NCBI RefSeq assembly: GCF_002157855.1
Contig: NZ_CP020880.1
Coordinates: 3,720,001 to 3,784,000, forward strand
Origin: Sutcliffiella horikoshii
GTDB lineage: Bacteria; Bacillota; Bacilli; Bacillales; Bacillaceae_I
Length of the DNA stretch: 64,000 bases
Direction: 5' to 3'
Part shown: piece by piece, positions 1 to 64,000 of the stretch
How the letters are laid out: each line of letters opens with the position of its first letter
How positions within the stretch are numbered: position 1 is the first letter of the stretch
Notes under the pieces: generated by a model
The model's input: only the letters and a program-made list of their open reading frames with translations
Database searches by the model: none
Told to the model about the DNA's origin: nothing
Made by a program: the position numbers and the translations under genes

Positions 1-242
1 GCTGCACTGAAGCTCACATGGGAAAGCTCTGTGGTATCGATGCCACTTTTGAGAATAGTTTCTCTAATCGAAACAGCCACCGCTTCGAGAATTTCGTCGG
101 GATCCTGTTCTGCTGCACCCATTTCTGGAGTGTACAAAGGATATTCCACGGCATGTTGGCTTTTTACTTTACCATTCTTCGTAAAAAGAACCGCCTTTGT
201 GCTTGTTGTTCCTATATCAACGCCTAGCATGTATGTTGTCAT
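1..242 (-). CDS. gntK: Gluconate kinase, N-terminal part (partial)
   Basis: Gluconate kinase of the FGGY carbohydrate kinase family, which phosphorylates gluconate to 6-phosphogluconate in the cytoplasm. Only the first 80 codons are present; the gene runs off the left edge. The ATG at 242-240 lies seven bases after GGAGG. The N-terminus reads MTTYMLGVDIGTTSTKAVLF, the phosphate-1 loop (DIGTTSTK) of FGGY kinases and very close to Bacillus GntK as I remember it. It follows gntP by 66 bp on the same strand, as the last visible gene of a gntZ-gntP-gntK operon. The substrate call rests on the N-terminal match and on the neighbours. Confidence 0.9.
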   Translation of the reverse strand, partial: MTTYMLGVDIGTTSTKAVLFTKNGKVKSQHAVEYPLYTPEMGAAEQDPDEILEAVAVSIRETILKSGIDTTELSHVSFSA

Positions 243-308
243 GGTGATGTCCTCCTTGATTCAAAATCACAACGGGCCAAGGAAATAGCTCCTTGACCCT
301 ACTTTAAC

Positions 309-1655
309 TTATCCTATAAATATACCAATAATTACCGCTACTGCAAAACCTACGAGTCCGATGATGGTTTCCATGACCGTCCAAGATTTTAATGTATCTT
401 TTACATCAAGGCCGAAGTATCTGTTTACCAACCAGAAACCGGAGTCGTTTACGTGGGATAGAACCGTTGCTCCAGAAGCAATCGAGATAACGATTAGACC
501 AAGTACAGGCCCTTCCAGACCCATGATTCCGATTAATGGTGTGATTAGTCCTGCTGCCGTTACCATTGAAACGGTTGCGGATCCTTGCGCCACGCGGACT
601 GCCGCTGCGATCAAGAACGCTAGGACAATTGGAGGCAATGCAGATCCTGCCATCATTTCACCAAGAACATCACCAACACCAGAGTCGATTAGAACCTGCT
701 TGAACACTCCACCGGCACCTGTTACAAGGATGATGATACCAGCTGGCTCAAGCGCTTTTGTTGCGATATCTTGTACATCTTGTTTTGTATAACCGCGCTT
801 CGTTCCAAGGAAGTAGAACGTCAATAATGTTGCAATAGTCAATGCTACGAACGGATGACCGACAAATGTCGTAATCTCTCGAACGATGTGACCCTCTTCA
901 AACATAACCGTTGAAAACGTATTCACTAAAATCAACACTAATGGTACTAAAATAATAGAAGCAATAAGTCCGAATCCTGGTAGATCCTTTTCATATACCT
1001 TATCTTCATCAATCTCCATATATTTTGGTACAACAACGTGAATTTTCTTCCCGATATATTTACCAAACACTGGACCAGCTAAAATCATCGCCGGAATACC
1101 TGCGATAACACCAAACAGGATAACCCATCCAAGATCTGCACCGATTAAATCAGCTACTGCGATCGGTCCCGGAGTTGGCGGGATGAAGCTGTGCGTTACA
1201 GCAAGACCAGCTAGCAACGGAATACCGTAGTGTAAAAGGGACTTTCCTGTTTTTTTCGCCAAGCCATACACGATTGGCACTAAAATGATGAAACCTACAT
1301 CAAAGAATACTGGGATTGCCACTAAGAAACCTGTGATACCAAGTGCCCACTGGGACTTTTCTTCACCGAATTTCTTCATTAGTGTTTGAGCAAGTCTTTC
1401 TGCCCCACCTGAAACTTCTAGCATTTTACCGAACATGGCACCTAGTCCGACTACGACTGCAACGAACCCGAGGGTGCCTCCCATTCCGTTTTGGACGGAT
1501 GCGGTGACTTCATTTAGCGGCATGCCTGATGCGATACCTACTAGTAAGCTGACTAACAGCAGGGCTACGAATGCGTGTAGTTTGGTGCGGATGACTAGGA
1601 ATAGTAGGACGAATATTGCTGCTGCTGCGATTAGGATTAGCATGGATCCTGACAT
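309..1655 (-). CDS. gntP: Gluconate permease GntP
   Basis: Gluconate:H+ symporter of the GntP family in the cytoplasmic membrane. The protein is 448 residues, the usual family length, and almost entirely hydrophobic, with a dozen or more membrane segments. It starts MSGSMLILIAAAAIFVLLF and carries the family-typical stretch SFIPPTPGPIAVADLIGADLG near the middle. The ATG at 1655 follows a strong AAGGAGG. It sits between gntZ upstream and gntK downstream. A 131-bp dispersed repeat separates it from gntZ, so transcription from gntZ must read through that structure or gntP must have its own promoter. Confidence 0.95.
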   Translation of the reverse strand: MSGSMLILIAAAAIFVLLFLVIRTKLHAFVALLLVSLLVGIASGMPLNEVTASVQNGMGGTLGFVAVVVGLGAMFGKMLEVSGGAERLAQTLMKKFGEEKSQWALGITGFLVAIPVFFDVGFIILVPIVYGLAKKTGKSLLHYGIPLLAGLAVTHSFIPPTPGPIAVADLIGADLGWVILFGVIAGIPAMILAGPVFGKYIGKKIHVVVPKYMEIDEDKVYEKDLPGFGLIASIILVPLVLILVNTFSTVMFEEGHIVREITTFVGHPFVALTIATLLTFYFLGTKRGYTKQDVQDIATKALEPAGIIILVTGAGGVFKQVLIDSGVGDVLGEMMAGSALPPIVLAFLIAAAVRVAQGSATVSMVTAAGLITPLIGIMGLEGPVLGLIVISIASGATVLSHVNDSGFWLVNRYFGLDVKDTLKSWTVMETIIGLVGFAVAVIIGIFIG

Positions 1656-1714
1656 GATTTGTTCCTCCTTGTTAATTAGCTCTATTTAGAAAAAGTAATG
1701 TTTTTACGTATACT

Positions 1715-1845
1715 TCCTGATGACTTCCGTTCCAGATGTTCGCTTTCCGCGGGACGTGTGCTTGAGCCTCCTCGCTTCGCTGTGGGGTCTCAAGCTACCG
1801 TTATCCCCCGCTGGAGTCTCACATCTTGCACTCCAGTCATCAGGA
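1715..1845. repeat. 131-bp dispersed palindromic repeat, copy 1
   Basis: This 131-bp element lies between gntZ and gntP and has a second copy of identical length at 25503-25633. Its outer arms are perfect inverted repeats (TCCTGATGACT at 1715-1725 and its complement at 1835-1845). An inner hairpin is formed by GCTTGAGCC and GGTCTCAAGC around a CTCGCTTCGCTGTG loop. About three quarters of the bases match copy 2. Where the paired arms differ, both sides change together. It looks like a REP- or MITE-like non-coding element; I see no reading frame in it. Confidence 0.8.
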
Positions 1846-1892
1846 GGAATTTTCATTAACTATGACGTCTCTCGTAATCTACTTAAAATAAT

Positions 1893-2789
1893 TTAGTTCT
1901 TCTCTACTGAGTGTCCGCCGAATTCGTTTCGTAGTGCTGCGACTACTTTTCCGGAGAAGGTATCGGGCTCAAGGGAGCGGTAGCGCATCATTAGGGATAG
2001 GGCGATGACTGGTGCTGCGGCTTGGAGGTCAAGAGCAGTCTCTACTGTCCATTTACCCTCACCCGATGAATGCATAACGCCTTTGATGCCTTCTAATCTC
2101 GCATCTTTGCTGAAAGCATTTTCTGTTAGTTCCATGAGCCATGAGCGAACGACGGATCCGTTGTTCCAAACTCTCGCAACCTTCTCATAGTCAAAATCGA
2201 AATCACTTTTTTCAAGGATGTCGAAGCCTTCTGCGATTGCTTGCATCATGCCGTACTCCACACCGTTGTGAACCATTTTCAAGAAATGACCACTACCGGA
2301 TTTTCCTGCATATAAGTATCCGTTTTCTACACAAATATCTTGGAAAAGTGCCTCCACGTGTTTAAACGCTTCTTCATTTCCGCCGACCATGGTGCAAGCT
2401 CCGTTGCGAGCGCCTTCCATCCCGCCGCTTGTCCCTACATCCAAGTAGTGGACTCCTTTTGCAGCAAGCTCTTCGGCACGCTTTAATGTGTCTTTGTAGT
2501 TGGAATTTCCTCCATCGATGATGATGTCTCCCTCTGTTACTAATCTACTAATCTCTGAAAGCACATTTTCTGTGATCTCACCAGCTGGCACCATCATCCA
2601 TACCACTTTTGGTGATTCCAGTTTGCTTAATGCTTCCTCGATGGAGTAAGCACCAGTTGCACCAGCCTGTTCGCTTTTGACAACGTTTTCATTATCGACA
2701 TCAAACGCAACTACTTCATGCTTGTTATCTATTAAGTTTAATGTAAGGTTGTATCCCATCTTGCCTAAACCAATCATTGCTAGTTTCAT
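1893..2789 (-). CDS. gntZ: 6-phosphogluconate dehydrogenase (decarboxylating), short GntZ/YqeC form
   Basis: Oxidatively decarboxylates 6-phosphogluconate to ribulose 5-phosphate, the step after gluconate kinase. The protein has 298 residues, typical of the short, mostly NAD-dependent class rather than the 470-residue classical enzyme. The Rossmann motif GLGKMG is at residues 7-12, GGNSNY at 93-98, and the catalytic stretch GHFLKMVHNGVEYG has Lys171 and Asn175. I chose the ATG at 2789, preceded by AAGAAGGGA; an open frame continues upstream to 2999, but that part crosses the promoter and has no family similarity. First gene of the gnt operon. Confidence 0.93.
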   Translation of the reverse strand: MKLAMIGLGKMGYNLTLNLIDNKHEVVAFDVDNENVVKSEQAGATGAYSIEEALSKLESPKVVWMMVPAGEITENVLSEISRLVTEGDIIIDGGNSNYKDTLKRAEELAAKGVHYLDVGTSGGMEGARNGACTMVGGNEEAFKHVEALFQDICVENGYLYAGKSGSGHFLKMVHNGVEYGMMQAIAEGFDILEKSDFDFDYEKVARVWNNGSVVRSWLMELTENAFSKDARLEGIKGVMHSSGEGKWTVETALDLQAAAPVIALSLMMRYRSLEPDTFSGKVVAALRNEFGGHSVEKN

Positions 2790-2852
2790 AAAATTGAAAC
2801 TCCCTTCTTCATTCAAAGCTAAGTATCGAAAAATATTTTTTGTCTTGTCCCT

Positions 2853-2881
2853 ATTATGAAAAAAAATTCCCCGAAATGCAA
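2853..2881 (-). promoter_or_regulatory. Predicted SigA promoter of the gnt operon
   Basis: On the minus strand TTGCAT (2881-2876) and CATAAT (2858-2853) are 17 bp apart, about 64 bp ahead of the gntZ ATG. It faces the regulator gene promoter in a 172-bp divergent region. A GTTTC-N9-GAAAC inverted repeat at 2898-2916 lies just upstream and could be an operator; that role is inference. Confidence 0.55.
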
Positions 2882-2909
2882 GCGTTATCAAAAAATAGTT
2901 TCTTTTTTT

Positions 2910-2939
2910 TTGAAACCTCTTTATGATAGATAGTAGATT
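2910..2939 (+). promoter_or_regulatory. Possible SigA promoter of the RpiR-type regulator
   Basis: TTGAAA (2910-2915) and TAGATT (2934-2939) with an 18-bp spacer, 22 bp before the ATG. The -35 box overlaps the right arm of the GTTTC/GAAAC inverted repeat at 2898-2916, which would suit autoregulation. The -10 match is weak. Confidence 0.35.
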
Positions 2940-2961
2940 ACTATTTCTGGAGGGTCGCACC

Positions 2962-3819
2962 ATGAACAGACAAGAATCGCAATACTGCATGATGCGCATA
3001 CGTTCCCACTATCCACAATTCAGGGGGAAGGAGCAAGTCATCGCGGACTATATCCTCAATAATCCACAAAGAATTGTCCACAGCACCATCAATCAGGTTG
3101 CGGATGATCTCGGTGTAGCGGACTCCACCGTATTCCGTTTTTGCCAGCGGATCGGCTTTAAGGGCTATCAGGCAATGAAAATTGCACTCGCAACGGAAAT
3201 TGTCGAACCTATTCAAGATATTCATGAAAATATTATGGAACATGACAGCGAAAAAACGATTGCGGAAAAAGTGTTCCGTTCCAATATTAAAACGCTTGAA
3301 GATACGTTGAAGATCCTTGATGACGAAGCGTTTCACCAGGTTATCAACGCCATTCTCGGAGCACGAAAAGTGGAGTTGTTCGGAAGCGGCGGTTCTAATG
3401 TCATCGCGATGGACGCCTATCATAAACTTATTCGGACAGGGGTTTCGGTGAACGTTCAGTCTGATACCCACATGCAGCTTATGTCTGCCAGCCAACTGAC
3501 AGATGAAGACGTGGCCATCATCATTTCTCATACTGGGGCATCCAAGGATATGATGCACATTCTTGAAGTGGTGAAAGCAAGTGGAGTGAAGACAATCGGC
3601 ATCACCAATTTTGCCAAATCTCCGTTAAGCCAAGGAGTGGACATCGCACTGTACACAATGTCAGAAGAAACGGATTACAGGTCAGAGGCACTGTCTTCTC
3701 GTATCGCCCAGCTTGCCATGATTGATGCCATTTATGTAAATGTGCTTATGGCGAAAAAGGATGAGGGAAAAGAGGCTTTGCAGAAGGTGCGTGCTGCGAT
3801 ATCGGTGAAGCGCGTATAG
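2962..3819 (+). CDS. RpiR/MurR-family transcriptional regulator
   Basis: DNA-binding regulator of 285 residues. The N-terminal helix-turn-helix (about residues 10-75, including VADDLGVADSTVFRFCQRIG) is followed by a SIS sugar-isomerase-type domain (about 115-245, with GSGGSNVIAMDAYHKL and SHTGASKDM) that in this family senses phosphosugars. The ATG at 2962 has GGAGGG nine bases upstream and fits the family start. It is divergent from gntZ and probably controls the gnt operon, perhaps responding to 6-phosphogluconate. In B. subtilis the equivalent regulator GntR belongs to a different family, so this is a functional replacement by inference. Confidence 0.85.
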   Translation: MNRQESQYCMMRIRSHYPQFRGKEQVIADYILNNPQRIVHSTINQVADDLGVADSTVFRFCQRIGFKGYQAMKIALATEIVEPIQDIHENIMEHDSEKTIAEKVFRSNIKTLEDTLKILDDEAFHQVINAILGARKVELFGSGGSNVIAMDAYHKLIRTGVSVNVQSDTHMQLMSASQLTDEDVAIIISHTGASKDMMHILEVVKASGVKTIGITNFAKSPLSQGVDIALYTMSEETDYRSEALSSRIAQLAMIDAIYVNVLMAKKDEGKEALQKVRAAISVKRV

Positions 3820-3830
3820 GCTTCACACAA

Positions 3831-3868
3831 AAAACACGAAAGTCATCAAAGTGACTTCCGTGTTTTTT
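3831..3868. terminator. Bidirectional terminator
   Basis: Hairpin AACACG.AAGTCA / TGACTT.CGTGTT with A- and T-runs on both sides, between the convergent regulator gene and the DUF1646 gene. Confidence 0.8.
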
Positions 3869-3873
3869 TAGTT

Positions 3874-4881
3874 CTATAAGACAATAAAATAATAAATGAC
3901 CATCGCTCCAAGTCCAACTGGAACCCCATGTCTTGCCCACTCTTTACTTGTAATCCCAAGTTTTCCAGCTGCAATGATATTCGGAATATTTCCAGGCACC
4001 AACATTCCTCCACTTATCATGAGGCCAAGTAAAATCACCCGAATGACTGCCGGATCCAGCTCGGCACTAATCTCAGCGGCCGCCAATGTCGCATTATCCA
4101 AAATGGCCGAGGACATATTGAACCAGTACAAAACAGAAGGATCCATTCCTAAAAAATAGGTGGAGACAAATGGCTCAAATCCTGCACCAAGAAAAGTCAG
4201 ACCCATGACAAAGAAGTAAATCTTCAAGCCTCGAACAAAGATTTCCTCATAACTTTCCCTGTCCTTCGCACTGCGCACCATCTCGTTAGCTCCTGGTGCT
4301 TTCACCATGAAGGCAGCAAGCAAGCCGAACAAGAATAAAGATAATAGGACATCCTTGCCAATCAGCCTTAATAGGTAAAAGAAATCCCCGTTCAATTTAC
4401 TGATTGTCACAATGGATAAAGGCTCTCCGATTGGCGTAAGTGCTGCACCAAGTCCTATGGAAAAACAAGAAAGGACGGTCAGCCTGATTTGTTCTTTCTT
4501 TTCCAGATCAAGTCCTACCACGATGAATACTAATAGGAGCGCAGCAATAATTGCGGTAATGACACTTGAGATTAGTCCAAGAAACACAACAAGTAAAAAG
4601 ATAAATAACTTAAATGGGACTCTATTTTTCAAAAAGTGGAGAATTCGACTAAACGGCATCTGCAACCATCTGAAAACCAGGCCCGCCATTAAGACGGCGA
4701 GTGAAATGAAGATGGGATCAGTTGCAGCAATGAAGAAAAGGTGTTCATTGTAGACCCCGCTAACCATACTGGCAAGGATCCCCATGCTCAACAAGAATAC
4801 TTCCATATTTTCTTCTATTTTTTTAATAAGTAAAGGTCCCAGTAACACGACCAGAAAAATCGATATCAGTCCGAAATCCAT
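3874..4881 (-). CDS. DUF1646 family membrane protein (putative transporter)
   Basis: Polytopic membrane protein of 335 residues with about ten hydrophobic segments, starting MDFGLISIFLVVLLGPLLIKK. It resembles the DUF1646 family, usually described as putative cation or citrate/Na+-type transporters related to the ion transporter superfamily; no substrate can be read from the sequence. Conserved-looking loops are GLGAALTPIGEPLSIVTISK and ISGGMLVPGNIPNIIAAGKLG, the paired re-entrant-loop style seen in that superfamily. The ATG at 4881 follows GGGAGTG. It stands alone between a terminator and the DedA gene, which has its own ribosome binding site. Confidence 0.72.
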   Translation of the reverse strand: MDFGLISIFLVVLLGPLLIKKIEENMEVFLLSMGILASMVSGVYNEHLFFIAATDPIFISLAVLMAGLVFRWLQMPFSRILHFLKNRVPFKLFIFLLVVFLGLISSVITAIIAALLLVFIVVGLDLEKKEQIRLTVLSCFSIGLGAALTPIGEPLSIVTISKLNGDFFYLLRLIGKDVLLSLFLFGLLAAFMVKAPGANEMVRSAKDRESYEEIFVRGLKIYFFVMGLTFLGAGFEPFVSTYFLGMDPSVLYWFNMSSAILDNATLAAAEISAELDPAVIRVILLGLMISGGMLVPGNIPNIIAAGKLGITSKEWARHGVPVGLGAMVIYYFIVL

Positions 4882-5001
4882 TTTTCACACTCCCGCTGTC
4901 TGAAGAATTCTTTAGATAACGGTTCATGTATATGCAGTTATTGGACAAACATGCCTGGAGTTTACTGGGGTTCTAAGGAAACGCCCTTTAACTTTTGGGC
5001 A

Positions 5002-5622
5002 TCAACTGTACTTTTCACGGGTCTTATTCACCTTTTGGTTTTTTCTATATCTAAAAATTAGTATAACAAGCAGCACTAGCAATATCCCGATTCCTAAAGG
5101 TTTTAGGTAGACGGAAATGACAGATGCCGCGTCTGCCCACTGAGGACCAAAACGGAATCCCACGTATACATAGGCTGCCGTTATTGGGAGCATCGCAAGA
5201 TAAGTGTAAGCGATAAATAACACTATGTTCATTTTTGCCATCCCGCACGGAACCGAGATAACGGTCCGCACCCCAGGAATAAATCTGCCAAGAAAGGCAA
5301 TGACGGCACCATATTTTACGAAAAAACCCTCCGCTGTTGCCATATCCTTTTCACGAATAAAAAAATACTTTCCATACTTATCGAGTAGAGGCCTGCCTCC
5401 AAACCTACCAAGGGCATATAGTGTCAAGGGACCAGTAACCCCGCCTATACTTCCTGCTAAAATTGCAAGAATAAGGTTCATATCCCCTTGATAAGCCCAA
5501 TAACCGACAAGAGGTAGAACAAGCTCTGCCGGAATGAATTCAAACGTCAAGGCTAAGACCACACCAAAATAAGATAGGCCTTTAAATGATTCTATGAAAG
5601 TTAAAATGATTTCTTCGAACAA
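5002..5622 (-). CDS. DedA/SNARE-associated family membrane protein
   Basis: DedA-family protein of 206 residues. Members are implicated in undecaprenyl-phosphate or phospholipid flipping and membrane homeostasis. The family signature GRFIPGVRTVISVPCGMAKM is at about residues 111-130, with FIPAELVLPLVGYWA near the N-terminus and a basic C-terminal tail after the last membrane segment. The start is TTG at 5622, eight bases after GGAGG. The exact lipid substrate cannot be told from sequence, though an undecaprenyl-phosphate role would suit the wall-polymer genes elsewhere in the window. Confidence 0.88.
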   Translation of the reverse strand: MFEEIILTFIESFKGLSYFGVVLALTFEFIPAELVLPLVGYWAYQGDMNLILAILAGSIGGVTGPLTLYALGRFGGRPLLDKYGKYFFIREKDMATAEGFFVKYGAVIAFLGRFIPGVRTVISVPCGMAKMNIVLFIAYTYLAMLPITAAYVYVGFRFGPQWADAASVISVYLKPLGIGILLVLLVILIFRYRKNQKVNKTREKYS

Positions 5623-5681
5623 GTTTTTTCCTCCAAGTTATCAATGTATGAAATTGTGGGTTTTGGTAAAATGCTTTTGCA

Positions 5682-6023
5682 TTATGATGAGAGGTAATTC
5701 GATTGGTATTTTCTTGGGAAGAGATTAAGGAAGACAGCACAAATAAAATCCGTGTTTACGTAAAAAAATGATGAAACAGGGAGGGACATATTCATACCCG
5801 TGGAAGGAGGTAAGCCTGAGAGTATATCTTTCTTATTTTTCAATTTTGTAGATAAAGTAGCGTATATGCCTGATCTTGAAAGGGAGGCAGTAATCTTAAC
5901 TTCTTTACCTACCTGTTCAATAGAATCAAAATGCTCAGCACCATTCCAATCGCTAGTTTCGAAAGAAAACATTTGCATACATCCTAAAACCAGTACAATA
6001 ACAAATACACTCAAACTTCTCAT
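5682..6023 (-). CDS. Small putative lipoprotein, possibly degraded at the C-terminus
   Basis: Predicted protein of 113 residues that I do not recognise. The N-terminus MRSLSVFVIVLVLGCMQMF looks like a signal peptide with a lipobox-like LVLGC, and the ATG at 6023 follows AAGGAGGG at good spacing, so translation is likely. Residues 20-65 look like an ordinary secreted domain. The last 45 residues are rich in aromatic residues and unlike it, which suggests a frameshift after about KNKKDI. No close family is apparent. Confidence 0.45.
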   Translation of the reverse strand: MRSLSVFVIVLVLGCMQMFSFETSDWNGAEHFDSIEQVGKEVKITASLSRSGIYATLSTKLKNKKDILSGLPPSTGMNMSLPVSSFFYVNTDFICAVFLNLFPRKYQSNYLSS

Positions 6024-6275
6024 GTTTTCCCTCCTTCCTATCTGCGCATACTTCCATTATATCATTTCATTTCGTCACCTTTTAAAGTTGACTGACAAAA
6101 ATATCGGAAGTAAAAGACATATTGTAATAGACTTGGGAAATCAGCCGGCCAGGCATTAGGGGAGTTCCGGGCAGATCCGAGGGATATTGGTAAAATTTAA
6201 GAAAAAGGAAACACCCTCCAATAAAGATAAAGAAATCAGTAAGGTTTCCATGTAACAACCAGGTGAAATGAAAGA

Positions 6276-6312
6276 AAAAAGGCATGCGCTTCTTTCTGCA
6301 CATGCCTTTTCT
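6276..6312. terminator. Terminator hairpin
   Basis: AAAAGGCATG.GC / GC.CATGCCTTTT hairpin just downstream of the small zinc-ribbon gene on the minus strand; A/T runs on both flanks. The rest of 6024-6275 holds nothing I can support. Confidence 0.7.
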
Positions 6313-6321
6313 TATTGGAAA

Positions 6322-6615
6322 TTATTTATCCATAAATGATAACCCTTCTTCTTCTAATGAAGCTCTCATAATAGGTAAGGAGGCTGGTCCAATACCATGA
6401 AAATTTAAGATTTCTTTTTCAGTGTACTTTGATAGTTTCTGTACAGTGTCGACCTCTTTTTGAATTAATGCATTTCTTGCCGGTGAACTAAGTTTTGAAA
6501 GGAAACTAGCTTTAGGTTTATTCTCTTTATTACAAGTAGGGCAACTTGGGCAATCACTACTTTTATAATATTTATGTCCATGTTCGCAAACCATTTCACG
6601 TTTTCCTACCGTCAA
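6322..6615 (-). CDS. Small zinc-ribbon and helix-hairpin-helix protein (RNA polymerase alpha-CTD-like)
   Basis: Protein of 97 residues. The N-terminus has potential zinc ligands (CEHGH, then CPSCPTC at about residues 22-28). The C-terminus, YTEKEILNFHGIGPASLPIMRASL, matches the helix-hairpin-helix fold of the RNA polymerase alpha C-terminal domain, and relatives are annotated that way in Bacilli. Likely nucleic-acid binding; the actual role is unknown. The start is TTG at 6615, seven bases after GGAGG; an in-frame ATG seven codons later lacks such a site. Confidence 0.6.
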   Translation of the reverse strand: MTVGKREMVCEHGHKYYKSSDCPSCPTCNKENKPKASFLSKLSSPARNALIQKEVDTVQKLSKYTEKEILNFHGIGPASLPIMRASLEEEGLSFMDK

Positions 6616-6732
6616 TATTATCCCTCCGCCTTTAAAATAATGATCGGCATGCTTTAAAACAATAACTCCTCAACAACAGAGCCTGCACTAAGTATGAAGT
6701 ATTATCCGATATTTTAAACACAATCAACTTAA

Positions 6733-7929
6733 TTATACAGCTTCCGTCTGCTTCCACTTCTTCCCGACCTGAACGAATAGTACCCCCAGTTCATGGTGGT
6801 CTCCTTCGTACAAAGCAGTTTGAGCAAAACGTGCTTCACCGTTTGCATCCACAACTTGCAGTTTGCAAAATGCCCTGTTTTGCTGAAGTGCTTCATAAAA
6901 ATTCGAAACGGAATTTACCGGGATATTGTTTACTTTTGTAATGATTTCTCCAATTTGGAGGTTCATTTTTTCAGCCGGACTATCTGGAATTACCCCTAGA
7001 ATGACAAGTCCTTTGTCACGTTGAACAAAGATCGGCTGGTGCTTTTCGTCCTCTGTTTTGGCCCTGTAATTCAGCCATTCCCTACCAATTACAGCAACAA
7101 CTGCTGCAAGGATGGCGGCATTTTCCCACCATATGCTGCCAACTCCAGTCAACAAGACCACGACTGCAAGCAGAACCAATTGTCTGCCAACGATCGGGAT
7201 TGCATCTAACGGTAAGCTTGCTTTTAGTCGTTGATAATACCCCATGCTGAATGGAACAAGCCACAAGGAAAGGGTGTGTTCCCCCATTTGCAGGACAGGC
7301 CACCACTGAAAGCTTGTCTCGATTTCTCCAGAACCGACGGGCACAAATAAGAATAGCGGAAGAATCCATACTCTTTGGACAACATGTGTACCAACCGGCA
7401 ACCCACGCTTACTTTTTTGAAGCTGCGGAGAGGTTTGCACAGGTGCCTGTTTCCAGACGAACAGTCCTTCAGCAACCATAAGTATCCCCATCAGAATGGC
7501 CAGTGTCGGTAAATGCGTTGCTTCTACAGATTCAAACAAGCGCTGAAAGGTGGTGACACCCGTCTCCAATTTTGGTAAAAGTACTACTGCCAAGATAGTG
7601 AACCCGAATATATAGGCAGTCGAAAGCCATCTCGGCTTAATGAAAAGGGTAAAAATAATGCTAAAGAAGCTGAGGAGCACAATTGTTCCAAAAGGAATAA
7701 TCACTCCCAAACCAATTGTAAGCACAGATAAAGCTAGTCCAACCAAAAGACTCTTACAAGCCTTTTGAAACTCCGTCAGGCCGTATTCCACTCGTATATG
7801 AAAGTCATGGCGTTCTCTTTTGACGCGAAAATATCCCAATATTACTGCAACAGCTAAGGTCACATAAAGGACAGGGTGGATGAAAAGGCGACCCACTCCT
7901 ATCAGCAATTCCCAAAACCATGATTCCAT
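6733..7929 (-). CDS. minJ: Cell division topological determinant MinJ
   Basis: MinJ links DivIVA at the poles and septum to MinD and so places the Min inhibitor. The protein has about 398 residues, as in B. subtilis (397): several membrane segments over the first 280 residues, then a cytosolic PDZ domain at about 295-385 (KGLVILGVIPDSPAEKMNLQIG, EIITKVNNIPVNS). Order minJ-ctpB-ftsXE matches B. subtilis. Either GTG 7932 or ATG 7929 could start; AGGCGGTGAT is better spaced for the ATG. Confidence 0.9.
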   Translation of the reverse strand: MESWFWELLIGVGRLFIHPVLYVTLAVAVILGYFRVKRERHDFHIRVEYGLTEFQKACKSLLVGLALSVLTIGLGVIIPFGTIVLLSFFSIIFTLFIKPRWLSTAYIFGFTILAVVLLPKLETGVTTFQRLFESVEATHLPTLAILMGILMVAEGLFVWKQAPVQTSPQLQKSKRGLPVGTHVVQRVWILPLFLFVPVGSGEIETSFQWWPVLQMGEHTLSLWLVPFSMGYYQRLKASLPLDAIPIVGRQLVLLAVVVLLTGVGSIWWENAAILAAVVAVIGREWLNYRAKTEDEKHQPIFVQRDKGLVILGVIPDSPAEKMNLQIGEIITKVNNIPVNSVSNFYEALQQNRAFCKLQVVDANGEARFAQTALYEGDHHELGVLFVQVGKKWKQTEAV

Positions 7930-7976
7930 CACCCGATCACCGCCTAAACATACAAACTTTTCTTTTATTTTACCAC

Positions 7977-8011
7977 AAAAAAGTCAGCTCCCACCATAAG
8001 GGAAGCTGACT
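7977..8011 (-). terminator. Terminator after ctpB
   Basis: Stem AGTCAGCT.CCC / GGG.GCTGACT followed by a T-run on the minus strand, just after the ctpB stop. Confidence 0.85.
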
Positions 8012-8019
8012 GTATTAAT

Positions 8020-9498
8020 TTATTTCATCAGTGTTTTGATTGCCTCTTTTAGTTGTACATCGTTTTCTTTTGCGCGTACCGCTTCAAGCAATTGTGCTTG
8101 CAACTGTTCTGCCGTTTGGCTGTCAACTTTTCCAGATGCGGATAAGTCATTTTCAGCTTGGAAAGACTTCACAGCATCTTCCGTTTCCTTGCTGAAATAC
8201 CCATCCTCACGTCCTGGGTCAAAGCCAAGGCCTTTCAACATCACTTGTACATTCTTTACTTTTTCACTATTTGCATCAAGCGCCAGCTCTTCCTCTTCTT
8301 CCATATTTATTGGATTTGCATAGAAGTAATCCGGCTGTTTGACAGGTATTGTAGGCTCCACTCCATCGTTGTGAATCCAGTTCCCATCAGGTGTCAACCA
8401 CTTATAAAGTGTAAGCTTCAAGTTACTGCCATCACCAAGCTCTAGTGCTTGCTGAACAGTCCCTTTACCGAAAGAAGCGTCCCCAACGACCTCATAGTTG
8501 CCTGCTTCTTTTAATGCACCTGCTAAAATTTCAGACGCAGACGCACTTCCTTTATCGATTAGGGTCACAATTTCATAAGGCTTTTTCTCTGTTAAGGAGG
8601 AGAAGAAACGCTGCTTTTCCCCATTACGCTGTTCAATTTGAACATATGGTTTTTCCTTTGTCACAAGCTCTGCAGCAATAATCTGAACTTGATCTAAAAG
8701 TCCACCTGGGTTACCGCGGACATCGACCACTAATCCTTCAATGTTCTGCTCTTCCAGTGCTGCTAACTGCTCTTGAAAGTCTTTCCCGGTATCTTGTGAG
8801 AAGGAGGTAATCTGGATGTATCCCACTTTTTTGCCATCTTGTTCAATCGTTTCAGAATACACCGTTTCAATTGGAATCGTATCACGTGTCACGTCTACAT
8901 TGAACGGTTCCTGAACACCAGGACGCTGGATTTCTAATGTCACAACCGTCCCTTTTTCACCGCGGATCTTAAGTACTGCTTCATATAAATCCAAGCCTTC
9001 TATATCTTGGTCATCTACTTTAAGAATTTGGTCATTTGGTTGCAGTCCAGCCTTTTCAGCAGGGGAACCGCGGAATGGAGACACAATGGTCACCTTCCCG
9101 TTCTGCATGCCCACTTCTGCCCCAATCCCTTCAAAAGAAGATTCGAGCGACTGTGTAAATTGCTCTGCCGTATCCTTATCCATATACACGGAATATGGAT
9201 CCTCCAGTGTATCGACCATCCCTTGTATGGCGCCTTGTATCAGTTTTTCTGATTCAGTTTCCTCCACATATCGAGAAGAAATAAGTTCATATGCCTGTTG
9301 AATCTTTTCCATCTGTGCCGCCGTTTCTTTCGGCGATTCCTGCGGTGCAGCTTGCTCTGTGTTATCAGTAAGAGGATTTTGCACGGAAGGTACAGCTGCT
9401 GCTGGTCCATGACCAAACCATTGTAATCCTGCATACATTCCTGCCGCTCCAACTAGAACTGATACAACCATTAATACTGTAACAATTTTGCGATTCAT
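8020..9498 (-). CDS. ctpB: Carboxy-terminal processing serine protease CtpB
   Basis: S41-family protease, 492 residues (B. subtilis CtpB 480). Domains in order: an N-terminal membrane anchor or signal (residues 5-27), a helical region, a PDZ domain (about 110-190, GIGAEVGMQNGKVTIVSPF), the S41 core with the Ser320/Lys345 dyad (GSASASEILAGAL and GKGTVQ), and a C-terminal peptidoglycan-binding domain (about 410-470, VKNVQVMLKGLGFDPG). In B. subtilis CtpB acts in the forespore-mother cell signalling that activates pro-SigK. The ATG at 9498 follows GAGGAGGAG. Operon position next to minJ and ftsX agrees with the family. Confidence 0.95.
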   Translation of the reverse strand: MNRKIVTVLMVVSVLVGAAGMYAGLQWFGHGPAAAVPSVQNPLTDNTEQAAPQESPKETAAQMEKIQQAYELISSRYVEETESEKLIQGAIQGMVDTLEDPYSVYMDKDTAEQFTQSLESSFEGIGAEVGMQNGKVTIVSPFRGSPAEKAGLQPNDQILKVDDQDIEGLDLYEAVLKIRGEKGTVVTLEIQRPGVQEPFNVDVTRDTIPIETVYSETIEQDGKKVGYIQITSFSQDTGKDFQEQLAALEEQNIEGLVVDVRGNPGGLLDQVQIIAAELVTKEKPYVQIEQRNGEKQRFFSSLTEKKPYEIVTLIDKGSASASEILAGALKEAGNYEVVGDASFGKGTVQQALELGDGSNLKLTLYKWLTPDGNWIHNDGVEPTIPVKQPDYFYANPINMEEEEELALDANSEKVKNVQVMLKGLGFDPGREDGYFSKETEDAVKSFQAENDLSASGKVDSQTAEQLQAQLLEAVRAKENDVQLKEAIKTLMK

Positions 9499-9664
9499 GA
9501 AAGCTCCTCCTCATCCTATACCCCGTACCGAACGATAGATATGACGCAATTGTACCATAGCCGGCGTTGGTTGAAAATTATTAAAACTTATGTAAGTGGC
9601 TGCGGAATGTGGGACCGTCCATAGATATGCCTGTCCCACTCGCCAATTCCCTCGTTCCTGAAGC

Positions 9665-9697
9665 AAAAGGCATCACACAGGAAGTGTAATGCCTTTT
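9665..9697. terminator. Hairpin between ctpB and the M23 gene
   Basis: AAAAGGCAT.ACAC / GTGT.ATGCCTTTT around GGAA, able to work in both directions. With the hairpin at 9765-9811 it fills most of the 320-bp gap, suggesting ctpB is transcribed separately. Confidence 0.7.
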
Positions 9698-9764
9698 ATA
9701 GTGTAAGTATATGTGGTGGGTGCACATATTATGTGATGAAATCAGGAAAAGTAATACAAGGCGT

Positions 9765-9811
9765 AAAAAAACACAACCCCGCCGCCTAGACTGAACAGCG
9801 AGATTGTGTTG
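9765..9811 (-). terminator. Terminator after the M23 peptidase gene
   Basis: AACACAA.C.CGC / GCG.GGTTGTGTT stem with a run of seven T on the minus strand, eight bases after the stop codon. Confidence 0.8.
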
Positions 9812-9818
9812 GTTAAAA

Positions 9819-11162
9819 TTAAAAGTTAATATAAGATGCAGGGTTCACTGCATTGGATTTAGATCCGTTCCAAGAACCTTTGTGCAATTCAAAGTGCAAG
9901 TGAGGTCCTGTTGAAAATCCAGTGTTCCCCATGTTACCGATGAATTGACCTTTAGATACGGATTGTCCTGCACTTACTCCCAAGCTTTCTAAATGAGCAT
10001 AAACCGTTGTCCAAGTTTGACCATCAATGTAGTGAGTGATGAAAACTACATTACCGTACGAGCTGGAGTAGTAAGCTTGGAATACTGTACCACTTCCTGC
10101 TGCTACGACAGGTACGTTACCGCTTCTTCCGTTTTTCCCAACATCGATACCATAGTGCTGGGAGCCCCAACGAGTACCAAAGCCAGATGTTACACTACCA
10201 GTTGTCGGTCTTGTCCAAGATCCGGATGAAACTGGTGGTGGCGGTGATGAAACATGTTCAGGAGCTGGTTCAGGTTCTCCTTTAGCCTTTGCTGCCGCAA
10301 CCGCTGCTTCGTGTTCTCTTTTACGTTGCTCTTCAAGACGCTTTCTTTCCGCCTCTTGTCTCGCGCGTTCTTGTGCTTCACGTTTAGCACGCTCTTCCGC
10401 AGCTTTAATTTCAGCGCGTATTGCTTTTTCTTGAGAAGCTAATACTTCTGCTTCATTTTCCAGTTCATGGATTTCGTGCATCGTTTCTTTTTCTTTTTTC
10501 TTCAATTCAGCAAGTAGCTTATCTTTTTCTGCTATCTGACCTTTTAATTGAACTTCCATATTTTCCAAATCAACTAGTTGTTGTTCCAATGAAGCCAACT
10601 GCTCACGCATTTCCAGCTCCTTAGCTTCCAGTTCTTGCATATCATTTTGATGAGCTTGTAGAATATCACGATCTGCTTGAACAATTGTTGCTACCGCGCC
10701 AACGCGGTCCAGAAAATCTCCAAAGCTTTGTGCACCTAACAATACATCTAAGTAATTCACGGCTCCTCCACCTTGTTGGAAGGAACGAGCGCGATCTTCT
10801 AGAAGCTCATTTCTTTTGGCAATACGCTCTTTTAGTACTTCTATTTCTTCTTTAAGTTTTTCAATATCTTTACGAGTTGTATCGATTTCTTCTTTTTTAC
10901 CACTGATTTTATTTTTTGTTTCTGCAACAGCTTTATCAAGGCGTTCTACTTCTGCTCTAATTTCTTGTTGCTCCGCTTGCAGTTGATTTACTTCAGTTTG
11001 TTTTTCAGTTCTGGTAGATTCATTTGATGATTGTTGATCCTTTACTTCGTTAAGCTTTTGTTGCATCTCGTTCGCAAAAGCCTTTTCGGATAATCCCGAA
11101 GCGAAAAATCCGGAAAAGCCAATGACTGCAGCAATAGCGATTGTACCAATCTTTCTTCTCAT
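9819..11162 (-). CDS. Secreted M23 murein hydrolase with coiled coil (EnvC/CwlO type)
   Basis: Predicted peptidoglycan endopeptidase or its activator, 447 residues. A signal peptide (about 1-30, ending AFA) is followed by a long charged coiled coil (about 33-285), a proline-rich linker (298-312), and an M23/LytM domain (315-445). The zinc ligands are present: His336 and Asp340 (HYGID) and His423 (HLHFE), with His390 as expected, so the domain should be active. It lies directly downstream of ftsEX. In this family FtsEX controls a coiled-coil murein hydrolase, so this is the probable FtsEX partner, the role that CwlO, encoded elsewhere, plays in B. subtilis. Confidence 0.9.
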   Translation of the reverse strand: MRRKIGTIAIAAVIGFSGFFASGLSEKAFANEMQQKLNEVKDQQSSNESTRTEKQTEVNQLQAEQQEIRAEVERLDKAVAETKNKISGKKEEIDTTRKDIEKLKEEIEVLKERIAKRNELLEDRARSFQQGGGAVNYLDVLLGAQSFGDFLDRVGAVATIVQADRDILQAHQNDMQELEAKELEMREQLASLEQQLVDLENMEVQLKGQIAEKDKLLAELKKKEKETMHEIHELENEAEVLASQEKAIRAEIKAAEERAKREAQERARQEAERKRLEEQRKREHEAAVAAAKAKGEPEPAPEHVSSPPPPVSSGSWTRPTTGSVTSGFGTRWGSQHYGIDVGKNGRSGNVPVVAAGSGTVFQAYYSSSYGNVVFITHYIDGQTWTTVYAHLESLGVSAGQSVSKGQFIGNMGNTGFSTGPHLHFELHKGSWNGSKSNAVNPASYINF

Positions 11163-11267
11163 CCCTTACTTCCCCCTAAACTCTTATGTATCCTCAAAGG
11201 AACAAATTGGATGTTCCTTTCAGGTTTTCTGTATTTTCTAAGTGGGTAATAAAACTATAGTAATCTC

Positions 11268-12161
11268 TTAAACTCGTAGGAATTTTCGAACAGACATCAT
11301 GCTTCCCCACATACCGATAAACGCACCAATTGCAATTAAGATTCCAATGACTTGAAATGCGAATGGATAAAATGGAAGCATTTGAATAAATGTACCTTGA
11401 ATTCTTGGTTGAACAAGATCTATTAAATAATAGTAGGACGTTAGGATAATTCCAATCGGAACGAATGAACCGAGAATTCCCAACCACAACCCTTCTAAGA
11501 AGAATGGCCAACGAATGAACCCGTTTGTTGCTCCAACCAATTTCATGATTTCAATTTCTTTTCTTCGTGCAAATATGGTGATCTTAATTGTGTTAGATAT
11601 TAGGAACATTGCTGTAAATACTAGTCCGAGGATTAGAGCAAGGCCAACGTTTCTCGCAATCTCAAACACTTTGAATAATCTTTCCACTGTTTCTGCACCA
11701 TAGATAACTTTATGTGTAAATTCCAGCTCGTCAATTTTCTTGGCTGCTGTAATGGTTTCTTGTGGTGTTGCTGTCTTAATGATGAAAACATCATACAGTG
11801 GATTATTTTGTTCGAACAGCTCAAAAGCTCCGCCGTCCTCACCAAAACTATCTACCAACCCTTTTAACTCTTCTTCTTTCGAGGAAAAGTCGACTGTTTC
11901 CACTTCGGGTAAGTTCTGTATCTGTTGTTTTAAGACTTCTTGATCTTCCTTATTGGCTGTAAGGTCTATATGAACTCGAATTTCTACATCACTTTCAATT
12001 TCCGATGCGACATTGTTCAAATTCATCATTAGTACAAGAAATACACCCACTAATAGGAGGGTAACTGTCACGGCACTGACAGATGCAAAAGTCATCCATC
12101 CGTTACGCGCTAAACTTTTAAAGCTCTCTTTAAAATGTCGCAGTAGAGTTCTAGGCTTCAT
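11268..12161 (-). CDS. ftsX: Cell division ABC transporter permease FtsX
   Basis: Membrane subunit of FtsEX, 297 residues (B. subtilis 296). One N-terminal membrane segment (about 22-44), an extracellular loop (about 45-165) that contacts the murein hydrolase, then three C-terminal segments. The ATG at 12161 gives MKPRTLLRHFKESFKSL, the family start, with AGAGGGGG upstream; the open frame to 12215 lies inside ftsE. It overlaps the ftsE end by 11 bp, so the two are translationally coupled. Confidence 0.95.
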   Translation of the reverse strand: MKPRTLLRHFKESFKSLARNGWMTFASVSAVTVTLLLVGVFLVLMMNLNNVASEIESDVEIRVHIDLTANKEDQEVLKQQIQNLPEVETVDFSSKEEELKGLVDSFGEDGGAFELFEQNNPLYDVFIIKTATPQETITAAKKIDELEFTHKVIYGAETVERLFKVFEIARNVGLALILGLVFTAMFLISNTIKITIFARRKEIEIMKLVGATNGFIRWPFFLEGLWLGILGSFVPIGIILTSYYYLIDLVQPRIQGTFIQMLPFYPFAFQVIGILIAIGAFIGMWGSMMSVRKFLRV

Positions 12162-12837
12162 AACCGTAGTCCCCCTCTGCTTGGTCACGCGCAATCTTCC
12201 CATTTTCAATGGCAATTACACGCTTCTTGATAGTATTTACAATCTCACGGTTGTGCGTTGCCATTACTATCGTCGTACCTTTTTCGTTAATTTCTTCAAA
12301 AATATTCATGATCTCCCATGAGGTGTCAGGATCAAGGTTACCTGTTGGCTCATCGGCTATCATTACTTTCGGTTTATTGACTATGGAACGCGCAATCGAA
12401 ATACGTTGCTGCTCTCCACCTGAAAGTTCGTTTGGAAGATGACGTGCCTTGTGCTTTAGTTTTACAAGATCAAGAACTTCCATCACACGTTTTTTTATAT
12501 TTTTTGGACTTTCTTCTATTACTTCTAAGGCAAAGGCTACATTTTCATAGACTGTCAACTGAGGTAAAAGTTTGAAGTCCTGGAATACTACTCCAATGTT
12601 TCTACGAAGTAAGGGAACCTTGCTTTCCTTCAACTTTGAAAGGTTTACTCCGTCAATGACAATGCTTCCGCTTGTGGGCTTTTCTTCCCTGTACATCATT
12701 TTGATGAACGTGGATTTACCAGCTCCACTTGGACCTACTACATAGACAAACTCGCCCGCTTTTATTCTTATATTAATACCATCCACAGCTTGTACGCCGT
12801 TTGGGTATTTTTTATAGACGTCTTGCATTTCAATCAT
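12151..12837 (-). CDS. ftsE: Cell division ABC transporter ATPase FtsE
   Basis: ATPase of FtsEX, 228 residues. Walker A GPSGAGKST (35-43), signature LSGGEQQ, and Walker B VMIADEPTG are intact. ATP hydrolysis drives FtsX to activate an extracellular murein hydrolase. Starts MIEMQDVYKKYPNGVQAVDG at 12837. First gene of an ftsE-ftsX-M23 unit. In B. subtilis cccB is the immediate upstream neighbour; here a secreted protease gene lies between. Confidence 0.96.
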   Translation of the reverse strand: MIEMQDVYKKYPNGVQAVDGINIRIKAGEFVYVVGPSGAGKSTFIKMMYREEKPTSGSIVIDGVNLSKLKESKVPLLRRNIGVVFQDFKLLPQLTVYENVAFALEVIEESPKNIKKRVMEVLDLVKLKHKARHLPNELSGGEQQRISIARSIVNKPKVMIADEPTGNLDPDTSWEIMNIFEEINEKGTTIVMATHNREIVNTIKKRVIAIENGKIARDQAEGDYGYEA

Positions 12838-13145
12838 TTAATCACCTGTTGGGTCAAAGATTTGAATCATTGCATTCCTTCTCACTTCTAAAAATGAGTC
12901 AGGAGTATTCATTAAGCAATTGCGGAAGGTCGATAAGACTAGTACATTAAATTTGCAATATGTATATTTATCTAAAATTTCCGCATAAATTCACTTTATT
13001 ATTATATCATCTATTTCGACAAAATAAGAGTTTTTATTATTACAGTTTCTTTTCAAATGTAAGTCATCGTTGGTAACGTAGGGATTTTTTTCCTAAAAGC
13101 AGAAAGATGTCGAACAATATTTGTCGATTTTTATGGGGAAAGAAA
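12838..13145 (-). promoter_or_regulatory. ftsE upstream region with a possible -10 box
   Basis: This AT-rich gap precedes ftsE. A perfect TATAAT on the minus strand (13006-13001) could be the -10 of the ftsE promoter, giving a leader of about 160 bases; no good -35 is evident at 16-18 bp. I see no small gene. Confidence 0.3.
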
Positions 13146-13184
13146 AAAAACACCTTTGGGGGTCAGACCCCCATAGGTGTTTTT
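13146..13184 (-). terminator. Terminator after the Vpr-like protease gene
   Basis: AAACACCT..GGGGGTC / GACCCCC..AGGTGTTT hairpin with flanking A/T runs, 25 bp after the stop codon. Confidence 0.85.
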
Positions 13185-13208
13185 GAAGTTTTGTAGAATA
13201 CTATAAGG

Positions 13209-15635
13209 TTACTCGATTGTTAAGACGTCTCCAGCTGCTACTGCGTAATCCAGGTTACCTTTTTTAGCGTATGCTGCTAGGATGTAGTCGCCTGCTGGCA
13301 GCTGTGTGCCGTCTACTAGTGTGCCGTCCCAGTCGTGGTAGTTATAGCCTTTACCTAGGTCTGCGTCGTAAAGAACATCACCTACGTAATCACCTAAGCC
13401 ACCATCTGGAGTGGCTTTGAATACCCAGATTTCAAATTCGTCTGCGCCACCTGGTAAGTAGGAGTAGATTTCGAATTCGTTATTTCCAAGTGCAGTTGCT
13501 CCGACCATTGTAACACGTGGATAGTCCGGCTGCCCTACAAATAGAATCGTAGGCACTTGAATTTCTGTGTCGCCTTCTGTTACTACAAGATGTCCTTCAT
13601 AGTAACCAGGCTCAAGTTTTGAAGCATTTACTTGAACATTCACATTTACTTTTTGCGTCTTGCCAGGGTTCACACGAAGGTTTTTGCTTGTACTTACCTT
13701 CACGTGCTTCCCTACTTCTCCTTTGAAAGAGAATTCCATGTTATATTTTTTTGCTTTGTTTGAAAGGTTTTGGATTTCGAATTGCTGACGTTCTACTTGC
13801 TTACCTTTCTTCTTGTCGAATACTCCGAAAGAATAACTTCCTGGGTTCACAAGTGTTTCCGCTTGAAGCGCATCTACCACACGGATGCTTCCCGCACCTT
13901 GAGAATTGTGTGCATATTCTTCACCTGTTGCCGGATCAATCAATTTTTCTGCTGTGTTCATTAATGCAGATTTCACTTCATATACGCCCCACTCAGGGTT
14001 CGCTTCTAAAATTACTGCTGCAGCACCAGCTACGTGTGGAGCCGCCATACTTGTCCCTTGTTTTGCACCGTAGCCATGTGGGTTTGCAGGGTCAAAAGTC
14101 GGTACTGTACTTACAATGTTTACACCAGGAGCAGAAACGTCAGGCTTGATCATCCAAGTGTCCACTACTGGACCACGGGAAGAGAATCCTGCCATTGTTT
14201 CTCCAACTGTTTGGTTAAACTCAATGTCAAAGCTAACTGTGTTATTACCTGCAGCCAACTCTTCTTGTAATTTAAGCCCATCTTCATTCGTTAACATGAT
14301 AGTAGGAACAGCCATGCCTGGAACTTCAGGCATTTCACCTGCTACATTATTGTAGATGATTGCACCTACTGCACCAGCATTTTTCGCTGCAGTTGCTTTA
14401 TCTACGAATGGGTATTCTCCACGAATAATCAAGGCGATTTTGCCTTCTAAATCTTTCCCCTCAAAGTCTTGTGAAGCTCCCAATCCTACATATACAAATT
14501 CATATTCATTTTCGTCTAAATCTGTCAATGCTTCATCAGATGGGAAGCCTTGAACTTTTGATGAAGGATATTCTACTCCTTCACTTGTAAAAATAGAAGC
14601 ATCATACACGTTGTAAGGAAGCTGAGTCGCTCCTACAGAAATAGCTTCACGGGAAGTTCCCGGAGAACCTACTGTCCAGTTGTTTGGACCTGAGTTTCCA
14701 TTTGAAGTTACTGCTACTACTCCTTCAGCCATCGCTTGATCTAGTGCAATGGAAGTTGCCCAGTCAGGAGAGTTTAAAGAGTTTCCTAATGAAAGGTTCA
14801 TAACATCTGCTCCATCTTGAACTGCGCGCTCGATAGCTGCGACTACGTTTTCAGTAGATCCACTTCCACCAGGGCCAAGAACACGGTATGCAAGTAATGT
14901 AGCGTCAGGCGCCACACCTTTGATTTGTCCATTCGCTGCAACTGTTCCTGCAACGTGAGTCCCGTGAGTTGTTTCAGCTCCACGAGGGTCACCCTTTGGA
15001 GTTTCTTGTGGATCTGCATCGTTATCTACAAAGTCCCAACCTAGATAATCATCAAAGTTTTGATCTAAATCTGGATGTGTGTAATCTACACCAGTATCAA
15101 TGATTGCAACTTTTACACCTTCACCTGTAAAACCAAGATCCCAAGCTTCGTTAGAACCAATAAATGGCGCGGAATCAACCATTTCCGGGCTGAATTCCTC
15201 TTCCATTACAACCTCAGTAGTTGTATACTCCACATTCGGATATACCGCTTTTACACCAGGAGCCGCTAGTAAACTAGGAATCTCATTGGCTGGAATCTCA
15301 AGAGAGAAACCGGAGAATACATAGTCATACTCACGTTCTACTTTACTTTTAGAAGTGCGGTCTGCTACTTCTTTTTTCACTTTATCACGAGCACTTTTCA
15401 GATTCTGCTTAGACTGCTTCTTCCCTTTGTGCTTTGCTCCAACAATTGATTCTTCTTGTAATTCAACCATAACCTTAACTGCTTTGGAGGATGATAAATC
15501 AAAATCTCCTTGTAATGTTGCTAACTCAAGGTTTTCATTCCCTGTGTTAGCAGAGACACCGTTTGTAGCAAAAGTACTGAAAACAAGTACCAAAACCAAC
15601 AAAGGCATGAATGCTGCGATTAATTTCTGTTTCAA
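13209..15635 (-). CDS. Secreted subtilisin-family protease, Vpr-like, with PA domain
   Basis: Extracellular S8 serine protease, 808 residues, with the layout of minor extracellular protease Vpr. Signal peptide (1-29), I9 inhibitor propeptide (about 50-140), catalytic domain with Asp180 (VAIIDTGVD), His224 (HGTHVAG) and Ser529 (GTSMAAPH). A protease-associated (PA) domain is inserted at about 378-465. C-terminal beta domains (about 600-808) follow, the last resembling a FlgD-like Ig fold. The start is TTG at 15635 after GGGGAG. It has its own terminator and interrupts the usual cccB-ftsE neighbourhood. Confidence 0.92.
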   Translation of the reverse strand: MKQKLIAAFMPLLVLVLVFSTFATNGVSANTGNENLELATLQGDFDLSSSKAVKVMVELQEESIVGAKHKGKKQSKQNLKSARDKVKKEVADRTSKSKVEREYDYVFSGFSLEIPANEIPSLLAAPGVKAVYPNVEYTTTEVVMEEEFSPEMVDSAPFIGSNEAWDLGFTGEGVKVAIIDTGVDYTHPDLDQNFDDYLGWDFVDNDADPQETPKGDPRGAETTHGTHVAGTVAANGQIKGVAPDATLLAYRVLGPGGSGSTENVVAAIERAVQDGADVMNLSLGNSLNSPDWATSIALDQAMAEGVVAVTSNGNSGPNNWTVGSPGTSREAISVGATQLPYNVYDASIFTSEGVEYPSSKVQGFPSDEALTDLDENEYEFVYVGLGASQDFEGKDLEGKIALIIRGEYPFVDKATAAKNAGAVGAIIYNNVAGEMPEVPGMAVPTIMLTNEDGLKLQEELAAGNNTVSFDIEFNQTVGETMAGFSSRGPVVDTWMIKPDVSAPGVNIVSTVPTFDPANPHGYGAKQGTSMAAPHVAGAAAVILEANPEWGVYEVKSALMNTAEKLIDPATGEEYAHNSQGAGSIRVVDALQAETLVNPGSYSFGVFDKKKGKQVERQQFEIQNLSNKAKKYNMEFSFKGEVGKHVKVSTSKNLRVNPGKTQKVNVNVQVNASKLEPGYYEGHLVVTEGDTEIQVPTILFVGQPDYPRVTMVGATALGNNEFEIYSYLPGGADEFEIWVFKATPDGGLGDYVGDVLYDADLGKGYNYHDWDGTLVDGTQLPAGDYILAAYAKKGNLDYAVAAGDVLTIE

Positions 15636-15900
15636 ATCATCCCACTCCCCTTTTGTTGTATCTTACGACTTATGTAAAAAATTCTAGACAAATACTTAAG
15701 TACCAATTACTTACGTTTGTCCAAAATCTTTACAAACCAAATTATATTTTAAAAATATAAATTTTCAATATCCTTTAATGCATTAAACAAACAATTCAGA
15801 CAATTCAGTTATAAAGAACCGACAAAATTCCACAAATGCCCAACAAAAACACGCTGAATAGCCTACTTTACATTCCAAATAAATAGGTAAAAAAGAACAT
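15636..15900. other. Protease upstream region, no gene seen
   Basis: AT-rich gap between the cccB terminator and the protease start. It must hold the protease promoter, but I could not pick convincing -35/-10 boxes, and I see no small ORF or RNA structure. Confidence 0.4.
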
Positions 15901-15932
15901 AAAAAAGAACCCTCCATTATTTAGGAGAGTTC
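15901..15932 (-). terminator. Terminator after cccB
   Basis: GAAC.CTCC / GGAG.GTTC stem with a seven-to-eight-base loop and a T-run on the minus strand, just after the cccB stop. Confidence 0.8.
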
Positions 15933-15940
15933 GATCATTC

Positions 15941-16273
15941 TTATTTATGCTGTGCCAACCATTCGGCTAAAACAGTAGCATCTTCTTCTGGTACTAGACC
16001 AGCAGGCATGTTTCCTTGACCGTTATTGATGATGCTTTCAATTTCTTCTTGACTGTATTTGCTTCCCACTTTTTGAAGGTTTGGACCACTTGCACCCTCC
16101 ATGTTGTTGCCATGACAGCCAATACAGCTTTGGTAAAGTTGTTGCGCTTCTTCATTTTCCACCATAGTGAATTCGCCACCGCCGGATGTTTCCTGCTCTT
16201 CGTCACCGCCGCCACATGCTGCAAGTGTTAATAAAGAAGATCCGAGAACAAAAGCCATAAAATACTTTTTCAT
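15941..16273 (-). CDS. cccB: Cytochrome c-551, membrane-anchored lipoprotein
   Basis: Small c-type cytochrome of 110 residues, held on the outer face of the membrane by a lipid anchor. Lipobox LTLAAC is followed by a Gly/Glu-rich linker and one haem motif CIGCH, with a distal Met in NMPAG as the probable sixth ligand. The ATG at 16273 gives MKKYFMAFVLGSSLL; the TTG at 16288 lies in the ribosome binding site and is not used. Gene order yvjA-cccB matches B. subtilis. Confidence 0.93.
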   Translation of the reverse strand: MKKYFMAFVLGSSLLTLAACGGGDEEQETSGGGEFTMVENEEAQQLYQSCIGCHGNNMEGASGPNLQKVGSKYSQEEIESIINNGQGNMPAGLVPEEDATVLAEWLAQHK

Positions 16274-16333
16274 AGGTAGGTCCCCCAATTTTGAGATGTA
16301 ATAATTACCAAGATTGTTTTTATTATATCCTAT

Positions 16334-17203
16334 TTACTCTCTTTTAAAACCCTCACCTAACACTTCAGAAGCGTTGGTTACGACCACAAATGCAGCAGGG
16401 TCAATGGTCCGGACCACTTGTTTCAATTTTGTGAATTCCGTTTGATCCACCACACACATCAGAACAGGCAATTCGTTTTCCGTATAGCCCCCGTAAGCAG
16501 CAAGCTTCGTCACGCCACGATCGATTTTTGTGAGAATGGCGTCCTTAACTTCCTCTTCCTTTTTGGTGATGATAATGGCCATCTTGGAATATCCTAGACC
16601 TACTTGTACGAAGTCAATGGTTTTGGATGTGACGAAAAGCCCAATGAGTGCGTACATTCCAAGTTCTAGGTCAAAAACTACTGCTGCAGAAATAACAATA
16701 AGGCCGTCTATCATCGCGACACATGCCCCAAGCGTCAGCCCCGTATATTTGTGAATGATTTGTGCGGCAAGGTCCGTTCCGCCTGTTGAGGCGCGACCAC
16801 GGAAAACCAGTCCAAGCCCAAGTCCGACACCTATTCCTCCAAACAATGAACCAAGCAATGGGTCCTCAGTGGCAGGTGCAACATTACTCGTCCAAAGCAC
16901 AATTAAAGGCAATGTAATGGTACCGACTAATGTCTTGAGCCCAAACTGCTTTCCAAGAAGAATCACCCCTGCTAAAAAGAGCGGTATGTTAAAGCACAAC
17001 TGCACGATACCTGGCTCCCAATCAAGCAGCGCTTTTAATATGGTACTGATTCCACTTACTCCACCAGAAGCAACCTGATTCGGCAGTAAGAACAAATTGA
17101 ATGCCAGCGCAACAATCGCAGACCCTAACACCACGTATGTATATTCTTTCACCCGCTGATACACGGGATTCACTTGATACCCATTTCTATTTTTACGACT
17201 CAA
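16334..17203 (-). CDS. yvjA: YitT family membrane protein (YvjA-like)
   Basis: Membrane protein of about 289 residues: five or so N-terminal membrane segments (YitT/DUF161) followed by a soluble DUF2179 domain (about 205-285, AIIITKKEEEVKDAILTKID). Function is not established. The TTG at 17203 is preceded by six G residues at suitable spacing and gives a conventional N-terminus; a GTG at 17236 is an alternative. Synteny with prfB on one side and cccB on the other supports the name. Confidence 0.85.
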   Translation of the reverse strand: MSRKNRNGYQVNPVYQRVKEYTYVVLGSAIVALAFNLFLLPNQVASGGVSGISTILKALLDWEPGIVQLCFNIPLFLAGVILLGKQFGLKTLVGTITLPLIVLWTSNVAPATEDPLLGSLFGGIGVGLGLGLVFRGRASTGGTDLAAQIIHKYTGLTLGACVAMIDGLIVISAAVVFDLELGMYALIGLFVTSKTIDFVQVGLGYSKMAIIITKKEEEVKDAILTKIDRGVTKLAAYGGYTENELPVLMCVVDQTEFTKLKQVVRTIDPAAFVVVTNASEVLGEGFKRE

Positions 17204-17397
17204 CTTTAAGCCCCCCAGAATCTTTCTAAAATACACACAACGAGCAAGAGTATAGCACGCGATTATAAGGGTGTAAATGGCATTGGTATAACGTGGTAAA
17301 GCGTTAATGCAAAATGTATATCAGTGGTAAAAATAACGCATTCATTCCTTGTAGGATTTCCATTTGTTTGGGCACTATTCAAATTGGCAAGAAACCC

Positions 17398-17680
17398 TGA
17401 TCTGATTGTGGCTGATTGCTTACCCCTAGCTCCATTTTCTTCTGATTCTGGGCACCATTGCGGCTCTTTGATTACCCCTAGCTTTATTTTCCGCTTCTCC
17501 AGGGCACCATAGACACTCTTTGGTTACCCCTAACTTCATATTCCGCTTCCCCCGGGCACCATAAACACTCTTTGGTTACCCCTAACTTCATATTCCGCTT
17601 CCCCCGGGCACCATAGACACTCTTTAGTTACCCCTAAGTCCATTTCCCCTTGATTCCGGGCAACATACATTGCGGCTCTT
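17398..17680. repeat. 52-bp-period tandem repeat tract A
   Basis: More than five units with an exact 52-bp period: GGGCACCAT-like words begin at 17450, 17502, 17554, 17606 and 17658, each with TACCCCTA about 25 bases on. The two central units are nearly identical and the outer ones are diverged. The tract fills most of the gap between the yvjA start and the prfB terminator. Read on the minus strand the unit begins GGTAAC and has CCCG 24 bases later, the same phase as in tract B near 41.4 kb. No coding potential is seen. Confidence 0.85.
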
Positions 17681-17702
17681 TGCTTCCTTTTCCCCTTAAC
17701 AT

Positions 17703-17736
17703 AAAACACCCCCAGCCAACAAGGGCCAAGGGTGTC
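17703..17736 (-). terminator. Terminator after prfB
   Basis: ACACCC.TTGGC / GCTGG.GGGTGT hairpin followed by TTTT on the minus strand. Confidence 0.8.
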
Positions 17737-17749
17737 TAAAAATCATCTC

Positions 17750-18848
17750 TTACAGTTTCGACCTCAAATAAGCATCAATAAACGGATCTAAATCCCCGTC
17801 CATAACCGCTTGCGTATTCCCGACCTCCGTGTTTGTACGGTGGTCTTTTACCATGGAGTATGGATGGAACACATAGGAACGAATCTGGGAACCCCAGCCG
17901 ATTTCCTTCTGCTCGCCGCGGATTTCATCCAGTTCCGCCTGCTGCTCATCCAACTTCTTCTGGTAAAGCTTTGCTTGCAACATTTTCATCGCGCGCTCAC
18001 GGTTTTTAATCTGGGAACGCTCTGTTTGACACGTCACGACCACATTTGTCGGTAAGTGAGTAATACGGACCGCGGAATCGGTCGTATTAATATGCTGTCC
18101 ACCCGCTCCACTTGCACGGTACGTATCAATTTTTAAATCTTCGGTACGAATATCGATCTCGATATTATCATCAAACTCCGGCATAACTTCACAAGAAACA
18201 AAGCTTGTGTGGCGGCGGCCGGAAGAATCAAACGGAGATATACGTACAAGACGGTGTACCCCTTTTTCCGCTTTCAAATAGCCATAAGCATTGTGACCTT
18301 TAATCAACAATGTCACACTCTTAATTCCCGCCTCATCTCCTGGCAGGTAATCAAGCGTCTCCACCTTGAAACCTTTACGCTCTGCCCAACGAGTGTACAT
18401 ACGCAACAACAGGGAACCCCAGTCCTGTGACTCCGTACCACCAGCGCCAGGATGCAACTCAAGAATCGCATTGTTCTTATCATGCTCACCGCTTAACAAT
18501 AACTGAAGTTCAAACTTGTTGAAATCCTCTGCTACTGTTTTCACTTCGCTGCCTAGCTCTGCTTGCAGCTCCGCATCCGGCTCTTCTTTTACCAATTCAT
18601 ATGTGAGCTGCAGGTTTTCATAGTTCTCACTCAACTCATGAAACTGTCCTACTGGCTCTTTCAATGCGTTCGCTTCGTTGATGACAACCTGCGCAGCACT
18701 CTGATTGTTCCAAAATTCCGGATTGGACATCTCATTATCAAGCTCGGCAATACGTCGTTCTTTGGCCTCTAAGTCAAAGAGACCCCCTAAACTCGACTAA
18801 TCGCTTAGCCATTTTTTCTAACTCGTGACGAATCTCTACTAATTCCAT
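17750..18848 (-). CDS. prfB: Peptide chain release factor 2, expressed through a +1 frameshift
   Basis: RF2 terminates translation at UGA and UAA. The protein is 365 residues, the family length. SPF (RISPFDSSG) is the stop-codon tripeptide and GAGGQH the peptidyl-hydrolysis motif. Translation starts at ATG 18848, reads 24 codons, and meets TGA at 18776-18774 in the slippery context CTTTGAC, with AGGGGGT three bases upstream acting as an internal Shine-Dalgarno. Skipping T18776 restores the frame ([14 protein letters not shown]). This is the classic RF2 autoregulatory site. A reading frame starting at 18730 alone would miss the first 39 residues. Confidence 0.97.
18774..18787 (-). promoter_or_regulatory. 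Programmed +1 frameshift site of prfB
   Basis: AGGGGGTCTCTTTGA on the minus strand (18788-18774): an SD-like element three bases before CTT TGA. Low RF2 slows termination at UGA and favours slippage, so RF2 controls its own synthesis. Confidence 0.95.
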
Positions 18849-19018
18849 TTATTTCACCTCATAAAATTTTCACTAACACGGATTTTAACCCTCAATAAAC
18901 GAACAGGGCAACTAATAGTCTATATTATCGTATTTCACCAAAATAAAAAAGTACCTGAGTGATTGTGTTCAAAAGATGGAGCAAGAATTACAGGGTAACG
19001 CAAATATTTCCTTTGCTA

Positions 19019-19128
19019 AAATAGCTTTTTCAAAAGTTGATCTGAAATACAACAGCTAGACCTATTGGGAGTACTAATTTTCTATTTTCGGTTATTCAAA
19101 CGTTGGTTTAAAAAGAACTATCTTAAAG
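19019..19128. repeat. Duplicated ~110-bp element, copy 1
   Basis: First of two direct copies with a 152-bp offset between prfB and secA. Shared blocks include ATAGCT-TTTCAAAAG at the left and TTATTCAAACGTTGGTTTA at the right. Left and right ends form imperfect inverted repeats (AATAGCTTTTTCAAAAG against the complement of the right end), a MITE-like layout. I saw no third copy in this window. Confidence 0.6.
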
Positions 19129-19170
19129 TAGTAAAAACTCCGGAAAACAGTCATTCAGCACTTTATCCTG

Positions 19171-19280
19171 CAATAGCTATTTCAAAAGCTAATCACAAAC
19201 AGAACGGCTGGGTCCATTGGGATTCCTACATTTCCATTTTCACTTATTCAAACGTTGGTTTAAAAATCGCTATTTCAGAA
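19171..19280. repeat. Duplicated ~110-bp element, copy 2
   Basis: Second copy, about three quarters identical to copy 1. Its end inverted repeats match better (GCAATAGCTATTTCAAAAG against GAAATAGCGATTTTTAAAC). Together the copies fill most of the 500-bp gap; the remainder shows only the secA terminator. Confidence 0.6.
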
Positions 19281-19303
19281 AATGTCTAAGCGCTCTATTA
19301 ACA

Positions 19304-19333
19304 TGGAAAAAGTGAGGCCGGTTAAGCCCCACT
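19304..19333 (-). terminator. Terminator after secA
   Basis: AGTG.GGC / GCC.CACT stem, loop TTAACC, followed by TTTTT on the minus strand. Confidence 0.8.
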
Positions 19334-19349
19334 CTCCCCAAAACTGCCT

Positions 19350-21860
19350 TTAGTTCCCGCAGCAGTTTTTATATTTCTTTCCGCTTCCGCAGATGCAAGC
19401 ATCATTACGGCCAACGTCCATTACTTTTTTCACTGGTTTTTTCTTTGGAGGCTCTCCGCCACTCTCTTTTGGAACAACCGCTTGGCCTTTTGCCACTTCT
19501 TCACGTTGCAGGTTATTGCGGATTTGAGCCTTCATGACATACTTTGCCACATCTTCTTCAATGGAAGCAATCATGGTTTCAAACATCGCAAACCCTTCAA
19601 ACTGATACTCACGAAGCGGATCAATTTGACCGTAAGCACGAAGGTGGATTCCTTGACGCAGCTGATCCATCGCATCGATGTGATCCATCCACTTGCTGTC
19701 CACCGCACGAAGAACGATAACTTTCTCGAACTCGCGCATTTGGTCTGGAGTAAGCTCCTGTTCCTTCTCGTCATAGCGAGCTTTTACTTTCTCGACGATA
19801 AGCTCAGACATTTCTTCCGGTTCTTTCCCGCGAAGGTCATTAAGCGTAACTGCGCCTTCTTCTAAAAGGTTCGCATCTACATAATCAACGATTCCTTGCA
19901 GGTTCCAATCCTCTGGCACTTCCTCTTTGGGAGTATATAGTCCAACTTGACGTTCAATTGCGGAAACAAGCATTCTTTCCACCACTTCACGCAAGTTCTC
20001 GGAATCCAACACTTCAAAACGCTGCTTGTAAATAACTTCACGCTGTTGACGAAGAACATCATCATACTGCAATAGCTGTTTACGCGCATCAAAGTTGTTC
20101 CCTTCCACACGTTTCTGAGCGGATTCAACCGCACGGGAAACCATTTTACTTTGGATCGGCTGCGTATCATCCATACCCAAACGCTCCATCATGGTTTTCA
20201 TATTGTCAGAACCAAAACGGCGCATCAATTCATCTTCCATGGAAAGATAGAATTGCGTCACACCTGGGTCTCCTTGACGTCCGGAACGACCACGAAGCTG
20301 ATTATCAATACGACGGGATTCATGACGCTCTGTACCGATAACAGCAAGTCCGCCAACTTCTTTCACGCCTTCGCCAAGCTTGATATCTGTACCACGACCG
20401 GCCATGTTCGTTGCGATTGTTACAGAACCTTTTTGACCAGCCCCAAGGATAATATCCGCTTCACGAGCATGGTTTTTCGCATTCAACACGTCATGCTTAA
20501 TGCCGCGTTTCGTCAGAAGTTTAGAGATAACCTCAGACGTCTCAATTGCAACGGTACCAACCAGTACAGGTTGTCCATTTTTGTTACGCTCTGCGATATC
20601 ATCTGCCACCGCATTGAACTTGCCTTCAATTGTTTTGAAAATAAGATCGGCACGGTCATCACGCACGATGTCCTGATTTGTCGGTATCGCAATAACATTC
20701 ATATTATAGATATTACGGAATTCCTCTTCCTCTGTTTTCGCTGTACCAGTCATCCCGGCAAGCTTTTCGTACATTCGGAAGTAGTTTTGGAATGTAACTG
20801 TCGCAAGTGTCATGCTTTCGTTTTGGATATCCAAGCCTTCTTTTGCTTCTATTGCTTGGTGAAGTCCATCGGAATAGCGGCGTCCTTTCATCAGACGGCC
20901 TGTAAATTGGTCAACGATGACAACCTCGCCTTCCTGCACGACATAATCCACATCATGATGCATCGTTACATGAGCCTTCAATGCCTGATTAATATGATGA
21001 TTCAAGGTAACATTGCCAATATCAAACAGATTTTCGATGCCGAAAGCTTTCTCCGCCTTAGTAATTCCATCCTCTGTCAACTGCACACCTTTAGTTTTCA
21101 CATCATACGTGTAATCTACATCTTTCACCAATGTACGAGCAAACGCATTAGCTTGGATGTACAAGGCTGCAGACTTCTGGGCACTACCAGAAATGATTAA
21201 CGGCGTACGCGCTTCATCGATTAAAATCGAGTCAACCTCATCGATTACGGCATAGTGAAGAGGACGCTGTACCATCTGCTCTTTGTACAACACCATGTTG
21301 TCACGCAGATAATCAAATCCGAATTCATTGTTTGTACCATAAGTGATGTCCGCTTTGTACGCTTCAATTTTTTCATCACGGGAAAGTCCGTTCAGGTTCA
21401 ACCCGACAGTAAGGCCAAGGAACTCATAAAGCTGACCCATTTCTGTCGCGTCACGGCTCGCCAAGTATTCATTGACCGTAACAACATGTACCCCTTTTCC
21501 AGTAATCGCGTTCAGGTAAACAGGCATGGTTGCCGTCAACGTTTTACCTTCCCCCGTTTTCATCTCGGAAATGTTTCCTTCGTGTAAGGAAACACCACCC
21601 ATAAGCTGCACTTTATAAGGATAAAGTCCGAGTACACGTTTAGCCGCCTCACGAACAACCGCAAACGCTTCTACCAGCATGTCCTCTAGCTTTTCACCTT
21701 TTTGGTAACGACTTTGAAATTCAGCAGTTTTCTCTTTTAATTGATCATCCGTAAGCCTTGCCACATCGGCACTCAAGGAATCTATCTGATCCGCCATCTT
21801 CTCCAGACGTTTCAACTGACGCTTATTCATATCAAACACTTTATTTAATAAACCAAGCAT
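19350..21860 (-). CDS. secA: Preprotein translocase ATPase SecA
   Basis: Motor of the Sec export pathway, 836 residues (B. subtilis 841). Walker A MKTGEGKT near residue 100, [19 protein letters not shown] (helicase motif II region), the preprotein cross-linking and scaffold regions, and the C-terminal zinc motif [13 protein letters not shown] (three Cys, one Cys in place of His) that binds SecB or ribosomes in other species. The ATG at 21860 ([21 protein letters not shown]) follows AGAGGAG. It would export the signal-peptide proteins encoded here. Order secA-prfB as in B. subtilis. Confidence 0.98.
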
Positions 21861-22054
21861 ACAAACGCTCCTCTGTAACTATAGTCTTATAGCCTAAATA
21901 ATATATAAATTTTAACACTTATTAGGGGTGGGTACAACTTATTACCGGATTCGCCACAACGATTTCCATTTCTCGAAAATTGTCAAGGAGATTTCTGTCG
22001 AAACAACAAATATATTTTTCGTAATTGGCTATTCCATTTTTAGTAAAATGGCCC

Positions 22055-22060
22055 TATAAT
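22055..22060 (+). promoter_or_regulatory. -10 box ahead of the LRR wall protein
   Basis: Perfect TATAAT 46 bp before the GTG start. The -35 position at 17 bp holds TTCCAT, a weak match. Confidence 0.45.
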
Positions 22061-22105
22061 CATTCTGTCACAACAATATATTTGACAAAATCGGAGGAAC
22101 AAAGC

Positions 22106-23578
22106 GTGTTAAAAAGTAAATTTTTTGTCGTTGCCCTGGCCTTTATTTTTGTATTTTCTTCACTTTCCACTCCTGGTGCTAATGCCTCAAGCTCTTTTTT
22201 TAAAGATGCAAATCTTGAACAAGCAGTAATGGACAGTCTTGAAGTGGACGAACTAGATGAGAACAGTTTCGCAGATTTCATAGAGCTACACGGTTCTGAT
22301 TATGGAATCGATAGTTTAGAAGGTTTAGAGACTTACGGAACTAACCTTGAGTTCGTACTTCTAGACAGCAACAATATATCTGACTTAACACCACTTACAA
22401 ACTTAAAGCAAATCCAACACTTGGAGCTTTCCTTAAATAATATTGAAAACATCAAACCACTTAGTGGATTAAACGAGACTTTCTTATCGCTTGGATACAA
22501 CAACATATCAGACATTTCCGCCTTTAAAGGATGGACTTCTGGAATGGTGGACCTTTCCGGAAACAATATCACTGATATCACTCCACTTAAAGATATGAAA
22601 GAAGGTATGGTTTTCTTATTTGAAAACCCATTGAATGAAAAATCCTTGGAACTGATTAAACAACTTGAAAAAAATGAAAATCTAATGATCATCCATGACG
22701 GCTCTAAATTTTCAGAACGCCTTTCCGGAAAATCTAGATTCGAAACAGCTGTTGAGATCTCCATGACAGGTTGGTATGAAGCAGATACAGTAGTACTTGC
22801 TAACGGCTTAAATTTTCCTGATGCACTTGCTGGCGGTCCTTTGGCATATGCGATGGATGCACCAATCCTATTAACTCGCCCTGAAACTCTACATGCAGCA
22901 ACACAAGAAGAAATACTTCGTTTAGGGGCAAGGAAAGTAGTCATTCTAGGCGGAAAAGCAGCAGTATCGGAAAAAGTGGAAAATCAACTTAAAGCATTAG
23001 ACATTAAAATTGATCGTATTAACGGGGCTGACCGATATGAAACAGCTAAAAAGATTGCTGATCGTTTAGGCTCTCAACATGACGAGGTAGTAGTAGTGAG
23101 CGGGAAGAACTTCCCAGATGCATTATCTATCGCACCATATGCAGCGATGAATGAATTACCAATACTTCTAGTAGCTCCTGATAAAGTACCAGCTTCTACT
23201 AAAACAGTACTAAGTAAAGCTAATAAAACTCTTGTTATCGGTGGGCACGCTGCAATTGGAAAATCTCTTGAACAAGAATTTCCGAACCACACTCGAATTT
23301 CTGGTGCGAACCGCTACGAAACTGCAGCAAATGTTATGGAAGAATTAGAAATGGATCCTATGCATGTATTTGTTGCAAACGGCAGAGGCTTTGCAGATGC
23401 TCTAACAGGCTCTGTACTTGCAGGTTACTACGGTTCCCCACTTCTTTTGGTTAATCCAGAGGAAGCTCCTGAAGCTACTATGTTGGCTGTAGAAAAGTAC
23501 AACATCAACAGCTTTACTATTTTAGGTGGAGAAGCTTCTGTACCTGAATCTGTAGTAGATCAATTGCTACGTGACTAA
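22106..23578 (+). CDS. Secreted leucine-rich-repeat protein with three cell-wall-binding repeats
   Basis: Exported wall-associated protein of 490 residues. A signal peptide (about 1-28, ending GANA) is followed by four to five leucine-rich repeats of the internalin type (about 75-190, pattern NNISDLTPL, NNIENIKPL, NNISDISAF, NNITDITPL), then three CWB2 (PF04122) modules (about 215-490) with the usual SGxxRYETA and ILGGxAAVS motifs. CWB2 anchors proteins to wall polymers. Ligand unknown. The GTG at 22106 follows GGAGG; the open frame to 22025 lies in the promoter. It has its own terminator. Confidence 0.88.
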   Translation: MLKSKFFVVALAFIFVFSSLSTPGANASSSFFKDANLEQAVMDSLEVDELDENSFADFIELHGSDYGIDSLEGLETYGTNLEFVLLDSNNISDLTPLTNLKQIQHLELSLNNIENIKPLSGLNETFLSLGYNNISDISAFKGWTSGMVDLSGNNITDITPLKDMKEGMVFLFENPLNEKSLELIKQLEKNENLMIIHDGSKFSERLSGKSRFETAVEISMTGWYEADTVVLANGLNFPDALAGGPLAYAMDAPILLTRPETLHAATQEEILRLGARKVVILGGKAAVSEKVENQLKALDIKIDRINGADRYETAKKIADRLGSQHDEVVVVSGKNFPDALSIAPYAAMNELPILLVAPDKVPASTKTVLSKANKTLVIGGHAAIGKSLEQEFPNHTRISGANRYETAANVMEELEMDPMHVFVANGRGFADALTGSVLAGYYGSPLLLVNPEEAPEATMLAVEKYNINSFTILGGEASVPESVVDQLLRD

Positions 23579-23591
23579 TATATAAACGTGA

Positions 23592-23617
23592 AAAAGCACT
23601 GCATATGCGCAGTGCTT
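23592..23617 (+). terminator. Terminator after the LRR wall protein
   Basis: AAAGCACTGC / GCAGTGCTTT stem followed by a T-rich stretch. Confidence 0.85.
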
Positions 23618-23628
23618 TATCGTTTTTC

Positions 23629-24495
23629 CTAGTAGTAACCCCAATACCTCAGTATTTCCCTCGTCTGGGCGTCATAGCGTTCTTTCCCAGACCACTGAAA
23701 ATCCTCACCACAACTAGAATTGGTTATTTGAAAAACTTCATATTTCATACCCATACTTGAACTACCAGGTCCATAATGAATACAGGACTTTTTAATTTCC
23801 GACCTATTTCCTAGTTCATCGACATAAAAATATTTATCCGTTACCCTCCCAGACCTCCATTCACTAGATGTCTGGAAAATGGCATACTCTTCTATACCTG
23901 AACCTTTTAAAGTTGGAAGTTCTTCCACGCGTAGAGGAATCTTGAAGAACTCGCCTTCTTTTGCGATATTATCTTCATTGGGCATATTATAAAAAACAAC
24001 AATGGATCCCTCATACTCCTCCGGAATTAAATAGACGTTATTCGTCTCCTCCAAGTGAGAAGTTGTTTGAACATGCACACCCCAAATCGCCAAAGCAGCA
24101 AAAGGAATAACACTTAACAACTTTAAGAAATGAAGCTTCTTGCTTTTGTCACTTGGTGTTTCCTTGACAACCTTGATTCCCTCATCAATAAGATAGAATA
24201 ATACAGCACTAATAATAGAAAAGATTGCAAGACCTTCTATCACGACCTCTGTTATGTAAGCTAAAAACACATATATAAAACCTGCAACAAAAGCCCTGCT
24301 CTTCTTTAAACTTTTGGTTAGGGCTTCAGATATAAACGAAACTGGTATACCATATATAAAATTTCCGAATAAGGCAAAAATCAGAACAAGTAAAATAAAC
24401 CCTTTCTGTTCTGAATCCCATGAGCTCATAAGAAATAGACATAGTGATAAAATAATACTTGAAAATAATGCTGCCACTAATTTTCTCAATAACAT
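23629..24495 (-). CDS. Membrane protein with an extracytoplasmic DUF6843-like domain
   Basis: Protein of 288 residues: five membrane segments (about 5-25, 33-55, 67-90, 92-108, 124-142) followed by an extracytoplasmic domain (150-288) beginning NVYLIPEEYEGSIVVFYNMPNE, the opening typical of the DUF6843 family of Bacillus. Two Cys residues in the C-terminal domain could form a disulfide. Function unknown. The ATG at 24495 follows GGGGAGAG. Convergent with the preceding wall protein gene; not obviously in an operon. Confidence 0.6.
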   Translation of the reverse strand: MLLRKLVAALFSSIILSLCLFLMSSWDSEQKGFILLVLIFALFGNFIYGIPVSFISEALTKSLKKSRAFVAGFIYVFLAYITEVVIEGLAIFSIISAVLFYLIDEGIKVVKETPSDKSKKLHFLKLLSVIPFAALAIWGVHVQTTSHLEETNNVYLIPEEYEGSIVVFYNMPNEDNIAKEGEFFKIPLRVEELPTLKGSGIEEYAIFQTSSEWRSGRVTDKYFYVDELGNRSEIKKSCIHYGPGSSSMGMKYEVFQITNSSCGEDFQWSGKERYDAQTREILRYWGYY

Positions 24496-24627
24496 TCTTT
24501 CTCTCCCCTTTTTCTAAAGAGAACCATTATCCTCCATTACTCTTCAAGAATATCTTATCACACGGAGAAGTGATAAATGGTTAATTTCCGACAAATACCT
24601 GCATCATTTCCCGAGAAATTACGACAT

Positions 24628-24655
24628 AAAAAGAGGCCCACATAGGACCCCTTTA
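24628..24655 (-). terminator. Terminator after hpf
   Basis: AAAG.GG.CC / GG.CC.CTTT stem followed by TTTT on the minus strand, 19 bp after the hpf stop. Confidence 0.7.
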
Positions 24656-24673
24656 ATTTAACGTATTCACTTA

Positions 24674-25234
24674 TTAATAAGACTCAATCAATCCATATTT
24701 TCCATCATTACGCTTATAAACAACGTTGGTTTCATTAGTCGCAGCGTTTAAGAATACGAAGAAATTATGGCCGAGCAAGTTCATTTGAAGAATCGCTTCC
24801 TCACTGTCCATCGGCTTCAGATTGTATCGCTTCGTACGAACCAAGTCTGCTTCGTCCTCATCATCTTCCACTGCCACATGGGCTGGAGCACCGTTATCAA
24901 TCACTTCGTTAAATAAGTATTTAGGTGAACCTGTATCGCGAAGCTTACGGTTGACCTTCGTTTTATGTTTTCGAATTTGTCGCTCTAGTTTATCTACGAC
25001 AAGGTCTATCGCTGCATAGAGATCATCGTGACTTTCTTCTGCACGTAATACTAGGCCTGTCATAGGAATGGTCACTTCAATTTTTTGTTGGTTGTTGTAG
25101 ACTTTCAGATTCACTTTGCATTCTGCATTGTCTGTGGAATCAAAATAGCGTTCAATCTTTCCGATCTTATTCTCTACATAATCTCGGATTGCTGGAGTTA
25201 CCTCAATGTTTTCACCGCGTACGTTGTACTTCAT
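24674..25234 (-). CDS. hpf: Ribosome hibernation promoting factor, long form
   Basis: Long HPF, 186 residues. The N-terminal S30AE domain (1-105, MKYNVRGENIEVTPAIRDYVENKIGKIERYF) blocks the decoding centre and the C-terminal domain (about 130-186) dimerises to form inactive 100S ribosomes. The ATG at 25234 follows AAAGGAGGAG; an open frame to 25282 runs into a leader hairpin and is not the start. A good SigB promoter lies 125 bp upstream, agreeing with the stress regulation of B. subtilis yvyD/hpf. Confidence 0.95.
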   Translation of the reverse strand: MKYNVRGENIEVTPAIRDYVENKIGKIERYFDSTDNAECKVNLKVYNNQQKIEVTIPMTGLVLRAEESHDDLYAAIDLVVDKLERQIRKHKTKVNRKLRDTGSPKYLFNEVIDNGAPAHVAVEDDEDEADLVRTKRYNLKPMDSEEAILQMNLLGHNFFVFLNAATNETNVVYKRNDGKYGLIESY

Positions 25235-25259
25235 AAAATGAACTCCTCCTTTTGTTCCT

Positions 25260-25284
25260 GTTTGGATTTTCCTTGCATCCAAAC
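25260..25284 (-). promoter_or_regulatory. Leader hairpin ahead of hpf
   Basis: Perfect 8-bp stem GTTTGGAT / ATCCAAAC with a 9-base loop, 10 bases upstream of the hpf Shine-Dalgarno. It could influence mRNA stability or initiation; no role is known to me. Confidence 0.5.
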
Positions 25285-25358
25285 AATCTGCCTACATTCC
25301 CTTCCGGTGTTTTTGGAAGGTTAAGCTTGAATTAAGCTTATGTAAACATATTTCTACA

Positions 25359-25384
25359 ATACCCAACAGAATTCCTGCCTAAAC
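25359..25384 (-). promoter_or_regulatory. SigB promoter of hpf
   Basis: GTTTAG-N14-GGGTAT on the minus strand, one mismatch from the SigB consensus GTTTAA-N13-15-GGGTAT. B. subtilis hpf (yvyD) is known to be SigB-dependent. Confidence 0.8.
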
Positions 25385-25502
25385 GTAAAAGTATTGTTAA
25401 GAATTTGTGAATTGTATTGGATTGGCTTGTTCTTGTGGGGTGAAACAAGTATATGCGTGGGGGTCGGGAAAATTTCATTAAAATTGATTATTCTATTTAA
25501 CT

Positions 25503-25633
25503 CCCTGTTTCCTTTCGTTCCAGACGTTCGCTTTCCGAGGGGCGTGTGCTTGAGCCTCCTCGCTTCGCTGTGGGGTCTCAAGCTAACGCTATCCCCCTCC
25601 AGAGTCTCACGTCTTGCACTTCAGTCAACAGGG
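25503..25633. repeat. 131-bp dispersed palindromic repeat, copy 2
   Basis: Same length and layout as 1715-1845: outer arms CCCTGTT / AACAGGG, the same inner GCTTGAGCC hairpin, and compensatory changes in the arms. It lies between the last flagellar gene and hpf. It is non-coding as far as I can see. Confidence 0.8.
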
Positions 25634-25705
25634 TAGATAGCTTACTCAATAACACCTCACGATATAGCGAAATTAATAATAAAAACTCTCCAAAGTATTG
25701 GAGAG

Positions 25706-26092
25706 TTAGTGGGCGATGTGTGGGAGGATGTGGTGTTGGATTTGATTTTTCCAGGTTTCGTATGCTGGTTTGATATAGGTTTGTAGTGCTTCTTTTTCTG
25801 GTGCGGTGTTTTGTTCGAAATGGCCTATTTGTTCGAGTTCATCTACAAGGTCGCCAAATTGAGCAATGATCTGAAGGGCCTCTTCGTTCTTTTCATAAAG
25901 AAGAACGAGGTTCACATGCGCTTCTGCAATTTTTCCAATTGCCTCATAGCTATCCAGCATGACTTGGCGCGTTACAGGTGCGGACGCGTTTTGATTTTTG
26001 TCACTCAAATAGTAGAAAGCTTCTTCCACCGTTTCAAGTAAGGAATTATACTTCTTTAAAAATAAAAATTCACCTTCTGTCAAATCAGTCAT
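25706..26092 (-). CDS. Uncharacterised helical protein downstream of fliT
   Basis: Protein of 128 residues that I do not recognise, predicted mostly helical and acidic, starting MTDLTEGEFLFLKKYNSLLETVEEAFYYL. It begins nine bases after the fliT stop with AGGTG in between, so it is the last gene of the fliD-fliS-fliT operon. A GTG three codons earlier is an alternative start. Size and operon position suggest a chaperone-like or accessory flagellar role, but that is only context. Confidence 0.65.
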   Translation of the reverse strand: MTDLTEGEFLFLKKYNSLLETVEEAFYYLSDKNQNASAPVTRQVMLDSYEAIGKIAEAHVNLVLLYEKNEEALQIIAQFGDLVDELEQIGHFEQNTAPEKEALQTYIKPAYETWKNQIQHHILPHIAH

Positions 26093-26101
26093 CCTGTACA
26101 C

Positions 26102-26455
26102 CTAGTTTCTTTTGTCATAATACATTCCGTCTGCTGTCGGAGAGCTATACGCTTGGCCATATGCCTTCGCAGTCTTTTTGGACTGCTGAATTTGGCCCCA
26201 CTCCTGTTTCAATTGTTTATGTAATCCTTCAAGCTTTGGAGTCACTTGTTGACTGGCAAGGGCCACCTTTTTACCGAGTGACATTTCAGCTTCTGAAAAA
26301 GGTGGTGCTATGCGTTGTAGTAAAGAATCTCTGATCTGCAACGCCTTATCTATTTCTTCCAAAAAGGCGTCCCTGCTTTCTTCGGCAGGTAAAGGCCCAT
26401 CAAGCAGCGCCAAAAGATGTGTAGTGACTTTATCTAGGTTTTCGACGACGTTCAT
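26102..26455 (-). CDS. fliT: Flagellar chaperone FliT
   Basis: Probable export chaperone for the filament cap FliD, 117 residues (B. subtilis 113). Largely helical (LDKVTTHLLALLDGPLPAEESRDAFLEEIDKAL), with a low-complexity tail ending YYDKRN. Its ATG shares one base with the fliS stop (TAATG), so the two genes are translationally coupled. Sequence similarity within this family is low; the call leans on position after fliS. Confidence 0.8.
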   Translation of the reverse strand: MNVVENLDKVTTHLLALLDGPLPAEESRDAFLEEIDKALQIRDSLLQRIAPPFSEAEMSLGKKVALASQQVTPKLEGLHKQLKQEWGQIQQSKKTAKAYGQAYSSPTADGMYYDKRN

Positions 26456-26856
26456 TACGCCTGTTCACCTTGAGCAAATGCCTGCTGGCGGTTCACCTGA
26501 ATAACCTGCTTCCATGCATCTCGGAACTCCATCATATGAACTTCCACTTCATCCACAATTGCAGGATCGTTTTTCAAGTTTGCATCAATCAGGCGACGGT
26601 TCATATAATCGTACATTGTCATCATCGACTTCCCTACATCATGACTAGTATCCAATGTAACCATCAATTCCTGAACAATTTTCTGCGCCTTGATCAGGTT
26701 CGTATTTTTCATTTCAATATCCTTGTCTTCCATTCCCTTTTTGGCCAGCTTCATAAACTTGATAGCCCCGTTATAAAGCATCAACGTCAACTCACCAGGC
26801 GTTGCGGTGTTGACGGAATTTTGCTGGTAGGCTTGGTAAGGGTTTTTCATTGCCAT
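26455..26856 (-). CDS. fliS: Flagellin export chaperone FliS
   Basis: Binds the C-terminus of flagellin and prevents early polymerisation, 133 residues. Family hallmarks MAMKNPYQAYQQNSVNTATPGELTLMLYNGAIKFM at the N-terminus. In B. subtilis FliS also works with FliW and CsrA in the flagellin homeostasis circuit; all three are present here. The ATG at 26856 has a moderate AGGAG; it follows fliD by 19 bp. Confidence 0.96.
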   Translation of the reverse strand: MAMKNPYQAYQQNSVNTATPGELTLMLYNGAIKFMKLAKKGMEDKDIEMKNTNLIKAQKIVQELMVTLDTSHDVGKSMMTMYDYMNRRLIDANLKNDPAIVDEVEVHMMEFRDAWKQVIQVNRQQAFAQGEQA

Positions 26857-26875
26857 ATACGTTCACTCCTAGTTA

Positions 26876-28642
26876 TCAGCCATTGGTAAACTGACTCATT
26901 AGTTGCATTGATTGTTGATTTGATTGTCCAATTGCCTTTTCCATTGCGGTAAATTGGCGCCAGTAGCGGTCTTCCACAGTTTGCATGCGGCGTTCGAATG
27001 CGGAAATTCGTTGATCAACGTTTAGTAGTTCACGGCCGATGGTAAATTGTTGAGCAGTACGGGTTGCATTTCCAGCGCGTGCTTCAATTCCAGAAATGGT
27101 GGATTCTGCTGCATCACGTAACTTGCGGGCTATCCCGAGTCCTGTATCGTTTTCACCATTCGAAGTGAACATCTGCATCACTGAATTAGGATCGTTAGCA
27201 ATTGCCGATCTCAGCTTATCTTCATCAATAATAAGTTTTCCTTTATCACGATAATTCGAACTTGTTGTTATCCCGAGCTGCGCGAGCTGATTATATTGCC
27301 CAGTTAAGCCTGAAACGGACTCATACAAAGCGGATCTCATTTTTCCTAATCCCGAAGTCAAGATGGAGTCATTTCGAAGCAATCCGCTTCTAGCCTTCTC
27401 TTCCCATTGTTCAACTTGCTTTTCCGACAAGGATTCCTTTTCTTCATCGGAAAGTGGTTTATAGTCGCGATAAACAGGTTCACCTGTCTTCGCATTAAGT
27501 TTTTCAATTAATTCGTTGTATTTGGTAATGTAATTTTTCACTGCATCAAACGTTTGGTCCGTGTCATTTGCAACATTGATAACGGCAGATTGACCAGGCA
27601 TATCTTCTTTCAAGGTGAAAGTAACGCCATTAATGGAAAATGTATTAGAATTCCGCTCCGTTACAACTCCGTTTATGGTTACTGTTGCCGGTGTACCCCC
27701 AGTTTCGATAGCTTGATCTAGGTTCATGACACCTGTTAAAAAATCACCTTGGAATTCAATTTCCTTTCCTGTATCTGAGGGATTAAAGGAACCTGCTTCC
27801 CTTTTCGCAAGAACCAGTCCACCTTTAAATTCATCATAAAAAGCAGTAAGGCCAAGGTCAGAGTTGTTGATTTCTTTTATAATATCATCCATTGATTGAT
27901 CGCCGTTAAAGGAGAACGTTTGCGGTACCGCTTGACCTGCCTGGTTATAAGTCGTAATCTCAAAATCAAAATCAAATGCAGAAACATTTATCGGCTCTAC
28001 TGTTACATTCTCCGTAAAGGCAGACCCAAAAGTAAATTCCCCTGTCTCTTCGTTTAGAAAGACTTGGTTTCCGACAATGTCATCTTCCGAGCTGGTAATG
28101 ACCTCAAAATCAACCAGCGTCGTTCCATCTTCCCTTCTTACCGTAATGGAATCTAAACTGTTTCCATCCACTTTCCCGCCTAAAGTAAAGGTGGACTCCC
28201 CATTAGCTACAGCAGCATCCGATACCGTTTTCGTTTGAAAGTCCCCAAACTTATCTCGTTGCTCCCATAAACTAGTAGTCGTATCTAATTTTGTGGTACC
28301 ATCCTTCATAGCCGATGTAGTAGAGGAATTGGTAGCCACTTTTGCAATCTGCACATCCGAAAGCGTATACGAAACGTTGGAAGCCGAGGAGCTTGCAGTA
28401 GCTGAAACTTTATCGTTTGTAGAAGTGACAGTCTTCTGTGAATAAGTTTTCTGCAACGTCATATCAAAAGAAAGATTACGAAAATCATTCAACAATCTAT
28501 TCGTTTCGCGGTAATCATCCCGCTTCCACTCCAACAGTTGTTTCTGTTGTGTCAATTTGTTCATTGGCATACGCTGGGCCTTCATCAAATCACTAACCAT
28601 TTGATTTATATCCAACCCACTTTGAAATCCAGTTAAGCGCAT
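26876..28642 (-). CDS. fliD: Flagellar filament cap FliD
   Basis: Hook-associated protein 2, the filament cap that folds incoming flagellin, 588 residues, longer than B. subtilis FliD (498) because of a larger middle domain. N-terminal FliD_N (MRLTGFQSGLDINQMVSDLMKAQRMPMNKL) and C-terminal FliD_C (about 355-585) are complete. I chose ATG 28642, preceded by GGTGGTGAAGG, over an in-frame GTG four codons earlier. Second gene of the flaG-fliD-fliS-fliT operon. Confidence 0.96.
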   Translation of the reverse strand: MRLTGFQSGLDINQMVSDLMKAQRMPMNKLTQQKQLLEWKRDDYRETNRLLNDFRNLSFDMTLQKTYSQKTVTSTNDKVSATASSSASNVSYTLSDVQIAKVATNSSTTSAMKDGTTKLDTTTSLWEQRDKFGDFQTKTVSDAAVANGESTFTLGGKVDGNSLDSITVRREDGTTLVDFEVITSSEDDIVGNQVFLNEETGEFTFGSAFTENVTVEPINVSAFDFDFEITTYNQAGQAVPQTFSFNGDQSMDDIIKEINNSDLGLTAFYDEFKGGLVLAKREAGSFNPSDTGKEIEFQGDFLTGVMNLDQAIETGGTPATVTINGVVTERNSNTFSINGVTFTLKEDMPGQSAVINVANDTDQTFDAVKNYITKYNELIEKLNAKTGEPVYRDYKPLSDEEKESLSEKQVEQWEEKARSGLLRNDSILTSGLGKMRSALYESVSGLTGQYNQLAQLGITTSSNYRDKGKLIIDEDKLRSAIANDPNSVMQMFTSNGENDTGLGIARKLRDAAESTISGIEARAGNATRTAQQFTIGRELLNVDQRISAFERRMQTVEDRYWRQFTAMEKAIGQSNQQSMQLMSQFTNG

Positions 28643-28654
28643 ATCCTTCACCAC

Positions 28655-29002
28655 CTAAATCTTTTTATCAACAAACAACCCCATATACTCGGTCATCGCC
28701 GCATACATATCTAAAAACTTCTTGGAAGGAATCTCCCGTATAACCTCATCAGTGGCAACATCCACCACCGTCACATAATACTCATTCAACTCATCATGCA
28801 ACTCAAACCTTACAGACACATTCATCGGCTTCATAAAATCATTCATGCCGTCGACAATCGTCTCCATCTGCTTTCTACTCTGTTCCGGATGAGCCTGCTT
28901 TGTTTCCTTAATTGATACATCTACTTTAGTTGAAACTGTACCTTGAGCTTGCGTTCTAGTTGTGGGATCTATGCTGCCGCCTCCAATTGGCGAAATGTAC
29001 AT
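28655..29002 (-). CDS. flaG: FlaG family flagellar protein (YvyC)
   Basis: Protein of 115 residues with a polar N-terminus (MYISPIGGGSIDPTTRTQ) and the FlaG domain at about 45-112 (VSVRFELHDELNEYYVTVVDVATDEVIREIPSKKFLDMYAAM). Linked to filament length in other bacteria. The ATG at 29002 follows GGGAGGGG. First gene of the fliD operon; a SigD-like promoter lies 36 bp upstream. Confidence 0.93.
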   Translation of the reverse strand: MYISPIGGGSIDPTTRTQAQGTVSTKVDVSIKETKQAHPEQSRKQMETIVDGMNDFMKPMNVSVRFELHDELNEYYVTVVDVATDEVIREIPSKKFLDMYAAMTEYMGLFVDKKI

Positions 29003-29037
29003 ACGGGTCCCCTCCCGAAATGTTTATTCTAGTAGTA

Positions 29038-29063
29038 ATATCGGTTGAAAGCTTCAAAGTTAA
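29038..29063 (-). promoter_or_regulatory. SigD-like promoter of flaG-fliD-fliS-fliT
   Basis: TTAA-N14-ACCGATAT on the minus strand, close to the SigD consensus TAAA-N15-GCCGATAT. The -10 is strong, the -35 less so. It overlaps the 3' end of the adjacent pseudogene. Confidence 0.6.
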
Positions 29064-30674
29064 AGTAGAGCATTAAATTTATTCTTGATACCATCAAATC
29101 CTACACCTTTAAAATCCTCGGGGAAAATAGGTAAGAAGATATATCCATCTAGGTTTTGATAAAATGCAATCTTTCGGTTTGCTTTTTCTCGGTAACCCTT
29201 ATATTTATTGCTATGGTATAATCCGAAGTATTCAATAATATAGGTGTCACCTTGAAAATCTATAATCCAGTCTGGAAAGTAACGTTCTTCCGTACTAGGG
29301 TTTACGAACTTAATTTTCTCTCTTTTTATTTGTGCATCATGCAACCATTCACACAGGAAATTATGAATCTGCAACTCTTCCACGGAATCACATAGTTGTC
29401 CATCCAATCCCATTAAAAGATTAAACTCTTCCGGCAAAAAAGAATGTTCAAGAAAAGCTTCCAGAAACTATAAATAGAATTTACTGTCATAGTGTCGATC
29501 TACTATGCTGATGAATCTCGGAAAGACTTTACTGAAATAAGATTTTGAAAGTTTTGGAAGGTCCTCACGAGAAATATTTCTTTTCAAACAAAAGTTCCTT
29601 AGAGCCTTCACTCTATTTTCCTTGCTGTACCAATAACGATTTGGTACTCGTTAAAATTCTGTAACATCAAATTTTCCTGGGTAGAGTTTGTTAACTAGTT
29701 CTATGGGAGAAGCGTTATATTCTTGGATGAGGCCGTACAAACCTTGTTCTTGGAAGAAGGTTTTAGTGAAGTGTTTTGGAATTTCGTGAAGTTGAATATT
29801 ATGTTTTTTTAACAATAAATCAATTGTTCTTCTAACAATATTAATATCTTTCCAATATCCATTAGGCTTAGTAAATTCTTCTTTTTTAAAATCTGCAGGT
29901 AAAAGTGAAATCAATAACTTTGCAGAAGAGCCTTTATATTTTTTCAACAGCGTGAAAATCCATATCTGTATAGCATTTCTTGCGTAACTTGTGAGGGGAT
30001 GTTCTTGAAGTTTATATTTTCTTGACCTATCATTTCCAAAATTCTTTCTCTAGTATTAATGGGATTATCCCAAAATCTCTGAGGAACGCTATCAAAATCA
30101 AAAACTTTAAATTCTCCTGGATATAATGCGTTCATCAACCGAAATGGTGAATCACCATATCGCTTTAATGGATTCGAAAATCCCCATTCTATTAGCAAAT
30201 TAACTTTTGCAATTTGCGGGATATCTTCTTTAGTATATCCATATTTAATTAAACACTTTTCAAAAAAACTCTTTATATTTTTATATCGGACCAATAGTCC
30301 CTTGAAACTCTTTGAAAATCTGTTTCTTCATATCATCCTTCGTAAACGAACTTTATCAATTTAGGAAACGAGCGATAATGATTTAAAAGACCATATAATT
30401 TATTCTCTTTTATCATTTTGCTAGATACCATAGGAATTTCATTATGCGTTAATCCAAGCTTGGATTCCAACACATATCTGAGCAATATAATGATGTTGCT
30501 GTCCTCATCTAATAAACCCTTTGGTAAAGCTTTTCGTTTCCCGTCAATTACTTGGCAATAATGTTTTATTATATCTTTTTCTATTATTACTTCCATTGGC
30601 ATTGAGCGAAAAATATTTAGCTCATCATGCAAAAACAAAACCCCCTTACTTACATTATACCCCATAAAGAACAT
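29060..30674 (-). pseudogene. Broken gene: ~60-aa repeats joined to a PD-(D/E)XK-like nuclease domain
   Basis: One ancestral reading frame now split by at least three stops (TGA after FVYEG; TAA after KFDVTEF at 29653-29651; TAG after SKFYL) and two single-base shifts: one A missing in an A-run near 30287, and one near 29950. Joined up, it encodes about four repeats of roughly 70 residues (YxxSPxxLxNxLYPGxF.xxEFxxxPxxYWxDxxxxRxxIxxLLxxxxIxxxEIP), which recall the DUF4046 repeats of Bacillus. They are followed by a C-terminal domain with E-x-ERYFPDWIIDF-x-YIIEYFGLY-x-K, an active-site pattern of PD-(D/E)XK nucleases. The start is unclear. It sits between flaG and the hag region, foreign to the flagellar cluster. 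Confidence 0.75.
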
Positions 30675-30735
30675 ACGTTCTAATTTTAATATATAAAAAA
30701 AGAGACCAAAAACAAATCCGGCCCCTTCAAAAAAA

Positions 30736-30935
30736 TCATAGCTTCACATCAATGGATTTCCCAAAATGAGCATGGGATACAACGGCAGGTTGAGTTACAC
30801 TACTGGATTGAATTAAATCCTTTATAGCGCTTCCCTGGTGCTCCGCATTTCCCATTCTTTTCTCAAAACAGAAATGGAAGTTTGGTACTGCACCTGACTT
30901 TGACTATGGGACATTAAAAGCATTGCGATTTCCAT
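30736..30935 (-). pseudogene. yjfB-like motility gene with a frameshift
   Basis: The ATG at 30935 follows AAAGGAGA and begins MEIAMLLMSHSQSQVQYQTSISVLRK, the YjfB-family opening. The frame is then lost. The next frame continues RMGNAEHQGSAIKDLIQSSSVTQ and ends FGKSIDVKL with TGA at 30738-30736, the family C-terminus. One base is missing near 30857. YjfB is a small SigD-regulon protein in B. subtilis. A sequencing error is possible. Confidence 0.7.
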
Positions 30936-30964
30936 TAAGGTCTCCTTTCGTAGCTATTTTTCAG

Positions 30965-30999
30965 AAAAAGAGACTCTAGCAAATCCAGAGTCTCTTTTG
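30965..30999 (-). terminator. Terminator resembling the hag terminator
   Basis: AAAAGAGACTCT / AGAGTCTCTTTT hairpin around GGATTTGCT, very similar to the hag terminator at 31444-31475. It follows the flagellin C-terminal remnant, as the real one follows hag. Confidence 0.8.
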
Positions 31000-31070
31000 G
31001 AAATGTTATTAACAAGTTGTAAAACTCCTTGTGGTTGTTGATTCGCTTGCTTTGTGACTATTTCTTTCAA
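31000..31070 (-). pseudogene. Remnant of a second flagellin gene (3' end)
   Basis: The minus strand encodes [16 protein letters not shown], nearly the flagellin C-terminus [15 protein letters not shown] found at the end of hag. About 33 of 39 bases (31014-31051) match the hag 3' end. It is followed by a hag-like terminator. No start or upstream flagellin part remains; the 95-residue gene upstream is unrelated. Confidence 0.7.
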
Positions 31071-31118
31071 TCTAGAATAGACTATATCTTTATCCTATTA
31101 AAACGTGGGTTTAATTGT

Positions 31119-31406
31119 TTAACTATTTTCTCTTAATATATTAAATTCCCTGATTATAGAATCTATTTGTTCAAAGTCAGTAGCATACATAACTTCATCA
31201 ATAAATTCTTCCATGCGTTCACTATCAGTATCCCGAGAATTGTTTTTATAGATAACCATAGCATATGCAGTAGCGGCTTTAATCTTATTGATCTCTGCCG
31301 ATATATTAAACAACCCCGCCTCTGCTAATTGAGCAGGATCACCCATACGCTCCACCTCACTACCAAATGCTCCTCGTATAAATAATTCGTATCTCATTCC
31401 GTTCAT
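31119..31406 (-). CDS. Small protein of unknown function between hag and the flagellin remnant
   Basis: Protein of 95 residues, starting MNGMRYELFIRGAFGSEVERMGDPAQLAEAGLFN. Charged and helical, no signal peptide or membrane segment. AGGTGA lies nine bases before the ATG at 31406. I do not recognise the family. It lies between two copies of the flagellin 3' end plus terminator, as though inserted or captured by recombination. Confidence 0.5.
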   Translation of the reverse strand: MNGMRYELFIRGAFGSEVERMGDPAQLAEAGLFNISAEINKIKAATAYAMVIYKNNSRDTDSERMEEFIDEVMYATDFEQIDSIIREFNILRENS

Positions 31407-31443
31407 TTCTTAGTTCACCTCACTTAATGTCAGACTAACTAAT

Positions 31444-31475
31444 AAAAGAGACCCTAGCAAAACTAGAGCCCCTTT
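31444..31475 (-). terminator. Terminator of hag
   Basis: GGGGCTCTAG / CTAGGGTCTCTTTT hairpin, about 15 bp after the hag stop. Confidence 0.8.
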
Positions 31476-31489
31476 CATATATATTAAAA

Positions 31490-33474
31490 TTAACGAAGAA
31501 GTTGTAGAACTCCCTGAGGCTGCTGATTCGCTTGAGCTAACATAGCTTGTGCCGCTTGAGAAAGAATAGAATTTTTTGTTTGATCCATCATTTCTTTCGC
31601 CATGTCAACGTCACGGATACGAGATTCCGCAGCTGTTAGGTTCTCGGAAGAAGTTCCTAGGTTGTTAATTGTGTGTTCTAAGCGATTTTGAACAGCACCT
31701 AGTTTTCCACGCTCAGAAGATACTTTAGAAATTGCATTGTCAATTACTTCAATAGACTTTGAAGCGGATTCTTTGTTGGAGACATTCAATGCAGCTTCAG
31801 ATTGCACATCATTTGTTCCGTTTGTAACAGAGTTAGATGTTGTGTAACCAGATTGTCCTGCATTACCTGTTAATCCTAGAGCAGATGAGCGCATATCGTT
31901 AATGTTTAATGACATACTTTGTCCAGTGTTTGCTCCAATTTGGAACTTGGTGTTGAAACCTGTACCCTGTGCTCCAGAACCAACAACCTGATCCACGTTT
32001 TCAACTGTTTCCGATCCAGTACTTCCAATAGCAGCTAAAGGTCCACCTGTACCATCAGTTAAAACGATGTCTTTACCTGTTTCAGAAATAAATTGAATTT
32101 CATTGTCTTTGGATAAAGACGCTGTGACTTTATCAGATACGCCGGCATTTTGTAAAGCAGCATTAAGGTCTTTAACTAAGTCCTCCATTGCTGCTTTCGC
32201 TACGTTAGCATCGGAATTACCAGTATCATAAGTTTTTCCTTCTTCCAACTTTACAGTAACAGCACTTTCACTACCTACAGCTACTTTGAAACTTGAATCC
32301 GCTGCTACAGTAGTTGCACTACTTAAAGCATTGGTTAATTGAATACCGTGGCGCTCCACTGTTGTTGGTGTTCCTTTAACTTCCGTACCTGTAGCTGATG
32401 CATCCGCAAATCCTAACATTACAGCAGCCTCATCATTGTCAGCTGTAATTGTAATACTGCTATTTGCACCTTCAGATTTCGCTTTAAAGCTTAAAGCTGT
32501 TCCATTATCAGTAATTTCAACTAGATCTGATAATTTAGTACCTCCTGAAGTTACATTACCTAATTGCTCAATTAGTTCTGCTTTAGTTACCGCAGTAGCA
32601 GGTGGTCCAGCCTGACTGAAGTCCTTGTCTAATACAGAAGTAATATCAAAAGTAGTACCGTCAACTTCAATTGTTGCACTTGTTAATGCTGCAGCATCTG
32701 CATTCCCTACAAATGTTGTAGCTCCAACTATTTCAGCGCTTGTTGCTTTAGTTATTTTGGCACTATCAGAAGAACCTACTCCACCATTTAGTAACTTTTG
32801 AGTATTAAACTCTGTTGTGTTACCGATACGGTTAACTTCAGAGGTTAATTGATTTAACTCATCTTGCATAGCTGTTCTATCAGAATCTGTTGCTGTACCA
32901 TTAGCAGATTGGTTTGCTAGTTCACGCATTCTTTGAAGAATATCGTGTGTTTCATTTAATGCTCCCTCAGCAGTCTGGATCATAGAAATCAAATTATGTT
33001 ATCGCAGTGGCTTTTTATCCTCTGCTTCTTTATGTTTCCATAAAGTTCAGGTCATATCTTCACCCCGGTAGGGTGCCCCGCGCTCGTGGGTGGGTTATCG
33101 GTACGGTTCCTCACCACCTGACCGTCACACCTTCCTAGCTATTGCTTTCCCGATTCACTAGGCTCGGCTCGGTATTGCCCACCATCCACTTTACAGCTGG
33201 TTTGGGGTTCCACCGAATTCACGGAGTTTTCATTTAAGCATTGCTGCTTAAAGCGGCATTTCTATTTACCGTCTTGTGCGTTACGAGAAGCTTGATCCAA
33301 TCCACGAACCTGCGCTCTCATTTTCTCAGAAATAGCAAGTCCAGCTGCATCGTCCCCAGCTTTGTTAATACGTAAACCTGAAGACAATTTTTCCATAGAC
33401 TTCATTTGCCCTGCAGTTGCAGAACCTAATTGACGGTGCGTATTCAACGCAGCGATATTATGATTAATTCTCAT
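31490..33474 (-). CDS. hag: Flagellin, split by a group I intron
   Basis: Main filament protein. Exon 1 is 33474-33268 (69 codons, [20 protein letters not shown] to RNAQDG) and exon 2 is 32989-31490 (499 codons, [21 protein letters not shown] to [10 protein letters not shown]). Spliced, they give a 568-residue flagellin with complete D0/D1 helices at both ends and a variable 300-residue centre. Without splicing, translation stops at TAG two codons into the intron. The mRNA leader carries a SigD promoter and a CsrA-type site. Neighbours csrA and fliW form the flagellin homeostasis circuit. Reading exon 2 as a gene of its own from TTG 32992 would give a protein lacking the N-terminal helix needed for assembly. 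Confidence 0.95.
32990..33267 (-). ncRNA. Group I self-splicing intron in hag (278 nt, ORF-less)
   Basis: The intron starts AAATAGAAATGCCGC right after GGT (Gly69) and ends ...TTTG, so it has the 5' U and terminal G of group I introns. P1: exon CGGU pairs with intron GCCG (nt 11-14), with U.G at the splice site. P10: intron AUAGAAAU (nt 3-10) pairs perfectly with exon 2 AUUUCUAU. P2: UUUAAGCA-GCAA-UGCUUAAA. Core elements: GAAUUCGGUGGAACCCC (P-like), GGCAAUACCGAGCC (Q-like), GGUCA with UGACC (P7), and GAAGAUAUGACC (S-like). P9 region: CUUUAUG-GAAA-CAUAAAG. No endonuclease ORF fits inside. Splice sites and protein frame agree. Confidence 0.93.
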
Positions 33475-33520
33475 TACATTTTTCCTCCTTGAGTTGTCGC
33501 CGATTTCACGTCCTTGTGTA
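33475..33520 (-). promoter_or_regulatory. CsrA-type regulatory hairpin in the hag leader
   Basis: The leader has ACAAGGACGT (33517-33508), one base from the CsrA consensus ACARGGAUGU. It is displayed in a loop closed by CCGATT / AATCGG. A second GGA site is the Shine-Dalgarno AAGGAGG itself at 33490-33481. Two GGA sites, one blocking the ribosome site, match the arrangement known for CsrA repression of hag in B. subtilis. Confidence 0.75.
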
Positions 33521-33587
33521 ATCGGTGTTGGATTTGCAGATAGGTCAAAAGTCGGCCGCCTTTTGATTCTATTTGCTTACATGTTTT

Positions 33588-33614
33588 ATATCGACCTGTC
33601 TCGACAACTGTTTA
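33588..33614 (-). promoter_or_regulatory. SigD promoter of hag
   Basis: TAAA-N15-GTCGATAT on the minus strand (33614-33588), one mismatch from the SigD consensus TAAA-N15-GCCGATAT, about 115 bp before the hag ATG. Confidence 0.9.
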
Positions 33615-33645
33615 TAGGGAGAGAGAGAATTTTTTACAAATATAA

Positions 33646-33873
33646 TTATTTTTTTAGTTGGTTGCTTAAAGCTTGCAGTAAATCAAGAGAGGAGTGGGAT
33701 GCTGCGTTGTTTTCCTCTTGAATGGAAAGGTAGATTTCTTTTCTATGTATCTCGATATGCTTTGGTGCTTGGATGCCAAGCTTCACCTGGTCGCCATTAA
33801 TACTCAGGACAGTGATTTCGATGTCATCGCCAATTTTAATTGCCTCGTCTTTCTTACGTGTTAGTACTAGCAT
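33646..33873 (-). CDS. csrA: Carbon storage regulator CsrA
   Basis: RNA-binding translational repressor, 75 residues, [25 protein letters not shown] being the family N-terminus; the conserved [16 protein letters not shown] is complete. It represses hag translation by binding the leader and is titrated by FliW. The ATG at 33873 follows GAGGAG; 15 bp after fliW. Confidence 0.97.
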
Positions 33874-33888
33874 GCGGTCTCCTCCTCT

Positions 33889-34326
33889 CTATTTTGCTAT
33901 CGCTTCCGGAAACAGATTATGCTTCGTCCGATATGGGCTGCCTGTCAGGATTACTTGTTTACCAAGCTTCTTTTTCGCGTTCACCACGACTGGTGCTTGC
34001 AGATTGGCAGTTGTTAGATGGAAAGGATCTGCCATCGTCAAAACTGTATAGACAGTTACATCTTCAGGGGAATCCAACTCAAGGGCATCCACCGCCTGAT
34101 TTTCTAGGTTAAAGTCATAATCAAGGAAGAATGCGAATGGGTTTGTTAACACAAAGCCGAGCTCAGGTGTCTGGACCGACTGCAAAATATAAAACGTTCC
34201 GTCCTCAGTGAAAGGGAAAATCGCGAACTTCTTCTCCTCCAAGAAACCTGGTAATCCATTCGGGAACTTTACCACTTCTTCTTCCTGCAACTCTATCAAT
34301 CCATGATACTTCGTTTCTATTTTCAT
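33889..34326 (-). CDS. fliW: Flagellar assembly factor FliW
   Basis: Protein of 145 residues (MKIETKYHGLIELQEEEVVKFPNGLPGFLEEKKFAIF). It binds either flagellin or CsrA; when flagellin leaves the cell, FliW sequesters CsrA and hag is translated. Full family length. Between yviE and csrA as in B. subtilis. Confidence 0.96.
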   Translation of the reverse strand: MKIETKYHGLIELQEEEVVKFPNGLPGFLEEKKFAIFPFTEDGTFYILQSVQTPELGFVLTNPFAFFLDYDFNLENQAVDALELDSPEDVTVYTVLTMADPFHLTTANLQAPVVVNAKKKLGKQVILTGSPYRTKHNLFPEAIAK

Positions 34327-34338
34327 CGTTTCACAACC

Positions 34339-34932
34339 TTATATTTTTTGTTCGTAGCCGCCTGTACCGACATGGCGCAGGTTCTCAAAATCTATCTCCA
34401 ATGACGGATGGTTGGCCAAGTTAACCTGTGCGGTACCTGGTGTGTACTCATGTACTAGCTTATTTATCTTTGCATCAATCACAGGCTTGTGGTTCTGCCA
34501 ATCAATATCTACTTTTCCAGGCTCATAATCAATTTTCACACTAAAGTGTGATGGAATCCAGCCGATATTGAATTCTTTTTGGGGACCCTCGCTGTTTCTC
34601 TTAGCCTGACGAGTGATGGCTCCACCACCATTTTCAATCCGCATCATTTCATTCCCGTCCTGTGCAACCCGCGCCAGACCTGCCAACCAGTCCTGACGTC
34701 CAAGCTGTGCCGCTTCCTCAATCCGCCTTCCAACACTCTTCAAATCCATATCCTCTCTCGCCTGCCTCTGATCTATCGTCAATCTCCCAGGTATCCGCCT
34801 CATCGTCAACTCCGCCTTAGGCTGCTCAATGCTCAACTCCGCTCCAGGCTGTTCGATTTGTTGTACAGGTTTCTGTATTTGCAGCTCTGTCTGCGCAAAT
34901 GTCGACTGCAACCTTATTTGGGGAAATAGCAT
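34339..34932 (-). CDS. yviE: YviE-like protein, DUF6470
   Basis: Protein of 197 residues starting MLFPQIRLQSTFAQTELQIQKP, the DUF6470 opening, with a Gln/Glu-rich N-terminal third and a C-terminal beta-rich part (GWIPSHFSVKIDYEPGKVDIDW). Function unknown; conserved in flagellar operons of Bacilli between flgL and fliW. ATG at 34932. Confidence 0.88.
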   Translation of the reverse strand: MLFPQIRLQSTFAQTELQIQKPVQQIEQPGAELSIEQPKAELTMRRIPGRLTIDQRQAREDMDLKSVGRRIEEAAQLGRQDWLAGLARVAQDGNEMMRIENGGGAITRQAKRNSEGPQKEFNIGWIPSHFSVKIDYEPGKVDIDWQNHKPVIDAKINKLVHEYTPGTAQVNLANHPSLEIDFENLRHVGTGGYEQKI

Positions 34933-35018
34933 GTATCCTCCAGCTCCTTAATTCCAAAATAAAAACTGCCCCAGAAACAACTGCCATCAAACAGCTCCCT
35001 CCAAGACAGTTCCTCACC

Positions 35019-35897
35019 CTATCTTAAAAAATCCAACAACGAAGGCTGAATCACACGCGCACCCACACCAAGCGAAGCACGATGCACACTCTCCTGCGAG
35101 GTCAAATCCGTAATAACCTTCTCAATATCCGCATCCTCATTATCAGACAAAATGCGTGTTGCCACCACTTCCTGATAACCAATACGATTATCCACCATCT
35201 CCAACCGGTTATAACGCGCACCAAGCTCCGAACGCTCCGCCGAAACAGTATCTGCAGCATTATCAAATCGTCCCATCAAATCTTTCAACGCATCTGTATC
35301 ACTCGTCTCAAGTGCAGATTGAAGTCCATTCCAAATCTCCATCATGTCCTTATTGAATACATTTTCTGTATTAATATTGGACTGCAGCTTGATTCCACGG
35401 GATACCTCGACCTCAAACGGGGAGTTTTCGGTACTTACTGAAGTTGGATCATTCGCATCCGTAATACGCGGCTTATCAATCGCCGTGCCGTTAAAAATGT
35501 ATTTTCCCGCAACCTGCGTGTTAGCTACCTGTACAAAATCATGTTTCAACTGCTCGATCTCTTTAGCCATCGCCTGCCGATCTTCTGAGGAATACGTTTC
35601 ATTCGAACCCTGCACTACTAATTCACGCGCACGGTGCATGACACTTTGTACGTGATCCAATGCCGCTTCTGAGTTTTCCATCCATGAATAGGATTCACTC
35701 AGATTTCGTTTGTATTGTTCAAGCTCTGTCAGATTTGTACGGTAGTACATCCCCTTCATCGCTACGACCGGGTCATCGGATGGTCGGGAGATTTTTTTAC
35801 CTGTAGAGAGCTGTTCCATCAGCTTGCCCATTTTGCTGTAGCTTGTACTCAATTGACGCAGTGAGTTCTGCGTCAGCATGCTCTGTGTTACTCGCAT
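35019..35897 (-). CDS. flgL: Flagellar hook-associated protein 3
   Basis: Hook-filament junction protein, 292 residues. Flagellin-like N-terminus (MRVTQSMLTQNSLRQLSTSYSKMGKLMEQLSTGKKISRPSDDP) and C-terminus (ESVHRASLGVGARVIQPSLLDFLR). Nine bp after flgK with its own ribosome binding site, so co-transcribed. Confidence 0.96.
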   Translation of the reverse strand: MRVTQSMLTQNSLRQLSTSYSKMGKLMEQLSTGKKISRPSDDPVVAMKGMYYRTNLTELEQYKRNLSESYSWMENSEAALDHVQSVMHRARELVVQGSNETYSSEDRQAMAKEIEQLKHDFVQVANTQVAGKYIFNGTAIDKPRITDANDPTSVSTENSPFEVEVSRGIKLQSNINTENVFNKDMMEIWNGLQSALETSDTDALKDLMGRFDNAADTVSAERSELGARYNRLEMVDNRIGYQEVVATRILSDNEDADIEKVITDLTSQESVHRASLGVGARVIQPSLLDFLR

Positions 35898-35906
35898 TTC
35901 TCTAAC

Positions 35907-37769
35907 CTACCTTCCGCCTATTCCCATGCCGTTTATTATTTTATCTAAAAGTTCATCTGTTAACGTGATCATTCGTGCCGAAGCGTTATATGCGTGCTGA
36001 TACTGAATCATGCTTGTCATCTCTTCATCTAGGGAGACGCCGCTTACCGACTGACGACGTTGATCTACTGACAATCGTAAAGTTTCACTATTATGTGATA
36101 GTCTGTTTGCTTCTTGAGCATCTACAGCCAATCCGCCAATTACACTTTCATAGTAGTTTTGGAAAGTAGTAGATACACCGTTCAACTGCAGCGAGCGTGC
36201 TTTTACTTCTGCTAAAGCTACTGCGTTACTGCCATCCCCTACACGTCCACCAACCTGTCCGACTTTTGGAATGTCTATATTAATAAAGTTCCCTTTTGAA
36301 ACATCTTCAAGACGCACCTTGTCTAAATTAAAATTGACCGATGAATTTCCGCTCTCGTCCGTGAACTCTTCAGACAAGCCCTGTCCCAACTGTTCCAAAC
36401 TAGCAAAATTCCCTGATGTTTTCATTTCTTGTTTCGGCGACTGCGCCGCATCATACACCGTATAAGTAAACTGCTGAACCCCAGCTGCATCTACCGTCGA
36501 CTGAACGGATACAGAGATATTTTCGACGCCGTTATAACCAAGAAATTCCCCGGTTGTGATGATCCCTTTGTTGTAGCCGGAAGCCGCAATATTGTCCAAT
36601 GATTGAACGATATCCGCTGAAACGGTAAACAGCTTTGCAGCATCCTTTTTATTACCAGCAGTAATATCTGTATTTTTAAACTCAAAGAACTTAAACGCTG
36701 TGTGCTCTCCAGTCTCCATACTTGAAATGCTCCAGCCGGATTCATGGACCCTGTTGATCTCTTGGGCAAACTCATAGGCCACTGTATCAAGGTGGTTCAG
36801 CATATCAGGGTATAGACCCTTTTCTGTGTTGCCTTCCATGAAGCCGTAGGAATCGATCAGGCCGCGCAGTTTACCGGAAGCCTGCATGCTGCCAATTCCA
36901 AAGCTTGTATCACCAAGGCTGTATCCGTCCACCAGTTCCGTATCATTACGATAATCTAGAGACAGGCTGTTCACTTTAAGAGTTGTTGCATCAACCAGGT
37001 TGCCGATTTTGCGACCAGAGTCATCCACTAAATCAATGGTAAGTTTCCCTTCTGCAAGTGCACTTGGGCTCCCACCTGTTCCCACTTGAGTTGTCTTGAT
37101 ATTCACAAGCTGGGAAAGCTCGTCCACCAGACGGTCCCTTTCATCGTAAAGGTCATTGGCAAGATAGCCATGAGGTTCAATTTCACCAATCTGTTTGTTG
37201 ACATTGTTAATCTGCTCGCTAAGTGCGTTAACTTGCTTCAGCGTGACATCCATCTCATTTTTAATATCACCTTGAACCGAGGTCAGGGAATCAGATAAGA
37301 ATCGAAACGTTTCCGAAACCGCCAAACCACGCTGCCTCACTACAGAACGTGCACCTGCATTAGTCGGATTAACTGCTAAGTCCTGAAACGACTGCCAGAA
37401 GCGATCTAATGTCGTTGAAAGCCCCGTCTCGGATGGTTCATTCATGATTCCCTCCATCTTCTGCAAAGAATCCGCACGTGATTCCCAATAGCCAAGCTTA
37501 TTGTTTTCCCCGCGATACTGGATATCCAGGAAACTCTCTCGCACTCGCTGGATGCTGCCTGCCTCTACTCCAGTCCCAATCTGCCCTGGAATTTGCGGAC
37601 GATTTAATGATGGAGCAGGATATGGCTCTGTCTGTTCAAAGTTAACTCTTTGTCGTGTGTAACCTGGGGTATTGGCATTGGCAATGTTATGACCAACCGT
37701 CTGAAGGGCAGTTTGCTGGGTAACCAGACCACGTCTCGCAACTTCGAGACTATGAAATGTTGAACGCAT
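35907..37769 (-). CDS. flgK: Flagellar hook-associated protein 1
   Basis: Hook-filament junction protein, 620 residues, longer than in B. subtilis (507). N-terminal rod motif MRSTFHSLEVARRGLVTQQTALQTVGHNIANANTPGYTRQ and C-terminal SVSGVSLDEEMTSMIQYQHAYNASARMI are both complete; the extra length is in the exposed middle domain. ATG at 37769 follows GGAGGA; 11 bp after flgN. Confidence 0.97.
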   Translation of the reverse strand: MRSTFHSLEVARRGLVTQQTALQTVGHNIANANTPGYTRQRVNFEQTEPYPAPSLNRPQIPGQIGTGVEAGSIQRVRESFLDIQYRGENNKLGYWESRADSLQKMEGIMNEPSETGLSTTLDRFWQSFQDLAVNPTNAGARSVVRQRGLAVSETFRFLSDSLTSVQGDIKNEMDVTLKQVNALSEQINNVNKQIGEIEPHGYLANDLYDERDRLVDELSQLVNIKTTQVGTGGSPSALAEGKLTIDLVDDSGRKIGNLVDATTLKVNSLSLDYRNDTELVDGYSLGDTSFGIGSMQASGKLRGLIDSYGFMEGNTEKGLYPDMLNHLDTVAYEFAQEINRVHESGWSISSMETGEHTAFKFFEFKNTDITAGNKKDAAKLFTVSADIVQSLDNIAASGYNKGIITTGEFLGYNGVENISVSVQSTVDAAGVQQFTYTVYDAAQSPKQEMKTSGNFASLEQLGQGLSEEFTDESGNSSVNFNLDKVRLEDVSKGNFINIDIPKVGQVGGRVGDGSNAVALAEVKARSLQLNGVSTTFQNYYESVIGGLAVDAQEANRLSHNSETLRLSVDQRRQSVSGVSLDEEMTSMIQYQHAYNASARMITLTDELLDKIINGMGIGGR

Positions 37770-37780
37770 GGATGTTCCTC

Positions 37781-38245
37781 CTAAGCTCTTGAATCGAACA
37801 GCGAGCGCGCTGGGGCACTGACACTTTTTTTCGTATTCGCAGGTTTTTCGTAGTTCACAGCATTTGGCTGCGGATTTAAGGTATTCAAAGTCATCGTGAC
37901 AAATTGCAGGGACTGCTGAAGCAGGAGCTGATTAAGCTCGTTTTGTTTTTGAATATTATTGATTGTATCAGTTAGCCTTTGTTTCAAGTCATGCAAGAGA
38001 GTTTTCTCCTCAGGGGTGCCCATTTCTGCAAGCTCCGTAACCGTTTTTCCCTCTGACAGGTCCGCTCGTTGCTTCTCCAGTTGGACGATTGCTCTCGTAT
38101 ACTGCTTTTCTTCTCTAGTAATCTGTTGTAGCTCTTCAACCTTGTTCTCTTTTACAATCTCTTCTTTCCGTACGGTGAGTTCATAGAGGTATGCATGCAA
38201 GGTAAGCATTTTTTCAAGTAGGGTAATGATGGTTGGAATCGACAT
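37781..38245 (-). CDS. flgN: Flagellar export chaperone FlgN (YvyG)
   Basis: FlgN-type chaperone for FlgK and FlgL, 154 residues, largely a helical coiled coil (residues 20-125) with a loose C-terminal tail. Position between flgM and flgK as in B. subtilis. ATG at 38245 with AAGGAGAA upstream. Confidence 0.9.
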   Translation of the reverse strand: MSIPTIITLLEKMLTLHAYLYELTVRKEEIVKENKVEELQQITREEKQYTRAIVQLEKQRADLSEGKTVTELAEMGTPEEKTLLHDLKQRLTDTINNIQKQNELNQLLLQQSLQFVTMTLNTLNPQPNAVNYEKPANTKKSVSAPARSLFDSRA

Positions 38246-38270
38246 AAGTTCTCCTTATTTTGAAGCAATA

Positions 38271-38534
38271 TTATTTATTAAAATAGAAATCGATCATCTT
38301 GTTGGCTACAGCTTTTGAGTCTACTTGGTAAGTGCCGTTCTCCACAGAGACTTTTAGTTTAGCGATCTTCTCCTGACGAGCTTCAGCAAATTGGGAACGC
38401 TCTTGAAGCTCTTTTGCTTTGCTCGATATTTCTACTTGGTCGCTTTTGGCCTGGTTTGCCTTTGCAGCTTGTTGCTGTTTCATTTGATTTTTATATGGGT
38501 TAATCCCTGAAGGTCCTAAATTATTTATTTTCAT
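38271..38534 (-). CDS. flgM: Anti-sigma factor FlgM
   Basis: Inhibitor of the motility sigma factor SigD, 87 residues. Unstructured N-terminus (MKINNLGPSGINPYKNQMKQ), typical VEISSKAKELQ, then the SigD-binding helical end (KLKVSVENGTYQVDSKAVANKMIDFYF). Its own SigD promoter lies upstream, giving the known feedback loop. Confidence 0.95.
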   Translation of the reverse strand: MKINNLGPSGINPYKNQMKQQQAAKANQAKSDQVEISSKAKELQERSQFAEARQEKIAKLKVSVENGTYQVDSKAVANKMIDFYFNK

Positions 38535-38572
38535 TTGGTATCCCTTCCTTCCGAACAGTTTGTCTATTTATT

Positions 38573-38599
38573 TTATCGACACATTGGCCAGAATGTTTA
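38573..38599 (-). promoter_or_regulatory. SigD promoter of flgM-flgN-flgK-flgL
   Basis: TAAA-N15-GTCGATAA on the minus strand, two mismatches from the SigD consensus. The -35 box directly abuts the yvyF stop codon, so the flagellar part is uncoupled from the com genes upstream. Confidence 0.85.
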
Positions 38600-39013
38600 T
38601 TAAAACTTCTTATTTATAACGTGGTATGTTTTTCCTTCTTCACGTATTACACGTTCTCTTTCTTCTTCGCGTTCTAATTGAGAAAGCTGTCCGTGTATAT
38701 CCTTTTTACAGTTCTGACACAGCTTGTCCTCTCTAATAATCCTACCACAACGGTCGCACGGATAGCCTAAATTCGGAAAATGAGCGAGTTGAATCCGACC
38801 TTTTCTGATGAACTTGATAATCAGATATTCCTCAACCCCCGTGTCTTCCACCACTTGGTCCATCGTCGCCGTCCGATTTTCTCGTTGACGGATATATTTG
38901 TAAACAGTATTATACTTTGCTTCCTCTTCTTTATAGCACGTTTCACATACTTCCCGAAACGCATTTTTTATATAAATCTGACCACAGTTTGGGCAATTAT
39001 CTAGTTGAGACAT
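38600..39013 (-). CDS. yvyF: YvyF family protein with paired zinc ribbons
   Basis: Protein of 137 residues (TIGR03826 flagellar operon family). Two zinc-binding pairs at the N-terminus (CPNCG and CETCY) and two in the C-terminal half (CDRCG, CQNCK), separated by a MerR-like helix segment (TMDQVVEDTGVEEYLIIKFIRKGRI). Role unknown; conserved between comF and flgM. Confidence 0.9.
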   Translation of the reverse strand: MSQLDNCPNCGQIYIKNAFREVCETCYKEEEAKYNTVYKYIRQRENRTATMDQVVEDTGVEEYLIIKFIRKGRIQLAHFPNLGYPCDRCGRIIREDKLCQNCKKDIHGQLSQLEREEERERVIREEGKTYHVINKKF

Positions 39014-39074
39014 AACGCAACTCCCTTTCGAGCAATAAATTCTTATTCTTTATATCGTAAGAGACGGCAAAATG

Positions 39075-39788
39075 TTAACTGCGAACAAGTGTGTAGGAGT
39101 AAATATCCTTTGCACCAGCGTCTTTAAGGACCTTTGCCGCCATGCGCACGGTTGTTCCTGTTGTGTAGATGTCGTCGATTAGGAGAATGCTTTTATCCTT
39201 CACCGCCTCAGTGTCCGGCACATAGAACGTATTCTCCCGTTCCATTCTCTCTTTACGCGCCTTTTTTGATTGCTTTTCTGAGTTGGTTTTGGAGAGTAAC
39301 TCTTCTGGGGTTCTAAGTAAAAGCTCCGCCAAAAGTAGCGACTGATTAAAGCCACGTTCATATTTGCGGTCTGTGCTTAATGGTATGGGGACAAGGATGG
39401 GCCGGTCTTTAATCCATAACGATTCAAACGTATGGCGGAACGCTTTCTGGAAAACTTGAACCAGAACGGCATCCCCGCGAAACTTATATCTCGCTAACAC
39501 TTCTTTCATATGTTCATTGTAATGGTAAACGGACCGATTCTGTTGAAGCAGACCAGCTGTGGATGGATCTTCCTCCCATCTGAAACAGTCGGAACATAAA
39601 TCCTCAACGCGGTTTTCTGGTGCCACCATGGCCCACTGCCGCCCGCAAATTCTACAGAGCTCTCCCGTAATTATTTGAAAAGCACTTTCACATTTCTCAC
39701 AAATGGGGGTATGTTGTTGCAATCCTAGGAATGCGCCCCATCCAAACAAAGTTGAAACATCACCATGACAAATCAAGCAATTCTTCAT
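39075..39788 (-). CDS. comFC: Competence protein ComFC (phosphoribosyltransferase-like)
   Basis: Late competence protein of 237 residues. N-terminal zinc ribbons (CLICHG, CEKC, CRICG, CSDC) and a type I phosphoribosyltransferase domain with ILLIDDIYTTGTT (about 202-214). Needed for DNA uptake in Bacillus. Its ATG overlaps the comFA stop (ATGA), and comFB, which lies between them in B. subtilis, is absent. Confidence 0.95.
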   Translation of the reverse strand: MKNCLICHGDVSTLFGWGAFLGLQQHTPICEKCESAFQIITGELCRICGRQWAMVAPENRVEDLCSDCFRWEEDPSTAGLLQQNRSVYHYNEHMKEVLARYKFRGDAVLVQVFQKAFRHTFESLWIKDRPILVPIPLSTDRKYERGFNQSLLLAELLLRTPEELLSKTNSEKQSKKARKERMERENTFYVPDTEAVKDKSILLIDDIYTTGTTVRMAAKVLKDAGAKDIYSYTLVRS

Positions 39789-41281
39789 TGGAAAAAGCCT
39801 CCCTTCCGTGCGTTATAGTTCATCCTTATAATCTGGTCAACGGCGGCACCCATCTCATTTGTCTTGCCATAATGAAAAAAGCGAACATCCCCCCTTGGAA
39901 ATTGGCTACTGCGGCCAACCCTTCCAGCTATCTGCACAAGAGCACTTTCCGTGAAGACGTCATCCTCCGCTCCAAGTACTCCTCCTTGCACATCCGCTAC
40001 CGTCACGCCACGTTCTAGGATTGTTGTAGTCACCAGGATTTTTATGTTTCCTTTTCGGAAGTTATCGACTTTCTCCTTACGCTCCTTATCTTTTGCATGC
40101 ACACCTGCCACGAGCTCGCCGTGTTCTTTTGCAAAGATTTCAGTTACTTTTTCTAAGACATCGATATTAGGAACAAATAAAAATATGGGGCTTCCATTTT
40201 TCATATGTTTTCTGACCCATTTCGAGACATTCGCCGGAAGTTCGTCTTTTTTAATCCGTTTCTCCCATTTCCCACACCACTCTAAAGTAGGAACAGGCAG
40301 TGGGTGTTTGTGATATCTGGCTGGAATCACTACAGATTCTAGTTTTTTTGCACGGACATCTCGCTGCATTTTTTTCGATGGAGTGGCACTTAAGTAGATG
40401 AGGCTCCCATCTTCCTTTCGTGCCTGGTTCGCTGCATACTCAAGTGTTGGATCTATGTTGTAAGGAAAAGCATCGACCTCGTCTATGATGAGAGTATCAA
40501 ATGCGCGGTAATAACGAAGTAGTTGGTGGGTGGTGGCGATGGTGAGTGGGGTATTTTTTGTTCTATCCTCGCTGCCCCCATAAAGGGTGGCGACTTCGAC
40601 TTGAGGAAAAACTTTCTTTAATCTTGGCGATAGCTCTAACACTACGTCCGTTCTTGGGGTTGCTATACAAACGCGGCCACCTTTACTTAATGCCGTTTCG
40701 ATTCCTTTAAAAAGCACCTCTGTTTTCCCTGCACCGCAAACCGCCCAGGCGAGGAGGGATGTTTTGTTGTTGATTGCTTCGACGACTTTTTTTGAGGCGA
40801 GTTGCTGGCCTTTGGAGAGGGTGCCGTCCCAAGCGAGGGTGGTGTCTTGGTCAGCGGTGTCTAGTCGTGGCCCACTCCACGAGATGAGTGGGGTACACTC
40901 ACTTACCCGCCCCATCATGATGCAATGGCGGCAATAGGTGCACTTCTGGTGACAGCGGGCACAATTAAACGAAGCAAACAGGTTTTGATCTATGTTACCA
41001 CATCGGTTACAGTTGTTAGTGCCTAAATTGGTGGATTGGACTCCGAAATCGAGTTTTATATATCCATTTTGATAATGTGTTTGGAGTGTGTCGTGGCTGA
41101 ATGGAAGTTCGTCTGCTAGAAGTCTTTTGCCGGAGAGGAAGTATTGGAGATTTTGGTCAAAGGGGAATGTTGTCTGGATGGGAGGATGCGGGATGTTAGG
41201 GACAGCAGATATTCTTTGGATATCTTCTGATTTTTGGTTGGTGATTTTTAATTGGTTATTGCTTGTTTGACTGAAAAGCAT
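39785..41281 (-). CDS. comFA: Competence DNA helicase ComFA
   Basis: Cytosolic DEAD-box-type ATPase that helps pull transforming DNA in, 498 residues. Zinc-binding Cys cluster (CNRCG, CARC, CTYCRHC, about 91-123), Walker A CGAGKTE, motif II IDEVD, SATPSKK, and C-terminal helicase motifs (QIAGRVGRS). ATG at 41281 follows AAAGGAGG. First gene of the shortened comFA-comFC operon. Confidence 0.95.
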   Translation of the reverse strand: MLFSQTSNNQLKITNQKSEDIQRISAVPNIPHPPIQTTFPFDQNLQYFLSGKRLLADELPFSHDTLQTHYQNGYIKLDFGVQSTNLGTNNCNRCGNIDQNLFASFNCARCHQKCTYCRHCIMMGRVSECTPLISWSGPRLDTADQDTTLAWDGTLSKGQQLASKKVVEAINNKTSLLAWAVCGAGKTEVLFKGIETALSKGGRVCIATPRTDVVLELSPRLKKVFPQVEVATLYGGSEDRTKNTPLTIATTHQLLRYYRAFDTLIIDEVDAFPYNIDPTLEYAANQARKEDGSLIYLSATPSKKMQRDVRAKKLESVVIPARYHKHPLPVPTLEWCGKWEKRIKKDELPANVSKWVRKHMKNGSPIFLFVPNIDVLEKVTEIFAKEHGELVAGVHAKDKERKEKVDNFRKGNIKILVTTTILERGVTVADVQGGVLGAEDDVFTESALVQIAGRVGRSSQFPRGDVRFFHYGKTNEMGAAVDQIIRMNYNARKGGFFQ

Positions 41282-41332
41282 TAGTTACCTCCTTTGATTT
41301 TGAATTTCGGTAGTTGATGGGCGTTCTCTCTG

Positions 41333-41528
41333 CCCGTTTTGTTGTTATTTTTGTTTAAACGGTCACTGAGGTGCCCTCTCTAAGCCCCATCTGTTGGTTT
41401 TCTCCCTCAAACGGTAACAGAGAACCCGTCTCTACGACCGTTCTGTCGGTTTTCTTCATCAAATGGTCACAGAGACGTCTCCTCTACACCCGTTTCACTG
41501 TTACTTCACTTCAAACGGTTACTGAGAT
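41333..41528. repeat. 52-bp-period tandem repeat tract B
   Basis: Nearly four units with an exact 52-bp period: AAACGGT or AAATGGT begins at 41357, 41409, 41461 and 41513, followed by A/CAC.GAG. The units are more diverged than in tract A but share its period, and with the minus strand of tract A share GGT.AC followed 24 bases later by CCCG. It lies between comFA and the degV terminator; I see no gene in this gap. Confidence 0.75.
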
Positions 41529-41580
41529 GGAAATATACGGATAAACGCTCGTCACTTCACAATAAATCTCCCCAATAAAT

Positions 41581-41620
41581 AAAAAAAGACACCACAAGCA
41601 ACCCACTGCTCCTGATGTCT
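41581..41620 (-). terminator. Terminator after degV
   Basis: AGACATCA / TGGTGTCT stem with a long loop, then seven T on the minus strand. Confidence 0.75.
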
Positions 41621-41655
41621 CTCCAATCTCTCGATGATGTTACGTGAATATAAAG

Positions 41656-42498
41656 TTATCGCTTATACCACCCAAGCCCCAAAGCGCCTTCACCTAAATG
41701 CGTTCCAATTACCGGACCGAAATAGCTCAAGAAAAACTCCACATGAGGATACTTCTGTTCAAGCTCTCTCTTCATCTCTTCAGCTTCCGCTTCACGATTC
41801 GCGTGAATCACACACGCGCGCATTGGCACTCCCAATGAAGCATCTTCATCAAACAAATCATGTATACGCTTGACCGCTTTTTTGCGAGTACGAATCTTTT
41901 CAAACGGAACGATTTTCGTATCGACAAAATGCAACAGTGGTTTCACCTGCAAAAGGCTTCCAACAATCGCTTGGGCACTGCTTAAACGTCCACCACGTTG
42001 TAAGTGAGAAAGGTCGTCTACCATAAAGTAAGCACGGTCAGATTCTTTCATAACGTTCAATCGTTCCATTATTTGTTCAGGAGACTTTCCCTCTGCAGCC
42101 AATTCCGCCGCTTCTAATGCATAGAAGCCTTGAATCATGCAGCTGATCTCGGAATCAAATGCGTATACTTCGATCCCATCCACCATATCTCCAGCTGCAA
42201 CTGCACCTTGAAAAGTACCACTAATGCCGCTAGAAAGATGAATACTCACAACGGCATCATAGTCCTTAGCAAGTTTTTCAAAAAGGGAAACAAACTCGCC
42301 AATTGCCGGTTGGGAAGTTGAAGGGAGTTCGCGACTGTTCTTAACCTCTTCGTAAAATTGCTCTACTTTAATGTCCACTTCTTCTTGGTACGATTCATTC
42401 CCGAAGATTACATTTAGCGGGATCATATGTATGTCATGCTTTTCGCGTAATTCTGCTGAGATGTAGGCAGTACTGTCTGTAACAATCGCCGTTTTCAT
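41656..42498 (-). CDS. degV: DegV family fatty-acid-binding protein
   Basis: DegV/FakB-type protein of 280 residues. These bind fatty acids and in several Firmicutes present them to the FakA kinase. Motifs MKTAIVTDSTAYIS at the start, TSQPAIGEF, and SSGISGTFQGA are those of the family. Preceded by a clear SigA promoter. B. subtilis degV (yviA) occupies the same position after degU. Confidence 0.93.
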   Translation of the reverse strand: MKTAIVTDSTAYISAELREKHDIHMIPLNVIFGNESYQEEVDIKVEQFYEEVKNSRELPSTSQPAIGEFVSLFEKLAKDYDAVVSIHLSSGISGTFQGAVAAGDMVDGIEVYAFDSEISCMIQGFYALEAAELAAEGKSPEQIMERLNVMKESDRAYFMVDDLSHLQRGGRLSSAQAIVGSLLQVKPLLHFVDTKIVPFEKIRTRKKAVKRIHDLFDEDASLGVPMRACVIHANREAEAEEMKRELEQKYPHVEFFLSYFGPVIGTHLGEGALGLGWYKR

Positions 42499-42537
42499 AT
42501 TGTAGACCTTCCTTATACTAAAGTATTTCTGTTATCT

Positions 42538-42566
42538 ATTATAGATTGTACATGAAACGACAATAA
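42538..42566 (-). promoter_or_regulatory. SigA promoter of degV
   Basis: TTATTG-N17-TATAAT on the minus strand, 40 bp before the degV ATG. Confidence 0.7.
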
Positions 42567-42604
42567 GTTTCATCTATTGTTTGATTTTTATAAGGGGAGG
42601 TGAT

Positions 42605-42656
42605 ATATCAACCACTTTTTTACTTTTATCAACCAACTGGGTCTATATATCGACCA
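42605..42656. repeat. Three 21-bp-phased motifs upstream of the degV promoter
   Basis: WTATCRACCA occurs at 42605-42614, 42626-42635 and 42647-42656, exactly 21 bp apart (two helical turns). On the minus strand they read TGGTYGATAW, beginning about 40 bp upstream of the degV -35 box, where an activator would bind. The binding protein is unknown. Confidence 0.55.
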
Positions 42657-42718
42657 TTCGACACCAACAGACAATTCCCGCCGACCTTTCTCCGCTTCCG
42701 CTCCCCCTCCAACCCCAC

Positions 42719-42749
42719 AAAAAAACCCTGGAGAACTAAATCCCCAAGG
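42719..42749 (-). terminator. Terminator after degU
   Basis: CCTTGGGGA / TCTCCAGGG stem and seven T on the minus strand, directly following the degU stop. Confidence 0.8.
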
Positions 42750-43469
42750 CTACCTAACCTCTACCCAGCCATTCTTGATTGCAACAACAACAGCTTGTGT
42801 ACGGTCATTTACATTCATTTTTTGAAGGATGTTACTTACATGGTTTTTAACCGTCTTTTCGCTGATGAACAACGCTTCCCCGATTGCCTTGTTGCTCTTT
42901 CCGTCAGCCAACAACTGAAGCACTTCGCACTCACGGCGAGTCAACAAGTGAAGCGGGCGGCGAATTTCAATTTGTTGGTAAGTAGTAACTGCAGTACTAC
43001 CTCCACTGCCTCCACGTGAACCGCTTCGCACACCATTTTCCGTTAAGCGACGGTATTCTCTTACAAGATTATGCGTAACTTTTGGGTGAAGATATGACCC
43101 ACCATCCGCAACCACCTTGACTGCATCCACTAATGCATCAGCATCCATTTCTTTTAATAGATAACCTCGTGCACCTGTTTGAAGAGCATGTGTAACGTAA
43201 TTCTCGTCATCATGAATGGATAGTACGATGACCTTTGCTTCCGCATTAGCTTCCACTAAACGCCTTGTCGCCTCCACACCGTTTACTTTCGGCATATTGA
43301 TGTCCATGATGAAGACGTCTGGATCATGCTTTTCCATTAGGTCAAGCGCTTCTTCTCCATCGTCACCTTCTGCCACAACGTGAAAGTTAGTTTCAAAATC
43401 CAGAATGCGTTTAACTCCTTCACGGAAAAGCTGATGATCATCAATAATCACGATTTTTGTCGTATCCAT
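42750..43469 (-). CDS. degU: Two-component response regulator DegU
   Basis: NarL/FixJ-type regulator of exoenzymes, competence and motility, 239 residues versus 229 in B. subtilis. Receiver domain 1-120 with the phosphorylated Asp in [13 protein letters not shown], and a LuxR-type helix-turn-helix (about 172-236, [35 protein letters not shown]). The linker carries an unusual Gly/Ser-rich insert ([11 protein letters not shown]). ATG 43469 ([12 protein letters not shown]) fits GGGAGG nine bases upstream; an ATG nine bases earlier is too close to it. Confidence 0.96.
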
Positions 43470-43494
43470 TCCTCTCATCCTCCCAAATACATCT

Positions 43495-44637
43495 TTAGCC
43501 TAACGGAATTTTGATGAAAACGGTGGTGCCTTTTCCAGACGAGGATTGGATGTCCATTTCTCCGCTGATCAGTTCCACTCTTTCTCTCATTCCTATTAGT
43601 CCAAACGACTTTTCTTTTTTTTCTGTCGTATCAAATCCTACTCCGTCATCTTTTACGATGACAATGATATGAGTAGGTTTCACTTCCAATTTTACATAAA
43701 TGGAGCTTGCCTCAGCATGCTTTATGGCATTTGTCAGCGACTCCTGGACAAGCCGGAACACTGCTACCTCAAGGTTCGAGGAAATACGGTGTTCCACTCC
43801 GAGGTTCATAAATTCAATCTGCGGATATCCATTATGATAATCCTCGATAGTCGAAATATATTTCTTTAAAGTAGGCACCAACCCAAGATCGTCGAGTGCC
43901 ATTGGTCGAAGGTCGTAAATAATCCTTCGCACTTCATATAGAGCGGAGCGCACCATTACTTTCAGGGAGCGGATCTCTGAAAGAGCTTCCCCAGGGCCCC
44001 GCTCCCGGAAAGTCCGGTCAATCAAGTCGGAGCGCATCATCACATTGGCCAGCATTTGCGCCGGTCCATCATGAATCTCCCGAGAAAGTCGCCTGCGTTC
44101 CTCCTCTTGCGCTTCCATGATTTTAAAGCCAAAATCACGCTTCTCTGAGGCATCGGCAATCATCTGGCCGACCTGTTGAAGATCTCCTGTGACATAGTTT
44201 AAAATCACCGAAACTTGACTAACAAGGCGATCCGCTTTCGTGATGGTTTCTTCAAGATTCAACAATCTGCGCTCTATCTCGTTTCTTCTGTTGCGAAGTT
44301 GGGCCTCTTTTTGCGAAATCGTATGAAGTTCCAACTGCAACTCATGTGCATGATCATATGCTTGTCTAATTTGATCTTCTGTATAATTTTTAAACTGCCT
44401 GCTCACTTCTGAAAGACGGTTTCTTGCATGCCGGACTTGAACTTCCAGCTTGTCCTGTTTTTGGATTAGCTGCGCCACTTCCAGCTTGACCGCGTTCAAT
44501 TCTTTCCCAAGGTTCTCGAATTCTTTTCGGGAGCTTTCCCCGATTTCGAAAATCTCGTCCTTACTCACTTCAACGGTTTTCACCATCTGTTCAATAATCA
44601 TGTCTAATTGTTTAGAGTTTATAACTTTCCGAGACAT
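43495..44637 (-). CDS. degS: Two-component sensor kinase DegS
   Basis: Cytosolic histidine kinase partner of DegU, 380 residues. Long coiled-coil sensor region (1-165), HisKA_3 dimerisation domain with the phospho-His in [18 protein letters not shown], and a HATPase_c domain (about 285-380). No membrane segments, as in B. subtilis. ATG 44637 ([18 protein letters not shown]) is seven bases after GGAGG; the frame extends to 44700 without a better start. Confidence 0.96.
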
Positions 44638-44901
44638 AGGACATCCTCCAAAAGACCCTGTATTCTTAAAAGAATATCGTGAATACTTCTTTATTGTCAT
44701 AGTACATTATACCCAAACGGAAGAAAGACACTATATGCTATATCATTCCAAATCTTCCAATCCTTTGTGGGGGTACCTGTCGAAAATTGTCCACACCTTA
44801 TTATATCGGACCGAAGTTTTACTTGTATAACATTATTATTACAATCGGATTAAAGTTTGTCGAATCTTGCCAACCTAAGGAGTTAAGCACTATATTTTAT
44901 T

Positions 44902-44931
44902 TGATGTAGACCCCTATCTCGATTTATAATG
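44902..44931 (+). promoter_or_regulatory. Probable SigA promoter of yvyE and the LCP gene
   Basis: TTGATG (44902-44907) and TATAAT (44926-44931) with an 18-bp spacer in the 354-bp divergent gap between degS and yvyE. The degS promoter must lie between about 44640 and 44900; I could not fix it. Confidence 0.5.
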
Positions 44932-44991
44932 TATAGTATGGCTCTTTTATTGTCACCAAATGTTTTGAGCAGGAAAAGGAGAGTTGCCGGT

Positions 44992-45630
44992 TTGCTATCT
45001 CACTACTATACCGTAAAAGGTCATGGAGAGCATGAAATAATTATTCAAAAATCAAGATTTATTGCTAGCGTTAGTCGTGCGACAACTGAAGATGAAGCTT
45101 TGAACTTTATACAAGAAATAAAGAAAAAATATCGGGATGCATCCCATAATTGCTCTGCTTACCTTATTGGTCAACATGATCAAATTCAAAAAGCCAATGA
45201 TGATGGTGAACCGAGTGGTACAGCCGGAGTCCCGATGCTTGAAGTTTTAAAAAAGAAAAAACTAAAAGATACGGTAATTGTAGTTACCCGTTATTTTGGT
45301 GGAATTAAACTTGGTGCAGGCGGATTAATTCGTGCATATGGTAAGGCTGCTTCTGAGGGCCTATCTGCTACAGGGCTAGTGGAGCGCAATTTGATGCAAA
45401 TAATGCATACAACTATTGATTACACACTGCTGGGTAAAGTAGAAAACGAAGTGCGTTCATCCACCTATATCATTGACCATATTGATTACCAAGAAAATGT
45501 ACAAGTTAACGTCCTGATCCCAGCATCGAATAAAGAAGACTACCTTAATTGGATAATTGATTTAACACAAGGAAAAAATAACACAACTGAAGGAAAGCTA
45601 TTGTATAGAGAGACAGATGTGGTACTCTAG
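44992..45630 (+). CDS. yvyE: YigZ/IMPACT family protein YvyE
   Basis: Protein of 212 residues, IMPACT-type N-terminal domain (GHGEHEIIIQKSRFIASVSRA, DDGEPSGTAGVPMLEVL, RYFGGIKLGAGGLIRAY) and a C-terminal DUF1949 domain. Probably acts on ribosomes or translation; exact role uncertain. The start is TTG 44992 (MLSHYYTVKG), aligned with B. subtilis YvyE and eight bases after AAGGAGAG, rather than the earlier in-frame ATG at 44929, which overlaps the -10 box. Confidence 0.92.
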   Translation: MLSHYYTVKGHGEHEIIIQKSRFIASVSRATTEDEALNFIQEIKKKYRDASHNCSAYLIGQHDQIQKANDDGEPSGTAGVPMLEVLKKKKLKDTVIVVTRYFGGIKLGAGGLIRAYGKAASEGLSATGLVERNLMQIMHTTIDYTLLGKVENEVRSSTYIIDHIDYQENVQVNVLIPASNKEDYLNWIIDLTQGKNNTTEGKLLYRETDVVL

Positions 45631-45648
45631 CCTAAAGGAGACTAAACA

Positions 45649-46632
45649 TTGAATAACTCAAGAATAAAACGAAGAAATAGGAAGAAGAAAGTCCTAAAAC
45701 GCGTCCTTATGTTTTTGGTTATTGTTCTTCTTTCTGTAGTTGCTTATGGTGGCTATGTATTTTATCAAACGTTCCAAGCTGCGAATAGCGCTTATACAGA
45801 AATAGATCGTGGAGAGAAGTCGAATCTACGTGACAAAAAAGTCGAAATAGGTAAAGATCCTTTTTCAGTATTAATTATGGGTGTGGAAGATTATTCAACA
45901 GGTGGCGAAAATGGAAGAACGGATACCCTCATTGTTGCAACCATTAACCCTAAAGACAAAACCATGAAAATGCTCAGTATCCCTCGTGATACCTTAGTAA
46001 CCATACCAGACAGAAATGAAGAAACAAAAATAAATCATGCTCATTCATATGGCGGGAAAGATTTAACCATTGAGACAGTTGAGTATTTTCTAGATGTTCC
46101 GATTGATTATTTCGCAACAGTAAACTTTGAAGGTTTTAAAAATATTATTAACATCGTTGATGGTGTTACTGTGGATGTTCCTTTTGATTTTTACGAAACA
46201 AGTGATGAAACAGGAAAAAGACTTAATTTTTATGAAGGTAAAATGGAGTTAGATGGCGAGAAAGCACTTGCTTATGCAAGAATGAGAAAACAAGATCCTA
46301 GGGGTGACTTTGGGCGTAATGACAGACAACGTCAGATCATGGCAGCCGTCATCGACAAAATCTTATCACCACGAAATGTGTTTAAAGTGGATGAAATTGC
46401 TGGAGAACTTGGAAGTAATGTTGAAACAAATATAAGAATGTCTCAAGGACTCGGATTGGCACAGCAGTTCGCCAACTTTAAATCCAATGACATCGAAACC
46501 ATTAATATTGAGGGAGAAGACTCTTATATTGGTGGTGTGTACTACTTCGTCCCTTACGATGAAAGTATACAGGAAGTTCGCAGTTCGATCCGCTCTCACC
46601 TTGAAATACAACCTGCAGAAGATGATTTATAA
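45649..46632 (+). CDS. LytR-CpsA-Psr family wall polymer ligase
   Basis: LCP enzyme of 327 residues that transfers teichoic acid or other undecaprenyl-linked polymers to peptidoglycan. Short basic cytosolic end, one membrane segment (about 15-38), extracellular LCP domain (about 85-235) with the substrate-binding Asp/Arg motifs (GRTDTLIVATINP, LSIPRDTLV, YARMRKQDPRGDFGRNDRQ). TTG start at 45649 after AAAGGAGA. Follows yvyE and faces tagO, as the tagT-type gene does in B. subtilis. Confidence 0.93.
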   Translation: MNNSRIKRRNRKKKVLKRVLMFLVIVLLSVVAYGGYVFYQTFQAANSAYTEIDRGEKSNLRDKKVEIGKDPFSVLIMGVEDYSTGGENGRTDTLIVATINPKDKTMKMLSIPRDTLVTIPDRNEETKINHAHSYGGKDLTIETVEYFLDVPIDYFATVNFEGFKNIINIVDGVTVDVPFDFYETSDETGKRLNFYEGKMELDGEKALAYARMRKQDPRGDFGRNDRQRQIMAAVIDKILSPRNVFKVDEIAGELGSNVETNIRMSQGLGLAQQFANFKSNDIETINIEGEDSYIGGVYYFVPYDESIQEVRSSIRSHLEIQPAEDDL

Positions 46633-46636
46633 TACA

Positions 46637-46666
46637 AGCCTTCCCTTTCCCCGGGGAGGTTTTTTC
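46637..46666 (+). terminator. Terminator after the LCP gene
   Basis: CCTTCCC / GGGGAGG hairpin followed by six T. Confidence 0.75.
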
Positions 46667-46700
46667 CTGTCCCCACGCCCACGTGTACAACGCGCACAAT

Positions 46701-46732
46701 AAAAGAGCCAAACCCAACAAAGGGTCTGGCTC
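46701..46732 (-). terminator. Terminator after tagO
   Basis: GAGCCAGACCC / GGGTTTGGCTC stem followed by TTTT on the minus strand. Confidence 0.8.
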
Positions 46733-46782
46733 AAATAACATCTATCAATCTATCATTTTTTGATAGGTGACTTATGGATTAA

Positions 46783-47844
46783 TTAATGTCTTCCAAATAC
46801 TTTCCTGTAAAACTTCATAAACGGCTTGTTCTGTTCGTTAAAGATACCTACAAGTTCTGCAATAAACTGGATCAAGATGATAAGCAGTACGGTAATTAAA
46901 ATCGTACCCCAGATGGTTGCAGAAGTTAAAAAGATTGCACATGCTGCAAAGATGATACCGAATCCGTAAATGACAAGCACCGTATTCCTATGGGACAAAC
47001 CCGAAGCCAACAACCTGTGATGTAAATGACTTTTATCAGGTGCAGATATCGGTTGCTTGTTCAAGATTCGGCGAATGATCGCAAATGCTGTATCAAATAC
47101 TGGCACACCGAGGATAATAATCGGGATGACAAAACTGAAAAGAGTCACACTTTTATAAAGCCCAAGTAGTGATAATACGGAAATGCAGTAGCCTAAAAAC
47201 AGTGCACCTGTATCTCCCATAAAGATTTTAGCTGGGTGGAAATTATAAAACAAAAATCCAATGGTGCTACCCAAGATAATAAGGGATAGCGTCAAAATTA
47301 ACTCTTTACCACCAAGACCTGCAATTACTGCGATAGTCGCAATAGCAATAGTTGATATACCTGCTGCAAGCCCATCCAATCCGTCAATAAGGTTGATCGC
47401 ATTTGTTATCCCGACAATCCACAAAATAGTAATAGGGATGGACAACCAGCCTAATTCAAGGCGTTCCACGATAAATGGGATGGTAATGAAGTCAATTTTA
47501 AGTCCTGTATAAACTATAACACCTGCAGCGGCTATTTGCCCTACAAGCTTTGTTCTTGCTTTTAATTCATACTTATCATCAAAGACTCCAATCAGGACAA
47601 TTATCAATGCCCCTATGGTAATTCCGGTAATTCTTTGATCATATAGACCAACAAATATATATCCTACAACAACACCAATGAAGATCGCTAGTCCCCCTAG
47701 ACGAGGCATGATCTTCTGGTGAACTTTTCGATGGTTCGGTTTATCGGTTGCTCCTATATAATGAGCGAATTTTATGACCAATGGCGTGATAACGAGGACG
47801 GTGATGAATGACACTACGAAAGCAAGTATTAATTGTAAATCCAT
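46783..47844 (-). CDS. tagO: UDP-GlcNAc:undecaprenyl-phosphate GlcNAc-1-phosphate transferase TagO
   Basis: Begins synthesis of wall teichoic acid (and teichuronic acid) by linking GlcNAc-1-P to the lipid carrier in the membrane. 353 residues, about eleven membrane segments, with the MraY/WecA motifs KVHQKIMPRLGG, DDKYELKARTKL, NAINLIDGLDGLAAG, MGDTGALFLGY and HLHHRL. ATG 47844 is well placed after TTAGGTGA; a GTG three codons earlier is part of that site. Confidence 0.96.
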   Translation of the reverse strand: MDLQLILAFVVSFITVLVITPLVIKFAHYIGATDKPNHRKVHQKIMPRLGGLAIFIGVVVGYIFVGLYDQRITGITIGALIIVLIGVFDDKYELKARTKLVGQIAAAGVIVYTGLKIDFITIPFIVERLELGWLSIPITILWIVGITNAINLIDGLDGLAAGISTIAIATIAVIAGLGGKELILTLSLIILGSTIGFLFYNFHPAKIFMGDTGALFLGYCISVLSLLGLYKSVTLFSFVIPIIILGVPVFDTAFAIIRRILNKQPISAPDKSHLHHRLLASGLSHRNTVLVIYGFGIIFAACAIFLTSATIWGTILITVLLIILIQFIAELVGIFNEQNKPFMKFYRKVFGRH

Positions 47845-48064
47845 TGTCGTCACCTAATTTCTTGTTCTTATTTTTAGCATTTCATATTTGAGGAACAAAC
47901 ATGTCTAGTTTAATTATCCAATTGCTTGTATCGCACCCTTTGTCATTTTAACAGATATTTTCTGCATTGAAAATATAAATGTGTAAATGTAATATTAGGT
48001 GTCCGTTGTAATATGGATGACTTACGCGTAAACAGCACTCGCTTTTTACTTAGTCATATACCCA

Positions 48065-48829
48065 CTAAACCCGTTTTCGAACGCCATTGTAAGCATAATT
48101 TACAAAACACCATACAGACTTAAAAAACCCCAGCTTCTCTATTTGACGATATACTTGCCAATTTCGTTTCGCTGTTTTTAATTTATTACTGGAAATAGAT
48201 CCTTCGACATAGCGGTATTTAGCTAAATCCTCCTGAATACCATAAGCAATATAGCCCTTTTTAAGGATAGAAAGCCAGTATGCAAAATCCTGTCGGGTTC
48301 TAATCAATGGCATTTTCATCTTGCCAATTTTTTCTATATTAAGCACAACAGTTAAGCAACCAATAATTGTATTCTTTAAATAACCGTCATAATCAATTTG
48401 ATTAGGAATGCCGACCACTTTATTTAGGTCATTTCCTTCTTCATCAATAATGGAATATTTAGTAAATGAAAAGGCAATGTCCTTATCCTCCATAAATGCA
48501 ATTTGCTTTTCGAGTTTTGTGGGCACCCACATGTCATCGCTATCAAGAAATGCCACATACTTTCCATTTGCAGCTTCAATGGCAGTATTACGAGCTACAG
48601 CAGCACCACTGTTGACTTCTAGTTGTATTAAATTTATTCGCGCATCATTTTTTGCATATTGTTTTATAATAGAAACACTGTTATCCCTTGATTGGTCATC
48701 TACAAGGATGATTTCCCAGTTCTCATATGTTTGATTAAGCACAGACTCAATGCAGCTTCCAATATGTTTTTCTGCATTATATACAGGTGTAACAACTGTC
48801 ACTAAAGGAGAATGTTTTCTGTCATTCAT
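48065..48829 (-). CDS. tuaG: Family 2 glycosyltransferase, TuaG-like
   Basis: GT-A glycosyltransferase of 254 residues. N-terminal nucleotide-sugar site (VTVVTPVYNAEKHIGSCIESVLNQTY, EIILVDDQSRDNS) and the metal motif FLDSDDMW. The whole length, including TVIGCLTV-like and C-terminal QVYRQIEKL segments, resembles TuaG of the B. subtilis teichuronic acid operon. ATG 48829 after GGAGGA. Lies between tagO and a protease gene. Confidence 0.85.
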   Translation of the reverse strand: MNDRKHSPLVTVVTPVYNAEKHIGSCIESVLNQTYENWEIILVDDQSRDNSVSIIKQYAKNDARINLIQLEVNSGAAVARNTAIEAANGKYVAFLDSDDMWVPTKLEKQIAFMEDKDIAFSFTKYSIIDEEGNDLNKVVGIPNQIDYDGYLKNTIIGCLTVVLNIEKIGKMKMPLIRTRQDFAYWLSILKKGYIAYGIQEDLAKYRYVEGSISSNKLKTAKRNWQVYRQIEKLGFFKSVWCFVNYAYNGVRKRV

Positions 48830-48913
48830 GATTAATTCCTCCTACCAAAAATTAAGCAATGATACTAATTATGTTTACCTATACTTTCTTTTACATTCCT
48901 TACAAAAATAATC

Positions 48914-48942
48914 AAATGGCTACCGAAAATCGATAGCCATTA
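48914..48942 (-). terminator. Terminator after the wall-bound protease gene
   Basis: AATGGCTA.CG / CG.TAGCCATT stem, A/T-rich on the 3' side of the minus strand. Confidence 0.65.
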
Positions 48943-48972
48943 AAACCTAGCATCTATTAATCTTTATAAATA

Positions 48973-51027
48973 TTAATTGCCCAAAAGAATTTTGTCAATT
49001 TTCCACAACACGCTGGAGTGAACAGCCTTTCTACCTCCGAATACCCCGAAGTCTTCTTGTTCTCCCTTTTCAAGATAACTCTCTGTGGAAGAATCAATAT
49101 CTTCAGGACGTACAAGCATCAATGCCTTATCTTGCTTCGCAGCCAGCAATCCTCCTGTCAAGGCATCTTTAAAATCTGCTCCTGTAGCAAAATAATACCC
49201 ATCATAGGATGAATTAAAGTATTCGGCAACAGCTACATTAGTTTTGTAACGATCTGCTCCAGAAATTCGTTTCGCTTGTATTTCTTCTTGAACGGATTCA
49301 CTAATGGGTTTAGTGCCACCAATAATATATTTACGAGTAAAGTTATGGGACTGAAGAAAATCTTTTGTAGCACTTGGGACCCATGTTTGTTCTACAAATA
49401 CTATTGGCATATTTCGTTTTGCCGCTTCAACTGAAGCAGACAACGCATCAGGAAAACTCTTTCCATTCACTATCATTATTTCCCCATTTTCTTCCGCTAC
49501 AAACTTGCTTATTTCCACAGCTGTATCATAACGTGTTTTTCCTGAAATCCGTGTTGATTTCATTCCATTAGCGTGTAATTTATCCTGCACACTTTTACTT
49601 ATAGCCTGTTCTCCTCCGACTACAATCACATGGTCCACTCCCATTTCTTTCATGGAAGCAATGGTCCCTTGTGGTAGAAACCTTTTCTCTGACAGGTAGA
49701 TAGGACTATTAATTTTATAAGATAAAGGAATTACCGATAGGCTGTCTGCAAAAGTTTTGTTGCTGGATAAAATAGCGAATTTCCCTTTCAAAACACGGCT
49801 ACCATTTGTCAGTGTGGATGTAGAAACAGTTTCCCAGCCTCTTTTCGCAACTTCAACTGAAGTTTCCAACGAATTTTTTCCTGATATCCTGTTTTTTTCA
49901 TGATAATACTGAAGAGAACCTGCCGCATTTACTTGTCCAAGTCGGACAGGAAAGGCTGATGCGTCTTCGCTTGATTCTTCTATGATTTCCTTTAATTGTC
50001 GACCTGTTAGATTCTTGTCAGTACTTTTTAGCATAGCTGCTTGCGAAGAAACTAATGGAGCTGCCATGCTTGTACCGCTCATTTTTCCGTAACCGCTAAT
50101 GCTATTTGAAAAAGAAATAGGCAGTGCGCTAAATATTTCAACTCCAGGAGCAACTACAGCGACAGAGTCACCATAATTTGAAAAATCAGCCATTCCACCT
50201 GCTAAATTAGATGCCCCTACAGACATTACTCCTGGATAGCCTGCTGGATATTCTACTTTATTAGAAGAATTATTTCCGGCTGCTGCCACTACCATCACGC
50301 CACTCTTTACCGCTTTATCAATCGCTTCTTTCAACGTATTGTTTTGTTTCTCACCTGCAATACTGATGTTGATGATGTCTGCACCATTTTCAACCGCATA
50401 ATCAACACCAGAGGCAATATCAGACGCAAAAGCACCCTGGCGATCTCCTACTTTAATTGGCATTAAATATGTATCTTTAACAATAGATGCTATGCCGTTC
50501 CCGTTATTGGTTTTGGCACCGACAATACCTGCAACATGGGTCCCATGGCCAATTTCGTCCACCGGCATACTGCTTGATGACAAGACATTATATGGTTTTA
50601 CCATGTTATCTTTAAGATCCGGATGATCAAGGTCTACCCCTGAGTCAAGTATAGCAACGATAGGCTTATATTGTTGCTCGTATACTGACCACGCTTCCTG
50701 TACATTCATCACTTGTAAGTAATCCTTTTGAAATGGGTAGTGGGGATCGTCTATACTGGTATTTGTGGTTGTATAATAGAAGAAACTATCCTCTTCTACG
50801 TATTCCACTTCATCTTGGCTTTCAAGATCTTTTTTAATTTTGTTAAAGTCTTTCTTTTTAATGTTTTTTATTTGTGGTTTTGCTTTACTAAAAGAATAAT
50901 TGTCTTTATCTTTATATTTGACAATTATCCTCATGTGCTCATCTTGAGAAGCTTGCACAACCTCTTTGTCGAAAAGAGGGGTAAAGCACAAGAGCGTTAC
51001 CAGAATTAAACCTAAGCTTTTTTTCAT
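48973..51027 (-). CDS. Secreted subtilisin-family protease with three cell-wall-binding repeats
   Basis: Wall-anchored S8 protease, 684 residues. Signal peptide (1-27, ending VQA), a short I9-type propeptide (about 30-82), catalytic domain with Asp128 (VAILDSGVD), His161 (HGTHVAG) and Ser320 (GTSMAAP), then three CWB2 modules (about 380-684; NRISGKNSLETSVEVA, TRISGKTRYDTAVEIS, KRISGADRYKTNVAVA). The complete triad suggests activity. It interrupts the polysaccharide genes and may process wall proteins; substrates unknown. Confidence 0.92.
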   Translation of the reverse strand: MKKSLGLILVTLLCFTPLFDKEVVQASQDEHMRIIVKYKDKDNYSFSKAKPQIKNIKKKDFNKIKKDLESQDEVEYVEEDSFFYYTTTNTSIDDPHYPFQKDYLQVMNVQEAWSVYEQQYKPIVAILDSGVDLDHPDLKDNMVKPYNVLSSSSMPVDEIGHGTHVAGIVGAKTNNGNGIASIVKDTYLMPIKVGDRQGAFASDIASGVDYAVENGADIINISIAGEKQNNTLKEAIDKAVKSGVMVVAAAGNNSSNKVEYPAGYPGVMSVGASNLAGGMADFSNYGDSVAVVAPGVEIFSALPISFSNSISGYGKMSGTSMAAPLVSSQAAMLKSTDKNLTGRQLKEIIEESSEDASAFPVRLGQVNAAGSLQYYHEKNRISGKNSLETSVEVAKRGWETVSTSTLTNGSRVLKGKFAILSSNKTFADSLSVIPLSYKINSPIYLSEKRFLPQGTIASMKEMGVDHVIVVGGEQAISKSVQDKLHANGMKSTRISGKTRYDTAVEISKFVAEENGEIMIVNGKSFPDALSASVEAAKRNMPIVFVEQTWVPSATKDFLQSHNFTRKYIIGGTKPISESVQEEIQAKRISGADRYKTNVAVAEYFNSSYDGYYFATGADFKDALTGGLLAAKQDKALMLVRPEDIDSSTESYLEKGEQEDFGVFGGRKAVHSSVLWKIDKILLGN

Positions 51028-51086
51028 CGTCTTTTCTCCCCAATACCCCTTAGTTTCTCTTTTGTCTGTTTTATATTGTTAATTAT

Positions 51087-51587
51087 TTAGATAAACATTA
51101 CGTCTTTAATTATCCAGCCGTTTCCGTTTCTTTCGACTGTGAGGTTAACCTCAATATTAAATGCTTCATCTACCCAACGTACGAGCACTTCTTTATCTTC
51201 TAAATGGATATATTCTGCTTCTTCAATTTCAGAACTTAAAGAAAGAAATTGTTCGATAAAGGCACCCATCTCTTCGTTTTCTCCAGACCAATAATCGACT
51301 AGATCACTTAACATCGGTTCTGCAAAATAATTGGATAAATATCCTTCTAATTCCTCACGAGTCAAGTCCTCTGGATTTGGATAATGCTCTTCTACTGTTA
51401 GATTATGAAATTTAAATTTAGCAATTTCAATATAAGACATGATATTCCGCTGTTGACCCACACTGATTTCTTCTTCTTCTTGTGGTTCTTGATTGTAAAG
51501 GACCTCTTCACTATCTAAAAAGAAAAAGCCTGAAATAAAGATAATAATAAAAAGCAATAGCAATATATTTCTCCAACGTTTTTTCAC
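51087..51587 (-). CDS. Membrane-anchored protein of unknown function
   Basis: Protein of about 166 residues: basic start, one membrane segment (about 8-25), an acidic linker (EEEEIS), and an extracytoplasmic domain ending VERNGNGWIIKDVMFI. The end resembles the NTF2-like fold of small Bacillus lipoprotein-type proteins, but I do not recognise a family. GTG 51587 is six bases after GAGGTG. Lies between tuaD and the protease gene on the same strand. Confidence 0.6.
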   Translation of the reverse strand: MKKRWRNILLLLFIIIFISGFFFLDSEEVLYNQEPQEEEEISVGQQRNIMSYIEIAKFKFHNLTVEEHYPNPEDLTREELEGYLSNYFAEPMLSDLVDYWSGENEEMGAFIEQFLSLSSEIEEAEYIHLEDKEVLVRWVDEAFNIEVNLTVERNGNGWIIKDVMFI

Positions 51588-51675
51588 CCAACACACCTCA
51601 TTAATGCGTTTATTCTATACAAGACCAAAAGATGTGCAAATATTGCACACCTTTCCTTTTTCGTTCTTATACTTT

Positions 51676-52983
51676 TTAAAGCTTGTTGACCGTCCTTCTT
51701 CCGATCGATGCATAATAATACCCAAGGTCCGCCATTTGATTGAGGTCGAACATGTTTCTACCATCAATCAAGACAGGTTGCTTCAGCTTTTTCTTTAAAT
51801 CAGCTAAATCAAGATCCTTGAATTCCTTCCAGTCAGTAAGGACAATTACTGCATCTGCACCTTGGACAGCTTCTTCATATGAATTCACAGTATTTAAGTT
51901 TGCAATTTCTCTTTTGGCATTTGCCATTGCTACCGGATCATACGCAATTACATCTGCACCGTCTTCCAATAATTTCGGTATAACATCAATAGAAGGAGCA
52001 GCACGCATGTCGTCTGTATTAGGTTTAAATGCCAATCCAAGTACAGCAAGCTTCTTCCCTTCTAGTTCCCCATTGAATGCTTCTTTTACTTTATCGTATA
52101 CACGGAATCGCTGCATGGCATTAACGTTTTCCACATCTTTTACTATTCTCAGGTTATAACCTACGTTTGCTGCTATATTAATCAAAGCATTAGTATCTTT
52201 AGGGAAACAAGATCCTCCATAGCCAATCCCGGCAGCCAAAAAGGCTTTTCCAATTCTATTATCATATCCCATGCCTTCTGCTACTTTTGTTACATCCGCT
52301 CCGACAAGTTCACAGATGTTGGCAATTTCATTAATAAAACTAATCTTAGTCGCTAGAAATGCATTAGCGGCATACTTAATCATTTCTGCCGTCTCAATAT
52401 CGGCAACGACAATATTTGTATTAAAAGGTTTATGAAGCTCTGTAAGCACTTCTTTCGCCTTATCGCTTTCCACACCTATTACTGCTCTTTCCATATTCAT
52501 CGTATCGTAAATAGCAGAACCTTCACGAAGGAATTCAGGGTTAGATGCTACATCAAAGTTAGAATGGCCGGCTTCTTTTTCAATAATACCTTTAATCCAC
52601 TTCCCTGTTCCAACAGGTACCGTACTTTTAGTAACAATCACTTTATAACCATTTAGGTTCTTCCCGATTGACGTAGCAACCGCTTCAACAAACCTGAGGT
52701 CTGCTTCCCCATTTTCTTTCGGAGGAGTACCTACTGCGATAAGGACAACGTCTGCTTCATCCAAAGCCTTATCCAACTGAGTTGTAAAAGAAAGACGATT
52801 TTCTTTAATATTTTTCAGTACCAGTTCTTCTAGACCTGGTTCATAAATAGGGATAATTCCTTTTTTTAAGTTGCTGATTTTATTTTCATCAATATCCACG
52901 CAAGTGACTTTGTTTCCTATGTCACTAAAACAGACTCCAGAAACAAGTCCAACATAACCTGTTCCAATAACACAAATATTCAT
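51676..52983 (-). CDS. tuaD: UDP-glucose 6-dehydrogenase
   Basis: Oxidises UDP-glucose to UDP-glucuronate, the acidic sugar of teichuronic acid, 435 residues. NAD site MNICVIGTGYVGLVSG at the N-terminus, catalytic Cys in GYGGSCFPKDT near residue 260, and the C-terminal UDP-binding domain with GLAFKPNTDDMR. 21 bp after gtaB, which makes its substrate. Named after B. subtilis tuaD; ugd is the general symbol. Confidence 0.95.
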   Translation of the reverse strand: MNICVIGTGYVGLVSGVCFSDIGNKVTCVDIDENKISNLKKGIIPIYEPGLEELVLKNIKENRLSFTTQLDKALDEADVVLIAVGTPPKENGEADLRFVEAVATSIGKNLNGYKVIVTKSTVPVGTGKWIKGIIEKEAGHSNFDVASNPEFLREGSAIYDTMNMERAVIGVESDKAKEVLTELHKPFNTNIVVADIETAEMIKYAANAFLATKISFINEIANICELVGADVTKVAEGMGYDNRIGKAFLAAGIGYGGSCFPKDTNALINIAANVGYNLRIVKDVENVNAMQRFRVYDKVKEAFNGELEGKKLAVLGLAFKPNTDDMRAAPSIDVIPKLLEDGADVIAYDPVAMANAKREIANLNTVNSYEEAVQGADAVIVLTDWKEFKDLDLADLKKKLKQPVLIDGRNMFDLNQMADLGYYYASIGRRTVNKL

Positions 52984-53004
52984 CTTAATCCCTCGCTCGC
53001 TATT

Positions 53005-53883
53005 CTATAAGTTGCGGACTAAATCTTTTAAGTATTTTTCAACAGGCTCTTTTAGATCATTTCTCATTAGTGCAAATTCAATCTGAGCTTGAATAAAACC
53101 GAATTTATTTCCTATATCATATCTCGTCCCTTTGAAATGGAATCCATAGACATCTTGGGAATTCGTTAATTCTTGAAGTGCATCCGTCAATTGAATTTCG
53201 TTTCCTCTTCCAGGTTCAATCGTTTCCAGTACATCAATGATTTCAGGAGTCAGCACGTATCTACCCATGATAGCCAAGTTAGAAGGGGCCTCCTCCACAG
53301 AAGGTTTTTCTACAAGCGACTTAACTTTAAATGAGTCTTTTCCACTTTCATCATGATCATAGTCAATTACTCCATAACTGGATAAATCTTCGTTAGGAAC
53401 TTCCTGCACACCGATAACAGAGGCGTTTTTCGCTTCAAATTCGTCTATTAATTGCTTTAAACAAGGCTGATCCTTGGAAACAACAATATCGTCCCCTAGC
53501 ATAACGGCAAATGGTTCATTACCTATAAATTTCCTTGCACACCAAATGGCATGTCCCAAACCTTTTGGTTCTTTTTGTCGAATATAATGGATATCTGCCA
53601 TTTCCGAGATTTTTTTAATTTCATCAAGCTGTTCAAACTTTTCTTTTGCCAACAACGTTTCTTCAAGTTCCAAGGAACGGTCAAAATGATCTTCAATTGC
53701 ACGTTTTCCTCTACCTGTTACAATAAGTATTTCTTCAATTCCTGATTGAATAGCTTCTTCAATAATATATTGAATCGTCGGTCTGTCCACGATGGGTAAC
53801 ATTTCTTTTGGTTGTGCTTTTGTTGCTGGCAGAAACCTTGTTCCTAAACCAGCTGCAGGAATTATCGCCTTTTTCACTTTCAT
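53005..53883 (-). CDS. gtaB: UTP-glucose-1-phosphate uridylyltransferase
   Basis: Makes UDP-glucose from UTP and glucose-1-phosphate, 292 residues. Nucleotide-binding motif [20 protein letters not shown] at 11-30 and [10 protein letters not shown] in the middle are typical of GalU/GtaB. UDP-glucose feeds the dehydrogenase downstream and lipid or teichoic acid glucosylation. ATG 53883. Confidence 0.95.
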
Positions 53884-53927
53884 TATCCCGACACCTCAAT
53901 CCTTTAAATTAGTTGTGTAAATTTAGA

Positions 53928-55304
53928 TCATCTACTTTTCAAACTTGATAGTGTAGACATTCCTTTATCTCTTTTCCCTAATTCCACAAAAATAAAGATA
54001 ATAATTACAATTGCCCAAAATCTTGGTGATACAAAGTCTGAACGGTACATGGATGTGATAGCCAAATGCACCCAGAGTATGAGCGAATATAAAAAGTATT
54101 TATGTTCATTACGTACTTTAAATAAACGATAAAATACATAGACAAACATTGCTGTAATTAGTAGGAATCCGAAAACACCGTGTTCAAATAGTAAATCAAT
54201 AAAAATATTATTGGATGTCACACTAAGCGGACCTTGGTGGTATAAGAATTTCGTTTGTGCCAAGAACCAATAGCTTCCCGGACCAAATCCGAAGATACTG
54301 TTAACCCAAGAGTAGTCAAAGAGCCAAGCAATAGGCATAACAAGCATATACAGTCTGCTATGTCTGTGAATATCAAACAACGTATCAAACCTACCTGTAA
54401 TAGGCTGTAACAATTGCAAGACGAAATCCCACTGTATGATCATAAGGATTACGACTGGAATAAGCCCGTAAAGGGTGTACTTCAGTATCTTTCTCTTATT
54501 TTCCAGCTTTGTTGTGAAGAAAATGACCACTATAAAGCCTACTAATAGAGCAATATTCGCATAGCCGCTGACAGAAAAAGAAAAAATCAACACGAACATG
54601 CATGGGATGAAGACAAGAAGAAAGTATTTCTTCTTACTGGCATATAAAACTAGCCCAATAATGAGAGCATCAATTAAAAACGGTACAAGATAACTTGGTT
54701 CATCAGTGATTGAAGTTAATCGGAAATTAAACAGCACATCCGATTCAACGCTATGTACAAAAGATCGAGTGTTCAAATCAATCATTGGATAACCAAACAT
54801 GAAATGGAGAAATTGCCAAATCCCAATTGCGGTTACAATTAAAACCCCGAATAAATACCATCTAGTAATGGATAAAAGCACCTTGTTGTCCAAAAAGGAT
54901 ATCAGCTTAAAGAAGGTATAAAACAACATTAAAAATAATGTTAAATTAATTACCCTGTTGGGTAACGCCTGTGTGATGTAGTCAACATAATGAACAGATA
55001 ACATCACTGTCAGGTTAAAGAAAGCTGCCAATATAGCAAGAATACCCGGTATGTAAATGGAGCCTAAAAACGCTTTTTGTTCAAGGCTTAAGGGATTCAA
55101 TTGTTTTCTGTCTTTAAAATGAACAAGAAGCAAAAGAAACAATACCCCTGTTGCTAAAAAAGTGGCTAAGACGGATGATGGAACTGGTGTCAACTTTTGA
55201 TAGATGCCTGAAACGGAATAAGGCGCCAAGAACATGAATAATCCCATGATAATAAGAATTATTTTTTCCTTATGCTGTTTCAATGCTGTTAGAAAATAAC
55301 CCAT
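53928..55304 (-). CDS. O-antigen ligase/polymerase-like membrane protein
   Basis: Membrane protein of 458 residues with ten or more hydrophobic segments and a Wzy_C-type extracellular loop (GFGPGSYWFLAQTKFLYHQGPLSVTSNNIFIDLLFEHGVFGF). Likely polymerises or ligates the polysaccharide made by this cluster; TuaE is the counterpart in B. subtilis, but similarity in this family is too low to be sure. ATG 55304 has only a weak ribosome binding site. Confidence 0.8.
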   Translation of the reverse strand: MGYFLTALKQHKEKIILIIMGLFMFLAPYSVSGIYQKLTPVPSSVLATFLATGVLFLLLLVHFKDRKQLNPLSLEQKAFLGSIYIPGILAILAAFFNLTVMLSVHYVDYITQALPNRVINLTLFLMLFYTFFKLISFLDNKVLLSITRWYLFGVLIVTAIGIWQFLHFMFGYPMIDLNTRSFVHSVESDVLFNFRLTSITDEPSYLVPFLIDALIIGLVLYASKKKYFLLVFIPCMFVLIFSFSVSGYANIALLVGFIVVIFFTTKLENKRKILKYTLYGLIPVVILMIIQWDFVLQLLQPITGRFDTLFDIHRHSRLYMLVMPIAWLFDYSWVNSIFGFGPGSYWFLAQTKFLYHQGPLSVTSNNIFIDLLFEHGVFGFLLITAMFVYVFYRLFKVRNEHKYFLYSLILWVHLAITSMYRSDFVSPRFWAIVIIIFIFVELGKRDKGMSTLSSLKSR

Positions 55305-55513
55305 TTAATATTACCAATCCTTTTCTGATCTATTTCTACTTTTTTCGACTTACCTAATTAGATATAATAGCACATACCGTTCCAACGTTAAATAGTTTGC
55401 CCACTTTGCCACAACTCATTTGATTTATAGAAAAAAAACTATATAATATGGGAAGAATATATCCCATCTGGTCAAATAGTACGGCTAAGAAATAACGCTT
55501 ATGGGGGAAGAAA

Positions 55514-55888
55514 ATGAAGTTAAAACTGTTTAGTTTATTCGCAATAACATCAATATTCTTAACCGCATGCGGGGATAGTGTCCTTGTTGTTCGAACTCCT
55601 CTAGAAGGTGATCATTATGTGAGAAGCAATATAGAATCTCTTGAATGGAGTCACTTCTCAGACATGGTTGCCAGTGAAAGCGACATCCAAGAGGACGACT
55701 TCAATCAACTAAAGTGGACATTAGAACACTACAACAAAACCCGCTATATCATGGTTTCTGATGAGTTATATCGTTTTGATGAAAATGGAAAGATGGTCTA
55801 TTATACAGACTGGAAAGAAGAAAACGGTGAATATAAATTAGAGAAATTGGAATTTCCTAATTATGATACAACCGGTAATATGGAGTAG
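55514..55888 (+). CDS. Small lipoprotein of unknown function
   Basis: Protein of 124 residues with a clear lipoprotein signal (MKLKLFSLFAITSIFLTAC; Cys19) and an acidic mature part. Nothing recognisable beyond that. It is the only plus-strand gene inside the polysaccharide cluster, with its own terminator. AUG 55514 follows GGGGGAAG. Confidence 0.7.
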   Translation: MKLKLFSLFAITSIFLTACGDSVLVVRTPLEGDHYVRSNIESLEWSHFSDMVASESDIQEDDFNQLKWTLEHYNKTRYIMVSDELYRFDENGKMVYYTDWKEENGEYKLEKLEFPNYDTTGNME

Positions 55889-55922
55889 AAAACGGCCTTA
55901 GCGGACGTTTTCTACTTTTTTT
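55885..55922 (+). terminator. Terminator overlapping the lipoprotein stop codon
   Basis: Perfect 10-bp stem GTAGAAAACG / CGTTTTCTAC with an 11-base spacer, then eight T. The first arm includes the stop codon, and the second reaches the stop of the convergent glycosyltransferase. Confidence 0.85.
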
Positions 55923-56709
55923 TGTATTGAAACATCTCTTTCAATGACGCAATGTAAAAAGGAAATGGTCTTTCGAGATGATTGAACTTCTTAATAAATA
56001 AAAAGGTCAACATAGCAAATCCAACTGGAGTGTTAAAAATTCTTTTAAACAGTGGCCCTTTGCTGGAGAATGCTTTAAAATTTAACCTCGTGTCCATGCT
56101 AGGCTTGCCATGATAGACGACAACCTTTGGTACATAACTGATTTGATACCCTTCTTTATGCATCATGTGAAGGAAAATGTTCTCTTCTCCGCTTGGGTAT
56201 TTTGCTCCAAGCCCGAAATCTTCATCAAAAGAAACCTTTTCCTTATCTACAATCTGAAGATTCAAGAAAATTTCAATAGAAGACTTTCTAAATAAATCTT
56301 GGAACTTTAAACTCTCCTGAGCATTTTTCGGATAATCCTTATAGTACTCTTTTTTCTCCGGGTCGTAGATTTGGTAACAAACAATTCCCGCATTGTTTTC
56401 TTCAAAGTAGTTATGAACCTCCAAAAATGCATGAGGCTCGTACCAACAATCATCATCAGAGAATGTAACAATATTACCTTTTGTATAGTTAATTCCCATA
56501 TTTCTTGAGTAAGACAGCCCTTTTCTATCTAAAGAAACATGCTCAAAAGCAAATGAATAATTAGCAAGAAGGGTGCTTACTTTTTCATGATTATCTTGAG
56601 AAACCACGATGGCTTCAAAATTTTGATACGTCTGGTCACTGAGACTTTGAAATAATCGTTCTAATTCCATTTCTCTCGTTCCTAGTGTAGGTATGACAAC
56701 ACTAATCAT
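55912..56709 (-). CDS. Family 2 glycosyltransferase
   Basis: GT-A glycosyltransferase of 265 residues: MISVVIPTLGTREMELERLFQSL, nucleotide-binding part near the N-terminus, and FSDDDCWYEP as the metal-binding DxD. The C-terminal half has a basic surface segment and no membrane anchor. Specificity unknown; last of five glycosyltransferases in the cluster by transcription order on this side. Confidence 0.85.
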   Translation of the reverse strand: MISVVIPTLGTREMELERLFQSLSDQTYQNFEAIVVSQDNHEKVSTLLANYSFAFEHVSLDRKGLSYSRNMGINYTKGNIVTFSDDDCWYEPHAFLEVHNYFEENNAGIVCYQIYDPEKKEYYKDYPKNAQESLKFQDLFRKSSIEIFLNLQIVDKEKVSFDEDFGLGAKYPSGEENIFLHMMHKEGYQISYVPKVVVYHGKPSMDTRLNFKAFSSKGPLFKRIFNTPVGFAMLTFLFIKKFNHLERPFPFYIASLKEMFQYKKK

Positions 56710-56753
56710 TTCTTATCGCCCTCACCATCTTCTGTTTTAAAACCTCATGCATG

Positions 56754-57671
56754 TCAGTTGCGTCTTCCTGGTTGAAATAATGAAATAAATGCAAGTAAGA
56801 AAGGCGGTAAGAATAATGCTACCGCTTTTATATTTGGATAATAGTAGATGCTTTTAAACGAATACTTTAATGAATATAGATAATTATTTCGATGAACTGC
56901 CTTTGAAAGATGCAAGAATCTTGATGACTTGAATCTTCTTTGAAGCGTAGAGGATTTTCCCTCCAGTACTTTACGGTATTTATCAAAAAGATACGTTAAT
57001 GCTCGGTGGTGATTCTCGCTTTTCCCACTAATTTGATTGGATGCATTCTTTGCAATAGTATATCTCACATTATACTGATTATCATGTGCAACCTTTGTAC
57101 GTTCACAACATCTTATCCATAAATCATAGTCTTGCATGGCAGGCAAATTATTATCAAAGCCACCAGCTTCTTGGAATACTTCTCTTTTAACTGCTACAGA
57201 TGAAGTGGTTCCGATATAATTATCTTCGAATATTTTCGGATACAGGTTTCCCTTGATTGTAGCAGGAATCTTTCTAATAACCTTTTTACGGTTTGTGTTG
57301 TATACAACTAACTTTCCGGAGTAGACTAAGCCCACATTAGAATCCAACTTAAATTGCTGAAGTTGACTTTTAATCTTTTCAAGCTCCCACGTATCATCAT
57401 CATCCAAAAACATCAAAATATCGCCTGTCGCATTTTCGGCACCAAGGTTTCTTGCATAGCAAGCACCTTTACTCTTAGGTATTTTGAGGTATCGGAATGT
57501 AAAATGATTGCTTTCATATCCGCTCAGGAACCGTTCCGTTTCTCCGTCCTCACCATCCATAACCACCATAACTTCGTCCGGCTTTTCCGTTTGCACCTCT
57601 ATACTTTGCAAGGCCAGAAGCAAAAGCTGCGGTCTATTATGTGTAGGGATGATGACAGATACATTATTCAT
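56754..57671 (-). CDS. Family 2 glycosyltransferase
   Basis: Glycosyltransferase of 305 residues: MNNVSVIIPTHNRPQLLLLALQS, DEVMVVMDGEDGETERFL, and the metal motif FLDDDDTWE. C-terminal part hydrophobic near the end (VALFLPPFLLAFISLF), perhaps membrane-associated. ATG 57671 follows GGGTGAGAG; the frame up to 57683 adds only four residues. 13 bp after the upstream GT4 gene. Confidence 0.85.
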   Translation of the reverse strand: MNNVSVIIPTHNRPQLLLLALQSIEVQTEKPDEVMVVMDGEDGETERFLSGYESNHFTFRYLKIPKSKGACYARNLGAENATGDILMFLDDDDTWELEKIKSQLQQFKLDSNVGLVYSGKLVVYNTNRKKVIRKIPATIKGNLYPKIFEDNYIGTTSSVAVKREVFQEAGGFDNNLPAMQDYDLWIRCCERTKVAHDNQYNVRYTIAKNASNQISGKSENHHRALTYLFDKYRKVLEGKSSTLQRRFKSSRFLHLSKAVHRNNYLYSLKYSFKSIYYYPNIKAVALFLPPFLLAFISLFQPGRRN

Positions 57672-57684
57672 ATATACTCTCACC

Positions 57685-58812
57685 CTAACCCTTCGTTTCT
57701 TCTACCCTCTGCATTAAAAACTCTTCATACTTGGAGACAACATACTCCTCCTCCATTTGCATCAAATGTAGAGCGAGTGTCTCTTTATCTCTAGAACCCT
57801 TTACTTGTATCTGATCTAACATGGCCTTAGCAAGCTCGTCTGGATTCCCTACCGGAACAAGAGAACCGAATTTCCCCTTTTGAAGAATTTCTTCAGGACC
57901 ACACTCACATGCTGTCGATATGACCGGCTTATCTAAATAAAGTGCCTCGACAAGTACGTTTCCGAAGCCTTCCCATTTTGAACTTAACACAAACAAAGAT
58001 GCCTTGCTTATATAGGCATAAGGATTATGAACAAATCCTCGTAGTTCTATCGCATGATCCATCTTTTCCTTGGAGATGATATTCTCCATCTCTCTTCTTA
58101 TCGTCTGCTTCCCGTCTCCCAGGATAATTAAACGTGCATGTGGTGCGTTTGGGAGAACTTTTGCAAACGCCTTTAACATAGTAGGATAATCTTTTGCTTC
58201 AAAGATCCTCCCCGCCGCCACCATTGTAAAATAGTTAGGGTCATTCAACCATGGATCCTCTACCGCTTCGAGCGCTTTCTCCTTTATTTTACTATTAATG
58301 ACAGGATTGTAGATTACTTCTATTCTATCATTAGTCAGCCTTAAAAAGTTACCGGATTGTTTTGCCACACAATTCGAAACAGCAACAAAATGGTCGGCAC
58401 GTGGAAATAACTTCCGCATCATTACCGGGTAAAAACGATGCAATTTCGTTCTTGGACGTAAATAAGATTGCTTAAGGTTAGTATGCAATGTAATAATATG
58501 CTTTGTTTTTACATTTGCCATTCTCATCGCAAGACTCGATACAATATTAGCATTATCAAGTCCTGACAAAAAAATATCCGGCCTGTTTTTCTGCAAGTAA
58601 TTCCGCAACTTCCATACACTTAAAAAAGTTTTCTTAGAGCTGAGTGGTACAAGGCGCACCTTATCCGAAACGGTTTCTATCAGCTGACCCTTTCGTTCAA
58701 TCAGAACCAAATCTACCTTATGTCCCTTTTCTGCCAAACCATTTGCCAAAGAGATGACTACTTTTTCTGCCCCACCAAATGTCAGAACCGGAATAAACAA
58801 AGCAATATACAT
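57685..58812 (-). CDS. Family 4 glycosyltransferase
   Basis: GT-B glycosyltransferase of 375 residues. N-terminal acceptor domain (MYIALFIPVLTFGGAEKVVISLANGLAEKGH) and C-terminal donor domain with LFVLSSKWEGFGNVLVEALYLDKPVIST, the E-x7-E nucleotide-sugar motif of GT4. The ATG at 58812 overlaps the preceding stop (TGATG), so translation is coupled. Related to TuaC/TuaH in type; specificity unknown. Confidence 0.88.
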   Translation of the reverse strand: MYIALFIPVLTFGGAEKVVISLANGLAEKGHKVDLVLIERKGQLIETVSDKVRLVPLSSKKTFLSVWKLRNYLQKNRPDIFLSGLDNANIVSSLAMRMANVKTKHIITLHTNLKQSYLRPRTKLHRFYPVMMRKLFPRADHFVAVSNCVAKQSGNFLRLTNDRIEVIYNPVINSKIKEKALEAVEDPWLNDPNYFTMVAAGRIFEAKDYPTMLKAFAKVLPNAPHARLIILGDGKQTIRREMENIISKEKMDHAIELRGFVHNPYAYISKASLFVLSSKWEGFGNVLVEALYLDKPVISTACECGPEEILQKGKFGSLVPVGNPDELAKAMLDQIQVKGSRDKETLALHLMQMEEEYVVSKYEEFLMQRVEETKG

Positions 58813-59924
58813 CACTTAGTTTTCCTTTTATCCAAGATCAGTTTTTCATAACTGTCCGCACTATTTTTTATCGTGAAGAACAACGATCTTTCAAGCAGCT
58901 TTTCTTTAGGCAACGGACTCTTGATGGTCGCATCCATCGCACGAGCTAAAGCGATATAGTCTCCTACCTTTACCAATGTACCGTACTTTCCGCCTTCTAA
59001 GATTTCACCAGGCCCACTTGGACAATTTGTGGATACAACAGGAGTCCCCACCGCAAGTGCTTCTGCCACCACATTCCCAAATCCTTCATACGCAGAAGAA
59101 AGTACAAATAAATCAGCCTTTGTCATATAAGGATATGGGTTGGATTGGAAGCCTACAAAGTCCACCACATCTTTAAGTTTATATTGATTGACAAGTGATA
59201 AAAGATGATCTTTTTCCGGTCCATCGCCTACCACAATCAATCGTACTTTTCTGGAATCTTGCAAAACTCTCATTGCATTTAACAGAGTAGGATAATCTTT
59301 AGCCTTATCAAATCTTCCCACGGTAACAGCAACAGGAATATCTTCCCTAAACCAAGGGTGGTCCACTTCCTGCTGAGCTTTAGCAAGTAATTCTTCCGTT
59401 ACAACGGGATTGTAAACAACATGTATCTTAGATTTATCAATTCCCGTAATGTTATAAAGATCATCGGCTACACCTTTTGAAACACCGACAATGTGATCAG
59501 CAAAACGGTAGAAATATTTCACAAGACGCGCTATAACTTTAAACGACCTAGAATTCAACACTTCTAATTGACGACTAATATTTACACGGGTACTTACAAT
59601 TAAGTTGGTCTTAGATCTTGCAAGCAACTTTGCCATGATGACCGTGAGATTTATATAATCTTTTGCAGAAATAAAAGCATCTGGCTTTTTTTCCTTCATA
59701 TAGTTCTTAATGTCTGGAATACAAGAAAGCAATCTAGGCTTATTCAGATCAATTAGGTTCACACTTGCAGGAACAAGGTCCATGTATTCTCCTTTGGCGT
59801 CCGCCACGAGAAGATCCACTTCATATCCTCTTTTTGTAAACTCTTCTGCAAGATTTAGCGTCATCCGTTCCACTCCACCTCCGCCAAGGCTTGCTAGGAT
59901 AAAGCTAATTCTTTTCTTTTCCAT
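58812..59924 (-). CDS. Family 4 glycosyltransferase
   Basis: GT-B glycosyltransferase of 370 residues, similar in layout to its downstream neighbour, suggesting an old duplication: MEKKRISFILASLGGGGVERMTLNLAEEFTKRGYEVDLL, and LFVLSSAYEGFGNVVAEALAVGTPVVSTNCPSGPGEIL in the donor domain. ATG 59924. Coupled to the next gene through a one-base overlap. Confidence 0.88.
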   Translation of the reverse strand: MEKKRISFILASLGGGGVERMTLNLAEEFTKRGYEVDLLVADAKGEYMDLVPASVNLIDLNKPRLLSCIPDIKNYMKEKKPDAFISAKDYINLTVIMAKLLARSKTNLIVSTRVNISRQLEVLNSRSFKVIARLVKYFYRFADHIVGVSKGVADDLYNITGIDKSKIHVVYNPVVTEELLAKAQQEVDHPWFREDIPVAVTVGRFDKAKDYPTLLNAMRVLQDSRKVRLIVVGDGPEKDHLLSLVNQYKLKDVVDFVGFQSNPYPYMTKADLFVLSSAYEGFGNVVAEALAVGTPVVSTNCPSGPGEILEGGKYGTLVKVGDYIALARAMDATIKSPLPKEKLLERSLFFTIKNSADSYEKLILDKRKTK

Positions 59925-59942
59925 GGTGTATCCCTCAAATCT

Positions 59943-61373
59943 TTACAAAGTTTTTTTCAATCTTTTCATTAATATAGTCCGTGCATTCATGATATTTAAT
60001 ACAATCGCCGCTAACAAAAATGTGATGCCCCCTACAACCAGTTGTCCGATAAGGAAAAGCACACCAGTCTTATCCTGTAACGGCCATAAGGCAAGTCCCA
60101 TCGCAGTTGATGCCGTCACAACCTTGATGAAATCTTTTGCTGGAAAAGGAAGTGGGTGAATCTGAATATGAACAATAATCCAACTCATCACCACGGCTGC
60201 TGCATATGCAACCACAGTAGCTATTGCCGCTCCCTCTATTCCACATTTAGGAATTAAAAGGAAATTAAGTGCAACATTGAGCACAGCAGCTACTATAACC
60301 GGGAAAATTTGTAGGGCCGTTTTTTGTTTTAAATGGAACATAATATCCACGCTATACAACTTGAATCCTTTTAACAAAGCTCCTATTGCAATATATGGCA
60401 TAAGGACAAGCGCATCTTCACGGAAGGATTCACCTAAGAAAAGATGAGATATATTGGTTGCAATTAGAACAAACCCCGCCACCGCGGGTAATGCGATTAA
60501 AAATATCAAGCTAGTGTTTTTTCTGACCTGTTCATATGCCGCGATTTCCCCTTTTTCCTCCATCACTTTCACAGCAATTGGAAATGCAGCCAAGTTAATA
60601 ATCATCATCAAGGTAAAGATTGTTTGTTCAGAAAGGTCATACGTTACCGCATAAATACCGGTTGCACTTGTGTCCAACAAATAATTGATAATCAAGCGAT
60701 CAGAGTTATGAATAATCACACCCATCAACAATGTTATCGTTAAGGGCATTCCGTATTTCAAAAATTGTTTTAAATAATCCGAATGGAAAGCCTTTAGGTT
60801 AACACCTAGCTTCCAATACTTCAATGTCGGCATCAACAGCGTAATCCAAAATGCCAGAATGAGTCCCGATAGCAAACCAATCTCAGCAAATCCGGCATAG
60901 ATGAAAGCTGTACCAAGAACCAACCCTAATGTTGTACGACTGAACGCTAACATACCATAAGATTTGGGTGATAGTTTAGCACGCATGAGCGTAAGATTAA
61001 TACTATTCCATGATTGTGTCCATGAGAATAATAGGGTGAGGAAGATGAATATTGGAGAAAACTCTTTCCCCTGAAAAAAGAACATGGTAATGAGGCCAAC
61101 AACAAACGTCGCTACAATTAAGGCTAAAAAAGATAGTTTAATGGTCTCCAAAAAGCGATTATCTTCTTTAAATTTCGGATAATAACGAAGCAAACTCAAC
61201 TTGAGCCATTCAAATAGAACTGCGTTCACCATCCCGGCAACCGCAAAAACTAGCGCATACATCCCGTATTCTTCAGGACTTAATAATCTAGTAAATATGG
61301 CGATACTGGCAAAGCTGACAAGCGCCGGTACACCATGTGATAAAAAATAAGCAAAAGCATGTTTTGATAGCAT
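59943..61373 (-). CDS. Polysaccharide flippase (Wzx/TuaB type)
   Basis: Lipid-linked oligosaccharide flippase of the MOP superfamily, 476 residues with about fourteen membrane segments (MLSKHAFAYFLSHGVPALVSFASIAIFTRLLSPEEYGMYALVF opening typical of Wzx). It would move the repeat unit across the membrane for polymerisation. First gene of the flippase-GT4-GT4-GT2-GT2 run; ATG 61373 after GGAGG. Confidence 0.9.
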   Translation of the reverse strand: MLSKHAFAYFLSHGVPALVSFASIAIFTRLLSPEEYGMYALVFAVAGMVNAVLFEWLKLSLLRYYPKFKEDNRFLETIKLSFLALIVATFVVGLITMFFFQGKEFSPIFIFLTLLFSWTQSWNSINLTLMRAKLSPKSYGMLAFSRTTLGLVLGTAFIYAGFAEIGLLSGLILAFWITLLMPTLKYWKLGVNLKAFHSDYLKQFLKYGMPLTITLLMGVIIHNSDRLIINYLLDTSATGIYAVTYDLSEQTIFTLMMIINLAAFPIAVKVMEEKGEIAAYEQVRKNTSLIFLIALPAVAGFVLIATNISHLFLGESFREDALVLMPYIAIGALLKGFKLYSVDIMFHLKQKTALQIFPVIVAAVLNVALNFLLIPKCGIEGAAIATVVAYAAAVVMSWIIVHIQIHPLPFPAKDFIKVVTASTAMGLALWPLQDKTGVLFLIGQLVVGGITFLLAAIVLNIMNARTILMKRLKKTL

Positions 61374-61500
61374 AAAAATGGTTCCTCCACATCATCAAAT
61401 ACAATTCCATTCATACCTCATTTATTATACATAAAAGTAGAGATAACTAAAACTTTGAGTCATATTTACTAATAGGGGATTTATTAACTTAAGTGTACAC

Positions 61501-61530
61501 AAAAAGCTGCCCTGCATAAGGACAGCTTTT
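61501..61530 (-). terminator. Terminator after the SpoIID-type wall protein
   Basis: AAAAGCTG.CC / GG.CAGCTTTT stem with TTTTT on the minus strand. Confidence 0.85.
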
Positions 61531-61534
61531 CTAA

Positions 61535-63835
61535 TTATTTCAAGATATTCAATTCAATTTCGCTTCTGGTACTTTCAGAAATTGCACCTGTTCCACCCAA
61601 ATAATGTACAGATGGAACGTAATGAATGTTTGTATTAATGTAGCCAGAAACAGCATCTGGCAATGAATCCTTTTTCGTTAATAAAAGCGGCGCCTCCATT
61701 TTAGCTGCAAGAACCGATCCTGGAAGAGCATCAATAAATTGCTCTCCGCGTGCAAAGAAAAGGTTACGTGGATCTAAATTGTACTCATTTACAATGGCTA
61801 CACTAGTTGCGTAGCGGTCCGGACCGCTGACACGCTTCACTTCATCAACAAGGCTGGACAATTTCGCTTCTACTTCATTCGACACTGCGCTTTTACCACC
61901 AATGATGGTGACCTTTTTCACATTGTTATTTCTCAAATACTCTTCGACACTTGACGATACTTCCTCAACCTTGGTAAAGAGAATCGGAATTTGGTTCAAA
62001 GCAGCATGAGATGCAACAGATAGTGCATCAGGTGAAGTAGAGCTACCTGATGTGATGATAACTTCCCCTCTAGCATCAATTTGACCTGCTACTTCCACTG
62101 AAGTGTCATAACGGTCACTACCTTTAATTCGTATAACCTGTGTAGCATATTTTCTTAATTCCGCTACTGTTTTATCAGAAACAGCAGCTTGTCCACCTAG
62201 AACAAAAATCTGGTGAATGGTTTGTGTTGCTAACAGTTCTTTAACTGAATTTGGAATTTCGTCTGTTTTCACTAATAATAGAGGTGCATCATACTTTTTC
62301 GCCAACACACTTCCAGTCAGCGCATCAACAGGATTGTCTCCGCGCCCAATAACTACTGTTTGGAACCCTTTATCCCAGCCATACTCAGCAATTGCAGTAC
62401 TTGTTTCATAACGATCAGAGCCTCTTAAACTATTATTAATATGATCCATAAAATAATTGGAAAAAGTAGTTCCAGAATAGTAGAAACCAAGAATATCAAC
62501 ATAGGAATCTCCTTGATCTGCCATTGCCTTGGCACCGTATTGACTCATTCCTACGCCATGCCCCCAGCCTTTACCTTTAATGTCATACACGCCATCTTTT
62601 AAAGAAATCGTAGTGACAAAGTGACTTTTAAAATCATTTATTCCGAAGATGGAACGCATGTTAGTGATTGGGCTGTTCACTTGTTGGTAAGAATGCACCT
62701 TGATTTCTGTGTGCTCTTCACCGTCAACTTCCTTTGTTTCCATTACAAAGCTTCCATCTTTATGTTGAACCATATACTCCACAGTATAACTACCATGTGT
62801 TCTTCTTTGACCTGGTGTTGTAGTATTGGAAACAGCCACATCTTTAATTGAAATTATTTTAATAGTTGCATCTTTTAGATCCGAAGTTTCCTTTTTTAAA
62901 TAATTCTTTACGTTCGTTAACACTTTTGACTCATTTGTATTAGCAAATTTCAACGGGTTTTTCAATCCACTTTCTTGAGTGGATGCCCACCAGTCTTGAG
63001 GGTTTTTAAGGTCAAGCTCCTTTACTTCGATTTGTTGCTCTCTTAGAGAAAGATTCCAATCAAAAGCTGGATCGTTTGGATCTTCTTTTGCAATTAAATA
63101 GTCTAACTGGCTACCACCTGGCCACGCCCCTTTATTACTTTCAATATAACCTCCGTTATTCGAGCTAAATACTGCATCGATTAGACGGTCATTATATGTA
63201 AGGACTTGTCCTTTTGTTTCATTAACAGCTCTATTAGTATTCTCATACTTCGTATGATCCCACCAGATGTAGCCATCATAACGTTGGGAACCAACATCAT
63301 CCGTCATTACTTGATGGACTCGTTTCATAGCGTAAGTCCTTGCCGCAACAGCTTGAGCCTTTAGAGCTTCAATATTCCAACTAGGATAAATCTCACTCGG
63401 CAAAACGCCTTTAAGGTAATCTTCCATCGGCAATTTATTAACAGGTACCAGATAGTTATTTTCAATCATAAAACGAATGCTTCCTAGATAGGGACGACCA
63501 TTTAAGCGGATGTAATTGCTTTTTCCGTACTTAACAGGCTTTATTTCAAACGTTTGATTAAAACTTTTAATTTTTTTGCTATTTTCATAAAGTTCAATGA
63601 CACTGCCATTTAATTTCACTTCATAAGTTCTATCTTGCTTAAGCTCAAAACCGCTATCTACCAATTGATACGTTCCGTTAAAATTGAAAGGAATTGCTTT
63701 TTTCTCTTTCAGATGGTACTTCAATTTCACTGAAACTTCATTTGGAATGGAAGCTGCAGATGAAGCCTCTACTTGTGTGAGGCTCGGCAGGAATACAAGA
63801 CAAGCCACTAGCAATGAAACAATCCACTTTTTCAT
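61535..63835 (-). CDS. SpoIID/LytB-domain protein with three cell-wall-binding repeats
   Basis: Secreted wall protein of 766 residues. Signal peptide (1-24, ending VEA), then an N-terminal domain and a SpoIID/LytB domain (about 130-470; LPMEDYLKGVLPSEIYPSWNIEALKAQAVAARTYA, and GWGHGVGMSQYGAKAMA). Three CWB2 modules follow (about 480-766; SDRYETSTAIA, SDRYDTSVEVA, PDRYATSVAIV). B. subtilis LytB, modifier of the LytC amidase, has the same two domain types in the reverse order and lies at an equivalent place beside the tua genes. SpoIID domains cut glycan strands lacking stem peptides. Confidence 0.9.
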   Translation of the reverse strand: MKKWIVSLLVACLVFLPSLTQVEASSAASIPNEVSVKLKYHLKEKKAIPFNFNGTYQLVDSGFELKQDRTYEVKLNGSVIELYENSKKIKSFNQTFEIKPVKYGKSNYIRLNGRPYLGSIRFMIENNYLVPVNKLPMEDYLKGVLPSEIYPSWNIEALKAQAVAARTYAMKRVHQVMTDDVGSQRYDGYIWWDHTKYENTNRAVNETKGQVLTYNDRLIDAVFSSNNGGYIESNKGAWPGGSQLDYLIAKEDPNDPAFDWNLSLREQQIEVKELDLKNPQDWWASTQESGLKNPLKFANTNESKVLTNVKNYLKKETSDLKDATIKIISIKDVAVSNTTTPGQRRTHGSYTVEYMVQHKDGSFVMETKEVDGEEHTEIKVHSYQQVNSPITNMRSIFGINDFKSHFVTTISLKDGVYDIKGKGWGHGVGMSQYGAKAMADQGDSYVDILGFYYSGTTFSNYFMDHINNSLRGSDRYETSTAIAEYGWDKGFQTVVIGRGDNPVDALTGSVLAKKYDAPLLLVKTDEIPNSVKELLATQTIHQIFVLGGQAAVSDKTVAELRKYATQVIRIKGSDRYDTSVEVAGQIDARGEVIITSGSSTSPDALSVASHAALNQIPILFTKVEEVSSSVEEYLRNNNVKKVTIIGGKSAVSNEVEAKLSSLVDEVKRVSGPDRYATSVAIVNEYNLDPRNLFFARGEQFIDALPGSVLAAKMEAPLLLTKKDSLPDAVSGYINTNIHYVPSVHYLGGTGAISESTRSEIELNILK

Positions 63836-63862
63836 TTCTCTTCCCCCATTGTGTTTCTCTTC

Positions 63863-64000
63863 TTATTTTTCTACAACTTCAAGCTCGGATTTTCCTGAAT
63901 AACCATATTCTCCTGTTACCTCATATGTTTCTTTTACTAAGCCATATCCAGGAGCATAATAGCGTGTATAAATGGTATCAGCATCTTCTACTTCATCTGT
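63863..64000 (-). CDS. C-terminal fragment of an unidentified gene (partial)
   Basis: The last 45 codons of a minus-strand gene that enters from the right edge, ending GYSGKSELEVVEK with TAA at 63865-63863. The stretch TIYTRYYAPGYGLVKETYEV resembles the end of secreted Bacillus proteins that repeat YAPGxGLVK. It ends 27 bp before the SpoIID-type gene, so it is probably co-transcribed. Confidence 0.6.
   Translation of the reverse strand, partial: TDEVEDADTIYTRYYAPGYGLVKETYEVTGEYGYSGKSELEVVEK

Follow-up and report, generated by a model that had tools for sequence, protein, structure and literature searches.

The hairpin-forming sequence between gntP and gnd of Sutcliffiella horikoshii most likely (probability approximately 0.7) belongs to a family of non-autonomous, palindromic interspersed repeats that populates Bacillales chromosomes and works in an ERIC-like manner. 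The window, a 64,000-nucleotide stretch of contig NZ_CP020880.1, contains two copies of the element (Table 1). These align without gaps (1712–1844 with 25500–25632) at 88% identity, their starts being 23,788 bp apart, in agreement with the original prediction of two copies separated by 24 kb. The complementary segments quoted there are present: the outer arms TCCTGATGACT and AGTCATCAGGA of copy 1, the arms CCCTGTT (25503–25509) and AACAGGG (25627–25633) of copy 2, and the inner pairs AGATGT (1734–1739) with ACATCT (1821–1826) and GCGGG (1749–1753) with CCCGC (1807–1811) of copy 1, which read AGACGT/ACGTCT and GAGGG/CCCTC in copy 2. A length of exactly 131 bp does not describe a fixed unit: the stem of copy 1 spans 1713–1847, and relatives vary where the apical loop and the core have gained or lost bases.

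Table 1. Positions of the element copies, their stems, and the neighboring genes in the window
Feature	Position	Strand	Remarks
Element copy 1, subfamily S1	1713–1847	+	One long imperfect hairpin
Outer arm, left, TCCTGATGACT	1715–1725	+	gntP-facing side
Outer arm, right, AGTCATCAGGA	1835–1845	+	
Middle stem, left, GTTCCAGATGT	1729–1739	+	Partner 1821–1831
Middle stem, right, ACATCTTGCAC	1821–1831	+	
Conserved core common to subfamilies	1745–1816	+	TTCCGCGGG ... GAGCCTCCTC loop GGGGTCTC ... CCCGCTGGA
Element copy 2, subfamily S1	25501–25635	+	88% identity to copy 1
gntP, GntP gluconate permease	309–1655	−	Pfam PF02447; ATG after AAGGAGG
gnd, 6-phosphogluconate dehydrogenase	1893–2999	−	Pfam PF03446, PF00393; upstream of gntP; reading frame probably starts further inside

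Folded alone, copy 1 reaches −64.8 kcal/mol (z −7.1) on the + strand and −61.4 kcal/mol (z −5.3) on the − strand, and none of 200 shuffles matched its fold energy on either strand. The outer arms vary from copy to copy, yet pair within each copy, and the middle stem contains double changes at 1736/1824, 1737/1823, and 1738/1822. Both flanking genes are antisense to copy 1, which is separated from the start of gntP by 57 nt and from the stop of gnd by 45 nt. No curated Rfam model matched the element or its surroundings at the gathering threshold, and membership of a known RNA family was rejected on this basis. A weak match to the caiA RNA model on the − strand (1653–1707; 29.4 bits, cut-off 55.5) covers the gntP leader beside the element and is probably due to chance. 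An integron attC site was also rejected, since in the alignments the outward GTT...AAC orientation of the ends misfits that expected of attC. For S1, insertion of the core into pre-existing outer-arm palindromes was discarded: most copies share the ends ACTCCCTG...CAGGG. Elsewhere in the window (17416–17675 and 19020–19273) lie tandem units of 52 bp and a direct repeat of 102 bp with a spacing of 152 bp, neither of which was matched to the element.

Two is the correct count of copies inside the window, but the genome holds more. A BLAST search of the host genome with the element returned 42 matches, and profile searches, covering 0.8 Mb each of the host (G000) and a sister species (G001), returned 99 and 48, respectively; extrapolation from the former gives roughly 400–500 copies per host genome. 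A core pattern of 23 fixed bases matched 169 times in the host and, across Bacillales, in 66 of 199 genomes and 33 of 95 genera, while the reversed control gave 0 matches in both searches. A search of 41 genomes (host and relatives) found matches in 29. The named genera with matches include Sutcliffiella, Rossellomorea, Peribacillus, Metabacillus, Halobacillus, and Halalkalibacter, and all named matches listed belong to Bacillus-type genera. Two plasmid records match the element; the phage sequences searched contain no match. A literature search by sequence strings and terms found no description of the family, which has no name in the databases or papers searched.

The family comprises three subfamilies (S1, S2, and S3) with a common core, CGCTTTCCGCGGG ... 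GAGCCTCCTC-loop-GGGGTCTCA ... CCCGC-GGAGTCT, and different arms. Both copies in the window belong to S1; the S2 arms are CCGCTGTTGATTTCCGCAAATGG ... CAACAGC, and the S3 arm is CGGTTGATTTCCGTTCCAGGCGC .... Many units are composites, in which S3 is followed, after approximately 67 nt, by an inverted S2. A longer S2 variant, its right half extended by approximately 56 bases, and a shorter form without the apical part also occur (G000:C1, 1,827,718–1,827,917; 1,907,896–1,908,099; 1,947,237–1,947,435; 1,708,764–1,708,854). Several relatives contain head-to-tail arrays of 3–7 copies with a period of approximately 165 bp, including about 30 bp of copied flank (G008:C12:491240–492370, G009:C87:84481–85441, G004:C45:20012–20641, and L039 of G015).

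Covariation above background, the absence of which the original prediction had named as its refutation, is present in an alignment of 39 S1 copies. Double changes affect 23 of 49 pairs (shuffles, 12.5 ± 1.8), and 45 compensatory events map to the tree, compared with 3–12 when the partners are slid. Among these 39 copies, pair 1754/1801 is A-T in 23 and G-C in 16, pair 1724/1836 is C-G in 26 and T-A in 12, and pair 1720/1840 is T-A in 21 and A-T in 9. Under a home-made, R-scape-like null, one S1 base pair is individually significant at E<0.05, and base pairs dominate the top ranks (10 of the top 41; p=7e-16); the equivalent S2 test is dominated by subfamily structure. RNAalifold returned only 14 pairs from a mixed-subfamily alignment because stem registers differ among subfamilies, which were therefore analysed apart. 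For S1, compensatory and broken changes stand at 22:15 on internal branches but 23:72 on tips (p=2e-4), and for S2 at 31:45 and 26:97 (p=0.004), a contrast that the parsimony reconstruction, in resolving ties to paired states, may favor; for S3 it is not significant. A relative excess of paired changes on internal branches is what would be expected if spreading depends on the fold.

Copies avoid coding regions, with one of 91 host units lying in an ORF called by a crude gene caller, compared with 87.7% coding DNA, and sit in the gaps between operon genes. Many sites are filled in one of G000 and G001 and empty in the other, two species with approximately 93% identity at the gntP-gnd locus. Elements in the cggR-gapA and gapA-pgk gaps are found in G000 only; the glycolytic operon cggR-gapA-pgk-tpi-pgm-eno (G000:C1, 3,676,815–3,682,128; genes recognised from their first codons) has four elements in its gaps in the host and two in the sister species. 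Copy 1 has orthologous copies at the same site in six other species of the genus, and the sister species has a diverged element at the copy 2 site as well. In the 14 species in which the gntP-gnd gap could be read, it contains an S1 copy in seven, a different tandem repeat in three, and only 18–28 bp in four, the gap being 214–241 bp long in the others. The tandem repeat, a 21/42-bp unit, ATTTTGGCACGAACTCGATGC, stands in place of the hairpin element in G007 (L331, 2148–2240), G008, and G004. For the variant present at this locus in G012 and G015, a search of the DNA examined found no donor copy. Junctions at sampled empty sites vary from short overlaps to short replacements, their precision limited by flank divergence, and display no constant target-site duplication; insertion by an enzyme is for this reason something we infer and do not see. 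Among 147 matches in 1.6 Mb, none belonged to a parent insertion sequence sharing the ends of the element.

Strand preference differs among the subfamilies. All 27 S3-containing units are in the leading-strand orientation, with replication direction taken from gene strand bias, GC skew, and the element strand switch near 2.05 Mb, and the 12 that lie between convergent genes, where transcription is symmetric, share the same replication polarity (12/12; p=1.5e-8 for the S3 strand test). Left ends of S3 often lie just after intrinsic terminators. This polarity suggests replication-coupled, single-strand mobility. Between leading-strand genes in tandem, lone S1 and S2 copies lie mainly antisense (33:11), in many cases with the next start codon 38–52 nt past the left end, and have no such polarity in convergent, divergent, or lagging contexts. 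As their polarity is found mainly in leading-strand tandem genes, replication alone does not explain lone S1 and S2 copies. It is very improbable that the S3 composites are instead selected polar chromosome signals, like skewed architecture motifs, with an orientation that reflects function and not insertion. Their uniform replication polarity would fit this, as would their greater frequency in the 1.7–2.1 Mb region than at 3.5–3.9 Mb, but S3 presence differs between sister species, and short recognition motifs differ from these units, which measure approximately 350 bp, adjoin terminators, and have no known protein partner.

With regard to the mobiliser, the host genome encodes a single Y1 protein of 230 amino acids and no other, which appears RAYT-like by length and motif. 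The element may be a REP/BIME-type substrate of such a Y1 HUH transposase, with folded single strands nicked on the lagging-strand template and pasted elsewhere and the S3-S2 inverted pairs corresponding to the BIME/REPIN form, a doubtful but possible reading. Y1 transposases work on the lagging-strand template (PMC6006769), and replication-strand polarity and inverted pairs fit. Among 41 relatives, a RAYT-type Y1 protein is present in 10 of 10 genera with many copies, compared with 3 of 12 genera without, although G006 carries element copies and only a broken RAYT-type gene. The association is looser in the 199 genomes, where RAYT occurs in 42 of the 52 that match the core pattern at least twice and in 82 of the remaining 147. 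Furthermore, six element-bearing genomes lack any Y1 domain, including G194 (24 matches) and G097 (near-identical cores), no element adjoins the RAYT genes in the 3-kb loci inspected, and the unit is approximately 135 bp in length compared with the 20–40 bp of REP/BIME. RAYT as the sole mobiliser, strong among the 41 relatives, is weakened by each of the 199-genome association, the Y1-free genomes, and the lack of RAYT-adjacent elements, and was set aside; a RAYT-type Y1 transposase is the leading but unproven candidate. Because some copy-rich genomes, or those with near-identical copies, are Y1-free and S3 is perfectly polarised, the possibility that machinery other than a Y1/HUH transposase copies the hairpins at the replication fork, using folded single strands, was also considered, and is judged rather unlikely.

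What maintains the fold bears on two further alternatives. The original prediction had taken the compensatory changes to imply selection on an RNA or cruciform, and not just a recent copy; the covariation is real, but that inference goes too far for a repeat that is dispersed and insertionally polymorphic. In orthologous G000/G001 copies, broken pairs number 35 in S2, compared with 39.5 ± 2.1 by random placement, and 16 in S3, compared with 27.2 ± 2.0. Elements diverge less than the adjacent 40 bp (S1, 14% and 23%; S2, 10.5% and 23%; Wilcoxon p=1.6e-4 over all 28 sites), a contrast that alignment of diverged flanks may inflate and that is unexpected for a purely decaying repeat without selection or gene conversion. 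Neutral decay after insertion was withdrawn as an explanation, the flanks used earlier having been mostly coding and adjacent intergenic DNA diverging more than the elements. At gntP-gnd the fold is kept in seven species with seven doubly changed pairs, which may result from selection, from conversion, or from hairpin-templated repair; divergence there is 13% within the element and 24% in the remainder of the gap. A cis-acting regulatory RNA under host selection, either a leader or an intercistronic processing element, would account for the kept fold, the slow divergence, and the S3 deficit of broken pairs, and for the antisense placement of lone copies approximately 40 nt before the next start in tandem leading-strand genes. 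Set against this, several hundred copies adjoin unrelated genes, sister species differ in presence (as in two of the four glycolytic, gap-operon copies), the gntP-gnd gap has a different tandem repeat in three sister species and nothing in four, S2 orthologs break pairs near chance, and Rfam has no match, which together make this reading improbable. The covariation could also be mutational in origin, with template-switch repair (quasi-palindrome correction) or gene conversion matching the arms in the absence of selection for folding. Long hairpins and multi-copy families are subject to both processes, and 6 of 29 orthologous sites compared are mixed, several by core or subfamily replacement with the fold kept. 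Some cores are swapped between species, and gene conversion can therefore also produce apparently compensatory changes. However, paired changes in the outer and middle stems occur at scattered single pairs, and broken pairs build up on tips (72) instead of being repaired, an argument limited by the preference of the parsimony rule for paired states; a purely mutational origin seems rather unlikely. Low element divergence and swapped cores leave selection, gene conversion, and hairpin-templated repair inseparable, and propagation constraint, conversion, repair, and site selection are all possible in part.

Among described repeats, the family is ERIC/MITE-like. ERIC sequences are intergenic, imperfect palindromes of approximately 127 bp that number from tens to hundreds, and the element is likewise a long imperfect palindrome, dispersed and intergenic; we know of no ERIC mobiliser. 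In contrast to ERIC, the element occurs in another bacterial order and has its own core, three subfamilies, S3-S2 composites, and replication-strand polarity. It was not filed as ERIC because its named matches are all in Bacillus-type genera and ERIC is enterobacterial, a separation by host range. ERIC copy numbers are 30–711 (PMC10969869). The bcr1-bcr18 repeats of the Bacillus cereus group, compared here by description, are intergenic and several are MITE-like; approximately half of their copies are transcribed as part of UTRs or of operon gaps (PMC3446304). The element resembles bcr1-3 in being intergenic, MITE-like, and probably part of transcripts (PMC3446304, PMC10969869), but bcr1 is described as B. 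cereus group-specific, while the present family spans many other genera. Bhal-1 of Bacillus halodurans, a 74-bp structured stem-loop family of 36 copies (PMC2267715) that similarly has no other name, may be a relative, again by description. REP/BIME/REPIN sequences share the palindromic form, intergenic location, inverted pairs, strand-related behavior, and usual presence of a RAYT-type gene in the same genomes, and differ in the length and RAYT relationships given above; no invariant GTAG or CGTC tag is found at the element ends in the alignments. Classical MITEs are also short, palindromic or bounded by terminal inverted repeats, and polymorphic in insertion, but the element is without constant target-site duplication. 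Membership of REP/BIME and of classical MITEs thus each fails at least one tested feature.

For an ERIC-like repeat, the folded strand would be the substrate of replication-coupled, probably single-stranded, copying or insertion. Only folding-competent copies would go on spreading, so that the fold would be kept along propagating lineages. Copies that interrupt coding sequence or lie too close to a ribosome-binding site would be lost and those in operon gaps would survive, where they would probably be transcribed as mRNA hairpins and may tune processing or stability. If this is correct, many Bacillales carry an ERIC-like repeat, in up to several hundred copies per chromosome, seated in operons as basic as that of glycolysis, with consequences for how transcript structure is interpreted, for typing methods based on repeats, for genome assembly, and for the calling of small ORFs. 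S3, with its strict strand polarity, would then provide a testable handle on the movement of ERIC-type repeats, for which no transposase is known.
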